Source: Arthrobacter sp. StoSoilB20 (GTDB lineage Bacteria > Actinomycetota > Actinomycetes > Actinomycetales > Micrococcaceae). From it: a DNA stretch of 64,000 bases. Under the pieces are notes generated by a model. It was not told the DNA's origin. It searched no databases and saw nothing but the letters and a program-made list of their open reading frames with translations. Positions 1-64,000 of this stretch are shown one piece after another (the first letter of the stretch is position 1; each line of letters opens with the position of its first letter). Both the position numbers and the translations under genes were made by a program. The stretch spans positions 4,712,001-4,776,000 of the forward strand of contig NZ_AP024651.1 of NCBI RefSeq assembly GCF_019977295.1, read 5' to 3'.

Positions 1-321
1 GGTCAGCTCCACAGCCACTCCCCGCCGCCGGAACCCGGGTCGGACCGTGACGCCACCCAAATAGTGCCCAGCTGGTGCCGGGCCGTCGCCATGGTCCCAG
101 TAGTGCGTTTTCGCCCAGCCCACGACGCCGGAACCTCCAGCCGCCGTCGTGTCATCCTGCGCTTCGGCCACTAGGACCAGACGGGCGGGGTCCACCATAC
201 CAGCGGTCATATTCGCGGCGAACGGCCCCGATCCGGTTGCGGAAATACGACCCGCGTCCAGCTCCACAGCCAGTATGCCCGCCACGTCAGCGGGCAGGGC
301 GGGTCGGATCGTGAAGGACAT
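1..321 (-). CDS. GNAT-family N-acetyltransferase, truncated by the left window edge
   Basis: The reverse strand reads open from an ATG at 321 to the window edge, giving 107 N-terminal residues and no stop. The opening MSFTIRPALPAD is typical of GNAT enzymes, and RPGFRRRGVA near the edge matches the acetyl-CoA-binding R-x-x-G-x-A element of motif A. GNAT proteins transfer an acetyl group from acetyl-CoA to an amine. The general look resembles AAC(6')-type or amino-acid-type acetyltransferases, but the acceptor cannot be deduced and the C-terminal half lies outside the window. It is divergent from the CoA-transferase gene, with about 100 bp between them. Confidence 0.75.
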   Translation of the reverse strand, partial: MSFTIRPALPADVAGILAVELDAGRISATGSGPFAANMTAGMVDPARLVLVAEAQDDTTAAGGSGVVGWAKTHYWDHGDGPAPAGHYLGGVTVRPGFRRRGVAVELT

Positions 322-420
322 CGGCCCAGTCTAATCAGCGGAATTGCTTGCACTATGAGGGCCAGCTCATAGAGTGGAATCTGGCCACCGACGCCTGAAC
401 GGCACCTACGAAAGCAGACC

Positions 421-1671
421 ATGACACAGCCAGCAATCGCCCCTCTGGACGGTGTCCGGGTCCTGGAACTCGGCAACTACATCGCGGCACCCACGGCAGG
501 ACGCCTGCTGGCCGATTTCGGGGCCGAGGTCATCAAGGTGGAGCGGCCCGGGAGCGGCGACGAGCTGCGCAACTGGCGCCTGCACAAAGGCACCACGTCC
601 ATGCTCTACCGGACGCTGAACCGCAACAAGAAGTCCGTGGTCCTGGACCTTCGCACCGATGCGGGCAGGAAGGCGGTGCTCGAACTCGTTGCCAAGTGCG
701 ACATCCTGCTGGAGAACTTCAGGCCAGGCACCTTGGAAAAGTGGGGCCTGGGACCGGACGTCCTCAACCAAGCGAATCCGGACCTGATCATCACCCGCAT
801 CTCAGCCTTTGGGCAGACCGGACCGCTGTCGGAGCGGCCCGGCTTCGCCGCCGTCGCCGAAGCGTACGGCGGGTTCCGCAATCTCGTGGGTGACCCGGAC
901 CGTGCTCCTGTCCGGGTAGGCGTTTCCATTGGCGACTCGATCGCGGGACTGTATGCCGCCTTCGGTTCCGTGATGAGCCTGTACCAGCGTGAAGCACGAC
1001 GCCGGGACTCAGCAGGCGCTGTCCCCCTCACCGAGCGGATTATCGACGTCGCGCTGAACGAGGCCATGTTCTCCATGATGGAATCGCTGATCCCGGACTA
1101 TCAGGCGTACGGCGTGGACCGGCAACGCGTGGGTGGCCGAATGGAGGGGATTGCGCCGTCCAACGCATACCTGTGCAAGGACGGTTCCAGTATTGTGGTG
1201 GCCGGCAACGGCGACTCGATCTTTCAGCGGTACATGCAGACCATTGGGCGCCCGGACCTGGCGGAGGACCCTTCCCTGCAATCGAATGCCGGGCGCTGGG
1301 CGCAACGCGAAGAACTGGATCAGGCGATCGGAGAATGGACCGCTGGGCTCTCCGCTGCCGAGGCTCTCGCGGCGCTTGAGGCTGCAGGGGTTCCAGCCGG
1401 GCCCATCTACACGGCGGCCGATATCAGCACGGACAACCAGTACGCTGCCCGGAACATGATCCAGAAGTTCGACGTCTCTACCGGCGAGGAAGTCCTCCCC
1501 GACGTCGGCTTTCCCGGCATTGTTCCGGTCATTGGCAACCAGTCCCTGCCCATCCGGAACCTGGGACCCGACCTGGGTGAAAATACCCAGGAGATCCTTG
1601 GTGGGCTCCTGAACATGGATGCCGCACAGATCAAGGCCGCTACCGGCCACAAGGAGGCCCTCCACCCATGA
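421..1671 (+). CDS. CaiB/BaiF family (family III) CoA-transferase
   Basis: The 416-residue product has the family III CoA-transferase layout: GVRVLELGNYIAAP at the N terminus, FGAEVIKVERPGSGD near residue 35, and LLENFRPGTLEKWGL near residue 97. Asp172 in IGDSIAGLYAA corresponds to the aspartate that forms the acyl-CoA anhydride in this family. Such enzymes move CoA between carboxylic acids. The stop codon overlaps the ATG of the HMG-CoA-lyase-like gene (ATGA at 1668), so the two are translationally coupled. A natural reading is activation of a hydroxy-dicarboxylic acid followed by C-C cleavage. The substrate is inferred from the neighbour only. Confidence 0.9.
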   Translation: MTQPAIAPLDGVRVLELGNYIAAPTAGRLLADFGAEVIKVERPGSGDELRNWRLHKGTTSMLYRTLNRNKKSVVLDLRTDAGRKAVLELVAKCDILLENFRPGTLEKWGLGPDVLNQANPDLIITRISAFGQTGPLSERPGFAAVAEAYGGFRNLVGDPDRAPVRVGVSIGDSIAGLYAAFGSVMSLYQREARRRDSAGAVPLTERIIDVALNEAMFSMMESLIPDYQAYGVDRQRVGGRMEGIAPSNAYLCKDGSSIVVAGNGDSIFQRYMQTIGRPDLAEDPSLQSNAGRWAQREELDQAIGEWTAGLSAAEALAALEAAGVPAGPIYTAADISTDNQYAARNMIQKFDVSTGEEVLPDVGFPGIVPVIGNQSLPIRNLGPDLGENTQEILGGLLNMDAAQIKAATGHKEALHP

Positions 1672-2636
1672 ACCCGTACGAAAGCCCCCTGGCCTCAACG
1701 CTGGGCAACGTGATCCTGCGTGACGTCACGCTGCGCGACGGACTCCAGCTCACCGGCAAGCTCCTGCCCACCGAACAGAAGATCCAGACCGTACGGGAAC
1801 TGCTGCGGCTGGGAGTGCCCGCCATCGAGCTGGGCTCCATGGCCCGCGCAGACCTGGTCCCCACCATGGCCAACACCCTGGACGTAGTCCGGGCCCTCAC
1901 GCCGGAGGAACTGGAAAAGTGTTGGATCTGGGTAGCCACACCCGGACACGTAGCCAAGGCGTCAGCGGCTGGTGCCCGTAATTTCCAGTACTGCTTGTCT
2001 GCCTCGGATTCGCACAACACGGCGAACATCGGGCGCACCACGGATGAGAGCCTGGCCGCGCTGCCTGAAGCTGTGGAATACTCCCGTGCCGTGAACGGGC
2101 GGATCCAGTTGTGCATTGCGACCTCGTTCACCTGCCCTTTTGAGGGATACGTCCCCGAGGAACGCATCCTTTCCATTGCCAACGATCCCCGTGCTGCAGG
2201 CACCGCGGACATCGTCATCTGCGACACCCTGGGCCAGGCCGTCCCTGCGCAGGTTTCCCGCCTTATTACCCGCGTGCGCGACGAGTCCCCTGAGCGCCGG
2301 ATCGTCTATCACGGGCACGACACCTGGGGCCTGGGGGTGGCGAACACCCTCGCGGCCATTCAAGCCGGCGCCGCCATGGTGGACGGCGCCCTTGGCGGAT
2401 TGGGTGGTTGCCCGTTCGCCCCCGGCGCCAGCGGCAATACCTCCAGCGAGGACATTCTCTTCGCAACCCGTCCGGAGTGGCTTACTCCCGGGATTTTCGG
2501 AGAGCTCGTGGCGCTGTCCGAGAAATTGCTGGCCGAACTTGGTGAACCGAACCGTTCCAAGGCGGCCCAGGGCGCGCGTTCGAAGGCAGACGCTTTTGAC
2601 TGGGTGGCTCCTGCCCCTGTCCAGCCTGCGCCCTAA
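1668..2636 (+). CDS. Hydroxymethylglutaryl-CoA lyase-like DRE-TIM enzyme
   Basis: The 322-residue protein belongs to the HMG-CoA lyase branch of the DRE-TIM metallolyases. Visible active-site elements are Arg23-Asp24 in TLRDGLQ, the metal-binding pair His215/His217 in YHGHDTWG, and Cys248 with Asn257 in GGLGGCPFAPGASGN, the HMGL signature loop. The expected reaction is retro-Claisen cleavage of a 3-hydroxy-3-methyl acyl-CoA to acetyl-CoA plus a keto acid. Coupling to the CoA-transferase suggests the CoA ester is made by that enzyme. Whether the substrate is HMG-CoA or a related tertiary hydroxyacyl-CoA is open. Confidence 0.88.
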   Translation: MNPYESPLASTLGNVILRDVTLRDGLQLTGKLLPTEQKIQTVRELLRLGVPAIELGSMARADLVPTMANTLDVVRALTPEELEKCWIWVATPGHVAKASAAGARNFQYCLSASDSHNTANIGRTTDESLAALPEAVEYSRAVNGRIQLCIATSFTCPFEGYVPEERILSIANDPRAAGTADIVICDTLGQAVPAQVSRLITRVRDESPERRIVYHGHDTWGLGVANTLAAIQAGAAMVDGALGGLGGCPFAPGASGNTSSEDILFATRPEWLTPGIFGELVALSEKLLAELGEPNRSKAAQGARSKADAFDWVAPAPVQPAP

Positions 2637-2645
2637 TGCTGTTTC

Positions 2646-3095
2646 CTAGTTCTTCCTGCCTGCTCCACCCGCAGCCATCAGTGCCAAACGCCTCAGTGTC
2701 TCGCGGTTGCGCACAGCTATCACCGGGTCCCGCAGGGCCTTGGGTATCACTTTTCCAGGACCACGCACGGCGTCCTCTTCAATGGAGACCCTGCACTGGT
2801 TACCCCCAAGGTCTTCCATGGTGATCAGCACTTTGGCCTCGCCCAAGGGCCAGCCCCTGGCCACAAGTTCCAGCGACTTGCCCGGATCCATGCCGGTCAC
2901 CCTGCTGCTGTCGTCGAGCAGGAAGGGCCACGACCCCACTGAGTGGTGCAGCTTGGAACCTACCTGCGGCCAGTGATCGTCAACGGCGCGGATCCTTGAG
3001 GCACCCACCACCCAGCCTGAATAGAGCCAGCCGTCTTCGATGACCTTCCAGACGTCAGTGGCGGGGGACGTGAACAGCTGCGTCACGGTGGACAT
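2646..3095 (-). CDS. SRPBCC (START/Bet v1-like) family protein
   Basis: This 149-residue protein has the pattern of a polyketide-cyclase/SRPBCC fold: an N-terminal FTSPATDVWKVIEDGWLYSGWV strand-helix segment, WPQVGSKLHHSVGSWPF in the middle, and a long C-terminal helix containing LRDPVIAVRNRETLRRLALMA. The fold forms a hydrophobic cavity, and most bacterial members have no known ligand. GAGAGG lies a few bases before the ATG. It converges on the lyase gene with only 9 bp between the stops. No function beyond the fold can be assigned. Confidence 0.8.
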   Translation of the reverse strand: MSTVTQLFTSPATDVWKVIEDGWLYSGWVVGASRIRAVDDHWPQVGSKLHHSVGSWPFLLDDSSRVTGMDPGKSLELVARGWPLGEAKVLITMEDLGGNQCRVSIEEDAVRGPGKVIPKALRDPVIAVRNRETLRRLALMAAGGAGRKN

Positions 3096-3180
3096 GGTGT
3101 TCCTCTCTGAGCAGGTGTAGCCGCGGCGATGACGTTAAGCTAAGCATGCTTATTGTTTGCCCGCCATAGGCCGCCGGCTG

Positions 3181-3474
3181 TCAGGAGCCCGGATTGGTGG
3201 CCTTGCCGTCCAACCAGAGCATGTCCGACTCGTCGCGGTGCGTTCCGTCCGATCCCACATGCTTGCCGTCGATCTGTGGCCCCTTCTTGATGACGTGAAC
3301 CAAGGCCATTCCGTGTCCCCGCCCGAGGTCGTAGTCAGCTTTGAGCCATTCAAGGATGGTCCCGGCTTTCACGGAAGGATCATTGAATCCTTTGGATTCG
3401 GCGATCCCCACCAATTCCCGCGGAGTGAGCCCGGTTTTGTCTTCAATGGCATCGAGGTAAGCCTGGAATGACAT
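3181..3474 (-). CDS. DUF4287-type small protein
   Basis: The 97-residue protein starts SFQAYLDAIEDKTGLTPRE and continues with GTILEWLKADYDLGRGHGMA, the pattern of the DUF4287 family (small helical proteins often described as associated with DUF5655 domains). Here the domain stands alone, with a charged tail of about 30 residues. Family function is unknown. A GGGG stretch lies about 8 bases before the ATG. Neighbours give no clear functional link. Confidence 0.75.
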   Translation of the reverse strand: MSFQAYLDAIEDKTGLTPRELVGIAESKGFNDPSVKAGTILEWLKADYDLGRGHGMALVHVIKKGPQIDGKHVGSDGTHRDESDMLWLDGKATNPGS

Positions 3475-3588
3475 CAGTGGTGCCCCATCTCTGTTTCATG
3501 GAATTAATCAATGCGTGCGGTCATCGTACCGGGCCGAACGAATCATCAGGTGACCCTGTAGGCTGGCATCTTGAATTTGGGGGAATCA

Positions 3589-3987
3589 ATGGCAAAACAG
3601 TTTCACTCCCATGCGCGGCCACGCGCTGGATGCATCTCCGTGCTGTTGGTTGGAGTTGTGTTCATTGCCTGGCTTTGCTCCATTCTCTGGACGGCAATAG
3701 ATGAAGGCGGCGTCCCATCCGACGCAGGATTCCCCGCGGTTCCCGCACCCAGCAAAGCAGGAGTAATTTCCCTGGAATGTGGATCAGGAGGCTGTTCGCG
3801 CGAAATGGTTGTGGACGTCCAACCGCCACACACCGCCCAATCGCTGGGAGCCGAAATGGGCCTGACCTCTGAACGCTGCGGCCCCCTGAACTTGTGGACC
3901 CTGCGAAAGACCTGCACCGGGATCGCCAACGCCGGCGGCAAGGAATTCCGGATCTACCTGCAGTACTCGTCCCCACTGTCGAAGTAA
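3589..3987 (+). CDS. Hypothetical membrane-anchored small protein
   Basis: I chose the ATG at 3589 because GGGGG precedes it at a good distance; an in-frame TTG at 3571 is possible. The 132-residue product has one N-terminal membrane segment (about residues 15-37, CISVLLVGVVFIAWLCSILW) and then a short extracytoplasmic domain with cysteines at ECGSGGCS, ERCGPL and KTCTG, which could form disulfides. No family is recognised. It precedes the lipoprotein gene on the same strand by about 70 bp, so a shared envelope role is possible. Confidence 0.6.
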   Translation: MAKQFHSHARPRAGCISVLLVGVVFIAWLCSILWTAIDEGGVPSDAGFPAVPAPSKAGVISLECGSGGCSREMVVDVQPPHTAQSLGAEMGLTSERCGPLNLWTLRKTCTGIANAGGKEFRIYLQYSSPLSK

Positions 3988-4056
3988 TAGAGGGGCTGGG
4001 CAGCGGAAAATAGCTGTTCCAGCCCTTGATGTTGACCTGCGCCCTACACTGATCGC

Positions 4057-5004
4057 ATGACGTGGCGTTCGATTACGGTGGGTATGGTATTCGCCGTGGC
4101 CGTACCGCTTTTGGCCGCCTGCGATCCCGCAGGACCAGGTTCCGGCGGTTCAAGTTCCAGCGGGCCAGGTCCCGGCGGTTCGAGCACCGATGGTTCGAGC
4201 GCAGAGACCACGGGCACAAACCATGGCCCCATCACCGTTGAGGTCAATCAATCCAGGGACCAATACGGCAAGCAGGCCATCCTGCTGCAGCTCACCAACA
4301 CCACGGATCTGCCCCTGACCGTGACACGCGCCCAGCTGAGATCCACGCTCTTTAACGGTGACATCTCCTGGGAACCGTCTGCGGGCAGCCTTGAGTTGCC
4401 GCCCCATCAGCCTAAAAGTCTTCCGGCAGTATTGCCCGCGGCCACCTGCGAAGCATCTGAAAGCACGTCCGCTGAACTCAGAGCCCAGGTAACCTACTCA
4501 GCACCGGACAAGGCGTCTGTGGAGGAAGACACCAGCGCTTCGGATCCTTTCGGCGTCCTTTCCAGAAATGCCGGCGAGCTGTGCCTCGCATCGGAGGCGG
4601 CCGCCGTCGCGGGCATTGTCCTGGACCCCGAACTGGAGGTGGCAGCGGACGGCCGCACCGCCGTCGTACGCCTTGTCATTACGCCAACGGCACCGTCCAC
4701 AGCGGGAAAAGGCGCGGAACGCATCACTATTGAGTCGATCGACGAAACCACCCTGCTGGCGCAATCCCCCGAAGCTCCGTGGCCCGTCAACGTGACCGTG
4801 GGCGGGGCGCCTCAGGAAATCCCGTTGACCATTCGCCCTGCACGTTGCGATCCGCACGCTGTTGCCGAGGACAAAGTGGGGACACTCCTACCGCTGCGGG
4901 TCACGGTGGGAGACAGGAAAGGCGTGCTGAAAATCCCGGCGTCCAATGACCTGCGTGGCCGAATCTACGACTTCGTTACGGCCGCCTGCGTCCCTGCAGG
5001 TTAG
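4057..5004 (+). CDS. Putative lipoprotein of unknown function
   Basis: The 315-residue product has a lipoprotein signal peptide: a short N terminus, the hydrophobic stretch VGMVFAVAVPLL and the lipobox LAAC, with the lipidated Cys at about residue 22. A Gly/Ser/Pro-rich linker of about 35 residues follows. The rest is rich in Thr, Val and Pro, with alternating beta-strand character and two regions of similar style, suggesting beta-sandwich domains on the outer membrane face. No family is recognised. Start choice rests on the signal peptide; no strong ribosome binding site is visible. Confidence 0.7.
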   Translation: MTWRSITVGMVFAVAVPLLAACDPAGPGSGGSSSSGPGPGGSSTDGSSAETTGTNHGPITVEVNQSRDQYGKQAILLQLTNTTDLPLTVTRAQLRSTLFNGDISWEPSAGSLELPPHQPKSLPAVLPAATCEASESTSAELRAQVTYSAPDKASVEEDTSASDPFGVLSRNAGELCLASEAAAVAGIVLDPELEVAADGRTAVVRLVITPTAPSTAGKGAERITIESIDETTLLAQSPEAPWPVNVTVGGAPQEIPLTIRPARCDPHAVAEDKVGTLLPLRVTVGDRKGVLKIPASNDLRGRIYDFVTAACVPAG

Positions 5005-5064
5005 GCGCTGCGCCCCGCAGGTTAGCACCCCGCAGGGACACAGCGATGCGCTCCTGCAGGCGGG

Positions 5065-5982
5065 CTAACCGAGCGTGGCCAGGGCCCCCGGAGCGCACTC
5101 CACAATGACCTTGACGTTGGCCTCGACGCTCTTCACTTCGCCGTCCATCTGGTACGGGAGCGGCTTGAGCGTGGTGAATTCGTAGCGGCTCACGCTCGGC
5201 TGGTCACCCAGGCCCTGCGTGGTGGCCTTCAATGCCGTCAGCAGCGTCCGCCATTTTGGCATGTGCGGGAAAACGATGACCTCGAACTTGCCGTCCGAAG
5301 GGTGGTTCTCCGCCTCACTCAACGTGGCGTACTTGGCCATTTCATTGATATTGGCGAAGACCAGGCTGTCGAACTTCCTGCGCTTCCCGTCAGCCATACG
5401 GATGCCGAAGGGCTCGAACTTGGAAAAGGTCTGGATCACCGTGACCATTTCCTTCAGAGCACCCTTGCTGCCCTTTTCAAGCTCAGTGGCCACCACCGGA
5501 GTAAGGCCGAAACCGATGTACGAATGCGCATACTGGAGCGGCTCATTCTCTTTTTGTCCCGTGTGGATCCGGAGGAGGTCGATGTTATGGACCCGCCCCT
5601 CCGCAATTGCCTCTTCCAACGGCTTGGTGGCAATGATCCTGCTGTGGTCATTGGCGTTACCCGCAGCCCTGACGGCGCACACTGCCTTCGGGTTCCCGGC
5701 CTGCATCACACCGTTGACCACCTCGTTGTAGCCGCCATCGCCACTGACGGAAACCACCAGGACGTCGCCGCCCTTTGAGGCAGCTTCACGGGCCAGGTCC
5801 ACGGCATGCCCGGCGTGCTCGGTGGGCTGGAGCGTGATCTCAGGCTGGTACGTGAGGAGTTCCTTCAGGCGGTCATGCAGCTGCTGCGCCAACTCGGGCG
5901 CGTCCCCGGTGCTGTTGGGGTTAAAGATGATGACGATCGACTCAAAGGTCCGGGCAGAATCCACAGTGCGCTCCTGATTCAT
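5065..5982 (-). CDS. Diacylglycerol kinase catalytic-domain protein
   Basis: The 305-residue protein carries the DAGK/sphingosine-kinase catalytic fold: IIFNPNSTG at residues 18-26 and VSVSGDGGYNEVVNGVM around 78-93, which contains the nucleotide-binding GDGG motif, plus AVRAAGNANDHSR where related enzymes have GGTxND-type residues. These enzymes phosphorylate lipid hydroxyls, or NAD in a sister family. I chose the ATG at 5982 because AAAAGGGA lies about 8 bases upstream; the reading frame continues past an ATG at 6027, which lacks such a site. The C-terminal half matches the usual YegS/BmrU beta domain. The substrate is uncertain. Confidence 0.82.
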   Translation of the reverse strand: MNQERTVDSARTFESIVIIFNPNSTGDAPELAQQLHDRLKELLTYQPEITLQPTEHAGHAVDLAREAASKGGDVLVVSVSGDGGYNEVVNGVMQAGNPKAVCAVRAAGNANDHSRIIATKPLEEAIAEGRVHNIDLLRIHTGQKENEPLQYAHSYIGFGLTPVVATELEKGSKGALKEMVTVIQTFSKFEPFGIRMADGKRRKFDSLVFANINEMAKYATLSEAENHPSDGKFEVIVFPHMPKWRTLLTALKATTQGLGDQPSVSRYEFTTLKPLPYQMDGEVKSVEANVKVIVECAPGALATLG

Positions 5983-6158
5983 TGCGAGGTCCCTTTTCAG
6001 GCGGTAGTTTTCCTCGGAAGTTCCCATACTATTCGTAATCCAGTGGGGGTTCCGGATGGCCCATGAACGTGAAAACATGAGAAAGGGTTTCCAGAAGCGG
6101 AGATCCGACTCAATCAGCCTGATACGGTGTGGTGCTGTGTCAGCAGCGGGGACAACCC

Positions 6159-6368
6159 ATGGACGACTCACGCCAGACTGCACGCACGCTGGTCCTTGAG
6201 CATGAGATCACCCTGGACGATCTCTGGGCCTGGTACTGGGCGAATGGCGGGAATGCCCGGCTCTGGGATTTCGATGCCTATATTTTTGGGATCCAGGAGC
6301 GCGATCCTTTCGAGCTGAAGATCCTCAGCTGGGCAATGGAAGACCTTGATGCCCGGGCGCTGCTGTAA
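6159..6368 (+). CDS. Small conserved-looking hypothetical protein
   Basis: The 69-residue product begins MDDSRQTARTLVLEHEI, and GCGGGGAC is placed well for ribosome binding. The centre (DDLWAWYWANGGNA, then LWDFDAYIFGI) is rich in Trp and aromatic residues and looks structured. The acidic, aromatic composition differs from random translation of high-G+C DNA, which supports a real gene. No family is recognised. Its last 44 bases overlap the 3' end of the convergent methyltransferase gene. Confidence 0.6.
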   Translation: MDDSRQTARTLVLEHEITLDDLWAWYWANGGNARLWDFDAYIFGIQERDPFELKILSWAMEDLDARALL

Positions 6369-7116
6369 GTTTGCCTGCCTCGATCAGGTGCCGCGTTGAG
6401 TGGGCAACAAACGGCTGTCCCGCCCGCATCCGGCGGTCCAGCTCCCTGAGCTTTTCCTCGTAGCCCTCCGGTGTAAAGCCGGGAACCCACCACACACATT
6501 TGCGCAGGATCCACACCACGGCGCCTACGTCGAAAAACTTCATGCGGCTCCTGGCTGTTTGGAGGCCGGTAATTGTCAGGCCCGCAGCTTCCGCGGCAGC
6601 TGCCTCGGAGTGTGGATCACGGCCCTTCCGCTCTTCCGGCAGGGGGCCGAGAAAATGTTCAATCAGCTCAAAGGCCGACGCCGGCCCCACATGCTGCGCG
6701 AAATAGTGGCCGCCGGGGGCAAGAACGCGGTGGATTTCTGCCCAGTCCGGGCTGACGGGATGACGCGCCGTCACCAATTCAAAAGACCCGTCCGGGAAAG
6801 GCAGCCCGGAACCTGCCGTTGTTTCCACGATCTCCACCCTGCGCGGACCCAGCAATTCACGGGCCTTTTGCGCGTTGGGCGGCCAGCCCTCGGTGGCAGC
6901 CATGACCTCCGGAAACCGGGCAGCTTCGGAGAGGACCTCCCCGCCCCCTGTGTCCAGGTCGAGGGCACTGCGCACAGCAGCAAGGCGGCCCGCCAAGAGC
7001 TTCGCGAATCCCCAGGGCGGCCGTTCCTCGGTGGCCCGTCCCTCCAGCCAGCCGAATCCCCAGCCGTTCACGTCGGCTTCCTCAGCCTCAGCTACCAAGC
7101 TCTCAAAATCACGCAT
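6325..7116 (-). CDS. SAM-dependent class I methyltransferase
   Basis: The 263-residue protein shows a Rossmann-type methyltransferase core: ALDLDTGGGE at residues 51-60 is motif I, the SAM-binding glycine loop; SFELVTARHPV is the post-II region; and IHRVLAPGGHYFAQHVG is the usual strand-4/strand-5 segment of methyltransferase-11-type enzymes. The target molecule is not evident. The 3' end overlaps the small convergent gene by 44 bp. The 5' end is separated by about 80 bp from the divergent ABC ATPase gene. Confidence 0.85.
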   Translation of the reverse strand: MRDFESLVAEAEEADVNGWGFGWLEGRATEERPPWGFAKLLAGRLAAVRSALDLDTGGGEVLSEAARFPEVMAATEGWPPNAQKARELLGPRRVEIVETTAGSGLPFPDGSFELVTARHPVSPDWAEIHRVLAPGGHYFAQHVGPASAFELIEHFLGPLPEERKGRDPHSEAAAAEAAGLTITGLQTARSRMKFFDVGAVVWILRKCVWWVPGFTPEGYEEKLRELDRRMRAGQPFVAHSTRHLIEAGKLTAAPGHQGLPLPS

Positions 7117-7196
7117 CAGTGCCTCCGGTGTGTATCTGCCATGGCCACGCTAAACGGTCCGGCAGGCACCCGCCAATCCGCGGGTAGGGTTGAGGC

Positions 7197-7874
7197 ATGG
7201 GGACAGTTTTGGAGGCCGAAGGCCTGTTGGTCGGTTATGCCGGAGCCCCGGTATGCGGCGAAGTTACTGCGTCTGTCGACGCTGGTGAAGTGCTGGGGAT
7301 CGTGGGCGACAACGGCGCAGGAAAGTCCACGGTGGCACGCACCCTCGTTGGACGGCAGGCGTCCCTGGCCGGCGAAGTGAAAGTCCACGGCCTCCTCATC
7401 GACCCGGACGCTGTCCCCTTCCGCCGGCAGGTCTCCGCGGTGTTTGACGACGACCTCTTCTTCCCCTCCCTCACCGTCCGGGAACATCTGCTCCTCATTG
7501 CCCGCGGCCATTCCCTGGACGCCCCTGAAGAGCGGGTGGAGGAAGAGCTGGCGTTCTTCGGACTCACAGGCAGGTCCCACGCAATACCTGATGCTCTTTC
7601 TTCCGGTCAGCGGCGCCGGCTGTTGCTGGCAGCCGGACTGATCCGCCCGTCGTCGCTCCTGGTTCTTGACGAGCCCGAGCAACGGCTCGATCCGCGCATG
7701 AGGATTGCGCTGGGCCAGCGCATCACAGCCCATGCCAAGAACGGTGGTGCGGTGGTTTTGGTTACCCACGATCCCCAATTGCTCCTGGCCACGGCGTCCA
7801 CATGCTTGGTCATTGACGAGGAAGTCCGGGAATTCGATCCGGAACAGGGGGCCTCGATCATTGCCGGCTCCTGA
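7197..7874 (+). CDS. ABC transporter ATP-binding protein
   Basis: The 225-residue ATPase has Walker A GDNGAGKST at residues 37-45, a signature-like ALSSGQRRRLLLAAGL, Walker B LLVLDEP with the catalytic Glu, and the switch His in VLVTHDP. The length is normal for a single-domain ATPase. Its stop overlaps the start region of the following large membrane protein by about one base, so the two almost certainly form one complex. Substrate and direction are unknown. Confidence 0.92.
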   Translation: MGTVLEAEGLLVGYAGAPVCGEVTASVDAGEVLGIVGDNGAGKSTVARTLVGRQASLAGEVKVHGLLIDPDAVPFRRQVSAVFDDDLFFPSLTVREHLLLIARGHSLDAPEERVEEELAFFGLTGRSHAIPDALSSGQRRRLLLAAGLIRPSSLLVLDEPEQRLDPRMRIALGQRITAHAKNGGAVVLVTHDPQLLLATASTCLVIDEEVREFDPEQGASIIAGS

Positions 7875-7875
7875 C

Positions 7876-9408
7876 ATGCTCGACCTTGAACCGTCGAGGC
7901 AAAACAGGAAGCTGGCCGCAGATCTTGTCCGGTTCACGCGCCGATCCGCCCGACGCTACAAACGCAGCCGGACCTCCTGGGGTGACCGTATTGTGGACGC
8001 CTACAGCTGGGGGCTGGGGATCGGCGTCGCCCTCACCATCGCGGCCTCGTTCGTTCTGGCGCTGCGCAACGAGATTGCGGACAGGGCGTCCACAACCAAC
8101 AGCATCATCGACGAACGGTGGTTGGTTCTTCCGGAAACCGTGTTGTGGACTTCAGTAACTTTCGCGGTCCTCATGGTCATCAGCAACCTGGCGCGAAAGC
8201 TTGGGCCCATAACGGCAAATGGGCCAGAAAGTACCTGGTGGCTGTCGCTGCCGGTGGACCGCCGGCCCATGGTCCTGCCGTCGTTCCTCCGCAAGGTCAC
8301 GCTTACGGCGGCAGGTTCGGGCATCGTCTACTTGCCCTTCAGCCTGGTGACCGCCGTTGACCGCACCCCCAGTGAACATCTTCTCGCTGCACTTTCCTTT
8401 GGCGGCGCCGCTGCTGTTGCCATGGCGATGGCGGCAGTGCAGCAACTGGGCTGGTTGGGACCGCGCGCAGGTAAAGCTGCGACGACGGCGGCCCTCCTCG
8501 CCTGCGCAGTCCTGCCGTCACTGTCCGGATCGCCTTGGCCGGCGGCGCTGGTAGCCGCTGCCGCCGTCGGACTACTGGCGCTGGTGGCGCCCCGCGCCGG
8601 TAAGGTGCGGGGTGAAGAGCTGGTTCGCGGTGGTGCCGTGGCCGGCCACGCCGGCGCGTCGCTGTTCCTGATGGACTCCAACGAGGTACTTCGGGCCTTG
8701 GGTGGCGGCCGTCAAAGGGTCGACGGCGGCAGGGCCGGCCGCTTCTACGCCCGGCCGGCGCGTGGTCCACTGGGCTCGCTGATCCGTGCTGACGCCGTTG
8801 CCTTCCTCCGCCTGAATCCCCCGCTGATCCCAGCCGGCCTATGGCTTGCGGCCTGCGTGGCGATCCTCCTCGTAGAAGGCGGCCTGCCCGAGTTCGCGCA
8901 GCTTGCGGTGATCGTGATCGCGGGATGCGCCACTGCGTCCGGCATGGGAACCGTGGTCCGCAAGACCGCGCTGGTTCCTGAGCTCGATGCCCTGCTGCCC
9001 TTGCATCCGGCACTGGTGAAGACCAGCCGCGCCCTGATGCCGTGCCTGGCCATGGCCGCGTGGATGGCGACGCTCAGCGGGCTGTTGGTTCTTTTGGGCG
9101 CTGCGGATCCGTGGTTGGTCGGTGTTGGCGGCCTTGCGGGCGTGGGCATGGGTGCGGGCACTCTCCGGGCGGCCGCCAGGACCCCGCCGGACTGGACAGC
9201 TCCGCCGGTTGAAACCCCCTTTGGCCCTGTACCACGCGCCCAGTTGGGGTCCCTGCTCCGCGGACTGGATGTAACCATCCTGGCGACAATTCCATTGCTG
9301 GTGGCCCTTTACCTGGGGTACGTCCCGTGGTCCGTACTGATGGTGCAGGCCGCATTCAGTGCAGGGATCTTCCTGATGGTTGTGTTGGCGCGGCCAAAGC
9401 AGCCCTGA
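7876..9408 (+). CDS. Multi-spanning membrane protein, probable ABC permease partner (DUF6297-like)
   Basis: I chose the ATG at 7876, immediately after the ATPase stop; the longer frame upstream reads through the ATPase gene. The 510-residue product starts with a basic cytoplasmic segment (FTRRSARRYKRSRTSWGDR) and contains roughly ten hydrophobic segments, including VALTIAASFVLAL, WLAACVAILLVEG and VTILATIPLLVALYLG. It resembles the actinobacterial DUF6297 proteins found beside ABC ATPases (recognition from memory, moderate certainty). The likely role is the membrane part of an ABC transporter with the preceding ATPase. Confidence 0.8.
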   Translation: MLDLEPSRQNRKLAADLVRFTRRSARRYKRSRTSWGDRIVDAYSWGLGIGVALTIAASFVLALRNEIADRASTTNSIIDERWLVLPETVLWTSVTFAVLMVISNLARKLGPITANGPESTWWLSLPVDRRPMVLPSFLRKVTLTAAGSGIVYLPFSLVTAVDRTPSEHLLAALSFGGAAAVAMAMAAVQQLGWLGPRAGKAATTAALLACAVLPSLSGSPWPAALVAAAAVGLLALVAPRAGKVRGEELVRGGAVAGHAGASLFLMDSNEVLRALGGGRQRVDGGRAGRFYARPARGPLGSLIRADAVAFLRLNPPLIPAGLWLAACVAILLVEGGLPEFAQLAVIVIAGCATASGMGTVVRKTALVPELDALLPLHPALVKTSRALMPCLAMAAWMATLSGLLVLLGAADPWLVGVGGLAGVGMGAGTLRAAARTPPDWTAPPVETPFGPVPRAQLGSLLRGLDVTILATIPLLVALYLGYVPWSVLMVQAAFSAGIFLMVVLARPKQP

Positions 9409-9424
9409 GTGCACAGGGACTTGC

Positions 9425-10276
9425 CTAGAGCAGGGCGGTCCCTTCGATGCACGTTGCCGACGCCCCGCCCACCCAGATTTCGCCGTCCCCGGCCTTGACG
9501 TGAATCCTGCCTGCCCGGCCGAGCACAGTACCTTGGGCAGCGACGTATTCCTCGGGCGCACGGCCGCTTCCGATCAGCCATTGGGCCGCGCCGGCGTTGA
9601 AACTGCCGGTCACTGGGTCTTCCACCATGGCGTCGCCCGGAATGAACGTGCGGACTTCAAAGTCGACGGCGGAACCGGGGTGATAGGGACCAATCACTCC
9701 CACTTTGAGGTCACCCATGGCAACGAAGTCGGGGTCGATGGACAGCACCTGTTCCGCCGAGCTGAGGAGCACTCCAATCCAGGTGGGCCCGTTCACAAGC
9801 CATGACACATCCAGCAACTCTTCCTCGCGCAGACGCAGGGCTGCCGCGAGCTGGGTCTTGATGTCGTCATCAACCGGGCCGAAGCGGGTCAGCGGCGGCG
9901 CGGCGAAAGCCAACCGTCCGGCGTCGTGCTTCACCCGGACCAAACCCGCGCCGCATTCCTGGACAAGGACGCCATCTGTCTTTGGCACGCCCCCGGCCTG
10001 CAGCCACGTGTGTGCCGAACCAAGGGTGGGGTGCCCGGCAAACGGGAACTCCTCGCTGCCCGTGAAGATCCGTACCTTGTAGTCCGCCCTGGGGTCAGTG
10101 GGAGGGAGGAGGAACGTGGTCTCCGAGAGGTTTGTCCAGTTGGCGAAGTGCTGCATCTGCTCGCTGCTGAGGCCTTCGGCATCGACCACCACCGCAAGCG
10201 GATTGCCCCGGTAAGGCTGATCGGAAAAGACATCCACTTGGTGGAACGGGCGGGTGCGCGGCGCTTGTGAAGTCAC
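9425..10276 (-). CDS. PhzF family isomerase/epimerase-like protein
   Basis: The 283-residue protein opens with FHQVDVFSDQPYRGNPLAVVVD and contains NLSETTFLLPP, where Glu52 corresponds to the conserved catalytic glutamate of PhzF-type enzymes. FPFAGHPTLGSAH and DPVTGSFNAGAAQWLI are the paired glycine-rich motifs of the two DAP-epimerase-like halves. PhzF itself isomerises trans-2,3-dihydro-3-hydroxyanthranilate in phenazine synthesis. There is no phenazine cluster here, so the substrate is unknown. The start is a GTG at 10276, since no better start lies inside. Confidence 0.88.
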   Translation of the reverse strand: MTSQAPRTRPFHQVDVFSDQPYRGNPLAVVVDAEGLSSEQMQHFANWTNLSETTFLLPPTDPRADYKVRIFTGSEEFPFAGHPTLGSAHTWLQAGGVPKTDGVLVQECGAGLVRVKHDAGRLAFAAPPLTRFGPVDDDIKTQLAAALRLREEELLDVSWLVNGPTWIGVLLSSAEQVLSIDPDFVAMGDLKVGVIGPYHPGSAVDFEVRTFIPGDAMVEDPVTGSFNAGAAQWLIGSGRAPEEYVAAQGTVLGRAGRIHVKAGDGEIWVGGASATCIEGTALL

Positions 10277-10346
10277 CGGTGAAGGCTACCATCGGCGCAG
10301 CCAGGTATTGCTGACGAACCTGTCCTGCGTCTGCGAAACTACCCCT

Positions 10347-10769
10347 ATGGCAGAGAACAAGACCCAGCCCACGGACGTGTCCGCTGAAGATTTCCTGGCC
10401 GCAGTGGAACACCCGACGCGGCGTGCGGACGGCTTCGAGCTGCTCGGGATGATGCGCACCATCACCGGTCAGGAGGCAGTCATGTGGGGGCCCACCATTG
10501 TGGGCTTCGGCAGCTACCACTACAAATACGGGACCGGCCGCGAAGGCGACTCGGCCGCCGTCGGGTTCTCGCCGCGCAAGGCCAACCTGGCGCTGTACGG
10601 GCTGACCTATGGTCCGGATGCTGACCGACTGCTTCCCGACCTTGGCAAACACAAGACCGGCGCGGCCTGCCTTTACGTGAACAAACTGGACGACATCGAC
10701 CGCGAAGTCCTCGCCCAGATGATCCGCACGGGATACAAGCACGTCATGGAGTCGCTGCACACCCCATGA
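10347..10769 (+). CDS. DUF1801 domain protein
   Basis: The 140-residue protein starts at the ATG at 10347; the longer upstream frame overlaps the divergent PhzF gene and was not used. VSAEDFLAAVEHPTRRADGF, MWGPTIVGFGSYHYKYGTG and AAVGFSPRKANLALYGL are the hallmarks of the DUF1801 (YdhG/YjbR-like) fold, whose biochemical role is unknown. A strong bidirectional terminator hairpin lies directly downstream, between it and rplI. Confidence 0.85.
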   Translation: MAENKTQPTDVSAEDFLAAVEHPTRRADGFELLGMMRTITGQEAVMWGPTIVGFGSYHYKYGTGREGDSAAVGFSPRKANLALYGLTYGPDADRLLPDLGKHKTGAACLYVNKLDDIDREVLAQMIRTGYKHVMESLHTP

Positions 10770-10780
10770 TTTCCCGCAAA

Positions 10781-10817
10781 AAGACCCCCACCACCGGAAT
10801 CCGGTAGCGGGGGTCTT
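10781..10817. terminator. Bidirectional intrinsic terminator
   Basis: An inverted repeat with arms AAGACCCCC and GGGGGTCTT, extended by pairing inside the loop (CCGGAATCCGG), lies between the convergent DUF1801 gene and rplI. A-rich sequence before the left arm supplies the U-run for the minus-strand operon. Confidence 0.85.
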
Positions 10818-10833
10818 CAGTTGCAGTCTGAGA

Positions 10834-11286
10834 CTACTTGCTGGCTACGACCTCAAGGTCGATAACAGCGGAAACGTCCTCGTGCAGGCGAACGTTGGCC
10901 GTGTACGAACCGACAGACTTGATGTGGTTCGGCAGTTCAACGTTGCGCTTGTCGATGGCGCCGAGGCCAGCGGCCTCAACAGCAGCAGCGACATCAGCAG
11001 GCTTGACGGTGCCGAAGAGACGACCGGACTCGCCGGCCTTCACCTCGAGCTTGACCTTCTTGGAGGACAGAGCCTGGGCCTGTGCCTGTGCAGCTTCAAC
11101 AGAAGCGTGGGCACGAGCAGCGCGGGCAGCCTTGATGGACTCAACCTGCTTCTCGCCACCCTTGCTCCAGGTCAGGGCGAAACCGCGGGGCAGCAGGAAG
11201 TTACGTGCGTAACCGTCCTTGACCTCGACGACATCGCCAGCAGCACCGAGACCGGTTACTTCGTGGGTCAGAATGAGCTTTGCCAT
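10834..11286 (-). CDS. rplI: 50S ribosomal protein L9
   Basis: The 150-residue protein begins [22 protein letters not shown] and has [13 protein letters not shown], the L9 N-terminal rRNA-binding domain, then a long central helix (about residues 40-75) and a C-terminal domain ending in [10 protein letters not shown]9 binds 23S rRNA domain V and affects frame maintenance. It is the last gene of the rpsF-ssb-rpsR-rplI operon, 18 bp after rpsR, and is followed by a terminator. Confidence 0.98.
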
Positions 11287-11304
11287 GTTAGTTAATCCCT
11301 TCCC

Positions 11305-11544
11305 TTAGCCGCGGCCAGCGCCGGAGTAAGGCAGCAGAGCAACTTCGCGGGCGTTCTTGATTGCCTGGGCGATCTTGCGCTGTTCCTGAACGGTAACGCC
11401 AGTGACGCGACGAGCGCGGATCTTTCCGCGGTCGGAGATGAACTTGCGCAGCAGTGCTACGTCCTTGTAGTCGATGACAGTGATGTCAGCGGCCTTCAAG
11501 GGGTTGGACTTTGGTTTGGGCTTACGGAGTTCAGCCTTAGCCAT
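11305..11544 (-). CDS. rpsR: 30S ribosomal protein S18
   Basis: The 79-residue protein contains [18 protein letters not shown] and [20 protein letters not shown], the characteristic S18 core. It lacks the Cys-rich N terminus of zinc-binding S18 paralogues and is the standard form. S18 pairs with S6, encoded at the start of the same operon, on the platform of the 30S subunit. About 130 bp of non-coding sequence separates it from ssb. Confidence 0.97.
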
Positions 11545-11672
11545 CGTGGAGCTCCTTTTCTATGGAGCCCGTGGATATTGATCCACGGGATGGTGGTGTT
11601 CGACGGCGGTTGCCACCTTGGTGCCTTGCGGCAGTTCCGGTGAGCGTCCGGCGTCGGACTTTAATGTTGTGT

Positions 11673-12245
11673 TTAGAAGGGAGGTTCGGAATCCGGGCCG
11701 TTGCCCCAGCCGCCAGCGTTGCTGACACCGGGCGTAGCCCAGGGGTCATCCTGCTGCTGTGCGGGCTGGTTGCCGCCCCAGGTTCCACCGGAGTTGCCGC
11801 CGCCCTGGTTTCCACCAGGAGCGCCACCTCCGAAGCCACCGGCGTTACCGCCACCAAAGCCGCCCTGCCCACCGCCGGAGCGCTGGGTACGGTTGACCTT
11901 GGCGTTTGCGTAACGCAGGCTGGGGCCGATTTCGTCGACCTCAAGCTCGATAACGGTGCGCTTTTCGCCTTCTTTTGTTTCGTAGGAACGGCTCTTCAAA
12001 CGGCCGGAAACGATGACGCGCATTCCCTTTGTGAGGGACTCCGCTACGTTCTCGGCCGCTTCGCGCCAGACAGATGCGCGGAGGAACAGGGTTTCCCCGT
12101 CCTTCCACTCATTGGACTGGCGGTCAAAGGTCCGGGGAGTAGAAGCGATGGTGAAGTTCGCTACTGCCGAGCCAGACGGGGTGAACCGCAGCTCCGGGTC
12201 ATTGGTGAGATTACCGATGACCGTAATAGTGGTTTCGCCTGCCAT
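11673..12245 (-). CDS. ssb: Single-stranded DNA-binding protein
   Basis: The 190-residue protein has an OB-fold N-terminal domain ([18 protein letters not shown] at the start, [18 protein letters not shown] and [14 protein letters not shown] further on, to about residue 115), a Gly/Gln/Asn-rich flexible linker (about 120-165) and the acidic tip DSEPPF that recruits repair and replication partners. Its place between rpsF and rpsR is the usual bacterial arrangement. Confidence 0.97.
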
Positions 12246-12295
12246 CTACTTCCTCCTTGTTCGTTCCTGCGGGGTAAAGATCTGAAAGGGGCTGA

Positions 12296-12601
12296 TTACT
12301 CAGCAACAACCTTCTGGTCTTCAGGACGGATGATCTTGGTGCGCATGATCGTCTCGTTGAGAGACAGCTGGCGATCAAGTTCCTTGGCGGTAGCCGGTGC
12401 TGCGGTGAAGTTCACCACTGCGTAGATACCTTCGGACTTCTTCTTGATGTCGTACGCCAGACGGCGACGGCCCCAGATGTCTACCTTTTCGATGGTTCCA
12501 CCATCGGTGGTGATGACATTGAGGAACTTCTGAAGCGACGACTCTACGGTACGTTCTTCGACCTCGGGGTCGATGATTACCATCAATTCGTAAGGACGCA
12601 T
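12296..12601 (-). CDS. rpsF: 30S ribosomal protein S6
   Basis: I chose the ATG at 12601: AAAGGAGGTGGG is placed upstream at a working distance, whereas the alternative GTG at 12613 lies inside that ribosome binding site. The 101-residue protein has [16 protein letters not shown] at the start, [20 protein letters not shown] in the middle, and the typical S6 length. It is the first gene of the operon and the partner of S18. Confidence 0.97.
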
Positions 12602-12835
12602 ATGTGAACCCACCTCCTTTGGGCTAAGCGGTTACGGTATTTCCGTAACAGGAGGTTCATTTGCGATGCTGCGTTGGCGCTCCCCGACCGAAGACACGGC
12701 AAGAGGGCGTAACACAGACTTCAATATCTTAGTGCATCTCCTGCACTCAAAGCTATTCGAGGGTGTCCGCGGCTGGAACCGGGCACTTGGCGTATGTGGA
12801 TAACGAGGGGGTATGGAGCAGGGAATACTGGAGCC

Positions 12836-13174
12836 ATGACCGTCCTGAAGTCCATCATTCTCTTCATTCTTGCCGCCGTTGCAGAGATCGGCGGTGCCTG
12901 GCTGATCTGGCAAGCCGTCCGTGAGGGCAAGGCCTGGTGGTGGGCTGGACTGGGCGTCCTGGCACTTGGCATTTACGGTTTCTTCGCAGCCTTCCAACCC
13001 GATGCCCACTTCGGCAGGGTTTTGGCAGCATATGGGGGCGTCTTCATCGTCGGCTCGCTCGCGTGGGGAATCCTCATGGACGGCTTCCGTCCCGACCGCT
13101 GGGACGTGATCGGCGCGGCCATCTGTGTTGCGGGCGTAGGCGTGATCATGTTCGCACCACGCCCGGGCGCCTAG
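12836..13174 (+). CDS. YnfA family small membrane protein
   Basis: The ATG at 12836 gives a 112-residue protein of normal family length. Four hydrophobic segments and motifs such as [36 protein letters not shown] and [13 protein letters not shown] identify UPF0060/YnfA, a relative of the small multidrug resistance transporters. Function is not established; efflux has been proposed for some members. A terminator hairpin follows before the convergent tRNA gene. Confidence 0.92.
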
Positions 13175-13208
13175 GCCCGGCACCGACGGTACCGGCCCGA
13201 ACACGACA

Positions 13209-13239
13209 AAACCCCCGGAAGATTTCCTTCCGGGGGTTT
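13209..13239. terminator. Intrinsic terminator between ynfA-type gene and tRNA-Leu
   Basis: A perfect 13-bp stem (AAACCCCCGGAAG with CTTCCGGGGGTTT, five-base loop) ends in T/A runs on both strands, so it can terminate both the YnfA-type gene and the convergent tRNA transcript. Confidence 0.9.
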
Positions 13240-13244
13240 CTCTG

Positions 13245-13327
13245 TGCGCGGAGGGGGACTTGAACCCCCACCCCCTTTCGAGGACTAGCACCTCAAGCTA
13301 GCGCGTCTGCCATTCCGCCACCCGCGC
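13245..13327 (-). tRNA. tRNA-Leu (GAG anticodon)
   Basis: The reverse strand folds into a class II tRNA of 83 nt. The acceptor arm pairs GCGCGGG with the 3' CTCCGCGC segment. The anticodon arm is CTAGC-TTGAGGT-GCTAG, giving anticodon GAG. The T arm contains GGGGGTTCAAGTCCCCC. A long variable arm, as expected for Leu, lies between the anticodon and T arms. The CCA end is not encoded. Confidence 0.95.
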
Positions 13328-13422
13328 AAGGTGATCAGGAGAAACAATGTTCCATTTTCTCCTTGACAGCGACAAAGACAATAACACGAACGAAGCCGAT
13401 CCGTGGATTCCTGTCGCCTCTA

Positions 13423-13496
13423 GCACCCTCGCCGAGGCGGTCCTCACCAAGGCGGCGCTCACCAAGGCCGTCCTCGCCAGGGCGGTTCATCGCTAG
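13423..13496. repeat. Imperfect 15-bp tandem repeat
   Basis: Four to five degenerate 15-bp units (for example GCGGTCCTCACCAAG, GCGGCGCTCACCAAG, GCCGTCCTCGCCAGG) lie just upstream of the small membrane protein gene. The period keeps frame, so both strands read as five-residue repeats, but no convincing gene covers them. Confidence 0.65.
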
Positions 13497-13506
13497 GGTG
13501 GTGCAC

Positions 13507-13668
13507 ATGGATGCCACACCCATCAGCGCCCTGCTCCTGACCGTCGTGTTCGCCGCGATAGGTCTCTACTCCCTGTACTTCGTGGTCCGCTCCGGCGTAC
13601 GCGACGGAATCCTCCAGGCCGACGAGAAACGGAGCGGACACAAGGAAGCCCAACCTCCAACTGGCTAG
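13507..13668 (+). CDS. Small single-span membrane protein
   Basis: The ATG at 13507 is preceded by TAGGGTGG and gives a 53-residue protein: ISALLLTVVFAAIGLYSLYF is a clear membrane helix (about residues 5-25), followed by a charged cytoplasmic tail (DEKRSGHKE). The frame continues upstream through the 15-bp repeats, but that part is Arg/Ser/Pro-rich and unlikely to be translated. No family is recognised. The next membrane protein gene starts 9 bp downstream, so the two are probably co-transcribed. Confidence 0.6.
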   Translation: MDATPISALLLTVVFAAIGLYSLYFVVRSGVRDGILQADEKRSGHKEAQPPTG

Positions 13669-13677
13669 GGTGGGCAC

Positions 13678-14337
13678 ATGGACAATGTCAGGGTGAAGCG
13701 GAGCCGGCTGCGGTTTGTGGTCATGGTGCTGGCCGGCGCAGCGGCTTTTGCCGCCACCGGCCTCTCGGGCAGTTGGGTGGACGCTCCGGCAGTTGGTTGG
13801 GCCGTGGCCGCACTGGTCTACGTTGCCTGGGTTTGGCTTGTCATCGCCCGGCTGGATCCGTCCCGCACGGAACAGCACGCAACCTCCGAGGACCCCTCCA
13901 GGGGAGTTACGGATCTTTTGATCCTCGTCGCCAATCTGGCCAGCCTCGCCGCCGTGGCAGCTGTGATCGTGGATTCCCATGCCCAGGGGACGGGCTCACG
14001 TTTGGCCTCTGCAGCTTTGGCTTTGGGGTGCGTGGGCCTGTCCTGGATGCTGGTCCAGACACTGTTCACACTCCGCTATGCAGAGCTCTACTACAGCAGG
14101 GACGCCCATGCCGGGGGTTCCGTGGGCGGCATCAGCTTCAATCAGGACCGGCCACCGCAGTACACGGATTTTGCCTACCTGGCCACCAGCCTGGGTATGA
14201 CCTACCAGGTCTCCGACACCAATCTCGGAAACCACTCGATCCGGCTGGAAGCGCTCAAGCACAGCCTTCTTTCCTACTTGTTTGGAACCGTCATCCTGGC
14301 AGTGACCATCAACCTGGTCATCGGCCTGGCCCAATAA
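13678..14337 (+). CDS. DUF1345 family membrane protein
   Basis: The 219-residue protein has about five membrane segments and the DUF1345 signature region: TLFTLRYAELYY, then SFNQDRPPQYTDFAYLATSLGMTYQVSDTNL before the last helices. The family is widespread, of unknown function, and always membrane-bound. Its start lies directly after the small single-span gene. A hairpin terminator follows, facing the convergent GabP-like permease gene. Confidence 0.9.
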   Translation: MDNVRVKRSRLRFVVMVLAGAAAFAATGLSGSWVDAPAVGWAVAALVYVAWVWLVIARLDPSRTEQHATSEDPSRGVTDLLILVANLASLAAVAAVIVDSHAQGTGSRLASAALALGCVGLSWMLVQTLFTLRYAELYYSRDAHAGGSVGGISFNQDRPPQYTDFAYLATSLGMTYQVSDTNLGNHSIRLEALKHSLLSYLFGTVILAVTINLVIGLAQ

Positions 14338-14368
14338 CCAAGACGTTCAACGGGAGCTTAAAGCGAAA

Positions 14369-14407
14369 CGGGGCAGCCGCCGTCGAATGTTGACGGTTGC
14401 TGCCCCG
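14369..14407. terminator. Bidirectional intrinsic terminator
   Basis: The arms CGGGGCAGC and GCTGCCCCG enclose a partly self-pairing loop (CCGTCGA/TTGACGG), between the convergent DUF1345 and GabP-like genes. Confidence 0.75.
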
Positions 14408-14421
14408 CTGTTGAAAGACGC

Positions 14422-15837
14422 TTACGACGCCGGTCCCCCACCGATGCTGGCCTGCTCGGCTTCTTCAGTGGTCGCCTCAGGTGAAGTGGCGCCGCGCTTG
14501 CGGTAGCGCCACACACCGATGCCCACCACGATCGCGGCCAGTGCCAGCGACAGGAAGAGCGATTCACGGGTGGAATCGATGATGACCATGCCGATGATCA
14601 GCGCCACGATGGCACCGATTGCAATCCACGTGAGGTACGGGAAGAACCACATCTTGAGGTCGAGGTCCTTGGCCGCGGCACCCATGCGTTTGCGGAGGAT
14701 GAGCTGCGAGGCCGCAATAACCAGCCACACAAAGAGTGCGATGGCTCCGGAGGTGTTCACGAGGAACAGGAACACTGTGTCCGGGGCGATGTAGTTCAGG
14801 CCAACGGTCACGAAACCCACCACGGTGGAGGCCAGGACTGCTGCTGCCGGCACGCCACGCTTGGAGATCTTCATCCAGGACTTGGGAGCGTCGCCACGTT
14901 GCGAGAGCGAGAACAGCATGCGGCTGGCGGTGTACAGGCCGGAGTTGAGGCAGGACAGCACCGAGGTGAGGACCACGATGTCCATGATGGTGCCTGCGCC
15001 CGGGATGCCGTAGAGCTCGATCACGGCAACATAGGGGCTCTTGGCCACGGAGGCGTCGTTCCACGGCAGGAGCGTGACAACAATGGCGATGGAGCCGATG
15101 TAGAAGATCAGGATGCGCCACACGGTGGACTTCACGGCCTTCTTCACGGCGTCTACGGGGTTCTCCGATTCGCCGGCGGCAATGGTGGCGATTTCGGCGC
15201 CGAAGAACGAGAACACCACCACGAGGATGCCCGCCAGGACTGCGCCTGGACCATTGGGCATGAAGCCGCCCTGGTCCAGGAGGTTGGCGACGCCCGGCGC
15301 GGAAACACCCGGCATAAGGCCGAGGATGGCAGCGATGCCGGCAAGGAGGAATATGACGATCGCAGCGACCTTGATGGACGCGAACCAGAACTCGAACTCG
15401 CCGTAGGACTTCACGGAGCCAAGGTTGGTCAATGTCAGGAGCACCATCAAAACCAGCGCCCAGATCCACTGGTCCACGCCGGGCACCCAGCGGTGCATGA
15501 TGGCGGCGCCCGCCGTTGCCTCGATGCCGAGGACGATGATCCAGAACCAGGCATAGAGCCAGCCAATACTGAACCCTGCCCAGCGGCCAAGGGCCTTGTC
15601 AGCGTATGTGGAGAACGAGCCGGTCTCCGGGTTGGCAGCAGCCATTTCGCCCAGCATCCGCATCACCAGGATGACCACCAGGCCGGCAGCCAGGTAGGCC
15701 ACGAGGATGCCGGGACCGGCCTGCTGGATGGCGGCCCCCGAGCCAACGAACAGTCCTGCGCCGATCACGCCGGCAATGGCGATCATGGAGAGGTGGCGGG
15801 GCTTCAGGGATTTTGAAAGTTGTTGGTCAGCGTGCAT
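14422..15837 (-). CDS. GabP-like amino acid permease (APC superfamily, AAT family)
   Basis: The 471-residue permease has twelve predicted membrane segments. GAGLFVGSGAAIQQAGP in TM1, MLGEMAAANPETGSFSTYADKALGRWAG and NLGSVKSYGEFEFWFASIKV closely follow the GABA permease GabP pattern as I remember it, so 4-aminobutyrate or a related amino acid is the likely substrate, taken up with protons. I chose the ATG at 15837 (AAAGGA upstream). The longer frame adds a basic, Pro-rich stretch unlike a permease. No catabolic partner lies beside it. An inverted repeat lies about 110-150 bp upstream. Confidence 0.88.
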   Translation of the reverse strand: MHADQQLSKSLKPRHLSMIAIAGVIGAGLFVGSGAAIQQAGPGILVAYLAAGLVVILVMRMLGEMAAANPETGSFSTYADKALGRWAGFSIGWLYAWFWIIVLGIEATAGAAIMHRWVPGVDQWIWALVLMVLLTLTNLGSVKSYGEFEFWFASIKVAAIVIFLLAGIAAILGLMPGVSAPGVANLLDQGGFMPNGPGAVLAGILVVVFSFFGAEIATIAAGESENPVDAVKKAVKSTVWRILIFYIGSIAIVVTLLPWNDASVAKSPYVAVIELYGIPGAGTIMDIVVLTSVLSCLNSGLYTASRMLFSLSQRGDAPKSWMKISKRGVPAAAVLASTVVGFVTVGLNYIAPDTVFLFLVNTSGAIALFVWLVIAASQLILRKRMGAAAKDLDLKMWFFPYLTWIAIGAIVALIIGMVIIDSTRESLFLSLALAAIVVGIGVWRYRKRGATSPEATTEEAEQASIGGGPAS

Positions 15838-15946
15838 GGATCTGCGCCGTCCTTTAGGTTTTTGCGGGGTGGCCGCGCGGTGTGCCACGGGCCACATGAC
15901 TCATTCACGCTAGCCTGCTACCCAACCACCACGCCTGTGCAGCTGA

Positions 15947-15987
15947 ACATTTTGACAGCACCAAAAAGGGGTGTGTGCACAAAATGT
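15947..15987. promoter_or_regulatory. Inverted repeat in the permease/aminopeptidase intergenic region
   Basis: ACATTTTG and CAAAATGT form a perfect 8-bp inverted repeat separated by 25 bp in the 224-bp gap upstream of the GabP-like gene. It could be an operator or part of a transcript hairpin. A second, shorter repeat (GTTTC-N6-GAAAC, 16010-16025) lies nearer the aminopeptidase gene. No regulator can be named. Confidence 0.35.
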
Positions 15988-16061
15988 AAACCGTGAGGCA
16001 TCCCCTGTTTCATATTCGAAACTTTTGTCACACCCCTGAAATAACTGTTTGAGGCTATCCG

Positions 16062-17369
16062 TCAGAGCGAAGTGCGGAAGAACAGCTCAACAGCAGTCGC
16101 CAGATACCGGGGATCCTCAACGCCGCACAGCTCGCGGGCAGAGTGCATCGACAGCAAGGGGATGCCCACGTCCACCGTCCGGATGCCAAGGCGCGTAGCG
16201 GTCAGGGGCCCAATGGTGGACCCGCACGGGAGATCGTTGTTCGATACATATTCCTGGTATGGAACACCGGACTCATCGCACAGCCGGGCCCAGAACGCAG
16301 CACCCGTAGCATCCGTGGCATAGCGCTGGTTGGCGTTGATCTTCAGCAGCGGCCCACCGTTGAGCACCGGCTTGTTGGCAGGATCATGCTTTTCCGCATA
16401 GTTGGGATGGACGGCGTGGCCCGCGTCGGCCGAGACGCAGAACGAGGCCGCAAAGGCCTGCCGCCGCTGGCTCACCGAGGCACCGAGCCCGTCCGAAATG
16501 CGGACCAGGATGTCTTCGAGGATGGGGCCGCAGGCACCGGAACGCGAGTTGGAGCCGATCTCCTCATGATCGAAAGCGGCCAGAACAGCGATCGGGCCCC
16601 CTTCCGTAGCTGTTGCAGCGTGGCTGATCAATGCCACCAAGCCGGCGTGGGTGGAGGACAGGTTGTCCATTCGGCCTGAAGCGAAGAACTCGCTGTTGGC
16701 CCCGAAAACCGCGGGTGGCTGCGTGTCTGCCACTACGACGTCGTACCCGCCAATGGCAGCCGCATCCACTGTGGCGCCCTCAACGCGATCCGCGAGCAAT
16801 CCCAGGAGGTCCTCACCAGCAGGGTCCCCCTGGCCGAAGATCGGGTTCATGTGCTGCTGCTTGGACAAATGCAGCCCGTTGTCGTTGACCCCCCGGTCCA
16901 GGTGGATGGCCAATTGCGGGAAGCGAAGAAGGGGACCCGTGGCCGTCAGATGCTGCGTACCGTCACGCATGACCAACCTTCCGGCCAACTGCAGTTCCCG
17001 GTCCAGCCAGGAGTTGAGCAGCGGACCGCCGTAAACCTCGACGCCGGCCTGCAGCCAACCGAATTTGCCGGTGGTGGGCTTGGGCTTCAGTTTGAACGAC
17101 GGTGAGTCCGTGTGGGCGCCAAGGATATTGAAAGCCGTGGTGGGGCCCGCATTCTCCGGCGTGACCCACGCGATCAGGGCGCCGTCGCGAATGATGTAGA
17201 ACCTACCTGCCCCGCCATCCCAAGGCTCCAGTTCATCCAGCGCCGTGAAGCCGGCCGCGTCCAGGCGTCGCCCTGCTTCGTGGACTGCGTGGAAGCTCGA
17301 CGGTGATGCCGAAACGTAGGCACCCAGGTCCTGGACATGGTCAATTGCTGTGGAGGCATTCGAAGGCAT
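16062..17369 (-). CDS. apeB: M18 family metallo-aminopeptidase
   Basis: The 435-residue enzyme is a full-length M18 (aspartyl aminopeptidase-type) peptidase. GAHTDSPSFKLKP carries the first zinc ligand and catalytic Asp; FDHEEIGSNSRSGA supplies the Glu pair and substrate-binding loop; SADAGHAVHPNYAEKH and the C-terminal MHSARELCG complete the metal site. M18 enzymes are cytosolic, dodecameric, and remove N-terminal residues from peptides. The gene stands downstream of the dioxygenase-like gene on the same strand, with a hairpin between them. Confidence 0.95.
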   Translation of the reverse strand: MPSNASTAIDHVQDLGAYVSASPSSFHAVHEAGRRLDAAGFTALDELEPWDGGAGRFYIIRDGALIAWVTPENAGPTTAFNILGAHTDSPSFKLKPKPTTGKFGWLQAGVEVYGGPLLNSWLDRELQLAGRLVMRDGTQHLTATGPLLRFPQLAIHLDRGVNDNGLHLSKQQHMNPIFGQGDPAGEDLLGLLADRVEGATVDAAAIGGYDVVVADTQPPAVFGANSEFFASGRMDNLSSTHAGLVALISHAATATEGGPIAVLAAFDHEEIGSNSRSGACGPILEDILVRISDGLGASVSQRRQAFAASFCVSADAGHAVHPNYAEKHDPANKPVLNGGPLLKINANQRYATDATGAAFWARLCDESGVPYQEYVSNNDLPCGSTIGPLTATRLGIRTVDVGIPLLSMHSARELCGVEDPRYLATAVELFFRTSL

Positions 17370-17381
17370 GACCCCGAGTCT

Positions 17382-17408
17382 AGCCCCGCTTCCGGTGCCG
17401 GCGGGGCT
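17382..17408 (-). terminator. Hairpin after the dioxygenase-like gene
   Basis: AGCCCCGC and GCGGGGCT form an 8-bp stem starting at the last base of the dioxygenase stop codon, with no strong T-run. It may be a weak terminator before the aminopeptidase gene. Confidence 0.45.
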
Positions 17409-18286
17409 TACACGGTGACGTTCAGCGCGGCCGTATAACCGCCCGCAACCGAGCCGGATATAGTCGCCAATTGGTATATACCTCCGTCATCGCCGAAGAC
17501 GTTGTCGGACGTCAGCGTCGTCCTGGGGAAGTTCCGGGCGCTGGACTCGTAGCCGGTGGTTGCATAGACCTCCTTGCACGCCTTTTCCGCAAGGGCGATC
17601 TGCGAGACAGCCAATACTTGCCCTGCTGCGGTGGTGTTGCCCATGGATTCAAATACCTCAAAGTGAATATGCGGCCATCGTCCCGTGTAGGCACCGGGGT
17701 AGATGGTGCTGAAGGTCAACTGTCCCTTTGCATCGGCTTCCTGCACTCCCCTTAGGAAGTTCTCGTTCTTCAGGCCTGGATCGTAGAGCGAATACTTTCC
17801 GTTCCGGTCGCAGTGCCAGACGTATACCGCAGCGCCGGCCAAGGGCGCGCAGCCGTTGGCATTGTCCAGGAGCGTCAGGGTTACAGTCAGGGGCACGCCC
17901 TCGGCCTTGGCGGAGGAGGTTCCGAAGCTGGAACGGATGTCCCTCCGGACCACCCCGGAAGCTTCGAGCACATTGGGGCCATTGCTTCCGTCGGCGGGGT
18001 ACGGTCCCAACGTCTCTTCGGGGATTTCCACGCCACATTCGGCGAAGGCCCGCGTGACGGTGCTGGTAGCGGAAGGTGACGCGGCCGCCGTCGAACTTTG
18101 CGTTGTTGTGGCGGCACTGCCGGTGCTCGACGGCGTTGCGGCGCCGCCTCCGGTACCCGGGGTGCAGGCAGCCAGGGCTGCTGCCGAGCCGGCGCCCAGG
18201 AGGACACCCAAAGTGCGCCGCCGGTTGAGGAGCGTGGAGAGGTCGAACTCAAGCCCGCGGTCGTGGTTCGGGTGGGGAGTATTCAT
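17408..18286 (-). CDS. Exported intradiol-dioxygenase-like lipoprotein
   Basis: From the ATG at 18286 the product has 292 residues. NRRRTLGVLLGAGSAAALAAC joins a twin-Arg-like start to a lipobox, so a cell-surface lipoprotein is expected. A Ser/Thr/Ala linker follows, then a domain with VYVWHCDRNGKYSLYDPG and TGRWPHIHFEVF, matching intradiol dioxygenases, which bind Fe(III) through two Tyr and two His and cleave catechols between the hydroxyls. Secreted lipoproteins of this family are known in actinomycetes. GGAGG lies only one base from the ATG, so start selection is unusual or the true start is elsewhere. The substrate is unknown. Confidence 0.82.
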   Translation of the reverse strand: MNTPHPNHDRGLEFDLSTLLNRRRTLGVLLGAGSAAALAACTPGTGGGAATPSSTGSAATTTQSSTAAASPSATSTVTRAFAECGVEIPEETLGPYPADGSNGPNVLEASGVVRRDIRSSFGTSSAKAEGVPLTVTLTLLDNANGCAPLAGAAVYVWHCDRNGKYSLYDPGLKNENFLRGVQEADAKGQLTFSTIYPGAYTGRWPHIHFEVFESMGNTTAAGQVLAVSQIALAEKACKEVYATTGYESSARNFPRTTLTSDNVFGDDGGIYQLATISGSVAGGYTAALNVTV

Positions 18287-18325
18287 GCCTCCATAAAACC
18301 CGTGCAGCCTGTGTCTTGTACATGG

Positions 18326-18338
18326 TGCCACTGTGGCA
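18326..18338. promoter_or_regulatory. Perfect palindrome in divergent promoter region
   Basis: TGCCAC-T-GTGGCA is a 13-bp perfect inverted repeat between the dioxygenase-like gene and the NIF3-insert-like/cyclase operon. It is a candidate operator, possibly for one of the two IclR regulators downstream. Confidence 0.45.
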
Positions 18339-18401
18339 AGCCTGTGAAGAGTTGGCGCAACGTGCAACATAGACATTTTCATATGCTTGTAATGCCCGTC
18401 A

Positions 18402-18416
18402 CATCGTGGCACGATG
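18402..18416. promoter_or_regulatory. Perfect 15-bp palindrome 34 bp before the two-gene operon
   Basis: CATCGTG-G-CACGATG has 7-bp arms around one base, which fits the size of IclR operators. It lies where it would overlap the promoter or early transcribed region of the gene starting at 18450. Confidence 0.55.
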
Positions 18417-18449
18417 GCTCCACGGACATAATGACGGAAGGTCACTCGC

Positions 18450-18896
18450 ATGAATATTGAACTGAAACCAGTGCGCAAGCTTCGGATCCATTGGCCCATA
18501 CCGGTGGAGACCATGAAGCAGCTTGCCAGTGGCGACCTTGCAGCCCTTGAGTCCGACGCGGGCATCAGCTCACTGCTGAACGAACTTCAGACCGCTCCCG
18601 AGCTGGGCGGCTTCGGCAACTACCACCACGTCTTCGAGTCCTCTGCGGGATTCGAGGGCTTCACCGTGGCCGAGGGCGCAAAGCCCACACTGGGAACCGT
18701 AGGACAGCGAACCATCTCACCCACCTTTGTGTTCACCACCTACTTTGACGATTCCCTGGACCACCGCACCGTCCAGGAGCTGGTGCAACGGATTGTGGAT
18801 ATCCACCCCTGGGAAGTTCCGGTCATCGAAGTATCAGGGCCGCTCAGCGTCTCCAGCAGCTCCGCAATCCACGCCGAAACGCGGGTGGCATCATGA
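18450..18896 (+). CDS. Stand-alone NIF3-insert (YqfO/CutA-like) domain protein
   Basis: GGAAGGT lies about 8 bases before the ATG. The 148-residue protein is not a standard annotated enzyme, but GGFGNYHHVFESSAGFEG, AEGAKPTLGTVGQ and IHPWEVPVIEVSGPL reproduce the pattern of the insert domain of NIF3/YqfO proteins (G-x-G-x-Y, F-x-P-x-x-G-A-x-P-x-x-G, H-P-Y-E-x-P). That ferredoxin-like, CutA/PII-related fold forms trimers. The dinuclear-metal NIF3 half is missing. Its stop overlaps the start of the cyclase gene (ATGA at 18893), so the two are coupled. A trimeric accessory or ligand-sensing role is a guess. Confidence 0.65.
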   Translation: MNIELKPVRKLRIHWPIPVETMKQLASGDLAALESDAGISSLLNELQTAPELGGFGNYHHVFESSAGFEGFTVAEGAKPTLGTVGQRTISPTFVFTTYFDDSLDHRTVQELVQRIVDIHPWEVPVIEVSGPLSVSSSSAIHAETRVAS

Positions 18897-19633
18897 CCCC
18901 TCCCCTTTGGCAGGAACTGGCACCACTGCTCCGCAACAGGACTTTCACGGACCTCACCCACGCCTTCCATCCCGGACAGCCGCACTTTCCGGCCTTCCCC
19001 GACGAGTCCAGGGAAGCCCTCTTCAACCTGGAAAAGGGCGACGGGTTCACGGCGCACCGGTACTCGATCGTGGGCCAGTGGGGCACCCACGTGGATCCGC
19101 CGTCGCATTTTATCCGCGGTGGCCGCACCCTCGATCAGCTGCCGGTGGAGGACATGATCCTGCCACTGGTTGTCCTGAACATCAGCGAACGCGTCGCGGT
19201 AGATCCGGATGCCACTCCTACCTTGGATGACGTCCACAACTGGGAAGCGCGGAACGGAGAGATCCCCGCCGGATCATTTGTTGCCCTGCGCACGGGGTGG
19301 AGCCACCGCTGGCCGGACAGCGCCGCCATGGCGAACGTCGATGACGACGGGATCAGCCACACCCCGGGGTGGTCGCGGGAGGTCCTGGAGTACCTGATCG
19401 AAAAGCGGTCAGTCAGCGCGGTAGGACACGAACAGACGGATACCGACCCCGGCATGGCTACGTCCCGGCAGGATTTCAGCCTGGAAACCTACGTCCTGGC
19501 GCAGGATAAGTGGCAAATTGAACTCCTTGCCTCCATGGACCACCTCCCGGAAGCAGGCGCCGCCCTGGTAGCTTCATGGGCCAAACCGCTCGAGGGCAGC
19601 GGTTTTCCCGCCAGGGTCTTCGCTATCCACTAG
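18893..19633 (+). CDS. Cyclase-family metal-dependent hydrolase (kynurenine formamidase-like)
   Basis: The 246-residue protein has the defining motif of the cyclase family: GQWGTHVDPPSHF, with His66, Asp68 and His72 as metal ligands, and LTHAFHPGQPHFPAFPD at the start. VGHEQTDTDPG late in the chain provides the second His/Asp cluster. Members hydrolyse N-formylkynurenine, isatin or other cyclic or amide substrates. No tryptophan pathway genes are nearby, so the substrate is open. It is translationally coupled to the NIF3-insert-like gene, and an IclR regulator gene follows. Confidence 0.88.
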   Translation: MTPPLWQELAPLLRNRTFTDLTHAFHPGQPHFPAFPDESREALFNLEKGDGFTAHRYSIVGQWGTHVDPPSHFIRGGRTLDQLPVEDMILPLVVLNISERVAVDPDATPTLDDVHNWEARNGEIPAGSFVALRTGWSHRWPDSAAMANVDDDGISHTPGWSREVLEYLIEKRSVSAVGHEQTDTDPGMATSRQDFSLETYVLAQDKWQIELLASMDHLPEAGAALVASWAKPLEGSGFPARVFAIH

Positions 19634-19719
19634 CTGCCGGCCGCCGCTTAATGGCGCGGCCTTACGGCGTGGCACGCTGCTGTGACACCTGGGCAGGCCG
19701 GGGTAGCTAGAATCGATCC

Positions 19720-20496
19720 ATGTCAAAGAGCTCCAGCATGGGACGCGGCATGATGGCCCTCCTTGCGGTGGGGGCGCGTCATGCGGACGGTTTCGACGGC
19801 GGCACGGTGGCCGACGTCGCGGCCCACCTTGGCAAAGACCGCAGCCAGGTGTCCAGAAGCCTCAAGGGTGCCCAGCAAGAGGGCTTCCTGACCCGCTCGG
19901 ACCAACGCGAGTACAGCCTGGACTGGTCCATCCTGACGGATGCCCAACTGGTCACCGAACAACGCTTGAAGACCGATGGCCTCACCGCCTTGGAGGGCTT
20001 GGCCACGGAAACCAACGAGGCCTGCTTCCTTGGCGTATTGAGCGGAAACAGTACGGTCACCATTGGCGAGCAGGTTCCTGAAAGTGCAAACCTTGTGGGC
20101 TCCTGGTTGGGCCGCCCCTACCCCGCCTACTGCAGTGATGCCGGCCAGGCGCTTCTGTGGGATGCCCCCGAGGCGGAAATCCGGAAGATCCTTGGCACAG
20201 TGGAGTTCGTGAAGCACGGGCCCAATACGCCGGTCTCCGTGGATGACTTCCTGGATAGGCTCCGCAAGGCACGCGTCCGCGGGTACTCGATTGTTGATGA
20301 AGAAGCCGAGCCCGGCCTCTACTCTTTGTCCGCGCCCATCCGGGACTTCAAGGGCGATGTCGCCGCAGCCCTGCAAATTGTTGGGCCGAAGATGCGCGTA
20401 GAGCCCCAACGGGAAGCTTTCGCCGTCGCGCTTGGTTCCTGGCGGACGTGGCTTGAGTCCCGGGTGGGCGGGATTGCCCCCGGAGTTGAGGCCTAA
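19720..20496 (+). CDS. IclR family transcriptional regulator (first copy)
   Basis: The 258-residue protein has an N-terminal winged helix (about residues 8-65, TVADVAAHLGKDRSQVSRSL and EGFLTRSDQREYSLD) and an IclR effector domain with LVGSWLGRPYPAYCSDAGQALLWD and the C-terminal GYSIVDEEAEPGLYSLSAPIRD, where IclR proteins sense small organic acids. Its position after the cyclase unit makes it the prime candidate regulator of that unit, perhaps through the palindromes upstream of 18450. No clear ribosome binding site is visible. Confidence 0.9.
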   Translation: MSKSSSMGRGMMALLAVGARHADGFDGGTVADVAAHLGKDRSQVSRSLKGAQQEGFLTRSDQREYSLDWSILTDAQLVTEQRLKTDGLTALEGLATETNEACFLGVLSGNSTVTIGEQVPESANLVGSWLGRPYPAYCSDAGQALLWDAPEAEIRKILGTVEFVKHGPNTPVSVDDFLDRLRKARVRGYSIVDEEAEPGLYSLSAPIRDFKGDVAAALQIVGPKMRVEPQREAFAVALGSWRTWLESRVGGIAPGVEA

Positions 20497-20528
20497 ACGT
20501 CCGACGCCGGTGGGCGGCTGGGGGTTTG

Positions 20529-20601
20529 GGCGCTTGGGTTTCTTGGGTGGCCGGGCTTTGGGTGCTTGGGTCTTAGGCGCTTGGGTTTCTTGGATGGCCG
20601 G
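20529..20601. repeat. Two near-identical 26-bp direct repeats between convergent regulators
   Basis: Copies at 20529-20554 and 20576-20601 differ at one base (GGCGCTTGGGTTTCTTGG shared core, then G or A, then TGGCCGG). Several shorter GGGTGCTTGGGT-like pieces lie between and after them. The second copy overlaps the 3' end of the second IclR gene. Confidence 0.8.
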
Positions 20602-21373
20602 ACTCCTGGGTGCTGGATCCCTGGGTGCCAAGGCGTTCGGCGCCGGCGTGAAGCACGGCGGCGATTTCCGGGGCATTGGATTCTACGCCGGACCGACTGC
20701 CCAGCACGCTCAGGGCAGCAATGATCCGGCCATCCCCAGCGCGAACGGGAACGGCGAGCTCCCAGACTCCATGTTCAAATTCTTCGGCAGCCAAGACGTA
20801 GCCTCCCGGCCTGTCGCGTTCCATCAAATCTGACACTTCGGGAGCTGTGTGTGCCGCCGCGGGTCCACCTACGCCAATGAAGTTGACATCCCTGAGCAGG
20901 GAACCAATGTCCTTTTGCGAATGGTCCCACAGCAAGGCCCGCCCGGACCCCGTGCACCATACGGGCGTGACCATGCCGGGCTTGGCGAATCCGCCCAGGA
21001 CCGAGTTATTGGTTGACGAACGCAGCAAGAGAACGCGGACACCCTCCCGCACTGAGAGCCTGGACCGCAGGCCGAACGCGGAAACCAGCTCTTCAAGCTC
21101 GGCTCGGGATTGCTGTACCCACGTACTGTTGAGGGACGCTGCAAGGCTGAAGAAGCGTGGTCCTGTCCGGAACGGTCCGCGGTCCACCCGCTCCAGCAGC
21201 CCCAGGTCACACAACTCCTGGGCCAATCGGGAGACCCGGCTTTGCTCCATGTCCAAGCCAGCTGCGAGCTGGGAGACACCCAACAGTTGGCGTCCCTGCT
21301 TTTCGCGGTCCGTGACCATGCGGACAAGGCGAAGACCCTGGGCCAGGGATGACGCCTCCGGTGACACCTCCAC
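20573..21373 (-). CDS. IclR-like transcriptional regulator (second copy)
   Basis: I chose the GTG at 21373 because AAGGAGC lies 7 bases upstream; the frame also allows a GTG at 21391. The 266-residue protein has a helix-turn-helix (LLGVSQLAAGLDMEQSRVSRL, then LCDLGLLERVDRGPFRTG) and an effector domain with TPVWCTGSGRALLWDHS and PGGYVLAAEEFEHGVWELAVPVR, parallel to the first copy. The two share architecture but are clearly diverged. It is convergent with the first copy, and its last residues are encoded within a local repeat. Confidence 0.82.
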   Translation of the reverse strand: MEVSPEASSLAQGLRLVRMVTDREKQGRQLLGVSQLAAGLDMEQSRVSRLAQELCDLGLLERVDRGPFRTGPRFFSLAASLNSTWVQQSRAELEELVSAFGLRSRLSVREGVRVLLLRSSTNNSVLGGFAKPGMVTPVWCTGSGRALLWDHSQKDIGSLLRDVNFIGVGGPAAAHTAPEVSDLMERDRPGGYVLAAEEFEHGVWELAVPVRAGDGRIIAALSVLGSRSGVESNAPEIAAVLHAGAERLGTQGSSTQESGHPRNPSA

Positions 21374-21409
21374 GAAATCCGCTCCTTCCACCTAGCGTTC
21401 ACGCCATTC

Positions 21410-22564
21410 TCACACGCTGACGTCCGCGGCAAGGACACGGGCACCGTTGGCCCACACCGTGTAGAGGTCCGCGAGGATCGCCTCATTCGCCGTCTCCAGC
21501 TCCCCCACCGTGATTTGCCCGCCATCCTGCCCACCAAAGAGGACTACCTCGTCACCAGGGCTGATATCCCGGACGGAAGAGACATCCACAACCATCGAAT
21601 TCATGGAGACGATGTCCACTACCGGTACCCGTTGACCACGGACCAGCACATGCCCCCTCCGTCCGAGTGAGCGTCGGTAGCCGTCACCGTAGCCCGCAGT
21701 GACTGTGGCGAGGCGTGAATCGGTGGCAAGGGTATGGGTCAGCCCGTATCCGACACTGCTGCCGGCCGGGTAGCTGTTGATGGACCCGATCCGGGCTTTG
21801 AACTTCATGCAGCGTTGGAACATGGAGTGCCCGGGATCGGAATCGCCGTAGAGCACAGCACCCGCCCGGACCATGTCCAACCAAGCGGACGGAACGTTCA
21901 GTGCCGTGTAGGAGTTGGCGGCATGCAGGAGGACATTGTGGCGGGAGATTCCGGCCTGGTAGAGGATCGCGTTCGAGTCGGCCTTGAAGCGGCTCAAGGC
22001 TTCTTTCACGTGGCCTACGTTGTCGTGCGGAAAATGAGTCATGATGCCGGCAAGTTCCAACTCCGGATGACTGATGATTCCCGCAGCGCATGCACGTCCC
22101 GAAGGCGAGGACACCTCGAGGCTGTGCCGGCTTATTCCTGAGGAATTGATATCCAGATGCACGCGCAGCTTTCGCCCCTCCCCCGCTGCGATCCTGCTCA
22201 TTTCCCACGCACTCTGTGGATCGGCAACGAGTTCCTCAATGTGGTGGGGCAGGCCCGCCCGGATCTCCTGGGGCGCCGCGGCACGGACCCGCAGCAACTT
22301 CCCGGTGAACCCGTGTTTCCGGGCAAGTGCCGCTTCAGTGTTGGTGCCTACCCCTATGTACGGAACGCCGGACGCCACCAGGAACGGCAGCAGGAGGTCC
22401 GCCCCGTGCCCGTAGGCGTCGGATTTGATCACGGCACACAACAGTGCCCGGTCCTGGAGCATTGCGATCATGGACCGGACGTTCGCGTCGAAGGCAGCAC
22501 CGTCAATCTCAAGCCAACTGGCAAGGTTGTCGGTCACTACAGAGAGTTTCCTATTCGCAGTCAT
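21410..22564 (-). CDS. Broad-specificity amino-acid racemase-like PLP enzyme (Alr/Bsr family)
   Basis: From the ATG at 22564 (GGGGGAC upstream) the product has 384 residues. Lys47 in AVIKSDAYGHGA is the PLP lysine, and Tyr273 in SVGYGLTH is the second catalytic base. DINSSGISRHSLE, ANSYTALNVPSAWLDMVRAG and ILADLYTVWANGARVL resemble the broad-spectrum racemases (Bsr/lysine racemase) more than housekeeping Alr, whose equivalent region is usually DTGMxRxG. This suggests racemisation of several, perhaps basic, amino acids. Known Gram-negative Bsr are periplasmic; no signal peptide is evident here. The gene lies 70 bp after a permease gene on the same strand. Confidence 0.8.
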   Translation of the reverse strand: MTANRKLSVVTDNLASWLEIDGAAFDANVRSMIAMLQDRALLCAVIKSDAYGHGADLLLPFLVASGVPYIGVGTNTEAALARKHGFTGKLLRVRAAAPQEIRAGLPHHIEELVADPQSAWEMSRIAAGEGRKLRVHLDINSSGISRHSLEVSSPSGRACAAGIISHPELELAGIMTHFPHDNVGHVKEALSRFKADSNAILYQAGISRHNVLLHAANSYTALNVPSAWLDMVRAGAVLYGDSDPGHSMFQRCMKFKARIGSINSYPAGSSVGYGLTHTLATDSRLATVTAGYGDGYRRSLGRRGHVLVRGQRVPVVDIVSMNSMVVDVSSVRDISPGDEVVLFGGQDGGQITVGELETANEAILADLYTVWANGARVLAADVSV

Positions 22565-22590
22565 ACTGTTGTCCCCCGGAAATGGCGTCA

Positions 22591-22613
22591 CAGCCGGGCA
22601 CAAAGCCCGGCTG
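22591..22613 (-). terminator. Hairpin between permease and racemase genes
   Basis: CAGCCGGGC and GCCCGGCTG form a perfect 9-bp stem with a five-base loop. It lacks a T-run, so it may attenuate rather than end transcription from the permease into the racemase gene. Confidence 0.5.
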
Positions 22614-22634
22614 CGACGCATGGCGGATCCCGTA

Positions 22635-24077
22635 TCAGGCAGAACGCTTTGCCTTGGCCTTGGGACCATAGCGGAAGTGGAAGAACAGGTAGCACGCGGC
22701 AACGAACGGAACACCAAAGTACAGAGCAGCAATTTGGGAAGGGTCGAACGCTATCCCGATCAGGGACACCAGGCACAGGGTGAAGGCCAGGATGGGCAGT
22801 ACCGGGAAGAACGGCGCTTTGTAGGCCAAGTCGGACACCTTCCCGCCATTACGGATGAATGCCCTGCGGTGGAAGAAGTGTGATGCTGTGATGGACATCC
22901 AGACTCCCACCACCGCGAATCCGGCAATGGACACCAGGGCCAGGTAGACGGTCTCCGGTGCAGCCACGCTGCTGACCAGTGAAGCCAGTCCTCCCACCAT
23001 GCTGACCGAAAGGGCAACCAGGGGTATTCCGCGCCGGGTCAGCTTCTTCAGTGCCCGGGGGCCATGTCCTTCATCGGCCAGGGAGTAGAGCATCCGTGCA
23101 CAGGAGAACAATCCGCTGTTTCCCGCTGAAAGCAGCGCCGTGATGATGACGAAGTTCATGATGTCCGCCGCGAACGGGATGCCTACGGATGAAAAGACCG
23201 TCACAAACGGGCTTTCATCCAAGCCCACCTGGTCGTAAGGGACCGTTGCAGCAATGACGGCGATGGCTCCAACAAAGAAGATCAGGAGCCGGATGACCGT
23301 GCTGCGCATGGCCTTGGGGATGTTCTTTGCAGGGTCCTTGGTCTCCCCCGCGGCGACGCCGATCAGTTCCGAGCCGGAGAAGGCATAGAAGACGGCCAGC
23401 GCGGTGACCAGCACTCCGGCGAAACCGTTGGGGAAAAGCCCGCCCGGGGTACTGAAATTCTCGAAAAGGAAGGGGTGGTTACCGGACTCTGCCAGGGGAT
23501 GGAAGCCAAACAACGCGGCCCCGCCGAAGACGATAAGAGCGATGATCGCGCCCACTTTGATGATCGAAAACCAGAATTCGGATTCCCCGAAAAACTTGGA
23601 GGAGAAAGCGTTGAAACCGAAGAGGAGGCCCGCGAAAACGAGGCACCATACCCAGACCTCGACGTCTGGGAACCAGCGCTGCATGAGCAGGCCGGAGGCC
23701 GTGAATTCCGATCCGATGGCTACTGCCCAGCAGAGCCAGTACAGCCACGCCGTTGCGAAGCCCGTTGCCGGACCGATTGAACGGGAAGCGTAGATGTGGA
23801 AAGCACCGGAGACGGGGTAGGCAATGGCGAGCTCCCCAAGGCATGCCATCACCAAATAGACCACGAAGGCACCCACCAGGTAAGCGATCACCGCTCCCAA
23901 TGGGCCTGCCTGGGAGATGGTGTACCCCGAACTCAGGAAGAGACCTGAGCCAATTACTCCTCCCATCGCGATCATGATCAGGTGGCGGGGTCCCATGGAG
24001 CGGCGCAACCCGGGTTCCGCGGTGGCCAAGGGGGTATCAACTGGATGGTCCAGCTTCAGGGGTGTTGAAGATTCCAT
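22635..24077 (-). CDS. Amino acid permease (APC superfamily, LysP/AAT type)
   Basis: The ATG at 24077 follows GGAGACAAGAC and gives 480 residues with about twelve membrane helices. [20 protein letters not shown] in TM1 and [20 protein letters not shown] resemble lysine-type permeases such as LysP as I remember them. The gene precedes the racemase and follows the Lrp regulator on the same strand. A coherent reading is uptake of an amino acid, then racemisation, under Lrp control. The actual substrate, D- or L-form, is not shown by the sequence. Confidence 0.88.
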
Positions 24078-24170
24078 GTCTTGTCTCCGTTGAGTGACAG
24101 CTGCGAACGGTACGCCGGTGACTTCCGGGGCGGGGAGCCGTGGGGGCGCCTGTAGTGACGAAGGTAACAC

Positions 24171-24220
24171 AGATCATGTGACTTTAGTCATTAAAAACAT
24201 TTATGAATGCAAATAACGCA
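24171..24220. promoter_or_regulatory. A+T-rich regulatory stretch upstream of the permease gene
   Basis: An A+T-rich island with dyad elements (GACTTTAGTC, CATTTATGAATG) stands out in the 227-bp gap between the permease start and the Lrp gene. Lrp/AsnC proteins favour such sequences, so this is the likely promoter/operator of the permease-racemase pair. Confidence 0.4.
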
Positions 24221-24304
24221 CGCTTTGCCCGCATGGCATGACGATGTGACTGTTTCCAGGGCAGAACGCCCCTACATGGTTGCTGGTCCCGAAAAACGCA
24301 GCTC

Positions 24305-24754
24305 CTACAGCGAAGCCCGTCGGATCACATTGGACAAGGTCATTGCCGTCACGGTGTCACTCACTCCGGGGAGGGCAGCGATCTGCTCCCAAATCTCCTG
24401 GACGCGGCCCAGGGAACGTGCTTCGACGCGCACAATAAGGTCAAAGTCCCCGCTGAGGACGTCGCACAGAACCACTTCCGGAATGGATCGGAGTTCGTTC
24501 AGGACATCCGCACCCCGCATACGGTCTTTGCGGTAGATCATCAGGAACGCGGAAACCAGGGATTCGACGTCGACTCCGGCCACCACCGTGTAGCCCTGGA
24601 TATACCCCTGCCGTTCCATGCGGTCAATCCGCTGCCTCACCGCATTTCTGGACAGGAGGACCTTGCCGGCGAGTTCGGCGTGCGGGATACGGGCGTTCTT
24701 GGTGAGTTCCGCAAGGATTCTTTGATCGATGCCGTCCAGACCCGCCCGCTCCAT
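24305..24754 (-). CDS. Lrp/AsnC family transcriptional regulator
   Basis: The 149-residue protein has the Lrp layout: LDGIDQRILAELTKNARIPHAEL and LLSRNAVRQRIDRMERQGYIQGYT form the N-terminal helix-turn-helix, and MRGADVLNELRSIPEVVLCDVLSGDFDLIVRVEA is the ligand-binding RAM domain. Lrp-type proteins respond to amino acids. Its location directly upstream of the permease and racemase genes makes them the likely targets. Confidence 0.93.
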   Translation of the reverse strand: MERAGLDGIDQRILAELTKNARIPHAELAGKVLLSRNAVRQRIDRMERQGYIQGYTVVAGVDVESLVSAFLMIYRKDRMRGADVLNELRSIPEVVLCDVLSGDFDLIVRVEARSLGRVQEIWEQIAALPGVSDTVTAMTLSNVIRRASL

Positions 24755-24906
24755 GTGTCCCTTTCCACCTACCCTGCAGGAACCCTAAGCTCCTGCCCCG
24801 ACCGAAAGGCCCGCGAAAGAAATGATACGTCCACAAGCCCAGCGGCGTTTCCTGCCACCAATTGGACATCGACGGCCGGTTGGTGTTGGGGTTTCCCGGC
24901 GAAGGC

Positions 24907-25599
24907 TCAGTAGTCCGGGTTGCTTGGCACAACCAGCCCGGTCTCGTAGGCGTAGACCACAACCTGCACCCTGTCCCGCAACTGGAGCTTGCTCAGGATC
25001 CGGCGAACGTGGGTCTTCACTGTCGCCTCGGACAGGAAAAACTTGTGGGCAATCTCCGCGTTGGACAAGCCTTCGGCAATAGTGGTGAGAATTTCGGTTT
25101 CGCGTGGGGTGAGCTCATCAAGCAACGGATCCCGGTGCGGCGTCGGCGACTGGCCTGGTACTGCTCCGCCACGAACGTACGTTTCCAGGAGACGCTGCGT
25201 AACCCGGGGAGCCACCACGGCGTCACCACTGGCCACGAGCCGCACAGCGTGGACCAGCTCTGACGGGGCAACGTCCTTGAGCAGGAAGGCGGACGCGCCG
25301 GCCTGCAGGCCCGTGAAGGCATACTCATCGAGGTCGAAAGTGGTGAGAATGATGACCCTGGCCTCGGAACCGGAGTCCGAGATCCGACGCGTCGCCTCGA
25401 TGCCGTCCATGGCAGGCATCCGCACATCCATCAGCACTACATCCGGCGCCAGGGCTTCCACTTGGCGTACGGCTTCAGCGCCGTCGGACGCCTCACCCAC
25501 CACATGGAAGTCGTCCTCACCTTCGAGGATGAGCCGGAAGCCCATGCGAAGCAGTGGCTGATCGTCCACCAGCAGCACTTTGATGATGTCTTCTGTCAT
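24907..25599 (-). CDS. NarL/LuxR-type response regulator
   Basis: The 230-residue protein has a receiver domain with acidic VDDQ at residues 11-14, phospho-acceptor Asp58 in VVLMDVRMPAMDG and Thr in ILTTFD, and a C-terminal LuxR helix-turn-helix (LTPRETEILTTIAEGLSNAEIA, LSEATVKTHVRRIL). It overlaps the sensor kinase gene by 4 bp and forms the end of an operon with an ABC exporter, which it probably regulates. Confidence 0.96.
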   Translation of the reverse strand: MTEDIIKVLLVDDQPLLRMGFRLILEGEDDFHVVGEASDGAEAVRQVEALAPDVVLMDVRMPAMDGIEATRRISDSGSEARVIILTTFDLDEYAFTGLQAGASAFLLKDVAPSELVHAVRLVASGDAVVAPRVTQRLLETYVRGGAVPGQSPTPHRDPLLDELTPRETEILTTIAEGLSNAEIAHKFFLSEATVKTHVRRILSKLQLRDRVQVVVYAYETGLVVPSNPDY

Positions 25600-26885
25600 G
25601 ATTCCCCCTTGTCGCCGGCCCAGCGGAGCTCGGCGTGGACTGCCCAGCCGCCCCTCTTACTGGGGCCGGCAGTAACGATTCCAGCATAAATTCCTGCGCG
25701 TTCATTCATCCCTGCAATGCCTTGGCCGGTGCCCAGGCTCCCGACGGGTTCGCTGCCGCCCTCCAAGGTTCCGCGGCCGTCGTCGTGCACGTCAATGGTG
25801 ACCAGATCGGCGTCGCGCGCCACCTGGACGTCAACGCGGCTGAGCGAGCGGCCGTACCGCAGGACGTTCGTCAGTGACTCCTGCACAATGCGGTAAACGG
25901 TGAGTTCAAAGGCGGGATCCGCCGGGAGGCCAGGGCCTGTGTGCGCATAGTGCAGCGGCAAGCCCGCAGTCCGGAAGCCGTCCAGTAGCTTTGCGAGGTT
26001 ATGCCCGGATTCCAAGGGCGTCAGCGGTGCCGGGCGCCCGGAGTCGTCGCGGAGAACGCCCAACACGCGGCGCATGTCGGCCAAGGCAGCCCTGCCGGTA
26101 CGTGACAGTTCGCCAAGGACCTCACCTGCGCGCTCCGGATTCTTCCGGACCACCACCGCAGCGCCATCGGACAGGCTGATCATCACGGTCAGGGAATGGG
26201 CTACGACGTCGTGCATCTCCCGCGCGATCCTGTTCCGCTCCGTCACCTTGCCCAGGTGCGTCGTGCGGGCCGCCCAGGCAGCGATTTCGGCCTCATGTTC
26301 CCGCCGCTGGCGCACGGAAATGCCGATGCCGGTGGCCAGCAGGTTGGACAACATGATGGTCACCGCGGTTGCGATGTTGTTGATCAGGTGGAAGTTCTCG
26401 GGGACGTCCTGCAGGTTGTCCATGCCGCTGGGACTGGTCCACATAAACAGGTACAGCAGGCTCAACGGCAGGCTGGCGGCAACAAACAGCACCAAAGCAA
26501 GGCTGCGTTTCCGGAGGGAAGCCACGGCATACAACGCGAACCACAAGCCGGCCGAGACGTTGGAACCCCACGGGTTGAGGATGGTGGCGGCAACTTCGAG
26601 AAGTACGACGGCGGCAACCACCTGCAGTGGGTATCGTCGCCTGAACGTCAACGCAGCCGCGATCATCAGCAGCAGCACCACTACCAGCCACTTGCCCTCA
26701 ATGATGGAGGTAATGATGGTTGGCAGGGCCAGGAGCACGTAGCTGAGGACCACTACGGCGTCCATGGCGCGCGGCCGCTCAAAGAAGTAGCGCCGGATGC
26801 GGCCCCTGCGGCGCTGGGTGATTTCAGCGAAGGACGCGTCCACCGTAGCGGTGGCCGCGTCCTTCACTTGTGGTGCTTCAGTCAT
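25596..26885 (-). CDS. Sensor histidine kinase (HisKA_3 type)
   Basis: The 429-residue kinase has several N-terminal membrane segments (about residues 44-190), a short coiled linker, His225 in NRIAREMHDVVAHSL as the phosphorylation site of the HisKA_3 dimerisation domain, and an HATPase domain with VYRIVQESLTNVLRYG (N box), VHDDGRGT (G1) and GTGQGIAGMNERA (G2). No large extracellular domain is visible, so sensing probably occurs in the membrane or through the ABC partner encoded upstream. Confidence 0.95.
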   Translation of the reverse strand: MTEAPQVKDAATATVDASFAEITQRRRGRIRRYFFERPRAMDAVVVLSYVLLALPTIITSIIEGKWLVVVLLLMIAAALTFRRRYPLQVVAAVVLLEVAATILNPWGSNVSAGLWFALYAVASLRKRSLALVLFVAASLPLSLLYLFMWTSPSGMDNLQDVPENFHLINNIATAVTIMLSNLLATGIGISVRQRREHEAEIAAWAARTTHLGKVTERNRIAREMHDVVAHSLTVMISLSDGAAVVVRKNPERAGEVLGELSRTGRAALADMRRVLGVLRDDSGRPAPLTPLESGHNLAKLLDGFRTAGLPLHYAHTGPGLPADPAFELTVYRIVQESLTNVLRYGRSLSRVDVQVARDADLVTIDVHDDGRGTLEGGSEPVGSLGTGQGIAGMNERAGIYAGIVTAGPSKRGGWAVHAELRWAGDKGES

Positions 26886-26911
26886 GGATCGAGCCTAGAC
26901 GGCAACCCGTC

Positions 26912-27763
26912 CTAGACGTCCCGCTTCTTCAGCAGGATCATGGCCAGGGCTACCGGTACAACAACCCAGGCACCCAGGACCAGCGCGGCCTGCCACGCTT
27001 CCAGCGTCTCAGGAACATGTTCGACGGCGGTCATGGGACTGATGGTGCTGGTGGGAAGGAACTTGTTGGCTTCCTTGAAGAAGTCGCCGGGAATGAGCTG
27101 GAAGGCAATCGGGGCCACGAACAGCAGTCCCACCAGGCTCATGATGCCGCCGGCCGAGTTCCGGACGATGGTTCCCAGCGCCATACCGATTGCTGCCACT
27201 GCTGCGACATAGAGGCTGTTGACCAAGAGGAGCTTGACGGACTGCGAGCTGCCAAGGTCCAGCTTGAGGTTGTAGTTGTCCACGATCGGCAGGGACACCA
27301 GGCCCGCAATGTAGATGGACACGGCTGTCAGCGCGAAGGCGCTGACCATCACCACAATGAGCTTGGCCAGGAACGGGGAGAGCCGCTTCGGGACGGCGGC
27401 AAAAGTGGAGCGTGCCATGCCGGTGGTGAATTCGGAGCTCATGAGCAGGACGCCCAGAGAGCCGAGGATGAGCTGGGCAAACGAGATGCCGGAGGTGGGA
27501 ATGCTGACTGCGAGGTCCCCGCCTTGTGCGGCCATGGCGGCTGCTGCTTCGGGATCGCTGGCAACCTGCTCGGCAAACTGTCCGGTTCCCCACGCCGAAA
27601 GCGCGGCGAACCCCACCATCACCAAGGCAGTCGAGGCCAGGAGGATCAGCGTGGACATCAGGGTGCGGAACTTGATGAACTCCGAGTTCAGCACACGGTG
27701 GAAGGCCGGTCCGGGACCGACGGCGTTGCGGGTGGACCTGCGGTCCAAGGTTGTGGTGCTCAT
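26912..27763 (-). CDS. ABC-2-type transporter permease
   Basis: The 283-residue protein has six hydrophobic segments, including STLILLASTALVMVGFAAL, GSLGVLLMSSEFTTGMARST, and a C-terminal LVLGAWVVVPVALAMILLKKRDV. This is the ABC-2 exporter permease pattern seen with DrrA-type ATPases. The start is 2 bp from the ATPase stop. Together with that ATPase and the downstream kinase/regulator pair it forms a detoxification-like module; antimicrobial peptide or drug export is typical, but the substrate is unknown. Confidence 0.9.
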   Translation of the reverse strand: MSTTTLDRRSTRNAVGPGPAFHRVLNSEFIKFRTLMSTLILLASTALVMVGFAALSAWGTGQFAEQVASDPEAAAAMAAQGGDLAVSIPTSGISFAQLILGSLGVLLMSSEFTTGMARSTFAAVPKRLSPFLAKLIVVMVSAFALTAVSIYIAGLVSLPIVDNYNLKLDLGSSQSVKLLLVNSLYVAAVAAIGMALGTIVRNSAGGIMSLVGLLFVAPIAFQLIPGDFFKEANKFLPTSTISPMTAVEHVPETLEAWQAALVLGAWVVVPVALAMILLKKRDV

Positions 27764-27765
27764 GT

Positions 27766-28710
27766 CTATTTCCCTCCGGCCTGGGCGGGAACCGAGGCCC
27801 CGGTGGTGATGTGCGAGTGGTATTCCACCTCGTCCTTGGTCAGTTCCATGTACGCCTCTTCCAGGCTTGCCTGAAGCGGGGTCAGCTCGTACACCATGAC
27901 CTGGTTCTCCAGGGCAGTCCTGGCGATCCCGCGGGGATCCAGTCCGGACACCTCAAGGAGTTCGCGCTCATGGACCTCCACGGAAACGCCGGTTCCCGCC
28001 AGGAGTTGCATGAGGCGTTCCGGCTGGTCGGTACGGACACGGGTGCGTGCCTGGCCTTTGCCGGTGATGATTTCGGCGATCGGGGCGTCTGCAATGATCT
28101 TGCCCCGGCCAATCACGATCAGGTGGTCTGCAGTGAGCGCCATCTCGCTCATGAGGTGGCTGGACAGGAAGACCGTGCGGCCTTCGGATGCCAGGTACTT
28201 CACCAGGTTGCGGACCCACACCACGCCTTCAGGATCCAAGCCGTTGACCGGCTCGTCCAGGATGATGGTCTGCGGATCGCCCAACAGTGCGGCGGCAATG
28301 CCGAGGCGCTGACCCATTCCGAGCGAGAAGCCCTTGACCTTCTTTTTGGCGACGTCCCCCAGGCCGGTCATTTCGATGACTTCGCGTACCCGGCTCTTGG
28401 GGATGCTGTGCGTCGCTGCCATGGCGAGCAGGTGGTTGTAGGCGGTGCGGCTCGTGTGGACAGCCTTGGCGTCCAGGAGGGCACCGATCTCCCGCAGCGG
28501 TGCCCTGTGCTGGGCGAACGGTTCACCGTTCACAGTCACAGAGCCCGACGACGGAGTGTCCAGCCCCATGATCATGCGCATGGTGGTGGACTTACCGGCA
28601 CCGTTCGGACCCAGGAAGCCCGTCACCCGTCCGGCCTGGACAGTGAAACTGACACCGCCGACGGCGGTCTTCTCGCCGTAGACCTTGGTCAGGCCTTTTG
28701 CTTCGATCAT
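27766..28710 (-). CDS. ABC transporter ATP-binding protein (DrrA/BcrA type)
   Basis: AGGAGGG precedes the ATG at 28710; the product has 314 residues. Walker A GPNGAGKST is at residues 34-42, the signature is FSLGMGQRLGIA, Walker B is TIILDEPVNGLDP, and VFLSSHLMSEM carries the switch His. A C-terminal extension of about 90 residues is typical for drug-exporter ATPases. It heads the four-gene minus-strand operon ATPase-permease-kinase-regulator. Confidence 0.95.
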   Translation of the reverse strand: MIEAKGLTKVYGEKTAVGGVSFTVQAGRVTGFLGPNGAGKSTTMRMIMGLDTPSSGSVTVNGEPFAQHRAPLREIGALLDAKAVHTSRTAYNHLLAMAATHSIPKSRVREVIEMTGLGDVAKKKVKGFSLGMGQRLGIAAALLGDPQTIILDEPVNGLDPEGVVWVRNLVKYLASEGRTVFLSSHLMSEMALTADHLIVIGRGKIIADAPIAEIITGKGQARTRVRTDQPERLMQLLAGTGVSVEVHERELLEVSGLDPRGIARTALENQVMVYELTPLQASLEEAYMELTKDEVEYHSHITTGASVPAQAGGK

Positions 28711-28858
28711 GGAAGCGTTCCCTCCTCGGAGCACAATGAGTGTGCGGATGAGTTTCGAATGTACTCACCACGCTACTCACCGGGAGGACGTAAATCGCCG
28801 GTCTCAGGGATGATTCAGGGTTCAGTCAGGGTAGTCCTCGCGGATGACCCGCAGGACT

Positions 28859-30361
28859 TCAGCCGGCGGGAAGGGGCGAGTACACGCGGAGTTCACGGGG
28901 TTTCACAGTGAACGTGGCGCTGCGGACTCCGGGCTTCGGTTCGCCATCCACCGCCAGGACCAGGGGCTGCCCGATTGCTTCCACGGTGATGGTGGTGGCC
29001 TCCGTCAGGTGGGTGACCCGCGACGCCGCCACAGTCCCTGTCACCACAGCCCACAACAGCCGTGCCCGGGCGAAGGGCTCATCCGCCGTGATCATGCGCA
29101 GGTCAAAGACGCCGTCATCCAGCACAGGCCTGCGGAGCGGCGCGTGGTCGCTGGGGTAGAACCTTCCGCGGCCCATGTAGAGGATCCACAGCTTGTGCTT
29201 TACCCCATCCACCATGAGCGTGGTGGGCGAATTCACCCCGAAAGTCCGCAAGGATGCCACCACACTGGCCATCGGCTTGCCCATTGCCGGCTGGAGCCGT
29301 TCCCGACGCCTGACCAGGTTCGGATACACGCCCACGCTGGCGGTGTTCAGCATTGCCAGCTCCGTGGTTTCGGGGGTTTCAGGCAGGCCACGCTGCACCA
29401 CTACATGCCCCAGGTCAACGGAGGCCGCCTTCCCCTTGGTCAGTGCCTCGATGGCGTCATCGATCGAGCCGGTGCCAATATCGCGGGCAAAGTGGTTGAG
29501 CGTCCCGCCTGGCAGCACCAGGAGCGGCAGTGAATGCTCGACGGCGGCAGCCGCCGCGGTGCCAACGGTTCCGTCGCCGCCCCACACGCCCAATGCGACG
29601 GTTCCGGGCCGCGTGGCTGCGGCTTCCATCTCTGCAGCTATGTCTTCGCCTTCAGAAATTTCCCTTATATAAGCTTTCGGGAATATTTCGTTCAGCAGTT
29701 CTCCGGTCTCGGGCGTGTAGGAGCCACCCATGACGTTGACCCCGATACTCAGCCCCTCGCCGTCGTGGATTGCCGGCGCCTCAACCGGCGTGCGCCGGGG
29801 AGTCGGTTCCGGGGGCCGCGCCGGCCACCACTTGCGGGTTGCCCAAGCAGCGCCGGCCCCAAGGGCGGAACCCAGCACCACATCCGAGGGCCAATGTGCG
29901 CCCGTATGCACGCGCGAGTAAGCCACGCCGGCGGCAATGGGCGCCAGGGCAACTCCGATGACGGGGGAGACGATGCCGGCCCCCACAGCGAAGGCGACCG
30001 CGGAAGCAGAGTGCCCGGAGGGCATCGATGAGCTGGTTGGCTGCGGGTTCACGAAACGAAACAGCGGCAGGTGCTCAGGAAGCGGGCGCCGTCGGGGGAG
30101 TGCGCGCTTGAAGATGACGTTGGTGACCCCTGAAGCAACACCCAAGGCCAACACGCCGTGAAGGGCTGCCCTGCGCGGTTTACCGGGGAACGCGGCCATG
30201 ACCCCCGCAATACCGAACCAGAGTTTTCCTTTGGTGGCGGCTGCCGAGAGCCGCCGGAAAAAGACGTCATGGTCACCCTGGGGTTGCCGGGAGACAACCC
30301 GGACCAGGAAGTGATCGAATTTCACAACTCGTTTGGGGCCCTTGGCCACGAAGCCTCGCAT
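28859..30361 (-). CDS. Bifunctional PAP2 phosphatase / diacylglycerol-kinase-family protein
   Basis: The 500-residue protein fuses two lipid enzymes. The N-terminal PAP2 part has Lys85 and RRRP (88-93), PSGH at 114-117, and SRVHTGAHWPSD at 149-160, the three phosphatase motifs. The C-terminal part has GGDGTVG from residue 261 and PGGTLNHFARD from 284, the DAGK nucleotide-binding loops. Such a protein could dephosphorylate and rephosphorylate lipid or isoprenoid carriers. The start is uncertain: the ATG at 30361 has a weak binding site and a GTG 24 bp upstream has none. It is divergent from a stand-alone PAP2 gene. Confidence 0.88.
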   Translation of the reverse strand: MRGFVAKGPKRVVKFDHFLVRVVSRQPQGDHDVFFRRLSAAATKGKLWFGIAGVMAAFPGKPRRAALHGVLALGVASGVTNVIFKRALPRRRPLPEHLPLFRFVNPQPTSSSMPSGHSASAVAFAVGAGIVSPVIGVALAPIAAGVAYSRVHTGAHWPSDVVLGSALGAGAAWATRKWWPARPPEPTPRRTPVEAPAIHDGEGLSIGVNVMGGSYTPETGELLNEIFPKAYIREISEGEDIAAEMEAAATRPGTVALGVWGGDGTVGTAAAAAVEHSLPLLVLPGGTLNHFARDIGTGSIDDAIEALTKGKAASVDLGHVVVQRGLPETPETTELAMLNTASVGVYPNLVRRRERLQPAMGKPMASVVASLRTFGVNSPTTLMVDGVKHKLWILYMGRGRFYPSDHAPLRRPVLDDGVFDLRMITADEPFARARLLWAVVTGTVAASRVTHLTEATTITVEAIGQPLVLAVDGEPKPGVRSATFTVKPRELRVYSPLPAG

Positions 30362-30436
30362 TACTTCACAGTAACGCCTGCGCACCCCTGCGGTGGGCTG
30401 CCCTCGACTTCACCTGGCCGTGGCTACGATGAATGG

Positions 30437-31141
30437 ATGATCCGCGTCCTGCGTCCACGTCAACAACCCGGGTGGCAACTGGTGGTTCCCGGCGTACTCC
30501 TGCTGTGCGCCTTCATAGTCCCGGGCATCATGCTCCTGGTGGGGCAGGGCGAGCCCGCGTTCAACAGCGTTGACACCACGTGGCAGGCCTTTGCGTTCAC
30601 TCTGCATTCACCCTTCTGGGATGGCGTGAACGCAGTCCTGAACGGCGTAGGGTACGCGGGCATGCTGGTGCTCCACGGGGTGTTGGCCGCAGTACTGTTC
30701 GTTTGGCGCCGACCCCTTACGGCCACCTTCGTCCTGGTCTCAGGCGTGACGGCCCTGGCGCTCACGCAGCTGGGCAAGGTGGTGGTGGGCAGGGAACGGC
30801 CAGTGGGTGCCAAAGTCCTGACGGATACCGGTTCATACCCCTCCGGGCATGTATCTGCCACCACGGCTCTCCTCATGGTGCTGGCCATCCTGGTCAGCCG
30901 CTGGTGGATGACGCTGCTGGCTGCCCTGGGAGTCATAGCCATGATGATCAGCCGCACCTACCTCTCAGCACATTGGCTCAGCGATGTCCTCGGCGGTGCC
31001 TGTCTTGCCGGTGGAGTAGTGCTGATCCTCTGGTGGCGCTTCCGGAACGTATGCGTCAAAGAGAATGAAACGGGAGGTCCCCGGACTATTTGGGCGGCAG
31101 GGGCTTCGCGACGCCTGCAAGCAGGAGAGCGAGCAGAATAG
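30437..31141 (+). CDS. Membrane PAP2 family phosphatase
   Basis: The 234-residue protein has about six membrane helices and all three PAP2 motifs: KVVVGRERP (114-122), SYPSGH (133-138) and SRTYLSAHWLSD (172-183), with catalytic His138 and His179. Substrates of this family include phosphatidic acid and undecaprenyl pyrophosphate; which applies is unknown. The ATG at 30437 has no strong binding site; the frame extends further upstream over the divergent gene. Its 3' end overlaps the convergent MFS gene by 56 bp. Confidence 0.88.
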   Translation: MIRVLRPRQQPGWQLVVPGVLLLCAFIVPGIMLLVGQGEPAFNSVDTTWQAFAFTLHSPFWDGVNAVLNGVGYAGMLVLHGVLAAVLFVWRRPLTATFVLVSGVTALALTQLGKVVVGRERPVGAKVLTDTGSYPSGHVSATTALLMVLAILVSRWWMTLLAALGVIAMMISRTYLSAHWLSDVLGGACLAGGVVLILWWRFRNVCVKENETGGPRTIWAAGASRRLQAGERAE

Positions 31142-32273
31142 GCGCACCGATGGCCAGGAGAGCCAGGTGGATGCCTGTGTGGTCGCCCAAGTATCCCAAC
31201 AAAGGCGGGCCGGCCAGGAAAGCTATGTAGCCGATGGTGGAAACCACGGACACCCGCGCAGCGGCGTGCTTGGGGTCATCCGCAGCGGCCGACATGCCCA
31301 TGGGGAAGGCCAGTGCGGCACCGACTCCCCACAAAGCCGCACCAATACCGGCAAGAACCACGTTTCCTGCGAAGACAAACAGCGCCAGGCCAGCTGCGGC
31401 CGCTGCCATGCTGGCCCGCAGGACGGTGACGCGGCCGAACCTGTCAATCGCCTTGCCCCCAAGGAACCGCATGATCGTCATGGCCAGGACGAAGAGGGCG
31501 AACAACAGCGCACCGGTAGATTCCGAAGCACCCAGTCCGTCCACCGCAGCCTTCGCGATCCAGTCGTTGCCCGCACCTTCGGTCAGGGTGGCACCAAGTA
31601 CTACGACGCCGATCAACAGGGTCCTGCCATCGCGCCAAGCGGAGGGTCCCTTCGCAACCGGAGCGCCGTCGTCGTGTACTTCTGCGGCCTCGTGGGGCAG
31701 GAAGAAGCGGGGGACCGTCAGCGCAAGGGCGACAGCGATGGCGGCGATGACCAGCAAATGCTCAGGGAGGCCCACGCCCAGCTGTGAAAGGCCGGCGCCG
31801 ATCAAGGCGCCGAGGAAGGCTCCCCCGGAGAACGCCGCGTGGAACTGCGGCATGATGGTTCGCTTGAGCCGGTGCTCGACGTCGGCGCCTTCGATGTTCT
31901 GCGCAACGTCCCACAGCCCGATTCCGATGCCGAAGAAGAACAAGGCGATAGCCGTGGCGGGCACAGAGGCGGCCATCAGGGAGAAAGCGATGGCTGCGCC
32001 TGCAGCTCCTGCAACGATCCCGGCCACACGGACGGTATTCGCAGTGCCGATCCTGCCCACAACCCAGCCCGCCGAAGGCAACGCCAGCAGCGACCCCACC
32101 GCTGTGCACAGCAGCAGGGTGCCCATCTGGCCGGAGGTCAGGCTCAACGCTTCCGTCACTGCAGGAATGCGCGCGGCCCAGCTGGCAAAGACCAACCCGT
32201 TCATGCCGAAGATCAGGAACGTCGCCACCGCAGCGGCATTGACGTTGGTGGTGCTTCTGGTGTTGGTGGTCAT
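31086..32273 (-). CDS. MFS transporter
   Basis: The 395-residue transporter has twelve hydrophobic segments in two halves. LALPSAGWVVGRIGTAN between TM2 and TM3 is the MFS loop motif, and LGGKAIDRFGRVTVLRAS is its repeat in the second half. MNGLVFASWAARIPAVTEAL in TM1 resembles the YbjJ-like group of sugar or drug transporters. The start overlaps the stop of the DeoR gene by 4 bp, so both are expressed together. A sugar derivative is a reasonable substrate guess given DeoR control. Confidence 0.92.
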   Translation of the reverse strand: MTTNTRSTTNVNAAAVATFLIFGMNGLVFASWAARIPAVTEALSLTSGQMGTLLLCTAVGSLLALPSAGWVVGRIGTANTVRVAGIVAGAAGAAIAFSLMAASVPATAIALFFFGIGIGLWDVAQNIEGADVEHRLKRTIMPQFHAAFSGGAFLGALIGAGLSQLGVGLPEHLLVIAAIAVALALTVPRFFLPHEAAEVHDDGAPVAKGPSAWRDGRTLLIGVVVLGATLTEGAGNDWIAKAAVDGLGASESTGALLFALFVLAMTIMRFLGGKAIDRFGRVTVLRASMAAAAAGLALFVFAGNVVLAGIGAALWGVGAALAFPMGMSAAADDPKHAAARVSVVSTIGYIAFLAGPPLLGYLGDHTGIHLALLAIGAPILLALLLAGVAKPLPPK

Positions 32274-33037
32274 GCAATCACAACTTCCACGGAGAGTTTG
32301 TTGAGCCGGACAAGATCTTCGGGGGACGGCTTTTGGTCAGTGACAATGACATCCACGGCGTCCATGGCTGCAACCAAAGCCACCGCGCTGGCATTCCACT
32401 TGCTGCCTGCCGACGCCACGATGACACGGGCCGCGGATTCCAGCCCTGCGCGTTTCACCGCCGCATCATCGAGGTCGTGGGCCAGCAGTCCGTCCTTGAG
32501 GTTGAGTGCGCAGGGAGTTACGACGGCGGTGTCGAACCTGAGCGAGCGGATGTTGGCTTCAGTCATGGGTCCCCGGAAAGACTGCTCGCCGGGGATGAGG
32601 CTGCCGCCGGGAAGGATGAGCCGGGGCGCCCGTCCGTCCTTGGCGTGCGTGAGGGCTTCAACACCGTGGAGTGACATGGGCATCACGGTGAGTTCCCGCG
32701 TGCCCAGCCCGCGTGCAATCTCGGTGGCGGTGGATCCGCTGTCCAGCCACACGTGTTCGCGGTCTTTGAGGAGCCCGTCAACTGCGGTGGCAATGCGGGT
32801 TTTAGCTTCGTGGTCTTCCAGTTCCCGCTGGCCGTAACCGGGGTTGTCTCCACGTGCCACCAGGCTGCGTGCACCACCGTGGATGCGCTTGAGGACTCCA
32901 TTGGCTGCGAGTATCTCAAGGTCGCGGCGGATGGTGGCTCCCGAGGCTCCCGTGGCGTCCACCAGTTCGTCCACGGTGGCTTGTTCGCGGGTGCGCAGCA
33001 GCTCGCCAATGAGCCGGTGTCGGTCAGCAGTTCCCAT
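32270..33037 (-). CDS. DeoR family transcriptional regulator
   Basis: The 255-residue protein has the DeoR helix-turn-helix (RHRLIGELLRTREQATVDEL, ATIRRDLEIL, GVLKRIHGGARS) and the sugar-phosphate-sensing domain (WLDSGSTATEIARGL, PGGSLIPGEQSFRGPMTEAN, FDTAVVTP). DeoR proteins usually repress sugar use genes and are relieved by a phosphorylated sugar. It is translationally coupled to the downstream MFS gene, its likely target and an indicator of autoregulation. Confidence 0.94.
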   Translation of the reverse strand: MGTADRHRLIGELLRTREQATVDELVDATGASGATIRRDLEILAANGVLKRIHGGARSLVARGDNPGYGQRELEDHEAKTRIATAVDGLLKDREHVWLDSGSTATEIARGLGTRELTVMPMSLHGVEALTHAKDGRAPRLILPGGSLIPGEQSFRGPMTEANIRSLRFDTAVVTPCALNLKDGLLAHDLDDAAVKRAGLESAARVIVASAGSKWNASAVALVAAMDAVDVIVTDQKPSPEDLVRLNKLSVEVVIA

Positions 33038-33186
33038 TATTCAACCGTAGCAAGCTTTGCGCATTTAATCATCACTAGTGATCATTTGCGCATTCGATCC
33101 TCTCTCACATCCCCGGGCTCAAAGCGAAACGCTCTTGCAGCAAGTGCAAGAGCGTCCGCGGGAAACCAAGGGGATGTGCGAGAGCG

Positions 33187-34869
33187 TCAGCGGGCGCGCT
33201 CCACCCGCTTCTCGTCCCACACAGGTTCCTCGGACTCGTAGACCTTGCCATCGGACCCGAAGATCATGAAACGGTCAAAGGACTTGGCGAACCAGCGGTC
33301 GTGGGTCACGGCCAGGACAGTGCCCTCGAAAGCATCGATGGCCCGTTCCAGGGCTTCTCCCGAGTGCAGGTCCAGGTTGTCCGTAGGCTCATCCAACAGC
33401 AACAAAGTGGCACCGGAGAGCTGCAGCAGGAGGATCTGGAACCGCGCCTGCTGACCACCGGACAGGGACTCGTACTTCTGCTCCGACTGGCCGGCCAGCC
33501 CATACCCATCCAGGGCACCAGCAGCCGACTCACGGGGAAGGCCCGAACGGTGCTCGTCGCCCCTGTGCAGGATCTCCAGCAACGTTCGGCCCAGAAGGTC
33601 CGGCCGTACATGGGTCTGCGCGAAGAATCCGGGCCTGATACGTGCACCCAGTTTCACGGTGCCTTGGTGCGGAACTTCAGCGATGACGACGTCGGACACC
33701 GGCAGGTGCTCGCGCTCCGGATCCGTGCCTCCGGTAGCGAGCAGCCGCAGGAAGTGGCTCTTGCCCGAACCGTTGGAGCCGAGCACGCCCACGCGGTCCC
33801 CGAACCAGATTTCCGTGGAGAACGGCTTCATGAGCCCGGTCAATTCGAGCTTCTCGGCCACGACGGCCCGCTTCGCGGTGCGCCCACCCTTCAGTCGCAT
33901 CTTGACGTTCTGCTCGATGGGCAGGGCCTCGGGCGGTCCCGCTTCAAGGAACTTGGCCAGGCGCGTCTGCGCAGCCTGGTACCGGTTGGCCATGTCGGAG
34001 CGGAAAGCAGCCTTGTTCTTGTACATGTTGACGAGTTCCTTGAGCTTTACGTGCTCCTCGTCCCAACGCTTGCGCAGTTCCTCGAACCGGGCGTTCCGAT
34101 CAGCGCGCGCCTCAACGTACGAGCCGAAGCCGCCACCATGGATCCAGGCACCGGCACCATTGATTCCGGGTTCGAGGGTGACAATGCGACCGGCGGCATT
34201 GTTGAGCAATTCGCGGTCGTGGCTGATGAACAGCACAGTCTTCTTGGACTCGTTGAGCTTGCCCTCAAGCCACCGCTTACCGGGAACGTCAAGGTAGTTG
34301 TCCGGCTCGTCCAGGAGCAGGAGTTCGTCCGGGCCGGCAAACAGGGCTTCGAGCACCAGGCGCTTCTGCTCGCCGCCGGACAACGTGGAGGCGCGGCGGA
34401 ATTGCGCTTTGTCGAAGGAGATCCCCAGGGCGGCCATGCAAACTTCGTCCCACACGGTCTCGACGTCGTACCCACCGGCATCGCCCCAGTCCACGATCGC
34501 CTGGGCGTACTTCATCTGGGTGGGCTCGTCGTCATGCTCCATCATGGCCAGCTCTGCGTCTTCAACCGCCTTGGCGGCAGCTGCCAGCCCGGCCTGGGCT
34601 GTGGAAACCAGGAGGTCGCGCACGGTGGATTCGTCACGGACCTGGCCTACGAACTGGCGCATGATCCCCATGTTGCCGGAGCGGCCCACTGCGCCCTCGT
34701 CCGGAGTGAGGTCGCCGGAGATGATCTTGAACAGGGTGGTCTTGCCGGTTCCATTCGGTCCGATCAAGGCGGTCTTGGTGCCGTCGGGGACCTTGAAGGT
34801 CACACCGTTGAGCAGCTGGGTGCCGTCGGAGAGGAAGTAGTCGATGCCGGAAACGTCAATATGGGCCAC
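33187..34869 (-). CDS. ABC-F family ATPase
   Basis: The 560-residue soluble protein carries two ABC ATPase domains and no membrane segments. The first has GPNGTGKTT and LSGGEQKR; the second has GSNGSGKSH and LSGGQQARFQILLLQ with LLLLDEPTDNLD. The linker is rich in charged residues (RFEELRKRWDEEHVKLKEL), as in ABC-F proteins that act at the ribosomal E site. It could be a translation factor or ribosome-protection protein; the linker length does not settle this. A repeat-containing 183-bp gap lies upstream. Confidence 0.92.
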   Translation of the reverse strand: MAHIDVSGIDYFLSDGTQLLNGVTFKVPDGTKTALIGPNGTGKTTLFKIISGDLTPDEGAVGRSGNMGIMRQFVGQVRDESTVRDLLVSTAQAGLAAAAKAVEDAELAMMEHDDEPTQMKYAQAIVDWGDAGGYDVETVWDEVCMAALGISFDKAQFRRASTLSGGEQKRLVLEALFAGPDELLLLDEPDNYLDVPGKRWLEGKLNESKKTVLFISHDRELLNNAAGRIVTLEPGINGAGAWIHGGGFGSYVEARADRNARFEELRKRWDEEHVKLKELVNMYKNKAAFRSDMANRYQAAQTRLAKFLEAGPPEALPIEQNVKMRLKGGRTAKRAVVAEKLELTGLMKPFSTEIWFGDRVGVLGSNGSGKSHFLRLLATGGTDPEREHLPVSDVVIAEVPHQGTVKLGARIRPGFFAQTHVRPDLLGRTLLEILHRGDEHRSGLPRESAAGALDGYGLAGQSEQKYESLSGGQQARFQILLLQLSGATLLLLDEPTDNLDLHSGEALERAIDAFEGTVLAVTHDRWFAKSFDRFMIFGSDGKVYESEEPVWDEKRVERAR

Positions 34870-34959
34870 GTTTCAATCCTCCCACGGCAAGGTATTAACG
34901 CTCGACGGCGGCAGCCGGCACCGCCCGACGGCGTCCGCTGTCGGGGGAAATAACGGGGT

Positions 34960-35043
34960 GCCGGACCTCGGTCGGAGAGCAACAGGGCCGGACCGCTGTC
35001 GGCGAGAGCAACAGGGCCGGACCTCGGTCAAGGAGAGGAACGG
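34960..35043. repeat. Three imperfect 27-29-bp tandem units
   Basis: Units at 34960-34986, 34987-35015 and 35016-35043 each begin GCCGGACC and share GAGAGCAACAGG or a variant. They lie in the leader region of the ABC-F gene, after the stop of the FAD-dependent gene. The repeats could shape a leader RNA for the ABC-F gene, but no antibiotic-sensing peptide was identified. Confidence 0.75.
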
Positions 35044-35052
35044 GCAGTCCGG

Positions 35053-36309
35053 CTAGGGCTTCCTCCGGGCGAACTCGGGCGCGTGTTCGGGCCGTGGACC
35101 GAAAGCGATCATTCGCGCAGGAAGCTTCCCGAACCAGGGGAATTTCCGCACAACAAAGACCAGCGGCCTGGGAGGTTTGGGTTGTTTCCCGGCCATGACC
35201 TGTGCAAACACCACACGGTGCAGCACGCGCTGGAAGAATTGGATCAGGACGGTGGGAAGCCAGCGCCGCCTTTGGACCGCGGCGAGGTGGCCGTCGTCGA
35301 GTGTTTGGGTCAGCAGCGGCCCTGCGAGCAGGCGCGCCGCCGCCACTGCATCCTGCACCGCAAGGTTGATTCCCACCCCACCGGCAGGGGACATCGCATG
35401 GGCTGCATCCCCTATGAGCAGCAGCCCGGGCTTGTGCCACCGGGACAGCCGGTTGAGTTTCACGTCCAACAGGTGCAGATCGTCCAGCGATTCGATGGCT
35501 TCCACACGGTCGGCCAGGTCCGGCCGTAAAGCGGCTACCTTGCCACGGAACGCCTCAATTCCTGCAGCCCGCAGTTGGGGGTCCGAGCCTTTGGCCGCCA
35601 AGTACGCGATCTGGTGGTAATCCTTGCGGGTCAAGCTCAACAGGACGTCTGAGCTGCCAAAACGCGGGGCAATGGAAGCCAGTGGTTCGTCCTCGCCGGG
35701 AGTGCGGGGGATCCTGAACCACCAGGTATCAAAGGGCACGGGAAACTCCTGTGGAACCAGGCCGGCCTTCCTGCGGAGGACTGAACCACGTCCATCGCAG
35801 GCAACGGTCAGTGGCGCCCGCAGCTCACCGTGTCCCGTCAGCGCCCCCGTCTGCGGATCGCGTGTTCCGTACGCAACTCCAACAACCGCTCCTGCCGTGT
35901 CCGTCAGCGGTTCCGTCACCTCGGTATTCATCAGCAACGTGAAGTTGGGTTCCTGCTGTGCCGCTTCGACCAGGAAGTTCAACAGGTCCCATTGCGGCAC
36001 CATGGCGACGTAGTTGTACGGGGCTTTGAGCCGCCCAAAATCAGCCAGGACTACCGAATCATCCGATCCGACGGGTAGGCGGAAATTGCCCAGCTTGCTT
36101 TGGGGAAGGGCACGGAAGCCCTCGCCCAGACCCAACTCGTCAAGGAGCCTGACGGTGGAGGCGTGAACAGTATCGCCCCTGAAATCACGCAGGAAGTCAG
36201 CGTGTTTCTCCAGCACGGTGACTTCCACGCCGGCGCGGGCAAGCAGCAATCCCAGTACGATCCCGGCCGGCCCTCCGCCCGCCACTACACACTGGGTATT
36301 CGCTGCCAT
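35053..36309 (-). CDS. FAD-dependent aromatic-hydroxylase-like monooxygenase
   Basis: The 418-residue protein belongs to the PF01494-type flavin monooxygenases: VVAGGGPAGIVLGLLLARAG is the FAD Rossmann motif, LTVACDGRGSVLRRKAGL is the DG motif, and LLLIGDAAHAMSPAGGVGINLAVQDAV is the GD motif contacting the ribityl chain. Such enzymes use NAD(P)H and oxygen to hydroxylate aromatic or polyketide substrates. It follows the penicillin-binding protein gene by only 14 bp on the same strand, but no functional link is obvious. Confidence 0.92.
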   Translation of the reverse strand: MAANTQCVVAGGGPAGIVLGLLLARAGVEVTVLEKHADFLRDFRGDTVHASTVRLLDELGLGEGFRALPQSKLGNFRLPVGSDDSVVLADFGRLKAPYNYVAMVPQWDLLNFLVEAAQQEPNFTLLMNTEVTEPLTDTAGAVVGVAYGTRDPQTGALTGHGELRAPLTVACDGRGSVLRRKAGLVPQEFPVPFDTWWFRIPRTPGEDEPLASIAPRFGSSDVLLSLTRKDYHQIAYLAAKGSDPQLRAAGIEAFRGKVAALRPDLADRVEAIESLDDLHLLDVKLNRLSRWHKPGLLLIGDAAHAMSPAGGVGINLAVQDAVAAARLLAGPLLTQTLDDGHLAAVQRRRWLPTVLIQFFQRVLHRVVFAQVMAGKQPKPPRPLVFVVRKFPWFGKLPARMIAFGPRPEHAPEFARRKP

Positions 36310-36323
36310 GTTCAGCCTCCGAT

Positions 36324-38381
36324 TCAGCCCGCCGCGGTCAGGAACGATTTCAACAACGGGCCGCTGGTGGTGGCACCCAGCCCGCCGTCTTCAACAAACA
36401 CTGCGACCGCCAGGTCCCCGTGGGTCGCCACAATCCAGGCGTGGGTCTTGGGCGGGTTGTCGTTTCCGAACTCTGCGGTGCCCGTCTTTGCGCCCACGGG
36501 TGCGCCGGGCACCTGGGCCAGGAAGCCCGCATGTCCGGAGGTGACCACGGCACGCATCATGTCCGCCAGGGAGGCGGCTTCTTCCTTGGTAATCGGCTTG
36601 GTGGACGCCGGCGCGGCGGTTGCCGCAGCGGACGAGGCCGCAGCGGAGGCTGCACCGGATGCTGCTGCGCTGGATGTTGCTGCGTCGGACGACGGCGGGG
36701 CGGAGCCGCTTTCCGTCGTAGCGCCGGTAGCGCCGGGGTCCGAAGCGGCGCTGGGATCCTGGGCAGCATCGGCGTTGAGCACGAGCTGCGGTGAAACCGG
36801 AGCCCCGTTGGCGACGGAAGCCGCCATGACAGCGGCCGAGAGCGGCGAGAAGAGGACTTTGCCCTGACCAATCATGGATGCGGCGTGCTCAGTTCCTTCA
36901 GCGGCCCCGGGAACCGAACCCAGGAAGGCGTCTGCGCCGAGCTTGGGGGCTTCGACCGCAACCCCCAAAGCCTGGGCGGCGGACTCAAGTTGATCCTGGC
37001 TGACCGTTTCCCGGGCGTTGATGAAAGCTGTGTTGCAGGAGTGCGCAAAGGCATCCCGCAAGGCAACAGTGCCCAACGAACTCTCGGGGTAGCCTTCGGC
37101 GTTCTTGAACGTGCGTCCGTCCACGGTCAACGTTGACGGGCACTCCACTTTTGAGTCCGGGGTGGCGCCGTTGCGGAACATGGCAAGGGAATCAACAATC
37201 TTGAAGGTGGAACCGGGGGCGTACTGGCCCAGGAGGGCAGTGTTGTAGCCGTTGCTCCCAGGCCCGGATGCTGCGGCCAGCACGGCACCGGTGGACGGCC
37301 TGAGCGCCACGATGGCGGAAGCCGGCTCTATCCCGGCCAAGGTTTCCTCGGCCAGCTGCTGCAGTTTCAAATCCAGGGTGGTTTTGAGGGTGGTTCCCGG
37401 AGCGGGAAGGGATGAGAAGAACACCTTGGGACCTGGGGTTTCGCCCTCGGCCTTTTCAGCGGGGGTGGCCACCACTTCCACGCCGTCCTTGCCGCGCAGG
37501 AGGGAGTCGTACTTCTGCTGCAGGCCACCTGTGCCTGTGGTGTCTCCCGCACGCAGGGCCCCGTTGGATTTCTCGATCTGTTCTGCGCTGGCCTGGCCCA
37601 CGCTGCCCAGCAGGGCCCGGGCGAAGGTGCGTGTGGGGGCCAGGGCCATGGAGTCCAGGATGCTCACGCCACCGGGGATGGCCTTGATCTTGGCCTCGGT
37701 GACCTCGGCGGTGTAGGCACGGAGGACCAGTCCCTCCACGAAGGCCTGCGGTCCGGAGGCGGCAACCTGTTTGGCGTACTCTTCGGCATCCAAGCCCAGC
37801 AGCGCCGCCATGGCGCGGGCAGCGGCATCGGCCTGCTCGGCGGCTACCTTGGTTTTGTCGATGCCCACCCGGAAGACGGGCCGGTCCTGGACAATCGGGG
37901 CGTCGCCGGCTCCAAGGATCTGGCCGCGCTGGGCAGGAACAGTCGTGACGGACAAAGTCTCACCATCGGAGAGTTCCGGCGCCAGCAGGGACGGAGTCCA
38001 CTGGACCGCCCACTTGTCACCCGATTTCTTCAGGGTGGCCTCGGAGCTGTATTCCCACTTGGCCGAGCCGATGTTCCAGCTGTAATTAAGCGGGAAGGTG
38101 GCGGTGTCGCCGTCGAGCTTTACCTCCCCGGAGACAACCGAGGGGTTGGCGTCCAAGCCGGCGAAAACGGCTTTCAGCTCATCGTTGGCCGCGGCAGCGT
38201 CCTTGCCGTCTACGGCGAGCGAACCGACGTCGAGCGCTGCCAGGGAGGAAGCGAGCTGCTTGGCAGCGCCCTCCGCACCCGATCGCCCGTCATCGCACGC
38301 GGTCAGTGAACCACCCATCACCAACGCCACGAGACCAAGAACAAAACCTTGCTGCATCTTCAGTTTCCCCATTTGCGACAT
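36324..38381 (-). CDS. Lipoprotein penicillin-binding protein (transpeptidase with MecA-like N-terminal domain)
   Basis: From the ATG at 38381 the product has 685 residues. A lipoprotein signal ends in LTAC (Cys29). Residues about 35-140 resemble the NTF2-like MecA N-terminal domain, followed by a PBP dimerisation region. The transpeptidase domain shows STFK at 391-394, SCN at 448-450 and KTG at 632-634, all intact, so D,D-transpeptidase activity is expected. An Ala/Ser/Thr-rich low-complexity insert at about 540-594 lies between SCN and KTG. This is a class B, PBP2a-like enzyme. An internal ATG at residue 9 is an alternative start. Confidence 0.92.
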   Translation of the reverse strand: MSQMGKLKMQQGFVLGLVALVMGGSLTACDDGRSGAEGAAKQLASSLAALDVGSLAVDGKDAAAANDELKAVFAGLDANPSVVSGEVKLDGDTATFPLNYSWNIGSAKWEYSSEATLKKSGDKWAVQWTPSLLAPELSDGETLSVTTVPAQRGQILGAGDAPIVQDRPVFRVGIDKTKVAAEQADAAARAMAALLGLDAEEYAKQVAASGPQAFVEGLVLRAYTAEVTEAKIKAIPGGVSILDSMALAPTRTFARALLGSVGQASAEQIEKSNGALRAGDTTGTGGLQQKYDSLLRGKDGVEVVATPAEKAEGETPGPKVFFSSLPAPGTTLKTTLDLKLQQLAEETLAGIEPASAIVALRPSTGAVLAAASGPGSNGYNTALLGQYAPGSTFKIVDSLAMFRNGATPDSKVECPSTLTVDGRTFKNAEGYPESSLGTVALRDAFAHSCNTAFINARETVSQDQLESAAQALGVAVEAPKLGADAFLGSVPGAAEGTEHAASMIGQGKVLFSPLSAAVMAASVANGAPVSPQLVLNADAAQDPSAASDPGATGATTESGSAPPSSDAATSSAAASGAASAAASSAAATAAPASTKPITKEEAASLADMMRAVVTSGHAGFLAQVPGAPVGAKTGTAEFGNDNPPKTHAWIVATHGDLAVAVFVEDGGLGATTSGPLLKSFLTAAG

Positions 38382-38488
38382 TATGCCCCGTTCCCCTGAC
38401 AGTTTCTTGTTGTGCCCGGGAAGCGGACAGCCGCCGCCTGCCATCCCCGGAAAGGGTCGGGCACGCGGCGGCTGCCTGGAAAACCGAA

Positions 38489-41400
38489 CTAAGGAGCGCA
38501 GGTGAACTTGGCATCACCCCACACGCCGTGTGCGCCGTTGATGGAGCCGGACGGGTCAACCACCAGTTCCACATAAGCCGCACCTGTCAGGTCAACAGAT
38601 ACTGACTCCGGCGCGAACCCGGGGGTGTACGTGCGCGACTGGTACCTGTTCACACCGTCGGCATTGACCTTGAAGACGATGTTGCCGCCAAAACCGCTCT
38701 CGAGACCCACCTGTGAGGTGAAGGACGAACACTTTCCGCCCAGGTAGTACGTGATCTTCGAGGCAGCGTGGACCCCCAGGCCCTTGGTGAATACGGGCTG
38801 TTTCCCTGTGGCCGTGTCCGTGTAATTGATGGCAAGCGGCACGTCCGGGGACGATGCAGAGTCTTTGTTGGCCACGTTCTTTCCGATCACTCCGTAGCCG
38901 TTCAGAGCCTGGACCCATGGGGTTTCGGAGGCATACACAGAGCCAACCGGAACGGCCGGCAAGGGCTGCGAGGTCACCTTCCAGTCGAAGAACTTTACCC
39001 GGGTGTCAGTCGGCAGGGTGACGGACGCCAGTTCCTTGGTGGGGTTCAAACGGACGGTGTTGGAGAACGCCTGGTACTTGTACTGCGTGTACTCCGGCGA
39101 CGGCCCGTTGGCGTTGTTGCGGCCTTGCTCGGATACGGCCAGGACTGCCCCGTTCAACACCGAGGGCTGCAACCAGTTGGGGAAGAAGATGGACTGATTT
39201 TCTATGCTTCCATCGGCATATGTCAGGGTAAGAGTAGGACTGGTGCCATTTCCTACCGCAGCGGATCCGAGGACGGCCAGGTGGGTGCCCTTGCCCTTGA
39301 CGGCAATGGTCTGGGCTGAGAGAGCCACCGAGTTGGGCACGTCCGGTCCCACGGACGGCCACGTGTAATCAACCTGCGTCGGTTTCCCTGCATCCACTGT
39401 GACCGTGCCACCCGGGCGGACACCACCGGCCGGAACCGTAGCGGCAGCCAGCTGCTCTGCAGCGAAGGTGGCCCCTCCGCCGTCGAAGTTTCCAAGCGCC
39501 TTGCCCGCCACGGTGGTGACCGAAACCGTGTTGTAAGCCGCCGCCAGGGAACCGTAGGCGACGTAGATCTGGTTTCCGCCGGTCACCGTCTGCGTGCTTC
39601 CGGAAGCAGAGTACGACGCCGAAACCCGCACGGTCTGTTGACCCGCCTTCGCGCTGGAGCCAGGTTTGATGACAAACGTGGCTGTGGTGTCCGCGCCGCC
39701 TTCAACCTTGGCCGCTGTGGCTCCGGAGGAAGAAACCACTGTCCATCCCTCGGGAAGAACAGGGGTAAGGACCACGTTGGTCTTGGCCTTGGTACCGGTG
39801 TTCACGAATGCCGCGGTGACCGTGGTTTCCTGGTCCTGGAAGACTTGCCCGCCCGTGGTCACCCGGACCTCGGCTGCGGTGTCCTCCTGGCTCTTGCCTC
39901 CCAGCGGGCCGGCCTGTTGAAGCTGCACCGTGGCCGATTGGTTGGAGGCGATGGAGCCGGTCTTTACCCAGATGGTGCCGTTGTTGGCTTCATCGAAGAA
40001 CCAGCCGGTGGTTGCTGCTGCGTAGGCGGCCTGGGTGGTGTGTTGGGCGAGCTTGGTCCCTCCGATTTTCACATCCTTGGGGGCTGCTCCCGCGTGGACC
40101 TTCAGTTCGTAGGGGCGGGCTGCGGCCTTGCCGGTGTAATCGCCCTTCCGCTCACCGATGGAGACCTTCACACTGCTGTTGCCCTTGCCCGGAGCATCCA
40201 CTGCGAAGACCTGACTGGAGGATTTTCCGTCCTTGAACTCACGGGTGACTTTGTCGTCCTCATAGAGGGTGAAGGTGTCCTGGCCCTGGGCGTAGACATC
40301 CAAAGTGATCATGGAGTCTTCGGGGACCAAGGAGGCATTTCGGGCCACGAGGCCCTGCGGGATGACAGCGCCGGCGCGGACGAACACCGGAAGCTTGTCC
40401 AGCGGGGCGTTGTAACCGTTGAGGATCTGGCCGCCCTGGTAGAGCTTGCCCGTCCAGTAGTCCACCCACTGTTGGCCTGCAGGCAGGAAGATTCCGTTGC
40501 GGACGTCGGTTTGGGTAAACACCGGAGCCACCAGGAAATCAGAGCCGAGCATGAACTGGTTGTTCGCCTCAGCTCCGTAAGACCACTGCTGGTCGGGGAA
40601 TTCGAGGGCCATGGAGCGCATCATCGAAACGCCGGTGGTGGAGGATTCCTGGGCCAACGTGTAGATGAACGGCATGAGTTGCTGGCGGAGCTGCAGGTAC
40701 TGGCGGTTGATGGCCGTGGCCTCGTCACCGTAGAGCCATGGGCGCTTGTCAGTAGCAGCCCAGCCGGACATGGAGTAGAGCGCCGGAGCGAAGGCCTTCC
40801 ACTGGAGGTCGCGGACATAGGACTCAGCAGAGCCACCAAAGATGCCGTCAACATCCCCCGTGGTGAATGCCAAACCTGAGTTGCCGGCGCCGGTGAGGGC
40901 CGAGACCTGCCAGCGGACGGCGTCGAGGTTTCCTGAGTGGTCACCCGTCCACTGCATGCCGCAGCGCTGGGACCCCGCCCAGCCTTCCACCATCAGTGAG
41001 GTGCCACGTGCGTTGGAGTATTGCTCAATACCGCCGTGTGCTGCCTCGCAGCCTGTGAGCGCTTGGCGGTAGCCCTGGCCCACCCATGCGACGTCCAGCT
41101 TGCGGAGCCGAACGCCGGCCTCTCCCACTTCGTATTCCTGGTTGGTCAGGGAGCGCTGCGTCCACAGGCCTACCTTGAGGTCGGTTTCTTCCTCAATGTT
41201 GCTCACGGTTTCCGGAAGTTGCTGGTATTCGCAGCCGTAGCCGTCGTTGACCAGCATCCAGCCGGCCGGCATGTCATTCTCAACGAACTTCCGCGCGGTC
41301 TTGATGGCATCCGGGGTGCGCTGCTTGGCGCCATCAGGATCGCCATAGCCGGAAGAGGAATAGCCGGGGTTGGAGCGGTTGTAGCAGTCGGCATCGCCGT

Positions 41401-42337
41401 ATTCCAGTGCGTAGACCGGGGGCATCATCGGCTTGCCGGTCAGGGTGGTGTAGGCGCCGAGTGACTGCTTGTAGTCCCCCACGAAGTAGTAGGCATCGAA
41501 CCGCTTTTCCTCGTGGGTAGTGGTGGGTTGGCCACCGAAGTTGTAGGAGCCGCGGGCAAACGTATCGCGGAGGACTCCGTAACCTTTGGATGACATGTAG
41601 TAGGGAACTGCGTTGGGGTAGCCGTCGTCGTCCCAGTCGAAGTTCTTGGCGATGTTGATCAGGGCGCCGGTGTGGACAGAGCGGCCGTTCTGCATGCCGC
41701 CGCCGATGAACTGCTCACCGTCCTGTTGGGCGAGATGCTGGGTAGCCGAGTTGGCACCAAAAGTGATGGGCGCGGATTCCTCCAGCACCAGTGAGCCGTC
41801 GGCCCTGACCACCCGAAGCTGTGTGGTGGCCTTGTTGATTTCCACGCTGATCCTGGCTGTCTTCAGGCCCAGCCAGTCACCGTCGGTAACTGCCGGGGTG
41901 GCGCCGGGGAACTTGTCCTTGCCCACCACGATGTTGGCTGTCCTGGCGGGATCGCCCTGATCTGTGTTGGCGGGGTCGGTGAATTTTCCGCTGGGATCGG
42001 CTTCCAGGCGGAAGTTGGCCTCATCCAGGAACGTGACCCGGATGGCCCCCTTCTCTGCTGTTAGGTCTACGACGTTGCCGGACTGGGTAAAACCCGTCAC
42101 CGCGCCGAGCGGGATTCCGGCAGCGTCAACCGGGACTTCCGGGGTGACTGTTTTGATGGCGGCCGGATCGCCGGGAGCTGCAGTGGCAGCCGCAGCGAAG
42201 GTGAGTGCGGGGATGCTTCCGGCGAGGAGCAGCGAGGCAAGGCCAAGAGAGGCTGCCTTCCTGGCCAGCGAACGTTTTCTGATGTATCCGAAGCTGTTGG
42301 GCGCAGCTCCGGACAGACCCAGCGAGGGTGCGGACAT
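38489..42337 (-). CDS. Secreted multidomain glycoside hydrolase family 31 enzyme
   Basis: The 1282-residue protein has a Sec-type signal peptide (SLARKAASLGLASLLLAGS, cleavage near residue 54). The GH31 barrel spans roughly 290-620: MLVNDGYGCEY, RKLDVAWVGQGY with candidate nucleophile Asp415, and MQWTGDHSGN with candidate acid/base Asp466. A beta domain follows, then a NEW3-like module near 830-930 (FVNTGTKAKTNVVLTPVLPE), and an NPCBM carbohydrate-binding domain at about 1130-1282 (GLGVHAASKITYYLGG). The Arg-Trp usual in GH31 after the acid/base region is LQWKAF here, so specificity may be atypical. The substrate is an alpha-glycoside of unknown type. Confidence 0.9.
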   Translation of the reverse strand: MSAPSLGLSGAAPNSFGYIRKRSLARKAASLGLASLLLAGSIPALTFAAAATAAPGDPAAIKTVTPEVPVDAAGIPLGAVTGFTQSGNVVDLTAEKGAIRVTFLDEANFRLEADPSGKFTDPANTDQGDPARTANIVVGKDKFPGATPAVTDGDWLGLKTARISVEINKATTQLRVVRADGSLVLEESAPITFGANSATQHLAQQDGEQFIGGGMQNGRSVHTGALINIAKNFDWDDDGYPNAVPYYMSSKGYGVLRDTFARGSYNFGGQPTTTHEEKRFDAYYFVGDYKQSLGAYTTLTGKPMMPPVYALEYGDADCYNRSNPGYSSSGYGDPDGAKQRTPDAIKTARKFVENDMPAGWMLVNDGYGCEYQQLPETVSNIEEETDLKVGLWTQRSLTNQEYEVGEAGVRLRKLDVAWVGQGYRQALTGCEAAHGGIEQYSNARGTSLMVEGWAGSQRCGMQWTGDHSGNLDAVRWQVSALTGAGNSGLAFTTGDVDGIFGGSAESYVRDLQWKAFAPALYSMSGWAATDKRPWLYGDEATAINRQYLQLRQQLMPFIYTLAQESSTTGVSMMRSMALEFPDQQWSYGAEANNQFMLGSDFLVAPVFTQTDVRNGIFLPAGQQWVDYWTGKLYQGGQILNGYNAPLDKLPVFVRAGAVIPQGLVARNASLVPEDSMITLDVYAQGQDTFTLYEDDKVTREFKDGKSSSQVFAVDAPGKGNSSVKVSIGERKGDYTGKAAARPYELKVHAGAAPKDVKIGGTKLAQHTTQAAYAAATTGWFFDEANNGTIWVKTGSIASNQSATVQLQQAGPLGGKSQEDTAAEVRVTTGGQVFQDQETTVTAAFVNTGTKAKTNVVLTPVLPEGWTVVSSSGATAAKVEGGADTTATFVIKPGSSAKAGQQTVRVSASYSASGSTQTVTGGNQIYVAYGSLAAAYNTVSVTTVAGKALGNFDGGGATFAAEQLAAATVPAGGVRPGGTVTVDAGKPTQVDYTWPSVGPDVPNSVALSAQTIAVKGKGTHLAVLGSAAVGNGTSPTLTLTYADGSIENQSIFFPNWLQPSVLNGAVLAVSEQGRNNANGPSPEYTQYKYQAFSNTVRLNPTKELASVTLPTDTRVKFFDWKVTSQPLPAVPVGSVYASETPWVQALNGYGVIGKNVANKDSASSPDVPLAINYTDTATGKQPVFTKGLGVHAASKITYYLGGKCSSFTSQVGLESGFGGNIVFKVNADGVNRYQSRTYTPGFAPESVSVDLTGAAYVELVVDPSGSINGAHGVWGDAKFTCAP

Positions 42338-42419
42338 GGGGGCCAACTTTCGACGAGTGACTTTTTGTGATCTAACTCATAGCGAAACGTGCACTAATCG
42401 TCACTGCAAAAAGCCCAAA

Positions 42420-42435
42420 GGTCAACCGTTTAACC
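42420..42435. promoter_or_regulatory. Near-palindromic operator candidate at the GH31 promoter
   Basis: GGTCAACCGTTTAACC is a near-perfect dyad in an A+T-rich stretch upstream of the GH31 gene. Read on the minus strand it overlaps a TTGACC -35-like hexamer with an ACGATT -10-like hexamer 18 bp on. This fits a repressor site for a sugar-responsive LacI-type protein, which is not encoded nearby. Confidence 0.4.
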
Positions 42436-42542
42436 AAAATTAACTTACCCAACAGGTCGCCTCTTTGCGCGTTTGGAAGGCTCTTGAAGCGCACTAAAGC
42501 GCCTCAGCTGGGTTCGGGTGAGCGAGGCCAACCGGCCGGGAC

Positions 42543-43199
42543 TCAGTGTCCGCGGATGATCCTGCGCTGCGTCGCCACGGCGATGGCAGCCGTGCGGTTA
42601 TCCACCCCGAGCTTGGAGTAGATGTGCACCAGGTGGGTCTTCACCGTGGCCTCGGAAATGAAGAGCTGCTTGGCCATGGCACGGTTGCTCATCCCCGTAG
42701 CCAACAGTTCCAGGAGTTGGACTTCCCGCCCACTCAGCACGGGAGCGGGATTTCGGATCCGTCCCATTAAACGTGCCGCAACTTCAGGTGCCAGCGCAGT
42801 CTGCCCTGCCGCTGCTGACAGGACGGCCTGGCGCAACTGCTCGGGTGGGGCATCCTTCAACATGTAGCCGCTGGCCCCGGCCTCCACCGCCGCAAGGATG
42901 TCCGCGTCCGTGTCGTAGGTGGTCAGAATCAGCACGGGCGGCGGGGGAGTCCCGGCCTCACCCGCTTTGATCTTCCCGGTGGCCGTGACGCCGTCCATGC
43001 CGCTGCCCATCTGCAGGTCCATCAGCACCAGGTCCACCGGTTCGCCGAGTGCATGGAACCTGCCCAACTCAGCCAGCGCAGCGTCGCCGTCGGATGCTTC
43101 GGCAACAACCGTCACCCCCGGGAAATCAGCCAGCATGGCCCGGAGGCCCGCCCTCACCACGGGATGGTCGTCCACCAACAAGATCCTGATTTCGCTCAT
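42543..43199 (-). CDS. NarL/LuxR-type response regulator (second system)
   Basis: The 218-residue regulator has VDDHP at residues 9-13, phospho-acceptor Asp61 in LVLMDLQMGSGMDG, Thr in ILTTYD and a LuxR helix-turn-helix (LSGREVQLLELLATGMSNRAMA, ISEATVKTHLVHIY). A short insert between the receiver beta-3 loop and helix (GSGMDG) is mildly unusual. It overlaps the kinase gene by 4 bp. The divergent ABC exporter genes are its likely targets. Confidence 0.96.
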   Translation of the reverse strand: MSEIRILLVDDHPVVRAGLRAMLADFPGVTVVAEASDGDAALAELGRFHALGEPVDLVLMDLQMGSGMDGVTATGKIKAGEAGTPPPPVLILTTYDTDADILAAVEAGASGYMLKDAPPEQLRQAVLSAAAGQTALAPEVAARLMGRIRNPAPVLSGREVQLLELLATGMSNRAMAKQLFISEATVKTHLVHIYSKLGVDNRTAAIAVATQRRIIRGH

Positions 43200-44473
43200 G
43201 AAGCACCCTCTTCGGCCGGCAACGGCACCCTGACGGCCACCACTGTTCCTTCACCGGGCGCCGACTCCACCTCCAGGCTGCCGTCCAACGCAGCCAGCCG
43301 CTCCCGCAAACTCATGAGACCGACGCCGGTGCCGTCGCCGCGCGCTGTACCGGCCGCCGTCGACGACTCAAAACCAACGCCGTCGTCGAAAACGTCAAGC
43401 GTCACCTCCGTGCCTGGAAACGACAAAGTCACTACGGCGGTACTGGCCTGGGCGTGTGCCCACACGTTCGCGAGGGAAGCCTGGGCGGCCCGGAGCAGGG
43501 TGGTCTGGAACGTATTGGGCAGCTCAACCGGGGTGCCCACCAGCTCGAAGCGGCATCGCAGGGAGGTTCCCCTGGCAGCGGCTTCCGTCTCGGTCTTTTC
43601 GCAGAGCCTGCGCAGAGTGTCCACCAAGCCGGACTGCTCAAGGTCCGGCGACCTCAGGCCCCGGACAAAGCTCCTGGCCTCGGCGAGATTGCCGGACGCG
43701 GTGTCCTGCACCATCTTCAGGCGCTCCTTGGCCACGGACGTGTCTCCGTCATCGAGGGCTTTCTCAGCTGACCGGCCCATGAGGACGATGCTGGAGAATC
43801 CCTGGGCCAGGGTGTCGTGTATTTCGCGGGCCAGCCGTTCACGCTCGGCCAGCATCCCGGCGTCGTGCTGGGTCTGTGCCAGTTCAGCCCGCGTCCTTCG
43901 GAGGTCGTCGGCCACGGCTCGCTGGTTTTCGGCTTCGAGGAACAAGGCCCGGTAGGCAAGGCCGGTAACCACGGCGAAAACAGCCCCGAACACCGGCCCC
44001 AGGACCATGGCGGGCTGCAATCCGCCATCAACCGAATCCCGGCTGTGGAACCACAAAGCACCAACCAGCAGTGCCGTGCTCAGGGCAATGGCGGGGAGGG
44101 CAAGGCGCCGGGGGAGCAGGTGGAGTTGCAGGAAGAACAGGGGGAAGGCCACCCAGGCGAAGTCACCGCTGACCAGCAGGAGCAGCAGCCATAGCAGCAT
44201 CACCGCCCCCAGCCACCAGCGGGCGTACGGCGTGGGGTTGAAGCGGCCGGCATCACCGGCGTAGCGCTTCTCCAGGACGGTGCCGGCCAAATACACCAGG
44301 GCCAGCACGGCTGATAAACCCAATCCCGCGGCAATGGCCACCGATGACGGCGCACCGGCGGTTCCAACTCCGGCCAGCAGGCGGACAACTGCCACCAGCA
44401 GCAGCACCGCGAACCCTACATGCAGGCTCACGCGCAGCACGCGGAGGATGGTGGCGGCACCGGTGGTTTGCAT
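43196..44473 (-). CDS. Sensor histidine kinase (second system)
   Basis: From the ATG at 44473 the product has 425 residues. Six membrane segments occupy about residues 10-180 with no sizeable extracytoplasmic domain. A coiled segment (RTRAELAQTQHDAGMLAERE) leads to His219 in RLAREIHDTLAQGFSSIV, the HisKA_3 site, and the HATPase domain includes VFDDGVGFES and GVGLMSLRERLAAL. The arrangement is that of an intramembrane-sensing kinase. It lies 194 bp from the divergent ABC permease gene. Confidence 0.95.
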   Translation of the reverse strand: MQTTGAATILRVLRVSLHVGFAVLLLVAVVRLLAGVGTAGAPSSVAIAAGLGLSAVLALVYLAGTVLEKRYAGDAGRFNPTPYARWWLGAVMLLWLLLLLVSGDFAWVAFPLFFLQLHLLPRRLALPAIALSTALLVGALWFHSRDSVDGGLQPAMVLGPVFGAVFAVVTGLAYRALFLEAENQRAVADDLRRTRAELAQTQHDAGMLAERERLAREIHDTLAQGFSSIVLMGRSAEKALDDGDTSVAKERLKMVQDTASGNLAEARSFVRGLRSPDLEQSGLVDTLRRLCEKTETEAAARGTSLRCRFELVGTPVELPNTFQTTLLRAAQASLANVWAHAQASTAVVTLSFPGTEVTLDVFDDGVGFESSTAAGTARGDGTGVGLMSLRERLAALDGSLEVESAPGEGTVVAVRVPLPAEEGAS

Positions 44474-44667
44474 GCGTCCCAGCGTATCCCCCGGCGTCCC
44501 CCACCCAGCCCGGTTTTCCGCGCACCGCGCCCGAATCAACCATTCGGATGATCAGCCCCTCAACCCCTCGACGGCAAGCAATCCATCCGGCTCCCGATGT
44601 GCTGCGGACCCATCAGCGGAAGAGTTGATTATGCCGGGATCAAGCCCGCACCAAGCAAAGGATTCTG

Positions 44668-45747
44668 ATGTTTCTCGCCATCCGCGACCTCCGGTTCGCC
44701 AAGGGCCGCTTCGCGCTCATGGGCAGCGTGGTCGCCTTGATCACCCTGCTGCTCGTCATGCTCTCCGGGTTGACGGCAGGCTTGGGCAACCAGTCGACGT
44801 CGGCCATTGCGGCACTCCCCGCTCAACAGATTGTCTTCGGCGCACCCGCCGGCGGAGAGCCTAAAGCCTCCTATACGGAGTCCGAAGTATCGGCCTCCCA
44901 GCTGGCGACCTGGCGTGAACAACCGGGGGTTTCATCGGCGAAGGCAGTGGGAATCAGCCAAACCCGGTTCCAGTCCCTGGACAGTTCCGGCACACCGAGC
45001 GGAACCGCGAATGTAGGTGTGTTCGGCGGAGCAGTTGCGCCATCGGCCGTGCAGGACGGGACGGTGGTGGTCGGCGAAACCCTGGCCGGGGAACTGTCCC
45101 TCTCGAAAGGGAGCCGGGTCCGGGTGGGCGGTTCGGAACTGACCGTGGCCGATGTTGTGGAGGACCAGTGGTATTCACACACCGGGGTCATCTGGACCAC
45201 CCTTGAAACCTGGCGGACCATCGCCCATGCGGCACCCGGTACCGCTACCGTCCTGGCCGTCACGCACGACGCCGGGACCTCCTTGGACATCGATGCCGCC
45301 AATGCGGCGGCCGGCACGGTCAGCTCCGATCCTGTGGGCTCGTTCCAGGCCCTGTCCTCGTACAAGAGTGAGAACGGCTCACTTATGCTCATGCAGGCAT
45401 TTCTCTACGGCATCTCTGCTCTGGTGATTGTTGCCTTCCTGACGGTTTGGACTGTCCAGCGAACCCGCGACATCGCCGTACTCAAAGCCCTGGGTGGATC
45501 CTCCGCGTACGTCCTGAAGGACGCTTTGGCCCAGGCAGCAATGGTCTTGGTGACCGGCGCAGCCGTGGGCGGTGCCATTGGCTTGGTTGCAGGCGTCTTT
45601 GCCGCCCAAGCGGCGCCCTTCCTGATCACTCCGCTGACAACCCTTCTTCCGGTGGCAGGGATCGTGCTGCTGGGACTGGCCGGCGCGGTGCTGGCAGTCC
45701 GGAAGGTCGTTTCCGTTGATCCGCTGCTTGCCCTCGGCGGCAACTAA
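44668..45747 (+). CDS. FtsX/MacB-type ABC transporter permease
   Basis: AAAGGA lies before the ATG. The 359-residue protein starts with a membrane helix (FALMGSVVALITLLLVMLSGL), has a periplasmic MacB-like domain (about 45-240), and ends with the three-helix FtsX domain (LMLMQAFLYGISALVIVAFL, RDIAVLKALGGSSAYVLKDA, LLPVAGIVLLGLAGAVLAVRKV). Such permeases act by mechanotransmission, exporting peptides or lipids or regulating enzymes. It is co-transcribed with the following ATPase and divergent from a two-component system. Confidence 0.94.
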   Translation: MFLAIRDLRFAKGRFALMGSVVALITLLLVMLSGLTAGLGNQSTSAIAALPAQQIVFGAPAGGEPKASYTESEVSASQLATWREQPGVSSAKAVGISQTRFQSLDSSGTPSGTANVGVFGGAVAPSAVQDGTVVVGETLAGELSLSKGSRVRVGGSELTVADVVEDQWYSHTGVIWTTLETWRTIAHAAPGTATVLAVTHDAGTSLDIDAANAAAGTVSSDPVGSFQALSSYKSENGSLMLMQAFLYGISALVIVAFLTVWTVQRTRDIAVLKALGGSSAYVLKDALAQAAMVLVTGAAVGGAIGLVAGVFAAQAAPFLITPLTTLLPVAGIVLLGLAGAVLAVRKVVSVDPLLALGGN

Positions 45748-45771
45748 TACATTCCTCGAAAGGAATACACG

Positions 45772-46473
45772 ATGGTCACTGCATTGAATCTCTTCAACGT
45801 CTCACTGGAGTATCCCGACGGCGGGTCCGTCCTGAAGGCTCTGGACGCCGTCAGCCTCCCGGTCCACAGGAGCGAATTCCTCTCCTTGGTGGGCCCGTCC
45901 GGATCCGGCAAATCGTCCTTGCTCGCTGTCGCTGCCACCCTGGTCAAGCCAACTGCGGGAACCGTGGTGATTGATGGGCAGGACGTTTCCGTCCTCACGG
46001 AGGCCGAACGCACGGCTCTGCGCCGGGACAAGGTGGGCATCATCTTCCAGCAACCCAACCTCCTTCCCTCCCTAACCGCCGTCGAGCAATTGCTCCTCCG
46101 CGAGCATCTTCGCGGCAAGTCGGTGAAGGAGGCCCGTCGCAAGGCCGAGGATCTCCTGGATGTTGTGGGTCTGTCCGCGGCCGGGTCCAAGAGGCCACAT
46201 CAATTGTCCGGCGGCCAGCGTCAGAGGGTGAATATCGCCCGCGCCCTCATGGGGAGTCCCAGTGTCCTGCTGGTTGACGAACCAACGGCGGCACTGGATC
46301 ACGAACGGAGCGAATCGATCGTCCGGCTGCTGCGGCAGGTAACCGATGAGTTCTCCACGGCCACCGTCATGGTCACGCACGACACCGAATTCCTGCCCAT
46401 TACCGATGCAGTTGCCACCATGAGGGACGGAAGGATCAGCCGATCCGTGGTCCCGTCTGCGCAGCCCAACTAG
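45772..46473 (+). CDS. MacB/LolD-type ABC transporter ATP-binding protein
   Basis: The 233-residue ATPase has Walker A GPSGSGKSS at residues 41-48, LSGGQRQRVNIARAL as signature, VLLVDEPTAALDHE as Walker B and D-loop, and VMVTHDTEF as switch. It starts 24 bp after the permease stop, with GAAAGGA as ribosome binding site. It is the partner of the FtsX-type permease. No membrane-fusion protein is encoded nearby, as expected for a Gram-positive version. Confidence 0.95.
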   Translation: MVTALNLFNVSLEYPDGGSVLKALDAVSLPVHRSEFLSLVGPSGSGKSSLLAVAATLVKPTAGTVVIDGQDVSVLTEAERTALRRDKVGIIFQQPNLLPSLTAVEQLLLREHLRGKSVKEARRKAEDLLDVVGLSAAGSKRPHQLSGGQRQRVNIARALMGSPSVLLVDEPTAALDHERSESIVRLLRQVTDEFSTATVMVTHDTEFLPITDAVATMRDGRISRSVVPSAQPN

Positions 46474-46521
46474 GTGACAGTAAACGTCCCACTGGAGCCT
46501 CATTGCAGCAAGAGCTGTTAC

Positions 46522-46920
46522 TCAGTTGGGTGAGCCGAGGAGAGCTTCGTCCTGCGCGTCGTCGTAGGCATCCCGCGCTTCCAGGATGGTGGGCACGTGG
46601 CTCTCAGCCCATCGACGCAGCAGGGTGAGAGGCTGCAGCAAGGACTGGCCCAGGTCGGTTAGCTCGTATTCCACGCGCGGCGGCACTTGGGCGTAGACGG
46701 TTCGGGTGATCAGGCCGTCGCGTTCCAAGGTGCGCAGTGTTTGCGTCAGGACCTTCGGGGTAACTACGTTTACCATTTTGCGCAGTTCGGAAAAGCGGAC
46801 GGGACCGTCGCCCAGAACCTGGATCACCAGCGATGCCCACTTATCGCCGATGCGCTGGAAGACCACGCGCGACGGGCAGTTGGGGTCCAGGACATTTCCG
46901 GCCAGGTCATTAGTATCCAT
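46522..46920 (-). CDS. HxlR family transcriptional regulator
   Basis: The 132-residue protein has the HxlR winged helix: CPSRVVFQRIGDKWASLVIQVL, VRFSELRKMVNVVTPKVLTQTL, LERDGLITRTVYAQVPPRVEYELT. The single Cys near residue 16 (PNCPS) sits where redox- or quinone-sensing members carry theirs, so electrophile sensing is plausible. It is divergent from a reductase gene, with palindromic GTATCC/GGATAC elements between them. Confidence 0.93.
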   Translation of the reverse strand: MDTNDLAGNVLDPNCPSRVVFQRIGDKWASLVIQVLGDGPVRFSELRKMVNVVTPKVLTQTLRTLERDGLITRTVYAQVPPRVEYELTDLGQSLLQPLTLLRRWAESHVPTILEARDAYDDAQDEALLGSPN

Positions 46921-46949
46921 GAGGTAACTCAGTTCCTTTGAAGCTATCA

Positions 46950-46964
46950 GTATCCAATGGATAC
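46950..46964. promoter_or_regulatory. Palindromic operator candidate for the HxlR regulator
   Basis: GTATCCA-A-TGGATAC is a perfect dyad in the 83-bp gap between divergent genes. Half-sites recur nearby: GTATCCA at the HxlR start codon (about 46914-46920) and GGATACC at 46981-46987. The arrangement would allow control of both genes. Confidence 0.7.
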
Positions 46965-47003
46965 CTTTGTGTTATTGCAAGGATACCAACCCCAAGGAGA
47001 GCT

Positions 47004-47609
47004 ATGAAAATCGCAGTCTACGGCGCAACGGGCATGGTCGGCAGCCAGATCGTCAACGAGTCCATCACCCGCGGCCACCAGGTCACGGCCATCTCCCGCA
47101 AGGGTGCAGAGGTCCCGGGTGCCGCCGCCCAGGCCGCAGACCTGGCTGACGCCCAGGCGTTTGCCTCCATTGCAAAGGAACACGACGTCGTTGTGTTGGC
47201 GACGGGTCCCAGCCGCACCGGCGGTGACCACGGAGAATGGCTCGATGCCATGGCAGCCGCTTACAGCAACGCCGAAGGAACCCGCCTCATGATCGTAGGG
47301 GGTGCCGGCACCCTGGAAATCGATGGTGTCCGCCTGCTCGATTCACCGGACTTCCCGGAGGCGTACAAGGCTGAGGCCACCACCGCCGGCAAGGCACTCG
47401 AGGCAGTCAAGGAAACCCCGGAATCCGTGGACTGGACCGTGCTTGCCCCCGCCCCGGTGATCCAGCCAGGCGAACGCACCGGCGTATACACCGTGGCCAA
47501 GGATTCACCGGCCGGCAACGCAATCTCTACGCAGGACTACGCAGTAGCCATGCTGGACGAGATCGAAACCCCGGCCCACCGCCGCGCCCGCTTCACGGCA
47601 GCCAACTGA
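47004..47609 (+). CDS. NmrA-like/atypical SDR NAD(P)-dependent reductase
   Basis: AAGGAGAGCT precedes the ATG at 47004. The 201-residue protein opens with KIAVYGATGMVGSQIVNE, the glycine-rich NAD(P) motif of atypical short-chain dehydrogenases, and has LMIVGGAGTLEIDG and VDWTVLAPAPVIQPGERTG, matching the YwnB/NmrA-like group. Together with an HxlR regulator this resembles quinone or electrophile stress modules. The substrate is unknown. Confidence 0.9.
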   Translation: MKIAVYGATGMVGSQIVNESITRGHQVTAISRKGAEVPGAAAQAADLADAQAFASIAKEHDVVVLATGPSRTGGDHGEWLDAMAAAYSNAEGTRLMIVGGAGTLEIDGVRLLDSPDFPEAYKAEATTAGKALEAVKETPESVDWTVLAPAPVIQPGERTGVYTVAKDSPAGNAISTQDYAVAMLDEIETPAHRRARFTAAN

Positions 47610-47624
47610 TACAGGCCCTGGCAG

Positions 47625-49070
47625 CTACAACCCCAGGCCCAGCCCGGGTACCTGCATTCCAAAGATGTCCTTAAGGGCGTGTTTGGCAGCGTGGTATCCG
47701 GGCATTCCTGTGACTCCGGGTCCGGGCGGAGTGGACGAGGAACAAAGGTAGACCCCCTGCACCGGCGTCCTCCACGGCACGTTGGAGACCACAGGCCGTT
47801 GCACCAGGCCGCGCAGGTCCAGGAGCCCGGCGCTGAAGTCACCCCCAACGTAGTTCGCGTTGTACGCAGACAGTTCAGCCGCCGTCGTGGTTTGCGAAGC
47901 CACCACGACGTCCCGGAAGCCGGGGGCATACCGCTCTATGCGGGCCGTGACGACTTCCGCCATGTCTACCGTGGAGTTGGCAGGGACATGGCAATAGGAC
48001 CACAGGACATGCTTGCCCTCGGGAGCGCGGGTTGAATCCACTACCGATGGCTGCGACACCAGGACATAGGGCTCGGTGGGGTGCTTTCCCATATCCACCA
48101 GGTTCTCCGACTCAGCCATGGCCCGTCGGGACCCACCTACATGGACCGTTCCTGCCTTCGCCAGCCCGGGGTCGAGCCAAGGGACCGGCGCAGAGAGAAT
48201 GAAGTCCACCTTGCACGCCGCATTCCCGAACCGGAACGTTTCCAGTGCATGCCGGTAGCGGTCGGGGATTTCGGGTCCGCCCAGCCGTGCCAGCGTGGGC
48301 GGGGCGACGTCCAGCAGAATGGCCTTCGCGGGACGGATCTGGTCCAGCGAGTTGACTCGTTCTCCCACGTGGATTTTTCCGCCGTGCTCAATCAGGTCGT
48401 CCGCCATGGCCCTGGCGATGGACATGGAACCGCCCACCGGGATGGCCCATCCGCCGGCATGGGCCAAAATACTGAGCAGGAGCCCGGCCCCGGTCGAGCT
48501 GAGGGACGGCTGGGAACCCAGGGCATGCGACATGACACCCGTCAGCAGCGCAGGCGCGGCCTCTTCGCGGAAGCGGCGGTTCCACAGCGGCGTCCCCTGG
48601 TCCAGCGTGGCCAGCCCGAACATGACAGCCGCCATGGGGTCTTTGGGAAGGCGCAACAGCTGGTTGGACGTAAAGTCCACCACACCGTCGGCACGCTTCA
48701 CCAACGGCCCAAGGAGCCGCCGGTATGCGTCACCATCAACGCCAAGTTCCAGTGCGGTCCGTTCCAAGGACTGATAGGCCAACGCAGCGCCCCCTGCGTC
48801 CAGCGGAGTACCGTGCTGGACTTCGGGGATCCGCAGATCCACGCGCCGGGAAAGTTCAAAGGCGCGGAAGAACGGCGACGCGAGTGCCATGGGGTGCACA
48901 GCGGAGCAGACATCGTAGAGGTAGCCCGGTTCCATCAGTTGGCTGGTTCGCGAACCACCACCAATGGCCTCGGCGGCCTCGTAAAGTTCAACCTCCAGGC
49001 CGGCGCGGGCCATGACTACTGCGGCCGCCAGTCCGTTGGGACCGGCTCCGACGACGGCGACATCCACCAT
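47625..49070 (-). CDS. Phytoene-desaturase-like FAD-dependent oxidoreductase
   Basis: The 481-residue protein starts with VDVAVVGAGPNGLAAAVVMARAG and GGGSRTSQLMEPGYLYDVCSAVHP, typical of the CrtI/RetSat-like amine-oxidase superfamily. It ends with VQGVYLCSSSTPPGPGVTGMPGYHAAKHAL, the C-terminal FAD-contact motif of that group. GGAGGT lies upstream. It starts 6 bp after the glycosyltransferase gene stop, so the two are co-transcribed. No other carotenoid genes are present; a carotenoid or other polyene or lipid substrate is only possible. Confidence 0.9.
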   Translation of the reverse strand: MVDVAVVGAGPNGLAAAVVMARAGLEVELYEAAEAIGGGSRTSQLMEPGYLYDVCSAVHPMALASPFFRAFELSRRVDLRIPEVQHGTPLDAGGAALAYQSLERTALELGVDGDAYRRLLGPLVKRADGVVDFTSNQLLRLPKDPMAAVMFGLATLDQGTPLWNRRFREEAAPALLTGVMSHALGSQPSLSSTGAGLLLSILAHAGGWAIPVGGSMSIARAMADDLIEHGGKIHVGERVNSLDQIRPAKAILLDVAPPTLARLGGPEIPDRYRHALETFRFGNAACKVDFILSAPVPWLDPGLAKAGTVHVGGSRRAMAESENLVDMGKHPTEPYVLVSQPSVVDSTRAPEGKHVLWSYCHVPANSTVDMAEVVTARIERYAPGFRDVVVASQTTTAAELSAYNANYVGGDFSAGLLDLRGLVQRPVVSNVPWRTPVQGVYLCSSSTPPGPGVTGMPGYHAAKHALKDIFGMQVPGLGLGL

Positions 49071-49076
49071 TGCTTT

Positions 49077-50573
49077 CTACCTCCGCTCGCTGGGCTTCCG
49101 GGATTCGGGAACACTTTGGGCGGCGCGCCAAGGCAGCAGGGACCGTGAAGGACGGAGGAGGTCAATCCTCAGCCAGTCCCGGGCGCCGTCAAAGGGCCCT
49201 CCATGGGGATCGTCCTCGCCGTGGATACGCAGGGGGTCCTGGGCGGGATCCCAGATATCCAGGACCACGCGGGCCATCAGATAGGCCGTGGCCACCATGT
49301 GCAGGCCGACGGCAAGGACGTAGTAGGACATATCGATGTTGTGCTGGACGGAACCCCCACTGGTTGCCTGGCCCAGGTACATCCAGATGGCCGCCCAGTG
49401 CAGGCCTTCGGCTGCCTGCCAGATGAGGAAGTCGCGCCAGCGCGGCCGGGCCAGGGCCAGCAGCGGAATGAGCCAGATAACAAACTGCGGCGAGTAGACC
49501 TTGTTGGTAAGGATGAAGGCGGCAACTATCAGGAACGCCAGTTGCGCGATCCGGGGCCGCTGCGGCGCGCACAATGCCAGGGCGCCAATCAGCGCACAGG
49601 CAATGATGAACAGGTAAAGAGCCAGCGAGTTGATGGTTGCGGCATTCATCTGCATCCACTGAAGCCGGTCCGCCACCAGGTTGTAGGCAAACCATGGCGA
49701 GCTGTAGCCGGCGGGGCGTTCCTGCGTGAACTCGAAGAAGTAGCGCCAGCCGGAGGGGTTCATCGCCGCGATGGGAAGGTTCACGGCAAGCCACGATGCC
49801 AGGGCAGCCCCGGCGGTCACAAAGAACGCCCGCAGCTTGCCCGAACGCAGCGCGAGGACCAGTACCGCGCCCAGAATCAGGACGGGATACAACTTGGTGG
49901 CAGTACCGAGCCCTATGCACACACCCGCAAGGACAAGCTTGTCCCGCGAGAAGAAGTACATGCCCAGGGCGAGCAGCCCCACAGCCCACATATCCCAGTT
50001 GATGAAGCCGGCAAGGATGATGCCCGGTGCCACCGCAACCATGGCCGCGTCCCACGGGCGCCGCTTGTTGATGCGGGCCGTCAAAAGAACCGTGAGTATC
50101 CAGACGGCAACTATGAGCGTGGCGTTGATATCGAAGTAGCCAAGGATGCGTTCGCTGCCCACTCCCTGGCCCGGCACCATCATTGCCGTGATACCGGCAA
50201 TGATCCCCATGAGGACGGGGTACTCGAACAAGCTGCCTTGGGTGAAGAACGGGAAGACGCCGTCGCCCAGGCCGCGGTTCTTGAAGAGCTCAGGGAAGTC
50301 GGAGTAACAGGTGGCGTAGAACTGGCCGGGCGTTTGCCACCCGTTGACCCGGCAGTACTCCTTGGCAAGCACGGCCAGCAGTGCTGCCAGCACGGTAAGG
50401 ACAATGAGGACCCGCTCAACAGTGAACGGCCCGGAGGAAACCCGTCCTGGAGACGCATGCTTGCCCAGCGGGCCACCTATCAGCTCCGTGAAGTTCCGGA
50501 GCAGGGAGTCGCTGCGGCTCGGAACCACAAAGCGGGCACGTTTTTGCGGCCGGTGCGGCTTCGTCTCCTGCAT
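49077..50573 (-). CDS. GT87 family polyprenyl-phosphate-dependent mannosyltransferase-like membrane protein
   Basis: The 498-residue protein has about ten membrane helices after a basic N terminus. EYCRVNGWQTPGQFYATCYSDFPELFKNRGL in the first external loop, CIGLGTATKLYPVLILGAVL and GWRYFFEFTQERPAGYSSPW are characteristic of GT-C family 87 (DUF2029) enzymes, which in mycobacteria use polyprenyl-phosphomannose to extend envelope glycolipids. It heads a two-gene operon with the desaturase-like gene. The acceptor glycan is unknown. Confidence 0.88.
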   Translation of the reverse strand: MQETKPHRPQKRARFVVPSRSDSLLRNFTELIGGPLGKHASPGRVSSGPFTVERVLIVLTVLAALLAVLAKEYCRVNGWQTPGQFYATCYSDFPELFKNRGLGDGVFPFFTQGSLFEYPVLMGIIAGITAMMVPGQGVGSERILGYFDINATLIVAVWILTVLLTARINKRRPWDAAMVAVAPGIILAGFINWDMWAVGLLALGMYFFSRDKLVLAGVCIGLGTATKLYPVLILGAVLVLALRSGKLRAFFVTAGAALASWLAVNLPIAAMNPSGWRYFFEFTQERPAGYSSPWFAYNLVADRLQWMQMNAATINSLALYLFIIACALIGALALCAPQRPRIAQLAFLIVAAFILTNKVYSPQFVIWLIPLLALARPRWRDFLIWQAAEGLHWAAIWMYLGQATSGGSVQHNIDMSYYVLAVGLHMVATAYLMARVVLDIWDPAQDPLRIHGEDDPHGGPFDGARDWLRIDLLRPSRSLLPWRAAQSVPESRKPSERR

Positions 50574-50676
50574 GGATCGAGCTTACAGTCACCCTTTGGC
50601 CTGCAGCATCACACCCGGCAGGGTGGCAGCACAAAGTAGCAGCACCAAGGCGGACGTTAAGCGGCCCTTAAAAGGG

Positions 50677-50706
50677 AGGAGCCCACGCGCAGCCGCGTGG
50701 GCTCCT
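50677..50706 (-). terminator. Strong hairpin terminator after the small ORF
   Basis: AGGAGCCCACGCG and CGCGTGGGCTCCT form a perfect 13-bp stem with a four-base loop. On the minus strand it is followed by CCCTTTTAA. It lies 56 bp after the stop of the small ORF starting at 50903. Confidence 0.75.
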
Positions 50707-50762
50707 TGAGGTTCAGCATGAATGTGTGGCACCTGAACTCCTTCGGGGCAGTGTGAAGGACA

Positions 50763-50903
50763 TCAACGGATGAGTCCCATTTGGTGCAGGACAACGTAGA
50801 CGTCTTCACGGTGCTGGTCGAGCAGCTGGCCGTTGAACAGGGTGCGGTCCTTGGGAGCATTGGTGCTCTTGAAGAATCGCATGTCTTCCGGGCGTTTTCG
50901 CAT
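50763..50903 (-). CDS. Small ORF (46 residues) with near-ideal Shine-Dalgarno
   Basis: The ATG at 50903 is preceded by AAAGGAGGTGA, an eleven-base perfect complement of the 16S rRNA 3' end, four bases of spacer away, and the gene ends before a strong terminator. The predicted 46-residue product starts MRKRPEDMRFFKSTN, continues with LFNGQLLDQHREDVYVVLHQ and ends MGLIR. It is basic at the N terminus, soluble and probably helical. No family is recognised. The translation signals and flanking terminator support a real, highly translated small gene. Confidence 0.7.
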   Translation of the reverse strand: MRKRPEDMRFFKSTNAPKDRTLFNGQLLDQHREDVYVVLHQMGLIR

Positions 50904-51512
50904 GGTTCACCTCCTTTCCGGGGGCAACTAATCCGGCGTTTAGGCACAACAATTAGAGCCATATGAATTCGAAAGAAATCAAGGCGTAAAAAGGGCATAA
51001 AAGGCCGAGGCTAATAAAGGGGATTAAGCGGACTGAATCAGGAAATCCTGAAACGCCGTGCACAATTGCGCGTGCTTCCGGCAGTCGACCCAACAAGAAG
51101 CTGGTTCCGAACTATGGGGAAACTGCGCACCCGCGGCATGCTGCGTGGGTCCGCGCCTACAACTGACTACCCGGCCATCCAGGGAAGGAGGCCGACAAGA
51201 ACACCGCCGGCGTCAAGGCCGGTCCGGATGGTTCAGGAGTGGGTCAGAGAGCAAAAATGGCGTCGATCATCAGCAGAGGCCGGGGCAGCAGTGACGGTCA
51301 ACTTCCGTCCGCTAGTCAAAGTAATCATTTTTCCCAACCTCCTTTTCTGGTCACGAGGACCTGCTGTGGCATTCTCCCGGCTGACTGAACCAGGGAATGC
51401 GCGCCTTGTTCCCGGCGGATCGCTCTGGGAACAAGATATAAGCTACCGCATACAGAAGGAGTTTGACCAGCGAAATTAGGCATTTCGCCAAAAGTTTTTT
51501 TAAATTCCCGGT
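50904..51512. other. 609-bp stretch without a convincing gene
   Basis: This gap lies upstream of the small ORF and after the histidine phosphatase gene. Its first 110 bp are A+T-rich with runs of A and T, and probably hold the small ORF promoter. The rest is mixed in composition. A plus-strand open frame (51066-51479) is Arg-rich and shows no family pattern, so I do not call it. Confidence 0.6.
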
Positions 51513-52094
51513 TTAGAGGCCCCAACGCACAATTGCCGGCGTCCGCTTATCCCAACCCAGGGTGCAAACCTTGGCAGTCCCCAGAATGAAGTGCCGGCCT
51601 TCGCGGGCGTCCATTTCCAGCCAGCGGGCCGTGAGGATACGGGAGAAATGTCCGTGGGCCACTATCAGGACATTGTCCATTCCGGATTCCAGGACCCGCC
51701 CAATGATCTTGTCGGCCCGGGCGGCAACCTCGTCCAGGGTCTCCCCGTTGGGTACGCCGTCGGTCCAGATGAGGTAGTCCGGGTTGTCCTTGCGGATCAG
51801 GTCCGAGCTGATGCCTTCGTAGTCGCCGTAGTTCCATTCGACCGCCAGCGGCTCGTGCACGGCCTCCGGATAGCCGGCCAGTTCCGCGGTGCGGCGGGCG
51901 CGGCGCAGTGGCGAGGTCAGGACGAGGTCGAAGTCGATGCCTTCCAGGACCTTCCGGGCCTCCACTGCCTGCTGCTCACCCTCGACAGTGAGGGGAAGGT
52001 CGGTCAGGCCCGTGTATTGGCCGCTCTTGGACCATTCGGTCTCGCCGTGGCGCAGGATCCAGAGTTGCGGACGTGGGGAAGTCGCAGCGTTCAT
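51513..52094 (-). CDS. Histidine phosphatase superfamily protein
   Basis: The ATG at 52094 has GAGGAG upstream and overlaps the CCA-adding enzyme stop by 4 bp. The 193-residue protein has LRHGETEWSKSGQYTGLTDLPLT, with His16 as the phosphate acceptor, SPLRRARRTAELAG, ESGMDNVLIVAHGHFSRIL with the second catalytic His, and a Glu in WNYGDYEGISS. This is a phosphoglycerate-mutase-like phosphatase. The true substrate cannot be read from sequence. Coupling to the CCA gene may be incidental. Confidence 0.93.
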   Translation of the reverse strand: MNAATSPRPQLWILRHGETEWSKSGQYTGLTDLPLTVEGEQQAVEARKVLEGIDFDLVLTSPLRRARRTAELAGYPEAVHEPLAVEWNYGDYEGISSDLIRKDNPDYLIWTDGVPNGETLDEVAARADKIIGRVLESGMDNVLIVAHGHFSRILTARWLEMDAREGRHFILGTAKVCTLGWDKRTPAIVRWGL

Positions 52095-53560
52095 GAAAGC
52101 TCCTCGGTTTCGGTCAAAGGTTCGACGACGGCGGACTCGGGTTGTGCTTCCCACCATGCCAAGAGTTTCTGCTCGGCTTCCTCGGGGGACAGCGGCCCGT
52201 GTTCCATCCGTTCTTCGAGAAGGAACTTGTAGGCCTTACCCACCACGGGACCGGGCTTGACTCCCAGGAGTGCCATGATCTGCGCTCCATCAAGGTCCGG
52301 TCTTACAGCTGCCAGCGATTCCTGCTCCAAGAGCGTCGAGATGCGTTGCTCAAGGTCATCGTAGGCGAAGGACAAGCGGTCGGCCTTGCGCTGGTTACGC
52401 GTGGTGACGTCGGATCGTGTGAGGCGGTGCAGGCGTTCCAGGAGGGGGCCGGCGTCGGTCACGTAGCGCCGGACCGCGGAGTCACTCCAGCCGGCGTCGC
52501 CGTAGCCGTAGAAGCGCATGTGCAGTTCCACCAGGCGGGACACGGCTTTGATGGAGTCGTTGTCGAACCGGAGTGCTTTCATCCGCTTCGCCGTCAGTTT
52601 GGATCCCACAACGTCATGGTGGCGGAAGCTCACCGCGCCGCCCGGTTCGAAACGGCGCGTAGCCGGCTTTCCGACGTCGTGCATCAACGCAGCGAACCTC
52701 AACACAAAGTCAGGGCCGGGCACGGGGCCGTCCGGACCGGTTTCCAAAGCCGCCGCCTGTTCGAGGACCTGAAGCGAGTGCTGGTAGACGTCTTTGTGGC
52801 GGTGGTGCTCATCGGCTTCGAGGCGCAACGCGGAAACTTCCGGAAGCACGAATTCGGCGAGCCCGGTGTCCACCAGGAGGTCGATTCCCACCCTGGGGTG
52901 TGCTCCGTTAATAAGTTTGACCAACTCCTCACGGACCCGCTCCGCGGAAATGATCTTGATGCGGTCGGCCATCTGCGACATCGCGAGCCGCACGTCGTCG
53001 TGGACCGACACGCCGAGCTGGGACGCGAACCTGGCAGCGCGCATCATGCGCAGGGGGTCGTCCGAGAAGGACGCCTCGGGCGCTCCGGGCGTGGCCAGTT
53101 CGGAGGCATGGAGGTCACGGACGCCGCCGAACGGATCCACGAGTTCCAGGCTGGGCAAACGCAGCGCCATGGCGTTGATGGTGAAGTCGCGCCGCAGGAG
53201 GTCATCGGTCAGGGAGTTGCCGAACGCCACCACCGGCTTGCGCGAATCGGGGTCGTAAGCCTCCGCGCGGTAGGTGGTGACTTCAATCTGGAAGCCGTCC
53301 TTCTTCATCCCGATGGTGCCAAAGGCGCGGCCGATTTCCCAGAAGTTGTCCGCCCACTTCTTGATGACGGCAATGGTCTGGTCCGGTGTGGCATCGGTGG
53401 TGAAGTCGAGGTCCGGGGATGTCCTGCCCAGGAAGAGGTCGCGCACGGGTCCACCCACCAGGGACAGCTCAAAGCCGGCATCGACAAAACGCTGCCCGAG
53501 GTCGAGCACCACCGGATCGATGGTGAAGTTAACTGAAGAGCTGTCCAATACGTGCGCCAT
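52091..53560 (-). CDS. cca: CCA tRNA nucleotidyltransferase with HD domain
   Basis: The 489-residue protein has LVGGPVRDLFLGRTSPDLDFTTDA, the class II nucleotidyltransferase motif with metal ligands Asp50 and Asp52, the RRDFTINAMA motif C region, and an HD domain (HRHKDVYQHSL, LMHDVGKPATRRF). It corresponds to PcnA (Rv3907c) in the mycobacterial origin-proximal block and adds or repairs tRNA 3' CCA. AAGGAACT precedes the ATG. It is divergent from the NUDIX gene. Confidence 0.95.
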   Translation of the reverse strand: MAHVLDSSSVNFTIDPVVLDLGQRFVDAGFELSLVGGPVRDLFLGRTSPDLDFTTDATPDQTIAVIKKWADNFWEIGRAFGTIGMKKDGFQIEVTTYRAEAYDPDSRKPVVAFGNSLTDDLLRRDFTINAMALRLPSLELVDPFGGVRDLHASELATPGAPEASFSDDPLRMMRAARFASQLGVSVHDDVRLAMSQMADRIKIISAERVREELVKLINGAHPRVGIDLLVDTGLAEFVLPEVSALRLEADEHHRHKDVYQHSLQVLEQAAALETGPDGPVPGPDFVLRFAALMHDVGKPATRRFEPGGAVSFRHHDVVGSKLTAKRMKALRFDNDSIKAVSRLVELHMRFYGYGDAGWSDSAVRRYVTDAGPLLERLHRLTRSDVTTRNQRKADRLSFAYDDLEQRISTLLEQESLAAVRPDLDGAQIMALLGVKPGPVVGKAYKFLLEERMEHGPLSPEEAEQKLLAWWEAQPESAVVEPLTETEELS

Positions 53561-53708
53561 AGTTCCTTAAGCTTGGCAGATTTTTGCTCCGCAGTGGGCC
53601 ACTGTTCCATGCGAAATCGGGCATGTGTCCGCGGAGCATCTCCTGCAGTCCATCTTGTGGCCATGTCCCGGTCATCACTCGAGGGCAAGAGTCGTTAGAG
53701 TGGACCTC

Positions 53709-54260
53709 ATGGCCAACCCGATCCCGAGCGCTCCTGGCAGGAGGACAAACGCACCGTTGCCGTCGGCAATCGGTGCACACGTCGCGCCTGCCCAGCAGCA
53801 CCCGGTGCAGGCCTCGCTTCCCACTGTGGAGGAAGTGTCAGCCGGTGGCGTTGTAGTAGACACGTCCGACGGCGAACTCCGGGTTGCGATCATCGCCCGC
53901 CTTAATAGGGGTGGCCGGCTTGAGTGGTGCCTCCCGAAGGGACATCCGGAAGGCCGTGAGAACAACGAGGAAGCTGCTGTCCGCGAGATCGCCGAGGAAA
54001 CCGGCATCGAAGGCAGCATCCTGGCGCCCCTGGGCAGCATCGATTACTGGTTCACCGTGAGCGGGCACCGCGTCCACAAGACCGTGCACCATTTCCTGCT
54101 CCAGGCAACCGGCGGCGAGCTGACCATCGAGAACGATCCCGATCAGGAAGCCGTTGACGCTGCCTGGGTTCCCATCCAGGAACTGGCCCGCAAATTGTCC
54201 TTCCCGAACGAACGCCGCATCGCCGACCTGGCACGGGAAGTGCTGCCCGAACACCTCTGA
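53709..54260 (+). CDS. NUDIX hydrolase (MutT4-like)
   Basis: The 183-residue protein has a Pro/Ala-rich N terminus of about 40 residues, then a complete NUDIX box GHPEGRENNEEAAVREIAEE followed by TG (about residues 78-98). Such enzymes hydrolyse nucleoside diphosphates linked to another moiety. The position between cca and murJ matches mycobacterial MutT4. The stop is 26 bp from murJ. The large DUF6049-type gene found between the two in mycobacteria is absent here. Confidence 0.93.
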   Translation: MANPIPSAPGRRTNAPLPSAIGAHVAPAQQHPVQASLPTVEEVSAGGVVVDTSDGELRVAIIARLNRGGRLEWCLPKGHPEGRENNEEAAVREIAEETGIEGSILAPLGSIDYWFTVSGHRVHKTVHHFLLQATGGELTIENDPDQEAVDAAWVPIQELARKLSFPNERRIADLAREVLPEHL

Positions 54261-54286
54261 GCCGGGTACGTGGGACGATAAAGGCG

Positions 54287-56299
54287 ATGTCTGAAGCCAA
54301 AACAACCCAGTCCGTTCAATCCGGAGAAGCCCGTTCCAGTGCCATCATGGCCGCAGGAACGCTGGTTTCCCGGTTCCTTGGCTTCGCAAAAACCTGGATG
54401 CTTGGTGCCGCCCTGGGCCTCGGTTCCACGGTCAATGACACGTTCATCAACGCAAACAACCTGCCCAACCTGATCTTCCTGCTGGTGGCCGGCGGCGTGT
54501 TCAACGCCGTCCTGGTTCCGCAGATCATCAAAGCGAGCAAAGCCCCGGACCGCGGTGCCGACTACATCAGCCGCCTGCTGACCCTGGCTGTGCTGGTCCT
54601 GCTGGCTTTGACGGCGCTGGTAACTCTCGCGGCACCGTTGGTCATCGACCTCACCACCCAGGGGTACTCCGAGCAGCAGAAGGCCCTTGCCGTCACCTTT
54701 GCCTTCTGGTGCCTGCCGCAGATCTTCTTCTACGGGCTTTATGCCCTGCTGACCCAGATACTGAACGCCCACGGAGCGTTCGGGCCCGCCATGTGGGCCC
54801 CCATCCTTAACAACCTGGTGGCCATCGCCGGCCTGGGCATGTTCATTTGGATCCTGGGCGCCAACATCACCAACCCGCACACGCTGGACAACTGGGGACC
54901 CACCCAGACGTTCCTGATCGCAGGGTTCTCCACCTTTGGCGTGATCGCCCAGACTGCCATCCTGCTGGTCCCCGTTTTCCGCCTGCGCCTCGGCCTGCGG
55001 CCCCGCTTCGGTTGGCGCGGTGTTGGACTGGGCCAGGCAGCCAAGTTGAGCGTCTGGACATTGGCGACTGCCGCCGTCGGGCAGTTGGCTTTCCTGTACA
55101 TCATGAGGATCGCCACCATTCCAGGCGCAGAGCGGCTCCGCCTCCAGAACGCTGGGGATACGGTCGGCGCAGCGGTCCTGCCCGGTAACGCCGTCCTGGA
55201 AGTCGCGAGCCAGCTGTACCTGCTGCCGCACTCCATCATCGCGTTGTCCCTGGCTACCGTCCTTTTCAACCGCATGACCCGTGCGTCCCAGGACGGCAAT
55301 AAAGCCGAACTTCGCGATGCCCTGTCCCATGGCCTGCGGACCATGGCCGTGGCCACGGTTTTCGGCGCCTTGGCACTCTTCGCCTTGGCGGGTCCGCTGG
55401 GCATGTTCTTCTCCGGCGGCAAGCCGCAGGACGGCGTCATGCTCGCCCAAACGCTCACCATCCTTGCCCTGAGCACACCGTTCCTCAGTGCGAACTTCAT
55501 GATGTCCCGCGTCTTCTACGCCAACGAGGACGCCCGCACGCCCCTGTATGTCCAGCTATGGCTCGCAGTGATCTACGTGGTGGGCGCTTTCTTCATCCAG
55601 TTCCTTCCCGTCGGCCAGATCATCTACGCGATCGCCATTCTTTACACCCTGGGCAACATCCTCTCCGTAGTGATCAGCGTGGTGTTCCTGCGCCGCCTGC
55701 TGGGCCACCTCGACGGCCCCCGCATTGCCAATTCGTACATCCGCATGGGCTATGCCGGGCTCGGTTCCGCACTGGCCGGTGCCGCTGCACTGTGGCTTCT
55801 GGGCAGCTACCGGGCAGACGGTTTCGCGTGGAGCAGCCGCCCGGCCGCCCTGGTGACGGTGGTCGTCGTCGGGCCCGTCATGCTGCTCGCGTACCTGGTC
55901 CTGCTTCGCGTCTTCCATGTCACCGAACTGCGGGACCTCCTGCGGCCGCTGATGGGACGCTTGGGACGCGGAGTCCCCGCACCCGTTTCCGGCGAGGCTG
56001 TGGACACCACGACGGCGGCCCGCGCCACGGTCTCGGACGACACCGGCTTGATCCCGCGCATCTCGGGTGAGTTCGACGCCGCCTCCTACCGTGCCGGACC
56101 GGCCGTGGAACGTGTGCCTTCCGCGCCTGCCGGGGACGTCGCAGACGCCCCCAAGACATACCTGCCGGAAGAGGATGCACCCAGCACCGCGCGCGGCGGC
56201 AGATTCCGTCCGCAGGTCCCGTTGCCGGGCCGACGCACCTTCCAAGGCGACGCCGGGAGCAATCCCTACTTCCCGACGCGCGGAAATCACCGGAAGTGA
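54287..56299 (+). CDS. murJ: Lipid II flippase MurJ (MviN family)
   Basis: The 670-residue protein has about fourteen membrane helices over residues 15-540. SAIMAAGTLVSRFLGFAKTWML, DTFINANNLPNLIFLLVAGGVFNAV and SVWTLATAAVGQLAFLYI are the MviN/MurJ signature segments. It moves lipid II across the membrane for peptidoglycan synthesis. A cytoplasmic tail of about 120 residues is Thr/Pro-rich. In mycobacteria the equivalent protein carries a fused pseudokinase; here a separate gene downstream encodes a related domain. Confidence 0.95.
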   Translation: MSEAKTTQSVQSGEARSSAIMAAGTLVSRFLGFAKTWMLGAALGLGSTVNDTFINANNLPNLIFLLVAGGVFNAVLVPQIIKASKAPDRGADYISRLLTLAVLVLLALTALVTLAAPLVIDLTTQGYSEQQKALAVTFAFWCLPQIFFYGLYALLTQILNAHGAFGPAMWAPILNNLVAIAGLGMFIWILGANITNPHTLDNWGPTQTFLIAGFSTFGVIAQTAILLVPVFRLRLGLRPRFGWRGVGLGQAAKLSVWTLATAAVGQLAFLYIMRIATIPGAERLRLQNAGDTVGAAVLPGNAVLEVASQLYLLPHSIIALSLATVLFNRMTRASQDGNKAELRDALSHGLRTMAVATVFGALALFALAGPLGMFFSGGKPQDGVMLAQTLTILALSTPFLSANFMMSRVFYANEDARTPLYVQLWLAVIYVVGAFFIQFLPVGQIIYAIAILYTLGNILSVVISVVFLRRLLGHLDGPRIANSYIRMGYAGLGSALAGAAALWLLGSYRADGFAWSSRPAALVTVVVVGPVMLLAYLVLLRVFHVTELRDLLRPLMGRLGRGVPAPVSGEAVDTTTAARATVSDDTGLIPRISGEFDAASYRAGPAVERVPSAPAGDVADAPKTYLPEEDAPSTARGGRFRPQVPLPGRRTFQGDAGSNPYFPTRGNHRK

Positions 56300-56440
56300 G
56301 CCAGTGGCGCCAACATGGGCGCAGGGCATGGATCGGATAGGCTAGAAAATGAATACAGGTAGTTGCAAAAGCGGTTGAACCGGCTCGCCGGGCCGGCCGC
56401 GTGCAGGACCCGCAGCTCCCGGACAGCCTAGGAGGAACAC

Positions 56441-58177
56441 GTGTCCCACCCGATCGACGTCGGATCAGTACTTGGCGGCCGCTACAAGGTCACGGCCAAT
56501 GTGTTGACCTCGCATGACCAAGATCAGGTGCTCGACGGCGTGGACCAGGTCCTCAACCGTCCCGTGAGCATCCTTGTCGCAGGACCCGGCAACGCCGAGC
56601 AGGTTGCCCAGAGCGCCCGCGAAGTCGCCACGGGGGAGCGCCCCGGCCACGTCCAGATCCTGGACCTTGGGGTCAGCGACAACACCACATACCTCATCAC
56701 CAACCACAGCAGCGCTCCTGATTTGTTGGACCTGGTGGTCGCCACCAACCCGCCGTACATTGAGCCCTTCTTCACCGAGACTCTGGGCAGCGAAATCTTC
56801 GGACAGCCCCGCACATACGAGCCCGAGACCTATGACGGCCTGTACGAGGATGACGAGCACGACGCCGCGTACATCCAGTACGACGAAAACGGCTACCCCA
56901 TCCACAACGGGGACGACACCGATCGCGCCGCTGAACCCGAGGCCGGCAACGTTCCTCCGCGGCCTGCCGCCAGCCCGTCGTCGTCCAAGAGCGGCATCGC
57001 CGGCAAGCTGGCTGCTGCCGCCGCAGGCGCTGGTGCGGCCGGTTTGGCCGCCTGGAAGAACTCGGGGACCAAGAACCACGACGCCGGTGCTGCCGCCGGC
57101 TCTGGTGCTGCTGGTGCCTCCGGTGCTGCCGCCGGCTCTGGTGCTGCTGCCGGAGCCTCAGCCCAGCCGCCCACCCAGGCCGTGACGTCCCAGCCGGCTC
57201 CTGCTGCTCCGCCGGCTCCTGCCGCACAGCCTCCGGCGGCGCCGCCCCAGCCGCCGACGCGAGCTGTCAATGCGCAGCCGGCACCCACACGGGAACCGGC
57301 AGTGTCGCGTCAACCTTCAGAGCCCAAGGTGTCCCTGTGGTCTGAAGAGGACTACGGCTTCGCCGGGGGAGGTGCCGCTGCCGGTGGTGCTGCTGCCGCT
57401 GGTGCCTCGGCTGCTTCGCGAGGTACCTCCGACCCGGGTTATGACCGCGCACCTACCAGCTTCCCGGCGTCGGCCGCTGTCCAGGAAGACTACGACGACG
57501 AGGAAGTGTACGAGGACGACGCTCCGGAGAAGGAGCCGCGATCACTCCGCTGGCTCGTCGGCGGCTTGCTGGCTGCCGTGCTGATCGTGGGCCTTGTCCT
57601 CGCCGTCACGAATTTGGGCAGTCTCCTTCCGAGCGGCGCCCCTGCAGCCACGCAGAGCACGCCCGCTCCGCAAACCAGCAGCAGCACTCAAGCTGAGGAG
57701 CCAACGCCTTCGGAAACGGCGCCTCCGGCTGTGCCACCGGCCATCCAGGGCATTTCCCGGCTGGGTGATTTCCCCTTCGCCGCCACGTACGACAAAGACC
57801 TGGTCCGGGCATTCGATGGCAACGCAGCAAGTTACTGGTCAGACATGGAATTTGCTACGGCGGACTGGGGCGGACTCGTCACCAACATGCCGCTGGTGAT
57901 TGAGCTCAAGGAAAAAACCGAGGTTAAGTCCATTGTGCTGAACCAGTTGGGTGGATCCGGGGGCAGCATCAGCGTTTACACCAACGACCGCCCTGCGATG
58001 GACGGTGCCAAGCTGGTTGGAACCAACAGCTTCACCTCCCCGGAACTGACCATGCCACTGGCAGCGCCGACGCAAACCAAATACCTGATCGTGGATGTCA
58101 AGGCCCTGCCCAAGCTGGCCGCACCGAAGACCCGGTACGGGTTCGGCCTGCGCCTGGCTGAGGTTACCGTCCAATAG
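56441..58177 (+). CDS. Membrane protein with degenerate kinase-like N-lobe and extracellular domain
   Basis: A GTG start follows AGGAGG. Of 578 residues, about 1-100 look like a reduced Ser/Thr-kinase N-lobe: LGGRYKVTANVLTSHDQDQV then LNRPVSILVAG, with no VAIK lysine, HRD or DFG, so catalysis is not expected. Residues 170-340 are low-complexity Ala/Gly/Pro. After the acidic DYDDEEVYEDDAPEKEP comes one membrane helix (370-392), and a 140-residue C-terminal domain resembles discoidin folds. This layout matches the C-terminal half of mycobacterial MviN, which recruits FhaA. A role in controlling MurJ is inferred. Confidence 0.75.
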   Translation: MSHPIDVGSVLGGRYKVTANVLTSHDQDQVLDGVDQVLNRPVSILVAGPGNAEQVAQSAREVATGERPGHVQILDLGVSDNTTYLITNHSSAPDLLDLVVATNPPYIEPFFTETLGSEIFGQPRTYEPETYDGLYEDDEHDAAYIQYDENGYPIHNGDDTDRAAEPEAGNVPPRPAASPSSSKSGIAGKLAAAAAGAGAAGLAAWKNSGTKNHDAGAAAGSGAAGASGAAAGSGAAAGASAQPPTQAVTSQPAPAAPPAPAAQPPAAPPQPPTRAVNAQPAPTREPAVSRQPSEPKVSLWSEEDYGFAGGGAAAGGAAAAGASAASRGTSDPGYDRAPTSFPASAAVQEDYDDEEVYEDDAPEKEPRSLRWLVGGLLAAVLIVGLVLAVTNLGSLLPSGAPAATQSTPAPQTSSSTQAEEPTPSETAPPAVPPAIQGISRLGDFPFAATYDKDLVRAFDGNAASYWSDMEFATADWGGLVTNMPLVIELKEKTEVKSIVLNQLGGSGGSISVYTNDRPAMDGAKLVGTNSFTSPELTMPLAAPTQTKYLIVDVKALPKLAAPKTRYGFGLRLAEVTVQ

Positions 58178-58191
58178 CCGCATCCATCCAC

Positions 58192-58239
58192 GTAGCAGCA
58201 GGGGCCGTTTTGACCAGTCGAAACGGCCCCTGCTGCTAC
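58192..58239 (+). terminator. Intrinsic terminator after the pseudokinase-like gene
   Basis: A long near-perfect stem (GTAGCAGCAGGGGCCGTTT with AAACGGCCCCTGCTGCTAC, 10-base loop) lies 14 bp after the stop. It separates this gene from trxB. Confidence 0.85.
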
Positions 58240-58405
58240 CCGCAATGACTTCACCGCTTGGAACCGGCGCTCGTGCAGACGGTACCCTGAATGTTGGTGG
58301 CTTTCAGGTCCCCAACTCCAACGGAATATTTGGGGCTTAACCGGGGTTGAGTCAGGTGGCCGCCCCGAAAGCCGCAGCATCGACCAAGAAAGAGGTTCAC
58401 GCCAC

Positions 58406-59362
58406 GTGAGCATTGCAGAAAACAGCGCATCGCAGGTGCGTGACGTCATCATTGTAGGTTCAGGCCCGGCCGGCTACACCGCCGCCGTTTACACCGCCCG
58501 TGCCAACATGAAGCCTCTGCTCATTGCCGGTTCCGTCACCGCTGGTGGCGAACTCATGAACACCACAGACGTGGAAAACTACCCGGGTTTCCCGGACGGC
58601 ATCATGGGCCCGGACCTCATGGAAAACTTCGAAAAGCAGGCCGCACGTTTCGGCACGGAGATCCTGTTTGAGGACGTCACGGAACTGGACCTCGACGGCG
58701 ACATCAAGACCGTGACCATCGGAACGGGGGAGACCTTCCAGGCGAAGGCCATCATCCTCTCCACCGGTTCGGCTTACCGCGAGCTCGGCCTGACCAATGA
58801 GAAGCGACTCTCAGGACACGGCGTTAGCTGGTGTGCAACCTGCGACGGTTTCTTCTTCAAGGATCAGGACATCGCCGTCATCGGTGGTGGCGACTCCGCC
58901 ATGGAGGAAGCACTGTTCCTCACCAAGTTCGCAAAGTCGGTCACCGTAGTCCACCGGCGCGACACCCTCAAGGCTTCCAAGATCATGGGTGACCGCGCCC
59001 AGGCCCACGAGAAGATCAACTTCGTCTGGAACACTGCCGTCGAAGATGTTCTCGGTGGAGACAAGGTCACCGGCCTGAAACTGAAGAACCTGGTGGAAGG
59101 CACGGAGTCCGAACTGGCTGTCACCGGCGTCTTCGTGGCTATCGGTAACGATCCCCGCACGGACCTCATCAAGGGCAAGGTGGACCTGACCCCCGAGGGA
59201 ACCATCGCCGTAGAGGGCCGCAGCTCACGCACCAACATCAAGGGTGTCTTCGCCGCGGGCGATGTCATTGACCCCACCTACCGCCAAGCCATCACGGCTT
59301 CGGGTTCGGGCTGTGTGGCGGCCCTCGATGTTGAGCACTACCTCGCAGACCTGCACTCCTAG
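58406..59362 (+). CDS. trxB: Thioredoxin reductase
   Basis: The 318-residue flavoenzyme has the FAD motif IIVGSGPAGYTAA (residues 15-27), redox-active Cys143 and Cys146 in SWCATCDG, and the NADPH motif VIGGGDSAMEEA (158-169). It reduces thioredoxin with NADPH. The GTG start has AAAGAGG about 12 bases upstream. In the leader, GGAAC at 58260 with GTA 17 bp on vaguely resembles thiol-stress sigma promoters, without certainty. The trxA gene follows 35 bp downstream. Confidence 0.97.
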   Translation: MSIAENSASQVRDVIIVGSGPAGYTAAVYTARANMKPLLIAGSVTAGGELMNTTDVENYPGFPDGIMGPDLMENFEKQAARFGTEILFEDVTELDLDGDIKTVTIGTGETFQAKAIILSTGSAYRELGLTNEKRLSGHGVSWCATCDGFFFKDQDIAVIGGGDSAMEEALFLTKFAKSVTVVHRRDTLKASKIMGDRAQAHEKINFVWNTAVEDVLGGDKVTGLKLKNLVEGTESELAVTGVFVAIGNDPRTDLIKGKVDLTPEGTIAVEGRSSRTNIKGVFAAGDVIDPTYRQAITASGSGCVAALDVEHYLADLHS

Positions 59363-59397
59363 AGCTGCATCCAAGCAACCATAAGAAGGGAAAAGTT

Positions 59398-59724
59398 ATG
59401 AGCAACGCAAAAGACGTAACTGACGCAAGCTTCAGCACGGATGTCCTGGCTTCCGAGAAGCCGGTCATCGTGGACTTCTGGGCAGAGTGGTGTGGCCCCT
59501 GCCGCAAGCTCGGCCCCATCCTCGACGAAATCTCCGTCGAGTACGGCGACAAGGTTGACGTTGTGAAACTCAACGTTGACGACAACCCCGCGATCGCGGC
59601 TGAGTACGGCATCACGTCCATCCCGGCTGTGTACCTCTTCAGCGGGGGAGAAGTGAAGAGCACTGTCATTGGCGCCAAGCCGAAGCAGTTCTTCGAGAAG
59701 GAATTCGCGGACGTCCTGTCCTAG
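59398..59724 (+). CDS. trxA: Thioredoxin
   Basis: The 108-residue protein has VDFWAEWCGPCRKLGP with active-site Cys32 and Cys35, VDDNPAIAAEYGITSIPAVYLF with the cis-proline loop, and standard thioredoxin length. AGAAGGGAAAAG provides the ribosome binding site. It is co-transcribed with trxB. In mycobacteria cwlM and parB/parA follow next; here the gene-free parS region follows. Confidence 0.98.
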   Translation: MSNAKDVTDASFSTDVLASEKPVIVDFWAEWCGPCRKLGPILDEISVEYGDKVDVVKLNVDDNPAIAAEYGITSIPAVYLFSGGEVKSTVIGAKPKQFFEKEFADVLS

Positions 59725-59750
59725 CTCGGATTCCTGACTCCGAGTCAACG

Positions 59751-59802
59751 AAAGCCGGCGGCTGCTGCTCCTCAGGGAGCGGGAGCAGCCGGCTTTTTTT
59801 AT
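59751..59802 (+). terminator. Intrinsic terminator of trxBA
   Basis: AAAGCCGGCGGCTGCTGCTC pairs with GAGCAGCCGGCTTT with a bulge, followed by a run of seven T on the plus strand. This is a classical rho-independent terminator. Confidence 0.9.
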
Positions 59803-59920
59803 TTCTTGGATAAGTAAACTTCCAGAGCTTTCATTTCACTCAGTTCGTTGCCGGGGAGCCTTCAGCGGTTCAGGTTTTGGCTATTTCGGTTGGCCCTACC
59901 TGGGGTAGGCAGAACTTGCT

Positions 59921-60213
59921 CCCTCTTCCACATCCCCACCCCCTCCCGGGCACACCTCTTGCACATCCCCACCCCGTCCCGGGCGATCCTCTTCCGCATC
60001 CCCGCCCCCTCCCGGGCAACCCTCCTCCACATCCCCACCCCCCCGGGCAACCCTCTTCCACATCCCCACCCCCCCGGGCAACCCTCTTCCACATCCCCAC
60101 CCCCCCGGCCGACCCTCTTCCACATCCCCGCCCCCTCCCGGGCAACCCTCCTCCACATCCCCACCCCCCCGGGCAACCCTCTTCCACATCCCCGCCCCCT
60201 CCTGGGCAACCCT
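59921..60213. repeat. Minisatellite: nine tandem units of 31-34 bp
   Basis: Nine adjacent units follow the pattern CCCTCTTCCACATCCCC, then ACCCCC or GCCCCC, then a CCCGGGCAA end. Outer units are more diverged and two are identical over long stretches. Unit lengths are mixed 31, 33 and 34 bp, so no frame is kept. Every unit carries CCCGGG or a close variant and a polypyrimidine tract on the plus strand. No spacer-like unique sequence occurs, which excludes a CRISPR array. Confidence 0.92.
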
Positions 60214-60921
60214 CTTTCATCACGGCATAATCGAGCCAATGGAATGCATGATCCTGATAATCCTCTTTGGGCCAATCCACCTGGGGCGGACAGACTAGCA
60301 CTCAAACCGGCGGTCGGGGCCGAACTGCCACATTGTCATCGGCCAACACTTTGGAGGAGATGCGCTTAAGGGGCTCTACTCTTGACAGGCTTTGCCGCCG
60401 GTTACATTCACTGGAACGGTAGGACGGACCGGAATTAGGCGGATGAAACCCCGCTTGTAACTAGATCGGACCCTTCACGCTGATTGTTTCGCGGGAGTGC
60501 CCACGACGCAGTCATCATGGGGAGTGAGGTCAGATCATGACGATGGGAAGTGGACAGATGGTCATAGATCTGCAGCGGTTTCATGGCTGCCCTTGGCAAG
60601 GAATTCGCTGGTTTGTGAATGAAATTGCCTCTGCCGGCGGGAATGCTGTGCGGATGTCACGACACCCAATGGGAGTTGCGCGGGAACGACAACCATTACT
60701 GTTCCCACTACGCCCATCGGTCAGCGTCGGGCAGTGTCTTCCATTTCACCGCTTGCGGCAAATGACTCTTGTACTTCTACCTGCAGCCGGTGATTCAGTA
60801 GCTGCGTTCAATACGCTCACAAGTACACACATGGCTCCTGACAAACGTCCCCCGTCTCTCCGGCGTCAGAAGATGCAGTAACTCTAAAGTCCTGCGGCCC
60901 AACTCTAGGTAGTCACTGGGT

Positions 60922-60937
60922 GGTTTCACGTGAAACA
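60922..60937. other. parS-like site 1
   Basis: GGTTTCACGTGAAACA differs from the ParB-binding consensus TGTTTCACGTGAAACA only at the first base. The central 14-bp palindrome is intact. Confidence 0.9.
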
Positions 60938-61038
60938 TGGGCGGGCAAGCCGTGCACGGGAGCCACCAACTGTATGGCGCACCAAGTCGCCCCAACACCG
61001 TCATGCCTAAATGCCACTTCTTCACGGAGCCAACCGCA

Positions 61039-61054
61039 TGTTTCACGTGAAACA
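61039..61054. other. parS site 2 (perfect)
   Basis: TGTTTCACGTGAAACA matches the 16-bp ParB consensus exactly. It lies 117 bp after site 1. Confidence 0.95.
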
Positions 61055-61633
61055 ACGGTCTGCTTGCCGCGCCTAGGGAGGTTCCACGGCCGATGCAGCA
61101 GCAACGAAATGATTTGGTCCCCCCAACGAGTCTGACTTCATTGATGCAGGGCGCGTGATCTAGGTGAAACCCCAGGACTGGTCTTGGTGTCACAGGCACA
61201 CGTTTCTCCTACTGCATGATTTGTTAGCCCGGGGAACCCGCCAGAAAGCTACTGGTAGCGCTGAACTTTGCCTGGCACCTTGAAGCGCGCGAGCCCGACC
61301 TCGGCAGCCAGAAGACCCGGCAGGGCCGATTCTGCGCACAAAAAGCCTAGGGGAGCCGCTACGAGTCTCCCAGGCACTACTGGCCCCCTGCAAGCCGCAT
61401 TCAACTCGCCTCCGGGTCTTCCTCATACGGATATTCGAGACATTGAGGTAGAGAGGCAAAATGAGTTAGAGAACTTATCAACTGCAAAGCCCCGCTCGCC
61501 AGTCCCATGCAAAGGCGATGCCCGCCAACGAGGGTCAGAACCACGGCAGCAACGAGCAACTGACTAATGAACACGATGACTCCATGGAATTGCTATCTGC
61601 CAGGAGAGTTCTGAGGCTCCACGGCCAACAATC

Positions 61634-61675
61634 GAGCCCCTGCAGGCTCACCTGCAGGGTCACCTGCAGGGGCTC
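61634..61675. repeat. Inverted repeat built from CCTGCAGG units
   Basis: GAGCCCCTGCAGG and CCTGCAGGGGCTC form a perfect 13-bp stem around a 16-base centre that carries a third CCTGCAGG-like unit. It may form a hairpin or cruciform between parS sites 2 and 3. No T-run follows, so it does not look like a terminator. Confidence 0.7.
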
Positions 61676-62063
61676 TGAAGCTGGCAGGGCAGTACAACTT
61701 TGCGAGATCACGTCCGAATCTTGGAAAAGGGCCAGAGGTGCGGGCACCAGCAGCTCATTCTGAGCAGTGGGATGGCCGCCGGGAGCTACGGCCTACACAC
61801 ACCCTCAGGGAAACGTGCGATGCAGTGTTCCAACCACAAACGCCCCACTGGCGGGAGCCGGCAGAGCCTTGGCGGCAGCACCGTGTGAGTAGCCGGGATG
61901 CATCCATCCAGGCCGAGAGAAATGCCTGATACATGCGGCCACCAACGGACTTGAGTTCAAAGGCGAACGCAGCAGAACGGCGGACCGAATCGTGTGCTAA
62001 TTGGTGACGAGCCACGACTTCCGCTGACCATGGGAGATATTCTGGCCGCTTGTTCTCGCCCAA

Positions 62064-62079
62064 CGTTTCACGTGAAACA
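62064..62079. other. parS-like site 3
   Basis: CGTTTCACGTGAAACA has one mismatch, at the first base, to the ParB consensus. Confidence 0.9.
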
Positions 62080-62605
62080 TTGGAGCCCTCCGGCGAGGGA
62101 CGCGTCTACATCCGACTTGGACCACTAACTCCATGGTCTATAGCCACTGCACCACCCTTCATGGTGACGAACATGAGCAGCGCGCCGTTGCACCTGCTTG
62201 GCTACACGACTCTCTGGCGACATCCAGATAATTGGGTGTGGTCCAGTTTCTCTCAATGAGCCCATCGGGGCGTCAATTGAAATCAGAATGTGTGAACGCT
62301 AGCAAGCATCGAATCGCATCTGCGTCAGGGACTCACCGCAGTCTCGACATTAGGGCATTCGATGATAACCAGAACTATCCCTGCCGATACGGGGAGTCAC
62401 TATCCAGTCTCTCAATCAGGCCCTGAGTGCCACAGGCGTTCCAGGGAAGAGAAGGACGCGGTGGCGCGTGGCTGCAACGGTCATGTTCTGCTGTGGCTAA
62501 CGTGGCTTCTGCGACCACGAATACTCTTCCGGGCATGATCTGGAGTTTCCTTCACCGCTGGGCGTGACCGTCGTCCAGGCGAAAGGGGAGGGCGCCACGA
62601 ATGCA

Positions 62606-62621
62606 CGTTTCACGTGAAACA
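62606..62621. other. parS-like site 4
   Basis: CGTTTCACGTGAAACA again, identical to site 3 and 542 bp from it. Confidence 0.9.
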
Positions 62622-63142
62622 CTGGCTCGGGCACATCGACTGATCAAGCTGGTGCAGTCATACAAGACCAACGAAAGGGAACACGTGACTGCGCGCTGGG
62701 ATGGACCTGGACAACGCTCGGCCCTGTTGCAAGGGTTAGTTCATCTCTCCTCGTGCTCCTTCTAGACCGGCGGCCGGGTCGAAGTCCACTACTTCTTGGA
62801 ACGGTCAGCATGGTTAGCGCCCGTCACAACAACGCACTAAATATACTGGCTCTCCGTCGGCCCCAAGCCCCGGCACTAGTGAGCATACGCTGCCCGTCTA
62901 AGCCATCAATGTCATCAAGTGGGAAAGACATCCGATGAATTCCTTGATGTCGTTGTCCATCACGAAAAGCGGAGCTAAGGGTTCCTGGCTGTCAGGAGCA
63001 CACTCTTCTCCACTAGAGTAATGGCGCTGGAACAAGACAGGGAGGACCCTAGTGCCAGCCGGCATGTGTCCTTGTCGCATCGAGTCCTCAAAGTCGCATG
63101 GCGGCCTGCCCATCATCCAAGGTGACTGCAATTTGGCCAGGG

Positions 63143-63151
63143 TTGTCCACC
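63143..63151 (+). other. DnaA-box-like 9-mer (single)
   Basis: TTGTCCACC is one base from the actinobacterial DnaA box TTGTCCACA. Confidence 0.45.
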
Positions 63152-63175
63152 GATCGACACCCAGTCGTCTTGAAG

Positions 63176-63208
63176 TTGTGCACATACTTATCCACAGGCT
63201 TATCCACT
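63176..63208 (+). other. Three DnaA-box-like 9-mers phased 12 bp apart (array A)
   Basis: TTGTGCACA at 63176, TTATCCACA at 63188 (identical to the classical E. coli R box) and TTATCCACT at 63200 are in the same orientation with starts exactly 12 bp apart. Confidence 0.65.
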
Positions 63209-63269
63209 GAGTATGAGCCCGTTCACAGATCGTCATTCTCGTAGGTCCTTGAGTACGACCGAGATGGAA

Positions 63270-63278
63270 ATATCCACG
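63270..63278 (+). other. DnaA-box-like 9-mer (single)
   Basis: ATATCCACG is in the same orientation as the arrays on either side. The match is weak on its own. Confidence 0.35.
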
Positions 63279-63507
63279 ATCTCGCGCCACCGCGTGTATG
63301 CGCCCAGCACTTAGGCGGAGTGCCCAAATCTGCGTGCAAAACCAATGGAAATCAGGGGCAAAGGCCAGAAAAGGGGCGCCGCTAGACTTGGCTCTCGTAA
63401 CTTCCGATCGAGTTCGCACTGAAGCAGGTTCGACGAGCCGGTGTCGCGGTCACTCGGATCGCGATGTGGGCCTAAGCACACCACACCAGCCCACATTACC
63501 CACAAAG

Positions 63508-63540
63508 TTATCCCCAACGATATCCACAGGGATATCCACT
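63508..63540 (+). other. Three DnaA-box-like 9-mers phased 12 bp apart (array B)
   Basis: TTATCCCCA at 63508, ATATCCACA at 63520 and ATATCCACT at 63532 repeat the 12-bp phasing and orientation of array A. parS-like site 5 begins 55 bp after the last box. Confidence 0.6.
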
Positions 63541-63594
63541 TCCTTATGCGCAGGCATCCCAGCCGACACTATGCACTCGGCACAATCAGTTCCC

Positions 63595-63610
63595 CGTTTC
63601 ACGTGAAACA
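63595..63610. other. parS-like site 5
   Basis: CGTTTCACGTGAAACA, the same variant as sites 3 and 4, next to DnaA-box-like array B. Confidence 0.9.
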
Positions 63611-64000
63611 ATCTGCCCTGTCGTTACGAACGGACACGAGCTGTTCATTCGCCTTCAGAGCTCGCCCGCGACAATCACGGTAGGTCCCATCGTGTGCCAA
63701 GTCGGAAATGCCAGGCAGTCACGGATCGGGCAGTGGCGACATCAGACCAATCGGCCGTGCCTTCACCAACTATGTTTACTGAGGCTCTTCCAGCGGTGGC
63801 GCGGTCGCAGGTGATGACATCGGTAGTTCCTCTCCTTATCCTGTTGTGGACCGCAGGGGACTGATGATGCCAGTGCCGCCAAAAGACCGGGCCTGAACCA
63901 ACGGCATTCCTGAACAATCCGCTTTCTGCTCCTCGGGCTGCCATTCCTTGCCGCCTAAGGCATTCAGAGAACCGCCAGTTCCGCGCCAGGACGACCAAAG

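Follow-up and report, generated by a model that had tools for sequence, protein, structure and literature searches.

Outside a few models, it is still open how the start of replication is coupled to the segregation of the origin. In this study, we analyzed a 64,000-bp stretch of an Arthrobacter chromosome (the window; positions 4712001-4776000 of one 4,784,108-bp contig) in which several ParB palindromes (parS) lie close together. The question raised by this locus is whether these sites form a dedicated centromere, and what else is kept in the DNA between them.

A first-pass annotation had described five such palindromes within 2.7 kb, one perfect and four with one mismatch, three of them the same CG variant. 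The window was searched for TGTTTCACGTGAAACA with up to three mismatches, and the result was compared with 100 shuffles. Six matches were found against a chance expectation of 0.15; the largest number in a shuffle was 2, and 0 of 100 shuffles reached 6. The match at 35456, which has three mismatches, was not counted as parS. The remaining five confirmed the description (window positions; the sister genome and cluster B are described below):

60922-60937, no strand: parS 1 (GGTTTCACGTGAAACA), one mismatch; in the sister the core is identical and the last outer base is changed
61039-61054, no strand: parS 2, perfect consensus; identical in the sister
62064-62079, no strand: parS 3, C variant, one mismatch; identical in the sister
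62606-62621, no strand: parS 4, C variant, one mismatch; identical in the sister
63595-63610, no strand: parS 5, one mismatch, with its core starting 100 bp past the first box of cluster B; identical in the sister

The exact 14-base parS core occurs ten times in the whole 4.78-Mb chromosome. All ten copies lie at 4772923-4780223, within 7.3 kb near oriC and 3.9-11.2 kb from dnaA, and the five sites of the window are half of them. Nine lie in the gap between trxA and parB, four of these beyond the window end, and one lies within the parA ORF. The core read backwards, used as a control, had no exact match in the chromosome. With one mismatch, two cores were found outside the cluster (684236 and 4225268), the same number as with the backwards control. 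Mapping of the whole chromosome had been proposed as the check that could speak against a dedicated centromere in a gene-free segment. Because there is no exact core outside the cluster, an even spread of equally good sites was not found, and the sequence supports the proposal. In the genus, all 41 genomes (own included) have 6-12 exact cores each, and in the eight with full position lists (own included) every exact core lies in one stretch of about 6-8 kb.

The gap between the convergent genes trxA and parB is 6,236 bp long. Its left side lies in the window:

59398-59724, + strand: trxA, the left boundary gene (NCBIfam TIGR01068, above cut-off)
59725-64000, no strand: left part of the gap, which ends at genome position 4777960, past the window
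59755-59802, + strand: terminator-like hairpin and T-run 3' of trxA (-30.2 kcal/mol, z -5.0), listed by the terminator scan

The genes are arranged as trxB and trxA rightward, the gap, then parB, parA, rsmG and yidC leftward, with dnaA and dnaN at the contig start. ParB (TIGR00180), RsmG, YidC, DnaA and DnaN matched NCBIfam models above cut-off. The best matches of ParA were ParA/RepA/MinD-type families, all below their cut-offs, so its family is clear and no single model was reached; both genes of a ParABS system are present. A candidate rnpA ORF had no NCBIfam match at E 1e-20, and a 578-aa protein encoded after murJ (window 56441-58177) had no NCBIfam match.

The description of the segment as gene-free was borne out. 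The gap is the longest run of low 3-base codon periodicity in the 72 kb examined (mean of 0.71 in 28 gap windows and 6.29 in the others). No Pfam match was obtained for the five gap ORFs tested and no Rfam match in the gap, and substitutions relative to the sister showed no codon phase (640/629/644). Hidden genes are unsupported on all four counts. The GC content is 0.576 in the gap versus 0.630 in the remainder of the window. Promoter and terminator scans stayed near the shuffle level (3 vs 2.4 and 8 vs 6.0, respectively). A second hairpin, 3' of parB and outside the window, has -26.6 kcal/mol and z -6.5 and is absent from the list of the terminator scan; each flanking hairpin is more stable than all 200 of its shuffles. 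A 31-bp tandem repeat lies 3' of trxA (window 59921-60216), with related copies elsewhere in the genus and another in the same genome at 3724336-3724608. An inverted repeat of CCTGCAGG-type units was also seen in the gap (window 61634-61676); it is not among the blocks conserved in the sister.

Roughly halfway along the gap, between parS 4 and parS 5, a motif search revealed two clusters of DnaA boxes, which the first-pass annotation had not mentioned:

63188-63208, + strand: DnaA-box cluster A, a head-to-tail pair of boxes spaced by 12 bp; the sister agrees at 21 of 21 bases
63496-63552, + strand: DnaA-box cluster B, five head-to-tail boxes in 12-bp steps, of varying quality (three have one mismatch and the other two have two); the sister agrees at 91% of 57 bases

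For the survey of gaps below, box pairs were called phased when two boxes with at most one mismatch lay 11-14 bp apart on one strand. A phased-pair pattern with up to one mismatch matched seven times in the genome: five in the gap array, one between dnaA and dnaN, and one at 795764. As judged from sequence, DnaA boxes are located inside the putative centromere, the arrangement of the Caulobacter type. Five exact DnaA boxes also lie within 0.7 kb at genome 19919-20591 (about 7919-8591 in locus L106), on the other side of the origin and mostly between longer ORFs.

We then compared the gap with that of G146, here called the sister, the sole one among the other 197 genus genomes searched in which the gap could be aligned over most of its length. 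The DNA of trxB, trxA and parB is 92-95% identical, and fourfold sites of five genes differ by 14-38%. Beyond its first 0.7 kb, the gap differs by 35% (65% identity; 5,461 aligned bases, 74 indel events). All nine parS cores of the gap are identical and in register in the sister, which carries one extra parS; the outer bases are changed at four of the nine sites. The longest stretches free of any difference fall in DnaA-box clusters A (33 bases) and B (29 bases), and the interval between A and B shows 54% identity over 261 aligned bases. The trxA-side hairpin has 83% identity across 42 bases, compared with 65% in the gap, and the other hairpin region is 88% identical. Other identical runs of 14-19 bases lie outside these elements, at about chance level by estimate. 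These results indicate that the DNA between the sites appears to have diverged about as synonymous sites do, whereas the parS sites and the DnaA-box array were kept.

Next, related loci were surveyed, namely 80 named ParB loci (the best 80 of 576 confirmed). A measurable trxA-parB gap was present in 47 loci and, with L013 (the present locus), in 48; the other 33 either yielded no trxA or had one with less than 60% identity. The 48 gaps range from 57 bp to 9.2 kb. By the rule above, phased boxes are present in 24 of the 48, in gaps of 4.1-9.1 kb with 5-11 parS sites. In a FastTree tree of TrxB, TrxA, ParA and ParB from the 48 loci (rooted at the midpoint and read without support values), the array loci are 24 of the 27 members of one clade of Arthrobacter relatives. 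The array-bearing records are named Arthrobacter, Paenarthrobacter, Pseudarthrobacter or Sinomonas; other loci labelled Arthrobacter lack the array. The three remaining clade members are Paenarthrobacter L042 (a 3.2-kb gap with six parS sites) and Psychromicrobium L046 and L049 (one parS each, in gaps of 57 and 93 bp, respectively), all without the array, so neither the long gap nor the array is indispensable in this clade. The simplest reading is one gain of the array and later losses. Long gaps with parS and without the array also exist, such as that of L044 (9.2 kb). L020 and L026, which are cut by contig ends, have boxes of the same kind as the array. In 29 gaps of at least 4 kb, the word lists were topped by parS-type and DnaA-box-type words.

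The layout of the array is largely kept among the 24 gaps. Boxes with at most one mismatch number 124 on the + strand versus 6 on the other, and 44 pairs of neighbours have a spacing of exactly 12 bp. Two clusters were found by the rule in 23 gaps, separated by 296-389 bp in 22 and by 1,839 bp in L017; cluster A of L017 (placed at B minus 330) and the weak cluster B of L029 (A plus 340) were placed by hand. An ORF for an integrase-core (rve) transposase lies between clusters A and B of L017. In 18 loci a parS begins 87-131 bp ahead of cluster B (L029 would be the nineteenth), and in four (L013, L015, L016 and L018) one begins 92-115 bp beyond the first B box. In Sinomonas L034, parS was found neither before nor after B at those distances.

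A model, R1, was built from the 24 B clusters and searched against wider sets of genomes. All 121 genus genomes searched gave a match at E<=0.05, with best E values from 1e-13 to 3e-4; the weaker of these matches may represent oriC instead of the array in the gap. A strict box-pair pattern was found in 16 of 100 family genomes; it was too stringent and R1 was used instead, giving matches at E<=0.05, many of them weak, in 101 of 119 family genomes. Outside the genus the best E was 4e-7 to 3e-6. In three genomes of one other genus, perhaps the Sinomonas group (G308, G138 and G120), R1 matches form pairs 369-433 bp apart. In 33 loci without the array, R1 had no match in the gap; matches lay on the parA side of parB, and in L045 at 13920 past trxA. 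Of the nine genus genomes with listed parS places, eight (all but G009) also had a listed R1 match: parS lies 99-120 bp before it in five (G002, G003, G020, G033 and G035), about 100 bp after it in G000 and G008, and at neither place in G036. These genomes and the named loci overlap in part, and some of the nine probably belong to species that are also represented by named loci. Since the species share ancestry, the locus and genome counts are not independent.

The parS sites of the 24 array-bearing gaps were also examined. A regular C or G in the first position had been suggested to reflect a ParB preference particular to the lineage. This was not supported: among 364 half-sites (182 sites), the outer base is T in 244, C in 93, G in 17 and A in 10. 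Spacing of the sites is more even than random (mean CV 0.57 vs 0.81 +/- 0.05, 0 of 2000 trials). Only 16 cores with one or two mismatches were found versus 182 exact ones, a pattern expected when a site is either retained intact or lost altogether. Since the species are related, the even spacing and the few near-misses are support, not proof.

Taken together, we consider, with a probability of about 0.62, that the gap with its parS sites is a dedicated centromere for the loading of ParB, seemingly shielded from transcription and with a core that binds DnaA. The locus is real and conserved. The parS cluster by itself is fairly ordinary; what stands out is that a DnaA array lies in unconstrained DNA, in most cases next to a parS whose distance is conserved. 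The centromere part of this reading is well supported by the sequence. ParB would load at each parS as CTP-dependent clamps, which would slide over DNA that is probably little transcribed and form a compact partition complex; ParA would then move this complex, which may also load SMC. DnaA would assemble on the phased boxes beside the central parS, and the array could tie centromere activity to the state of replication initiation, as reported at the Caulobacter centromere. DnaA binding and the coupling of segregation to replication are the least certain part, suggested with Caulobacter as the precedent. An extension that we hold only tentatively is that the A array, parS and B array form a dedicated switch that arose separately from the Caulobacter case, in which DnaA-ATP oligomers might gate ParB loading or ParA engagement and so license both replication and segregation. 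Two published observations bear on these proposals. According to the part of PMC7614844 available to us, the control of DnaA by ParA in B. subtilis needs no parS near oriC, which counts against coupling. ParB can bypass roadblocks in vitro, as stated in the available part of PMC9242446, which makes an unobstructed track less necessary.

Another explanation, which has some merit and strikes us as rather unlikely, is that the parS sites are an ordinary ori-proximal cluster and that the array is a separate DnaA titration or recycling site in the same spacer, acting on initiation and not on segregation. Head-to-tail boxes suit DnaA oligomers in general, which favours this explanation. The DnaA-titrating or -recycling loci datA, DARS and the Streptomyces box clusters also have boxes outside oriC, like the gap array. 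The further box cluster between ORFs near position 20 kb points the same way and means that the centromere is not the sole extra DnaA site. However, the array retains its position within the parS group, and 22 of 24 loci (23 if the hand-placed L029 is counted) have a parS about 90-130 bp away, which would be needless for a free-standing titration site; to our knowledge, datA, DARS and the Streptomyces clusters are not set amid parS at a kept distance.

It is very improbable that the middle of the gap is a second or ancestral replication origin. The two clusters are separated by about 300-390 bp of DNA that is slightly richer in AT, which recalls a bipartite origin; however, the AT excess, considered as a sign of a possible DNA unwinding element, is small (0.421 vs 0.407), and the dnaA-dnaN interval has boxes of its own. 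In the 24 pooled gaps, the GC skew has the same sign to the left (-0.061) and to the right (-0.042) of the array, without the change of sign of an oriC. Forks therefore appear to cross the array in one direction, which disfavours a second origin. The cumulative skew near the origin had its minimum at +10.4 kb and was too noisy to place the start.

Three loci (L040, L041 and L067) carry an amidase gene between trxA and parB (Pfam PG_binding_1 and Amidase_3), which we take to be CwlM-like. Matches to it were found in three of nine genomes searched, namely those with the gene at this place; the other six had none, and it had no match in the present genome. These loci could suggest that the gap is decayed DNA left by the loss of such genes, kept by chance and with a functionless length, a view that is hardly credible given that length, parS number and even spacing persist where the gap sequences no longer align.

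Because the two kinds of site stand in otherwise unconstrained DNA, the number of parS sites, their spacing and the array could each be removed or moved singly, in soil bacteria, without touching a gene. A natural comparison is also available between relatives with a 4-9 kb centromere and Psychromicrobium with its 57-93 bp gap and one parS.

Among the matches listed in a search of open-licence papers by title and start of abstract, no paper concerned parS or DnaA boxes at this Arthrobacter locus, which does not show absence from print. The available parts of PMC6667618 and PMC4255298 contain nothing on box arrays. Of the known systems, Corynebacterium glutamicum is also an actinobacterium and has ten parS sites in one cluster near oriC, nine of them intergenic (PMC7083940, available part, which mentions no DnaA array at the cluster). 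Its sites are spread over 35 kb at 73 kb from oriC (PMC7083940), whereas here they lie within 7.3 kb, nine in one gap adjoining parB, at 4-11 kb from dnaA. The rctA/parS2 site of Vibrio cholerae chromosome II is bound by RctB and is thus likewise a centromere that binds a replication initiator; the initiator is a different one and the chromosome is a secondary one (PMC6399470, available part). A further close system is the parS-Cori region of Caulobacter crescentus, where initiator boxes lie within the centromere, DnaA binds it, and DnaA-ATP is needed for partitioning (Mera et al. 2014, as cited in the available part of the review PMC6399470). Compared with Caulobacter, the locus described here, known from sequence alone, belongs to an actinobacterium and combines a two-cluster phased array with 5-11 parS sites in a 4-9 kb gap without recognizable genes.
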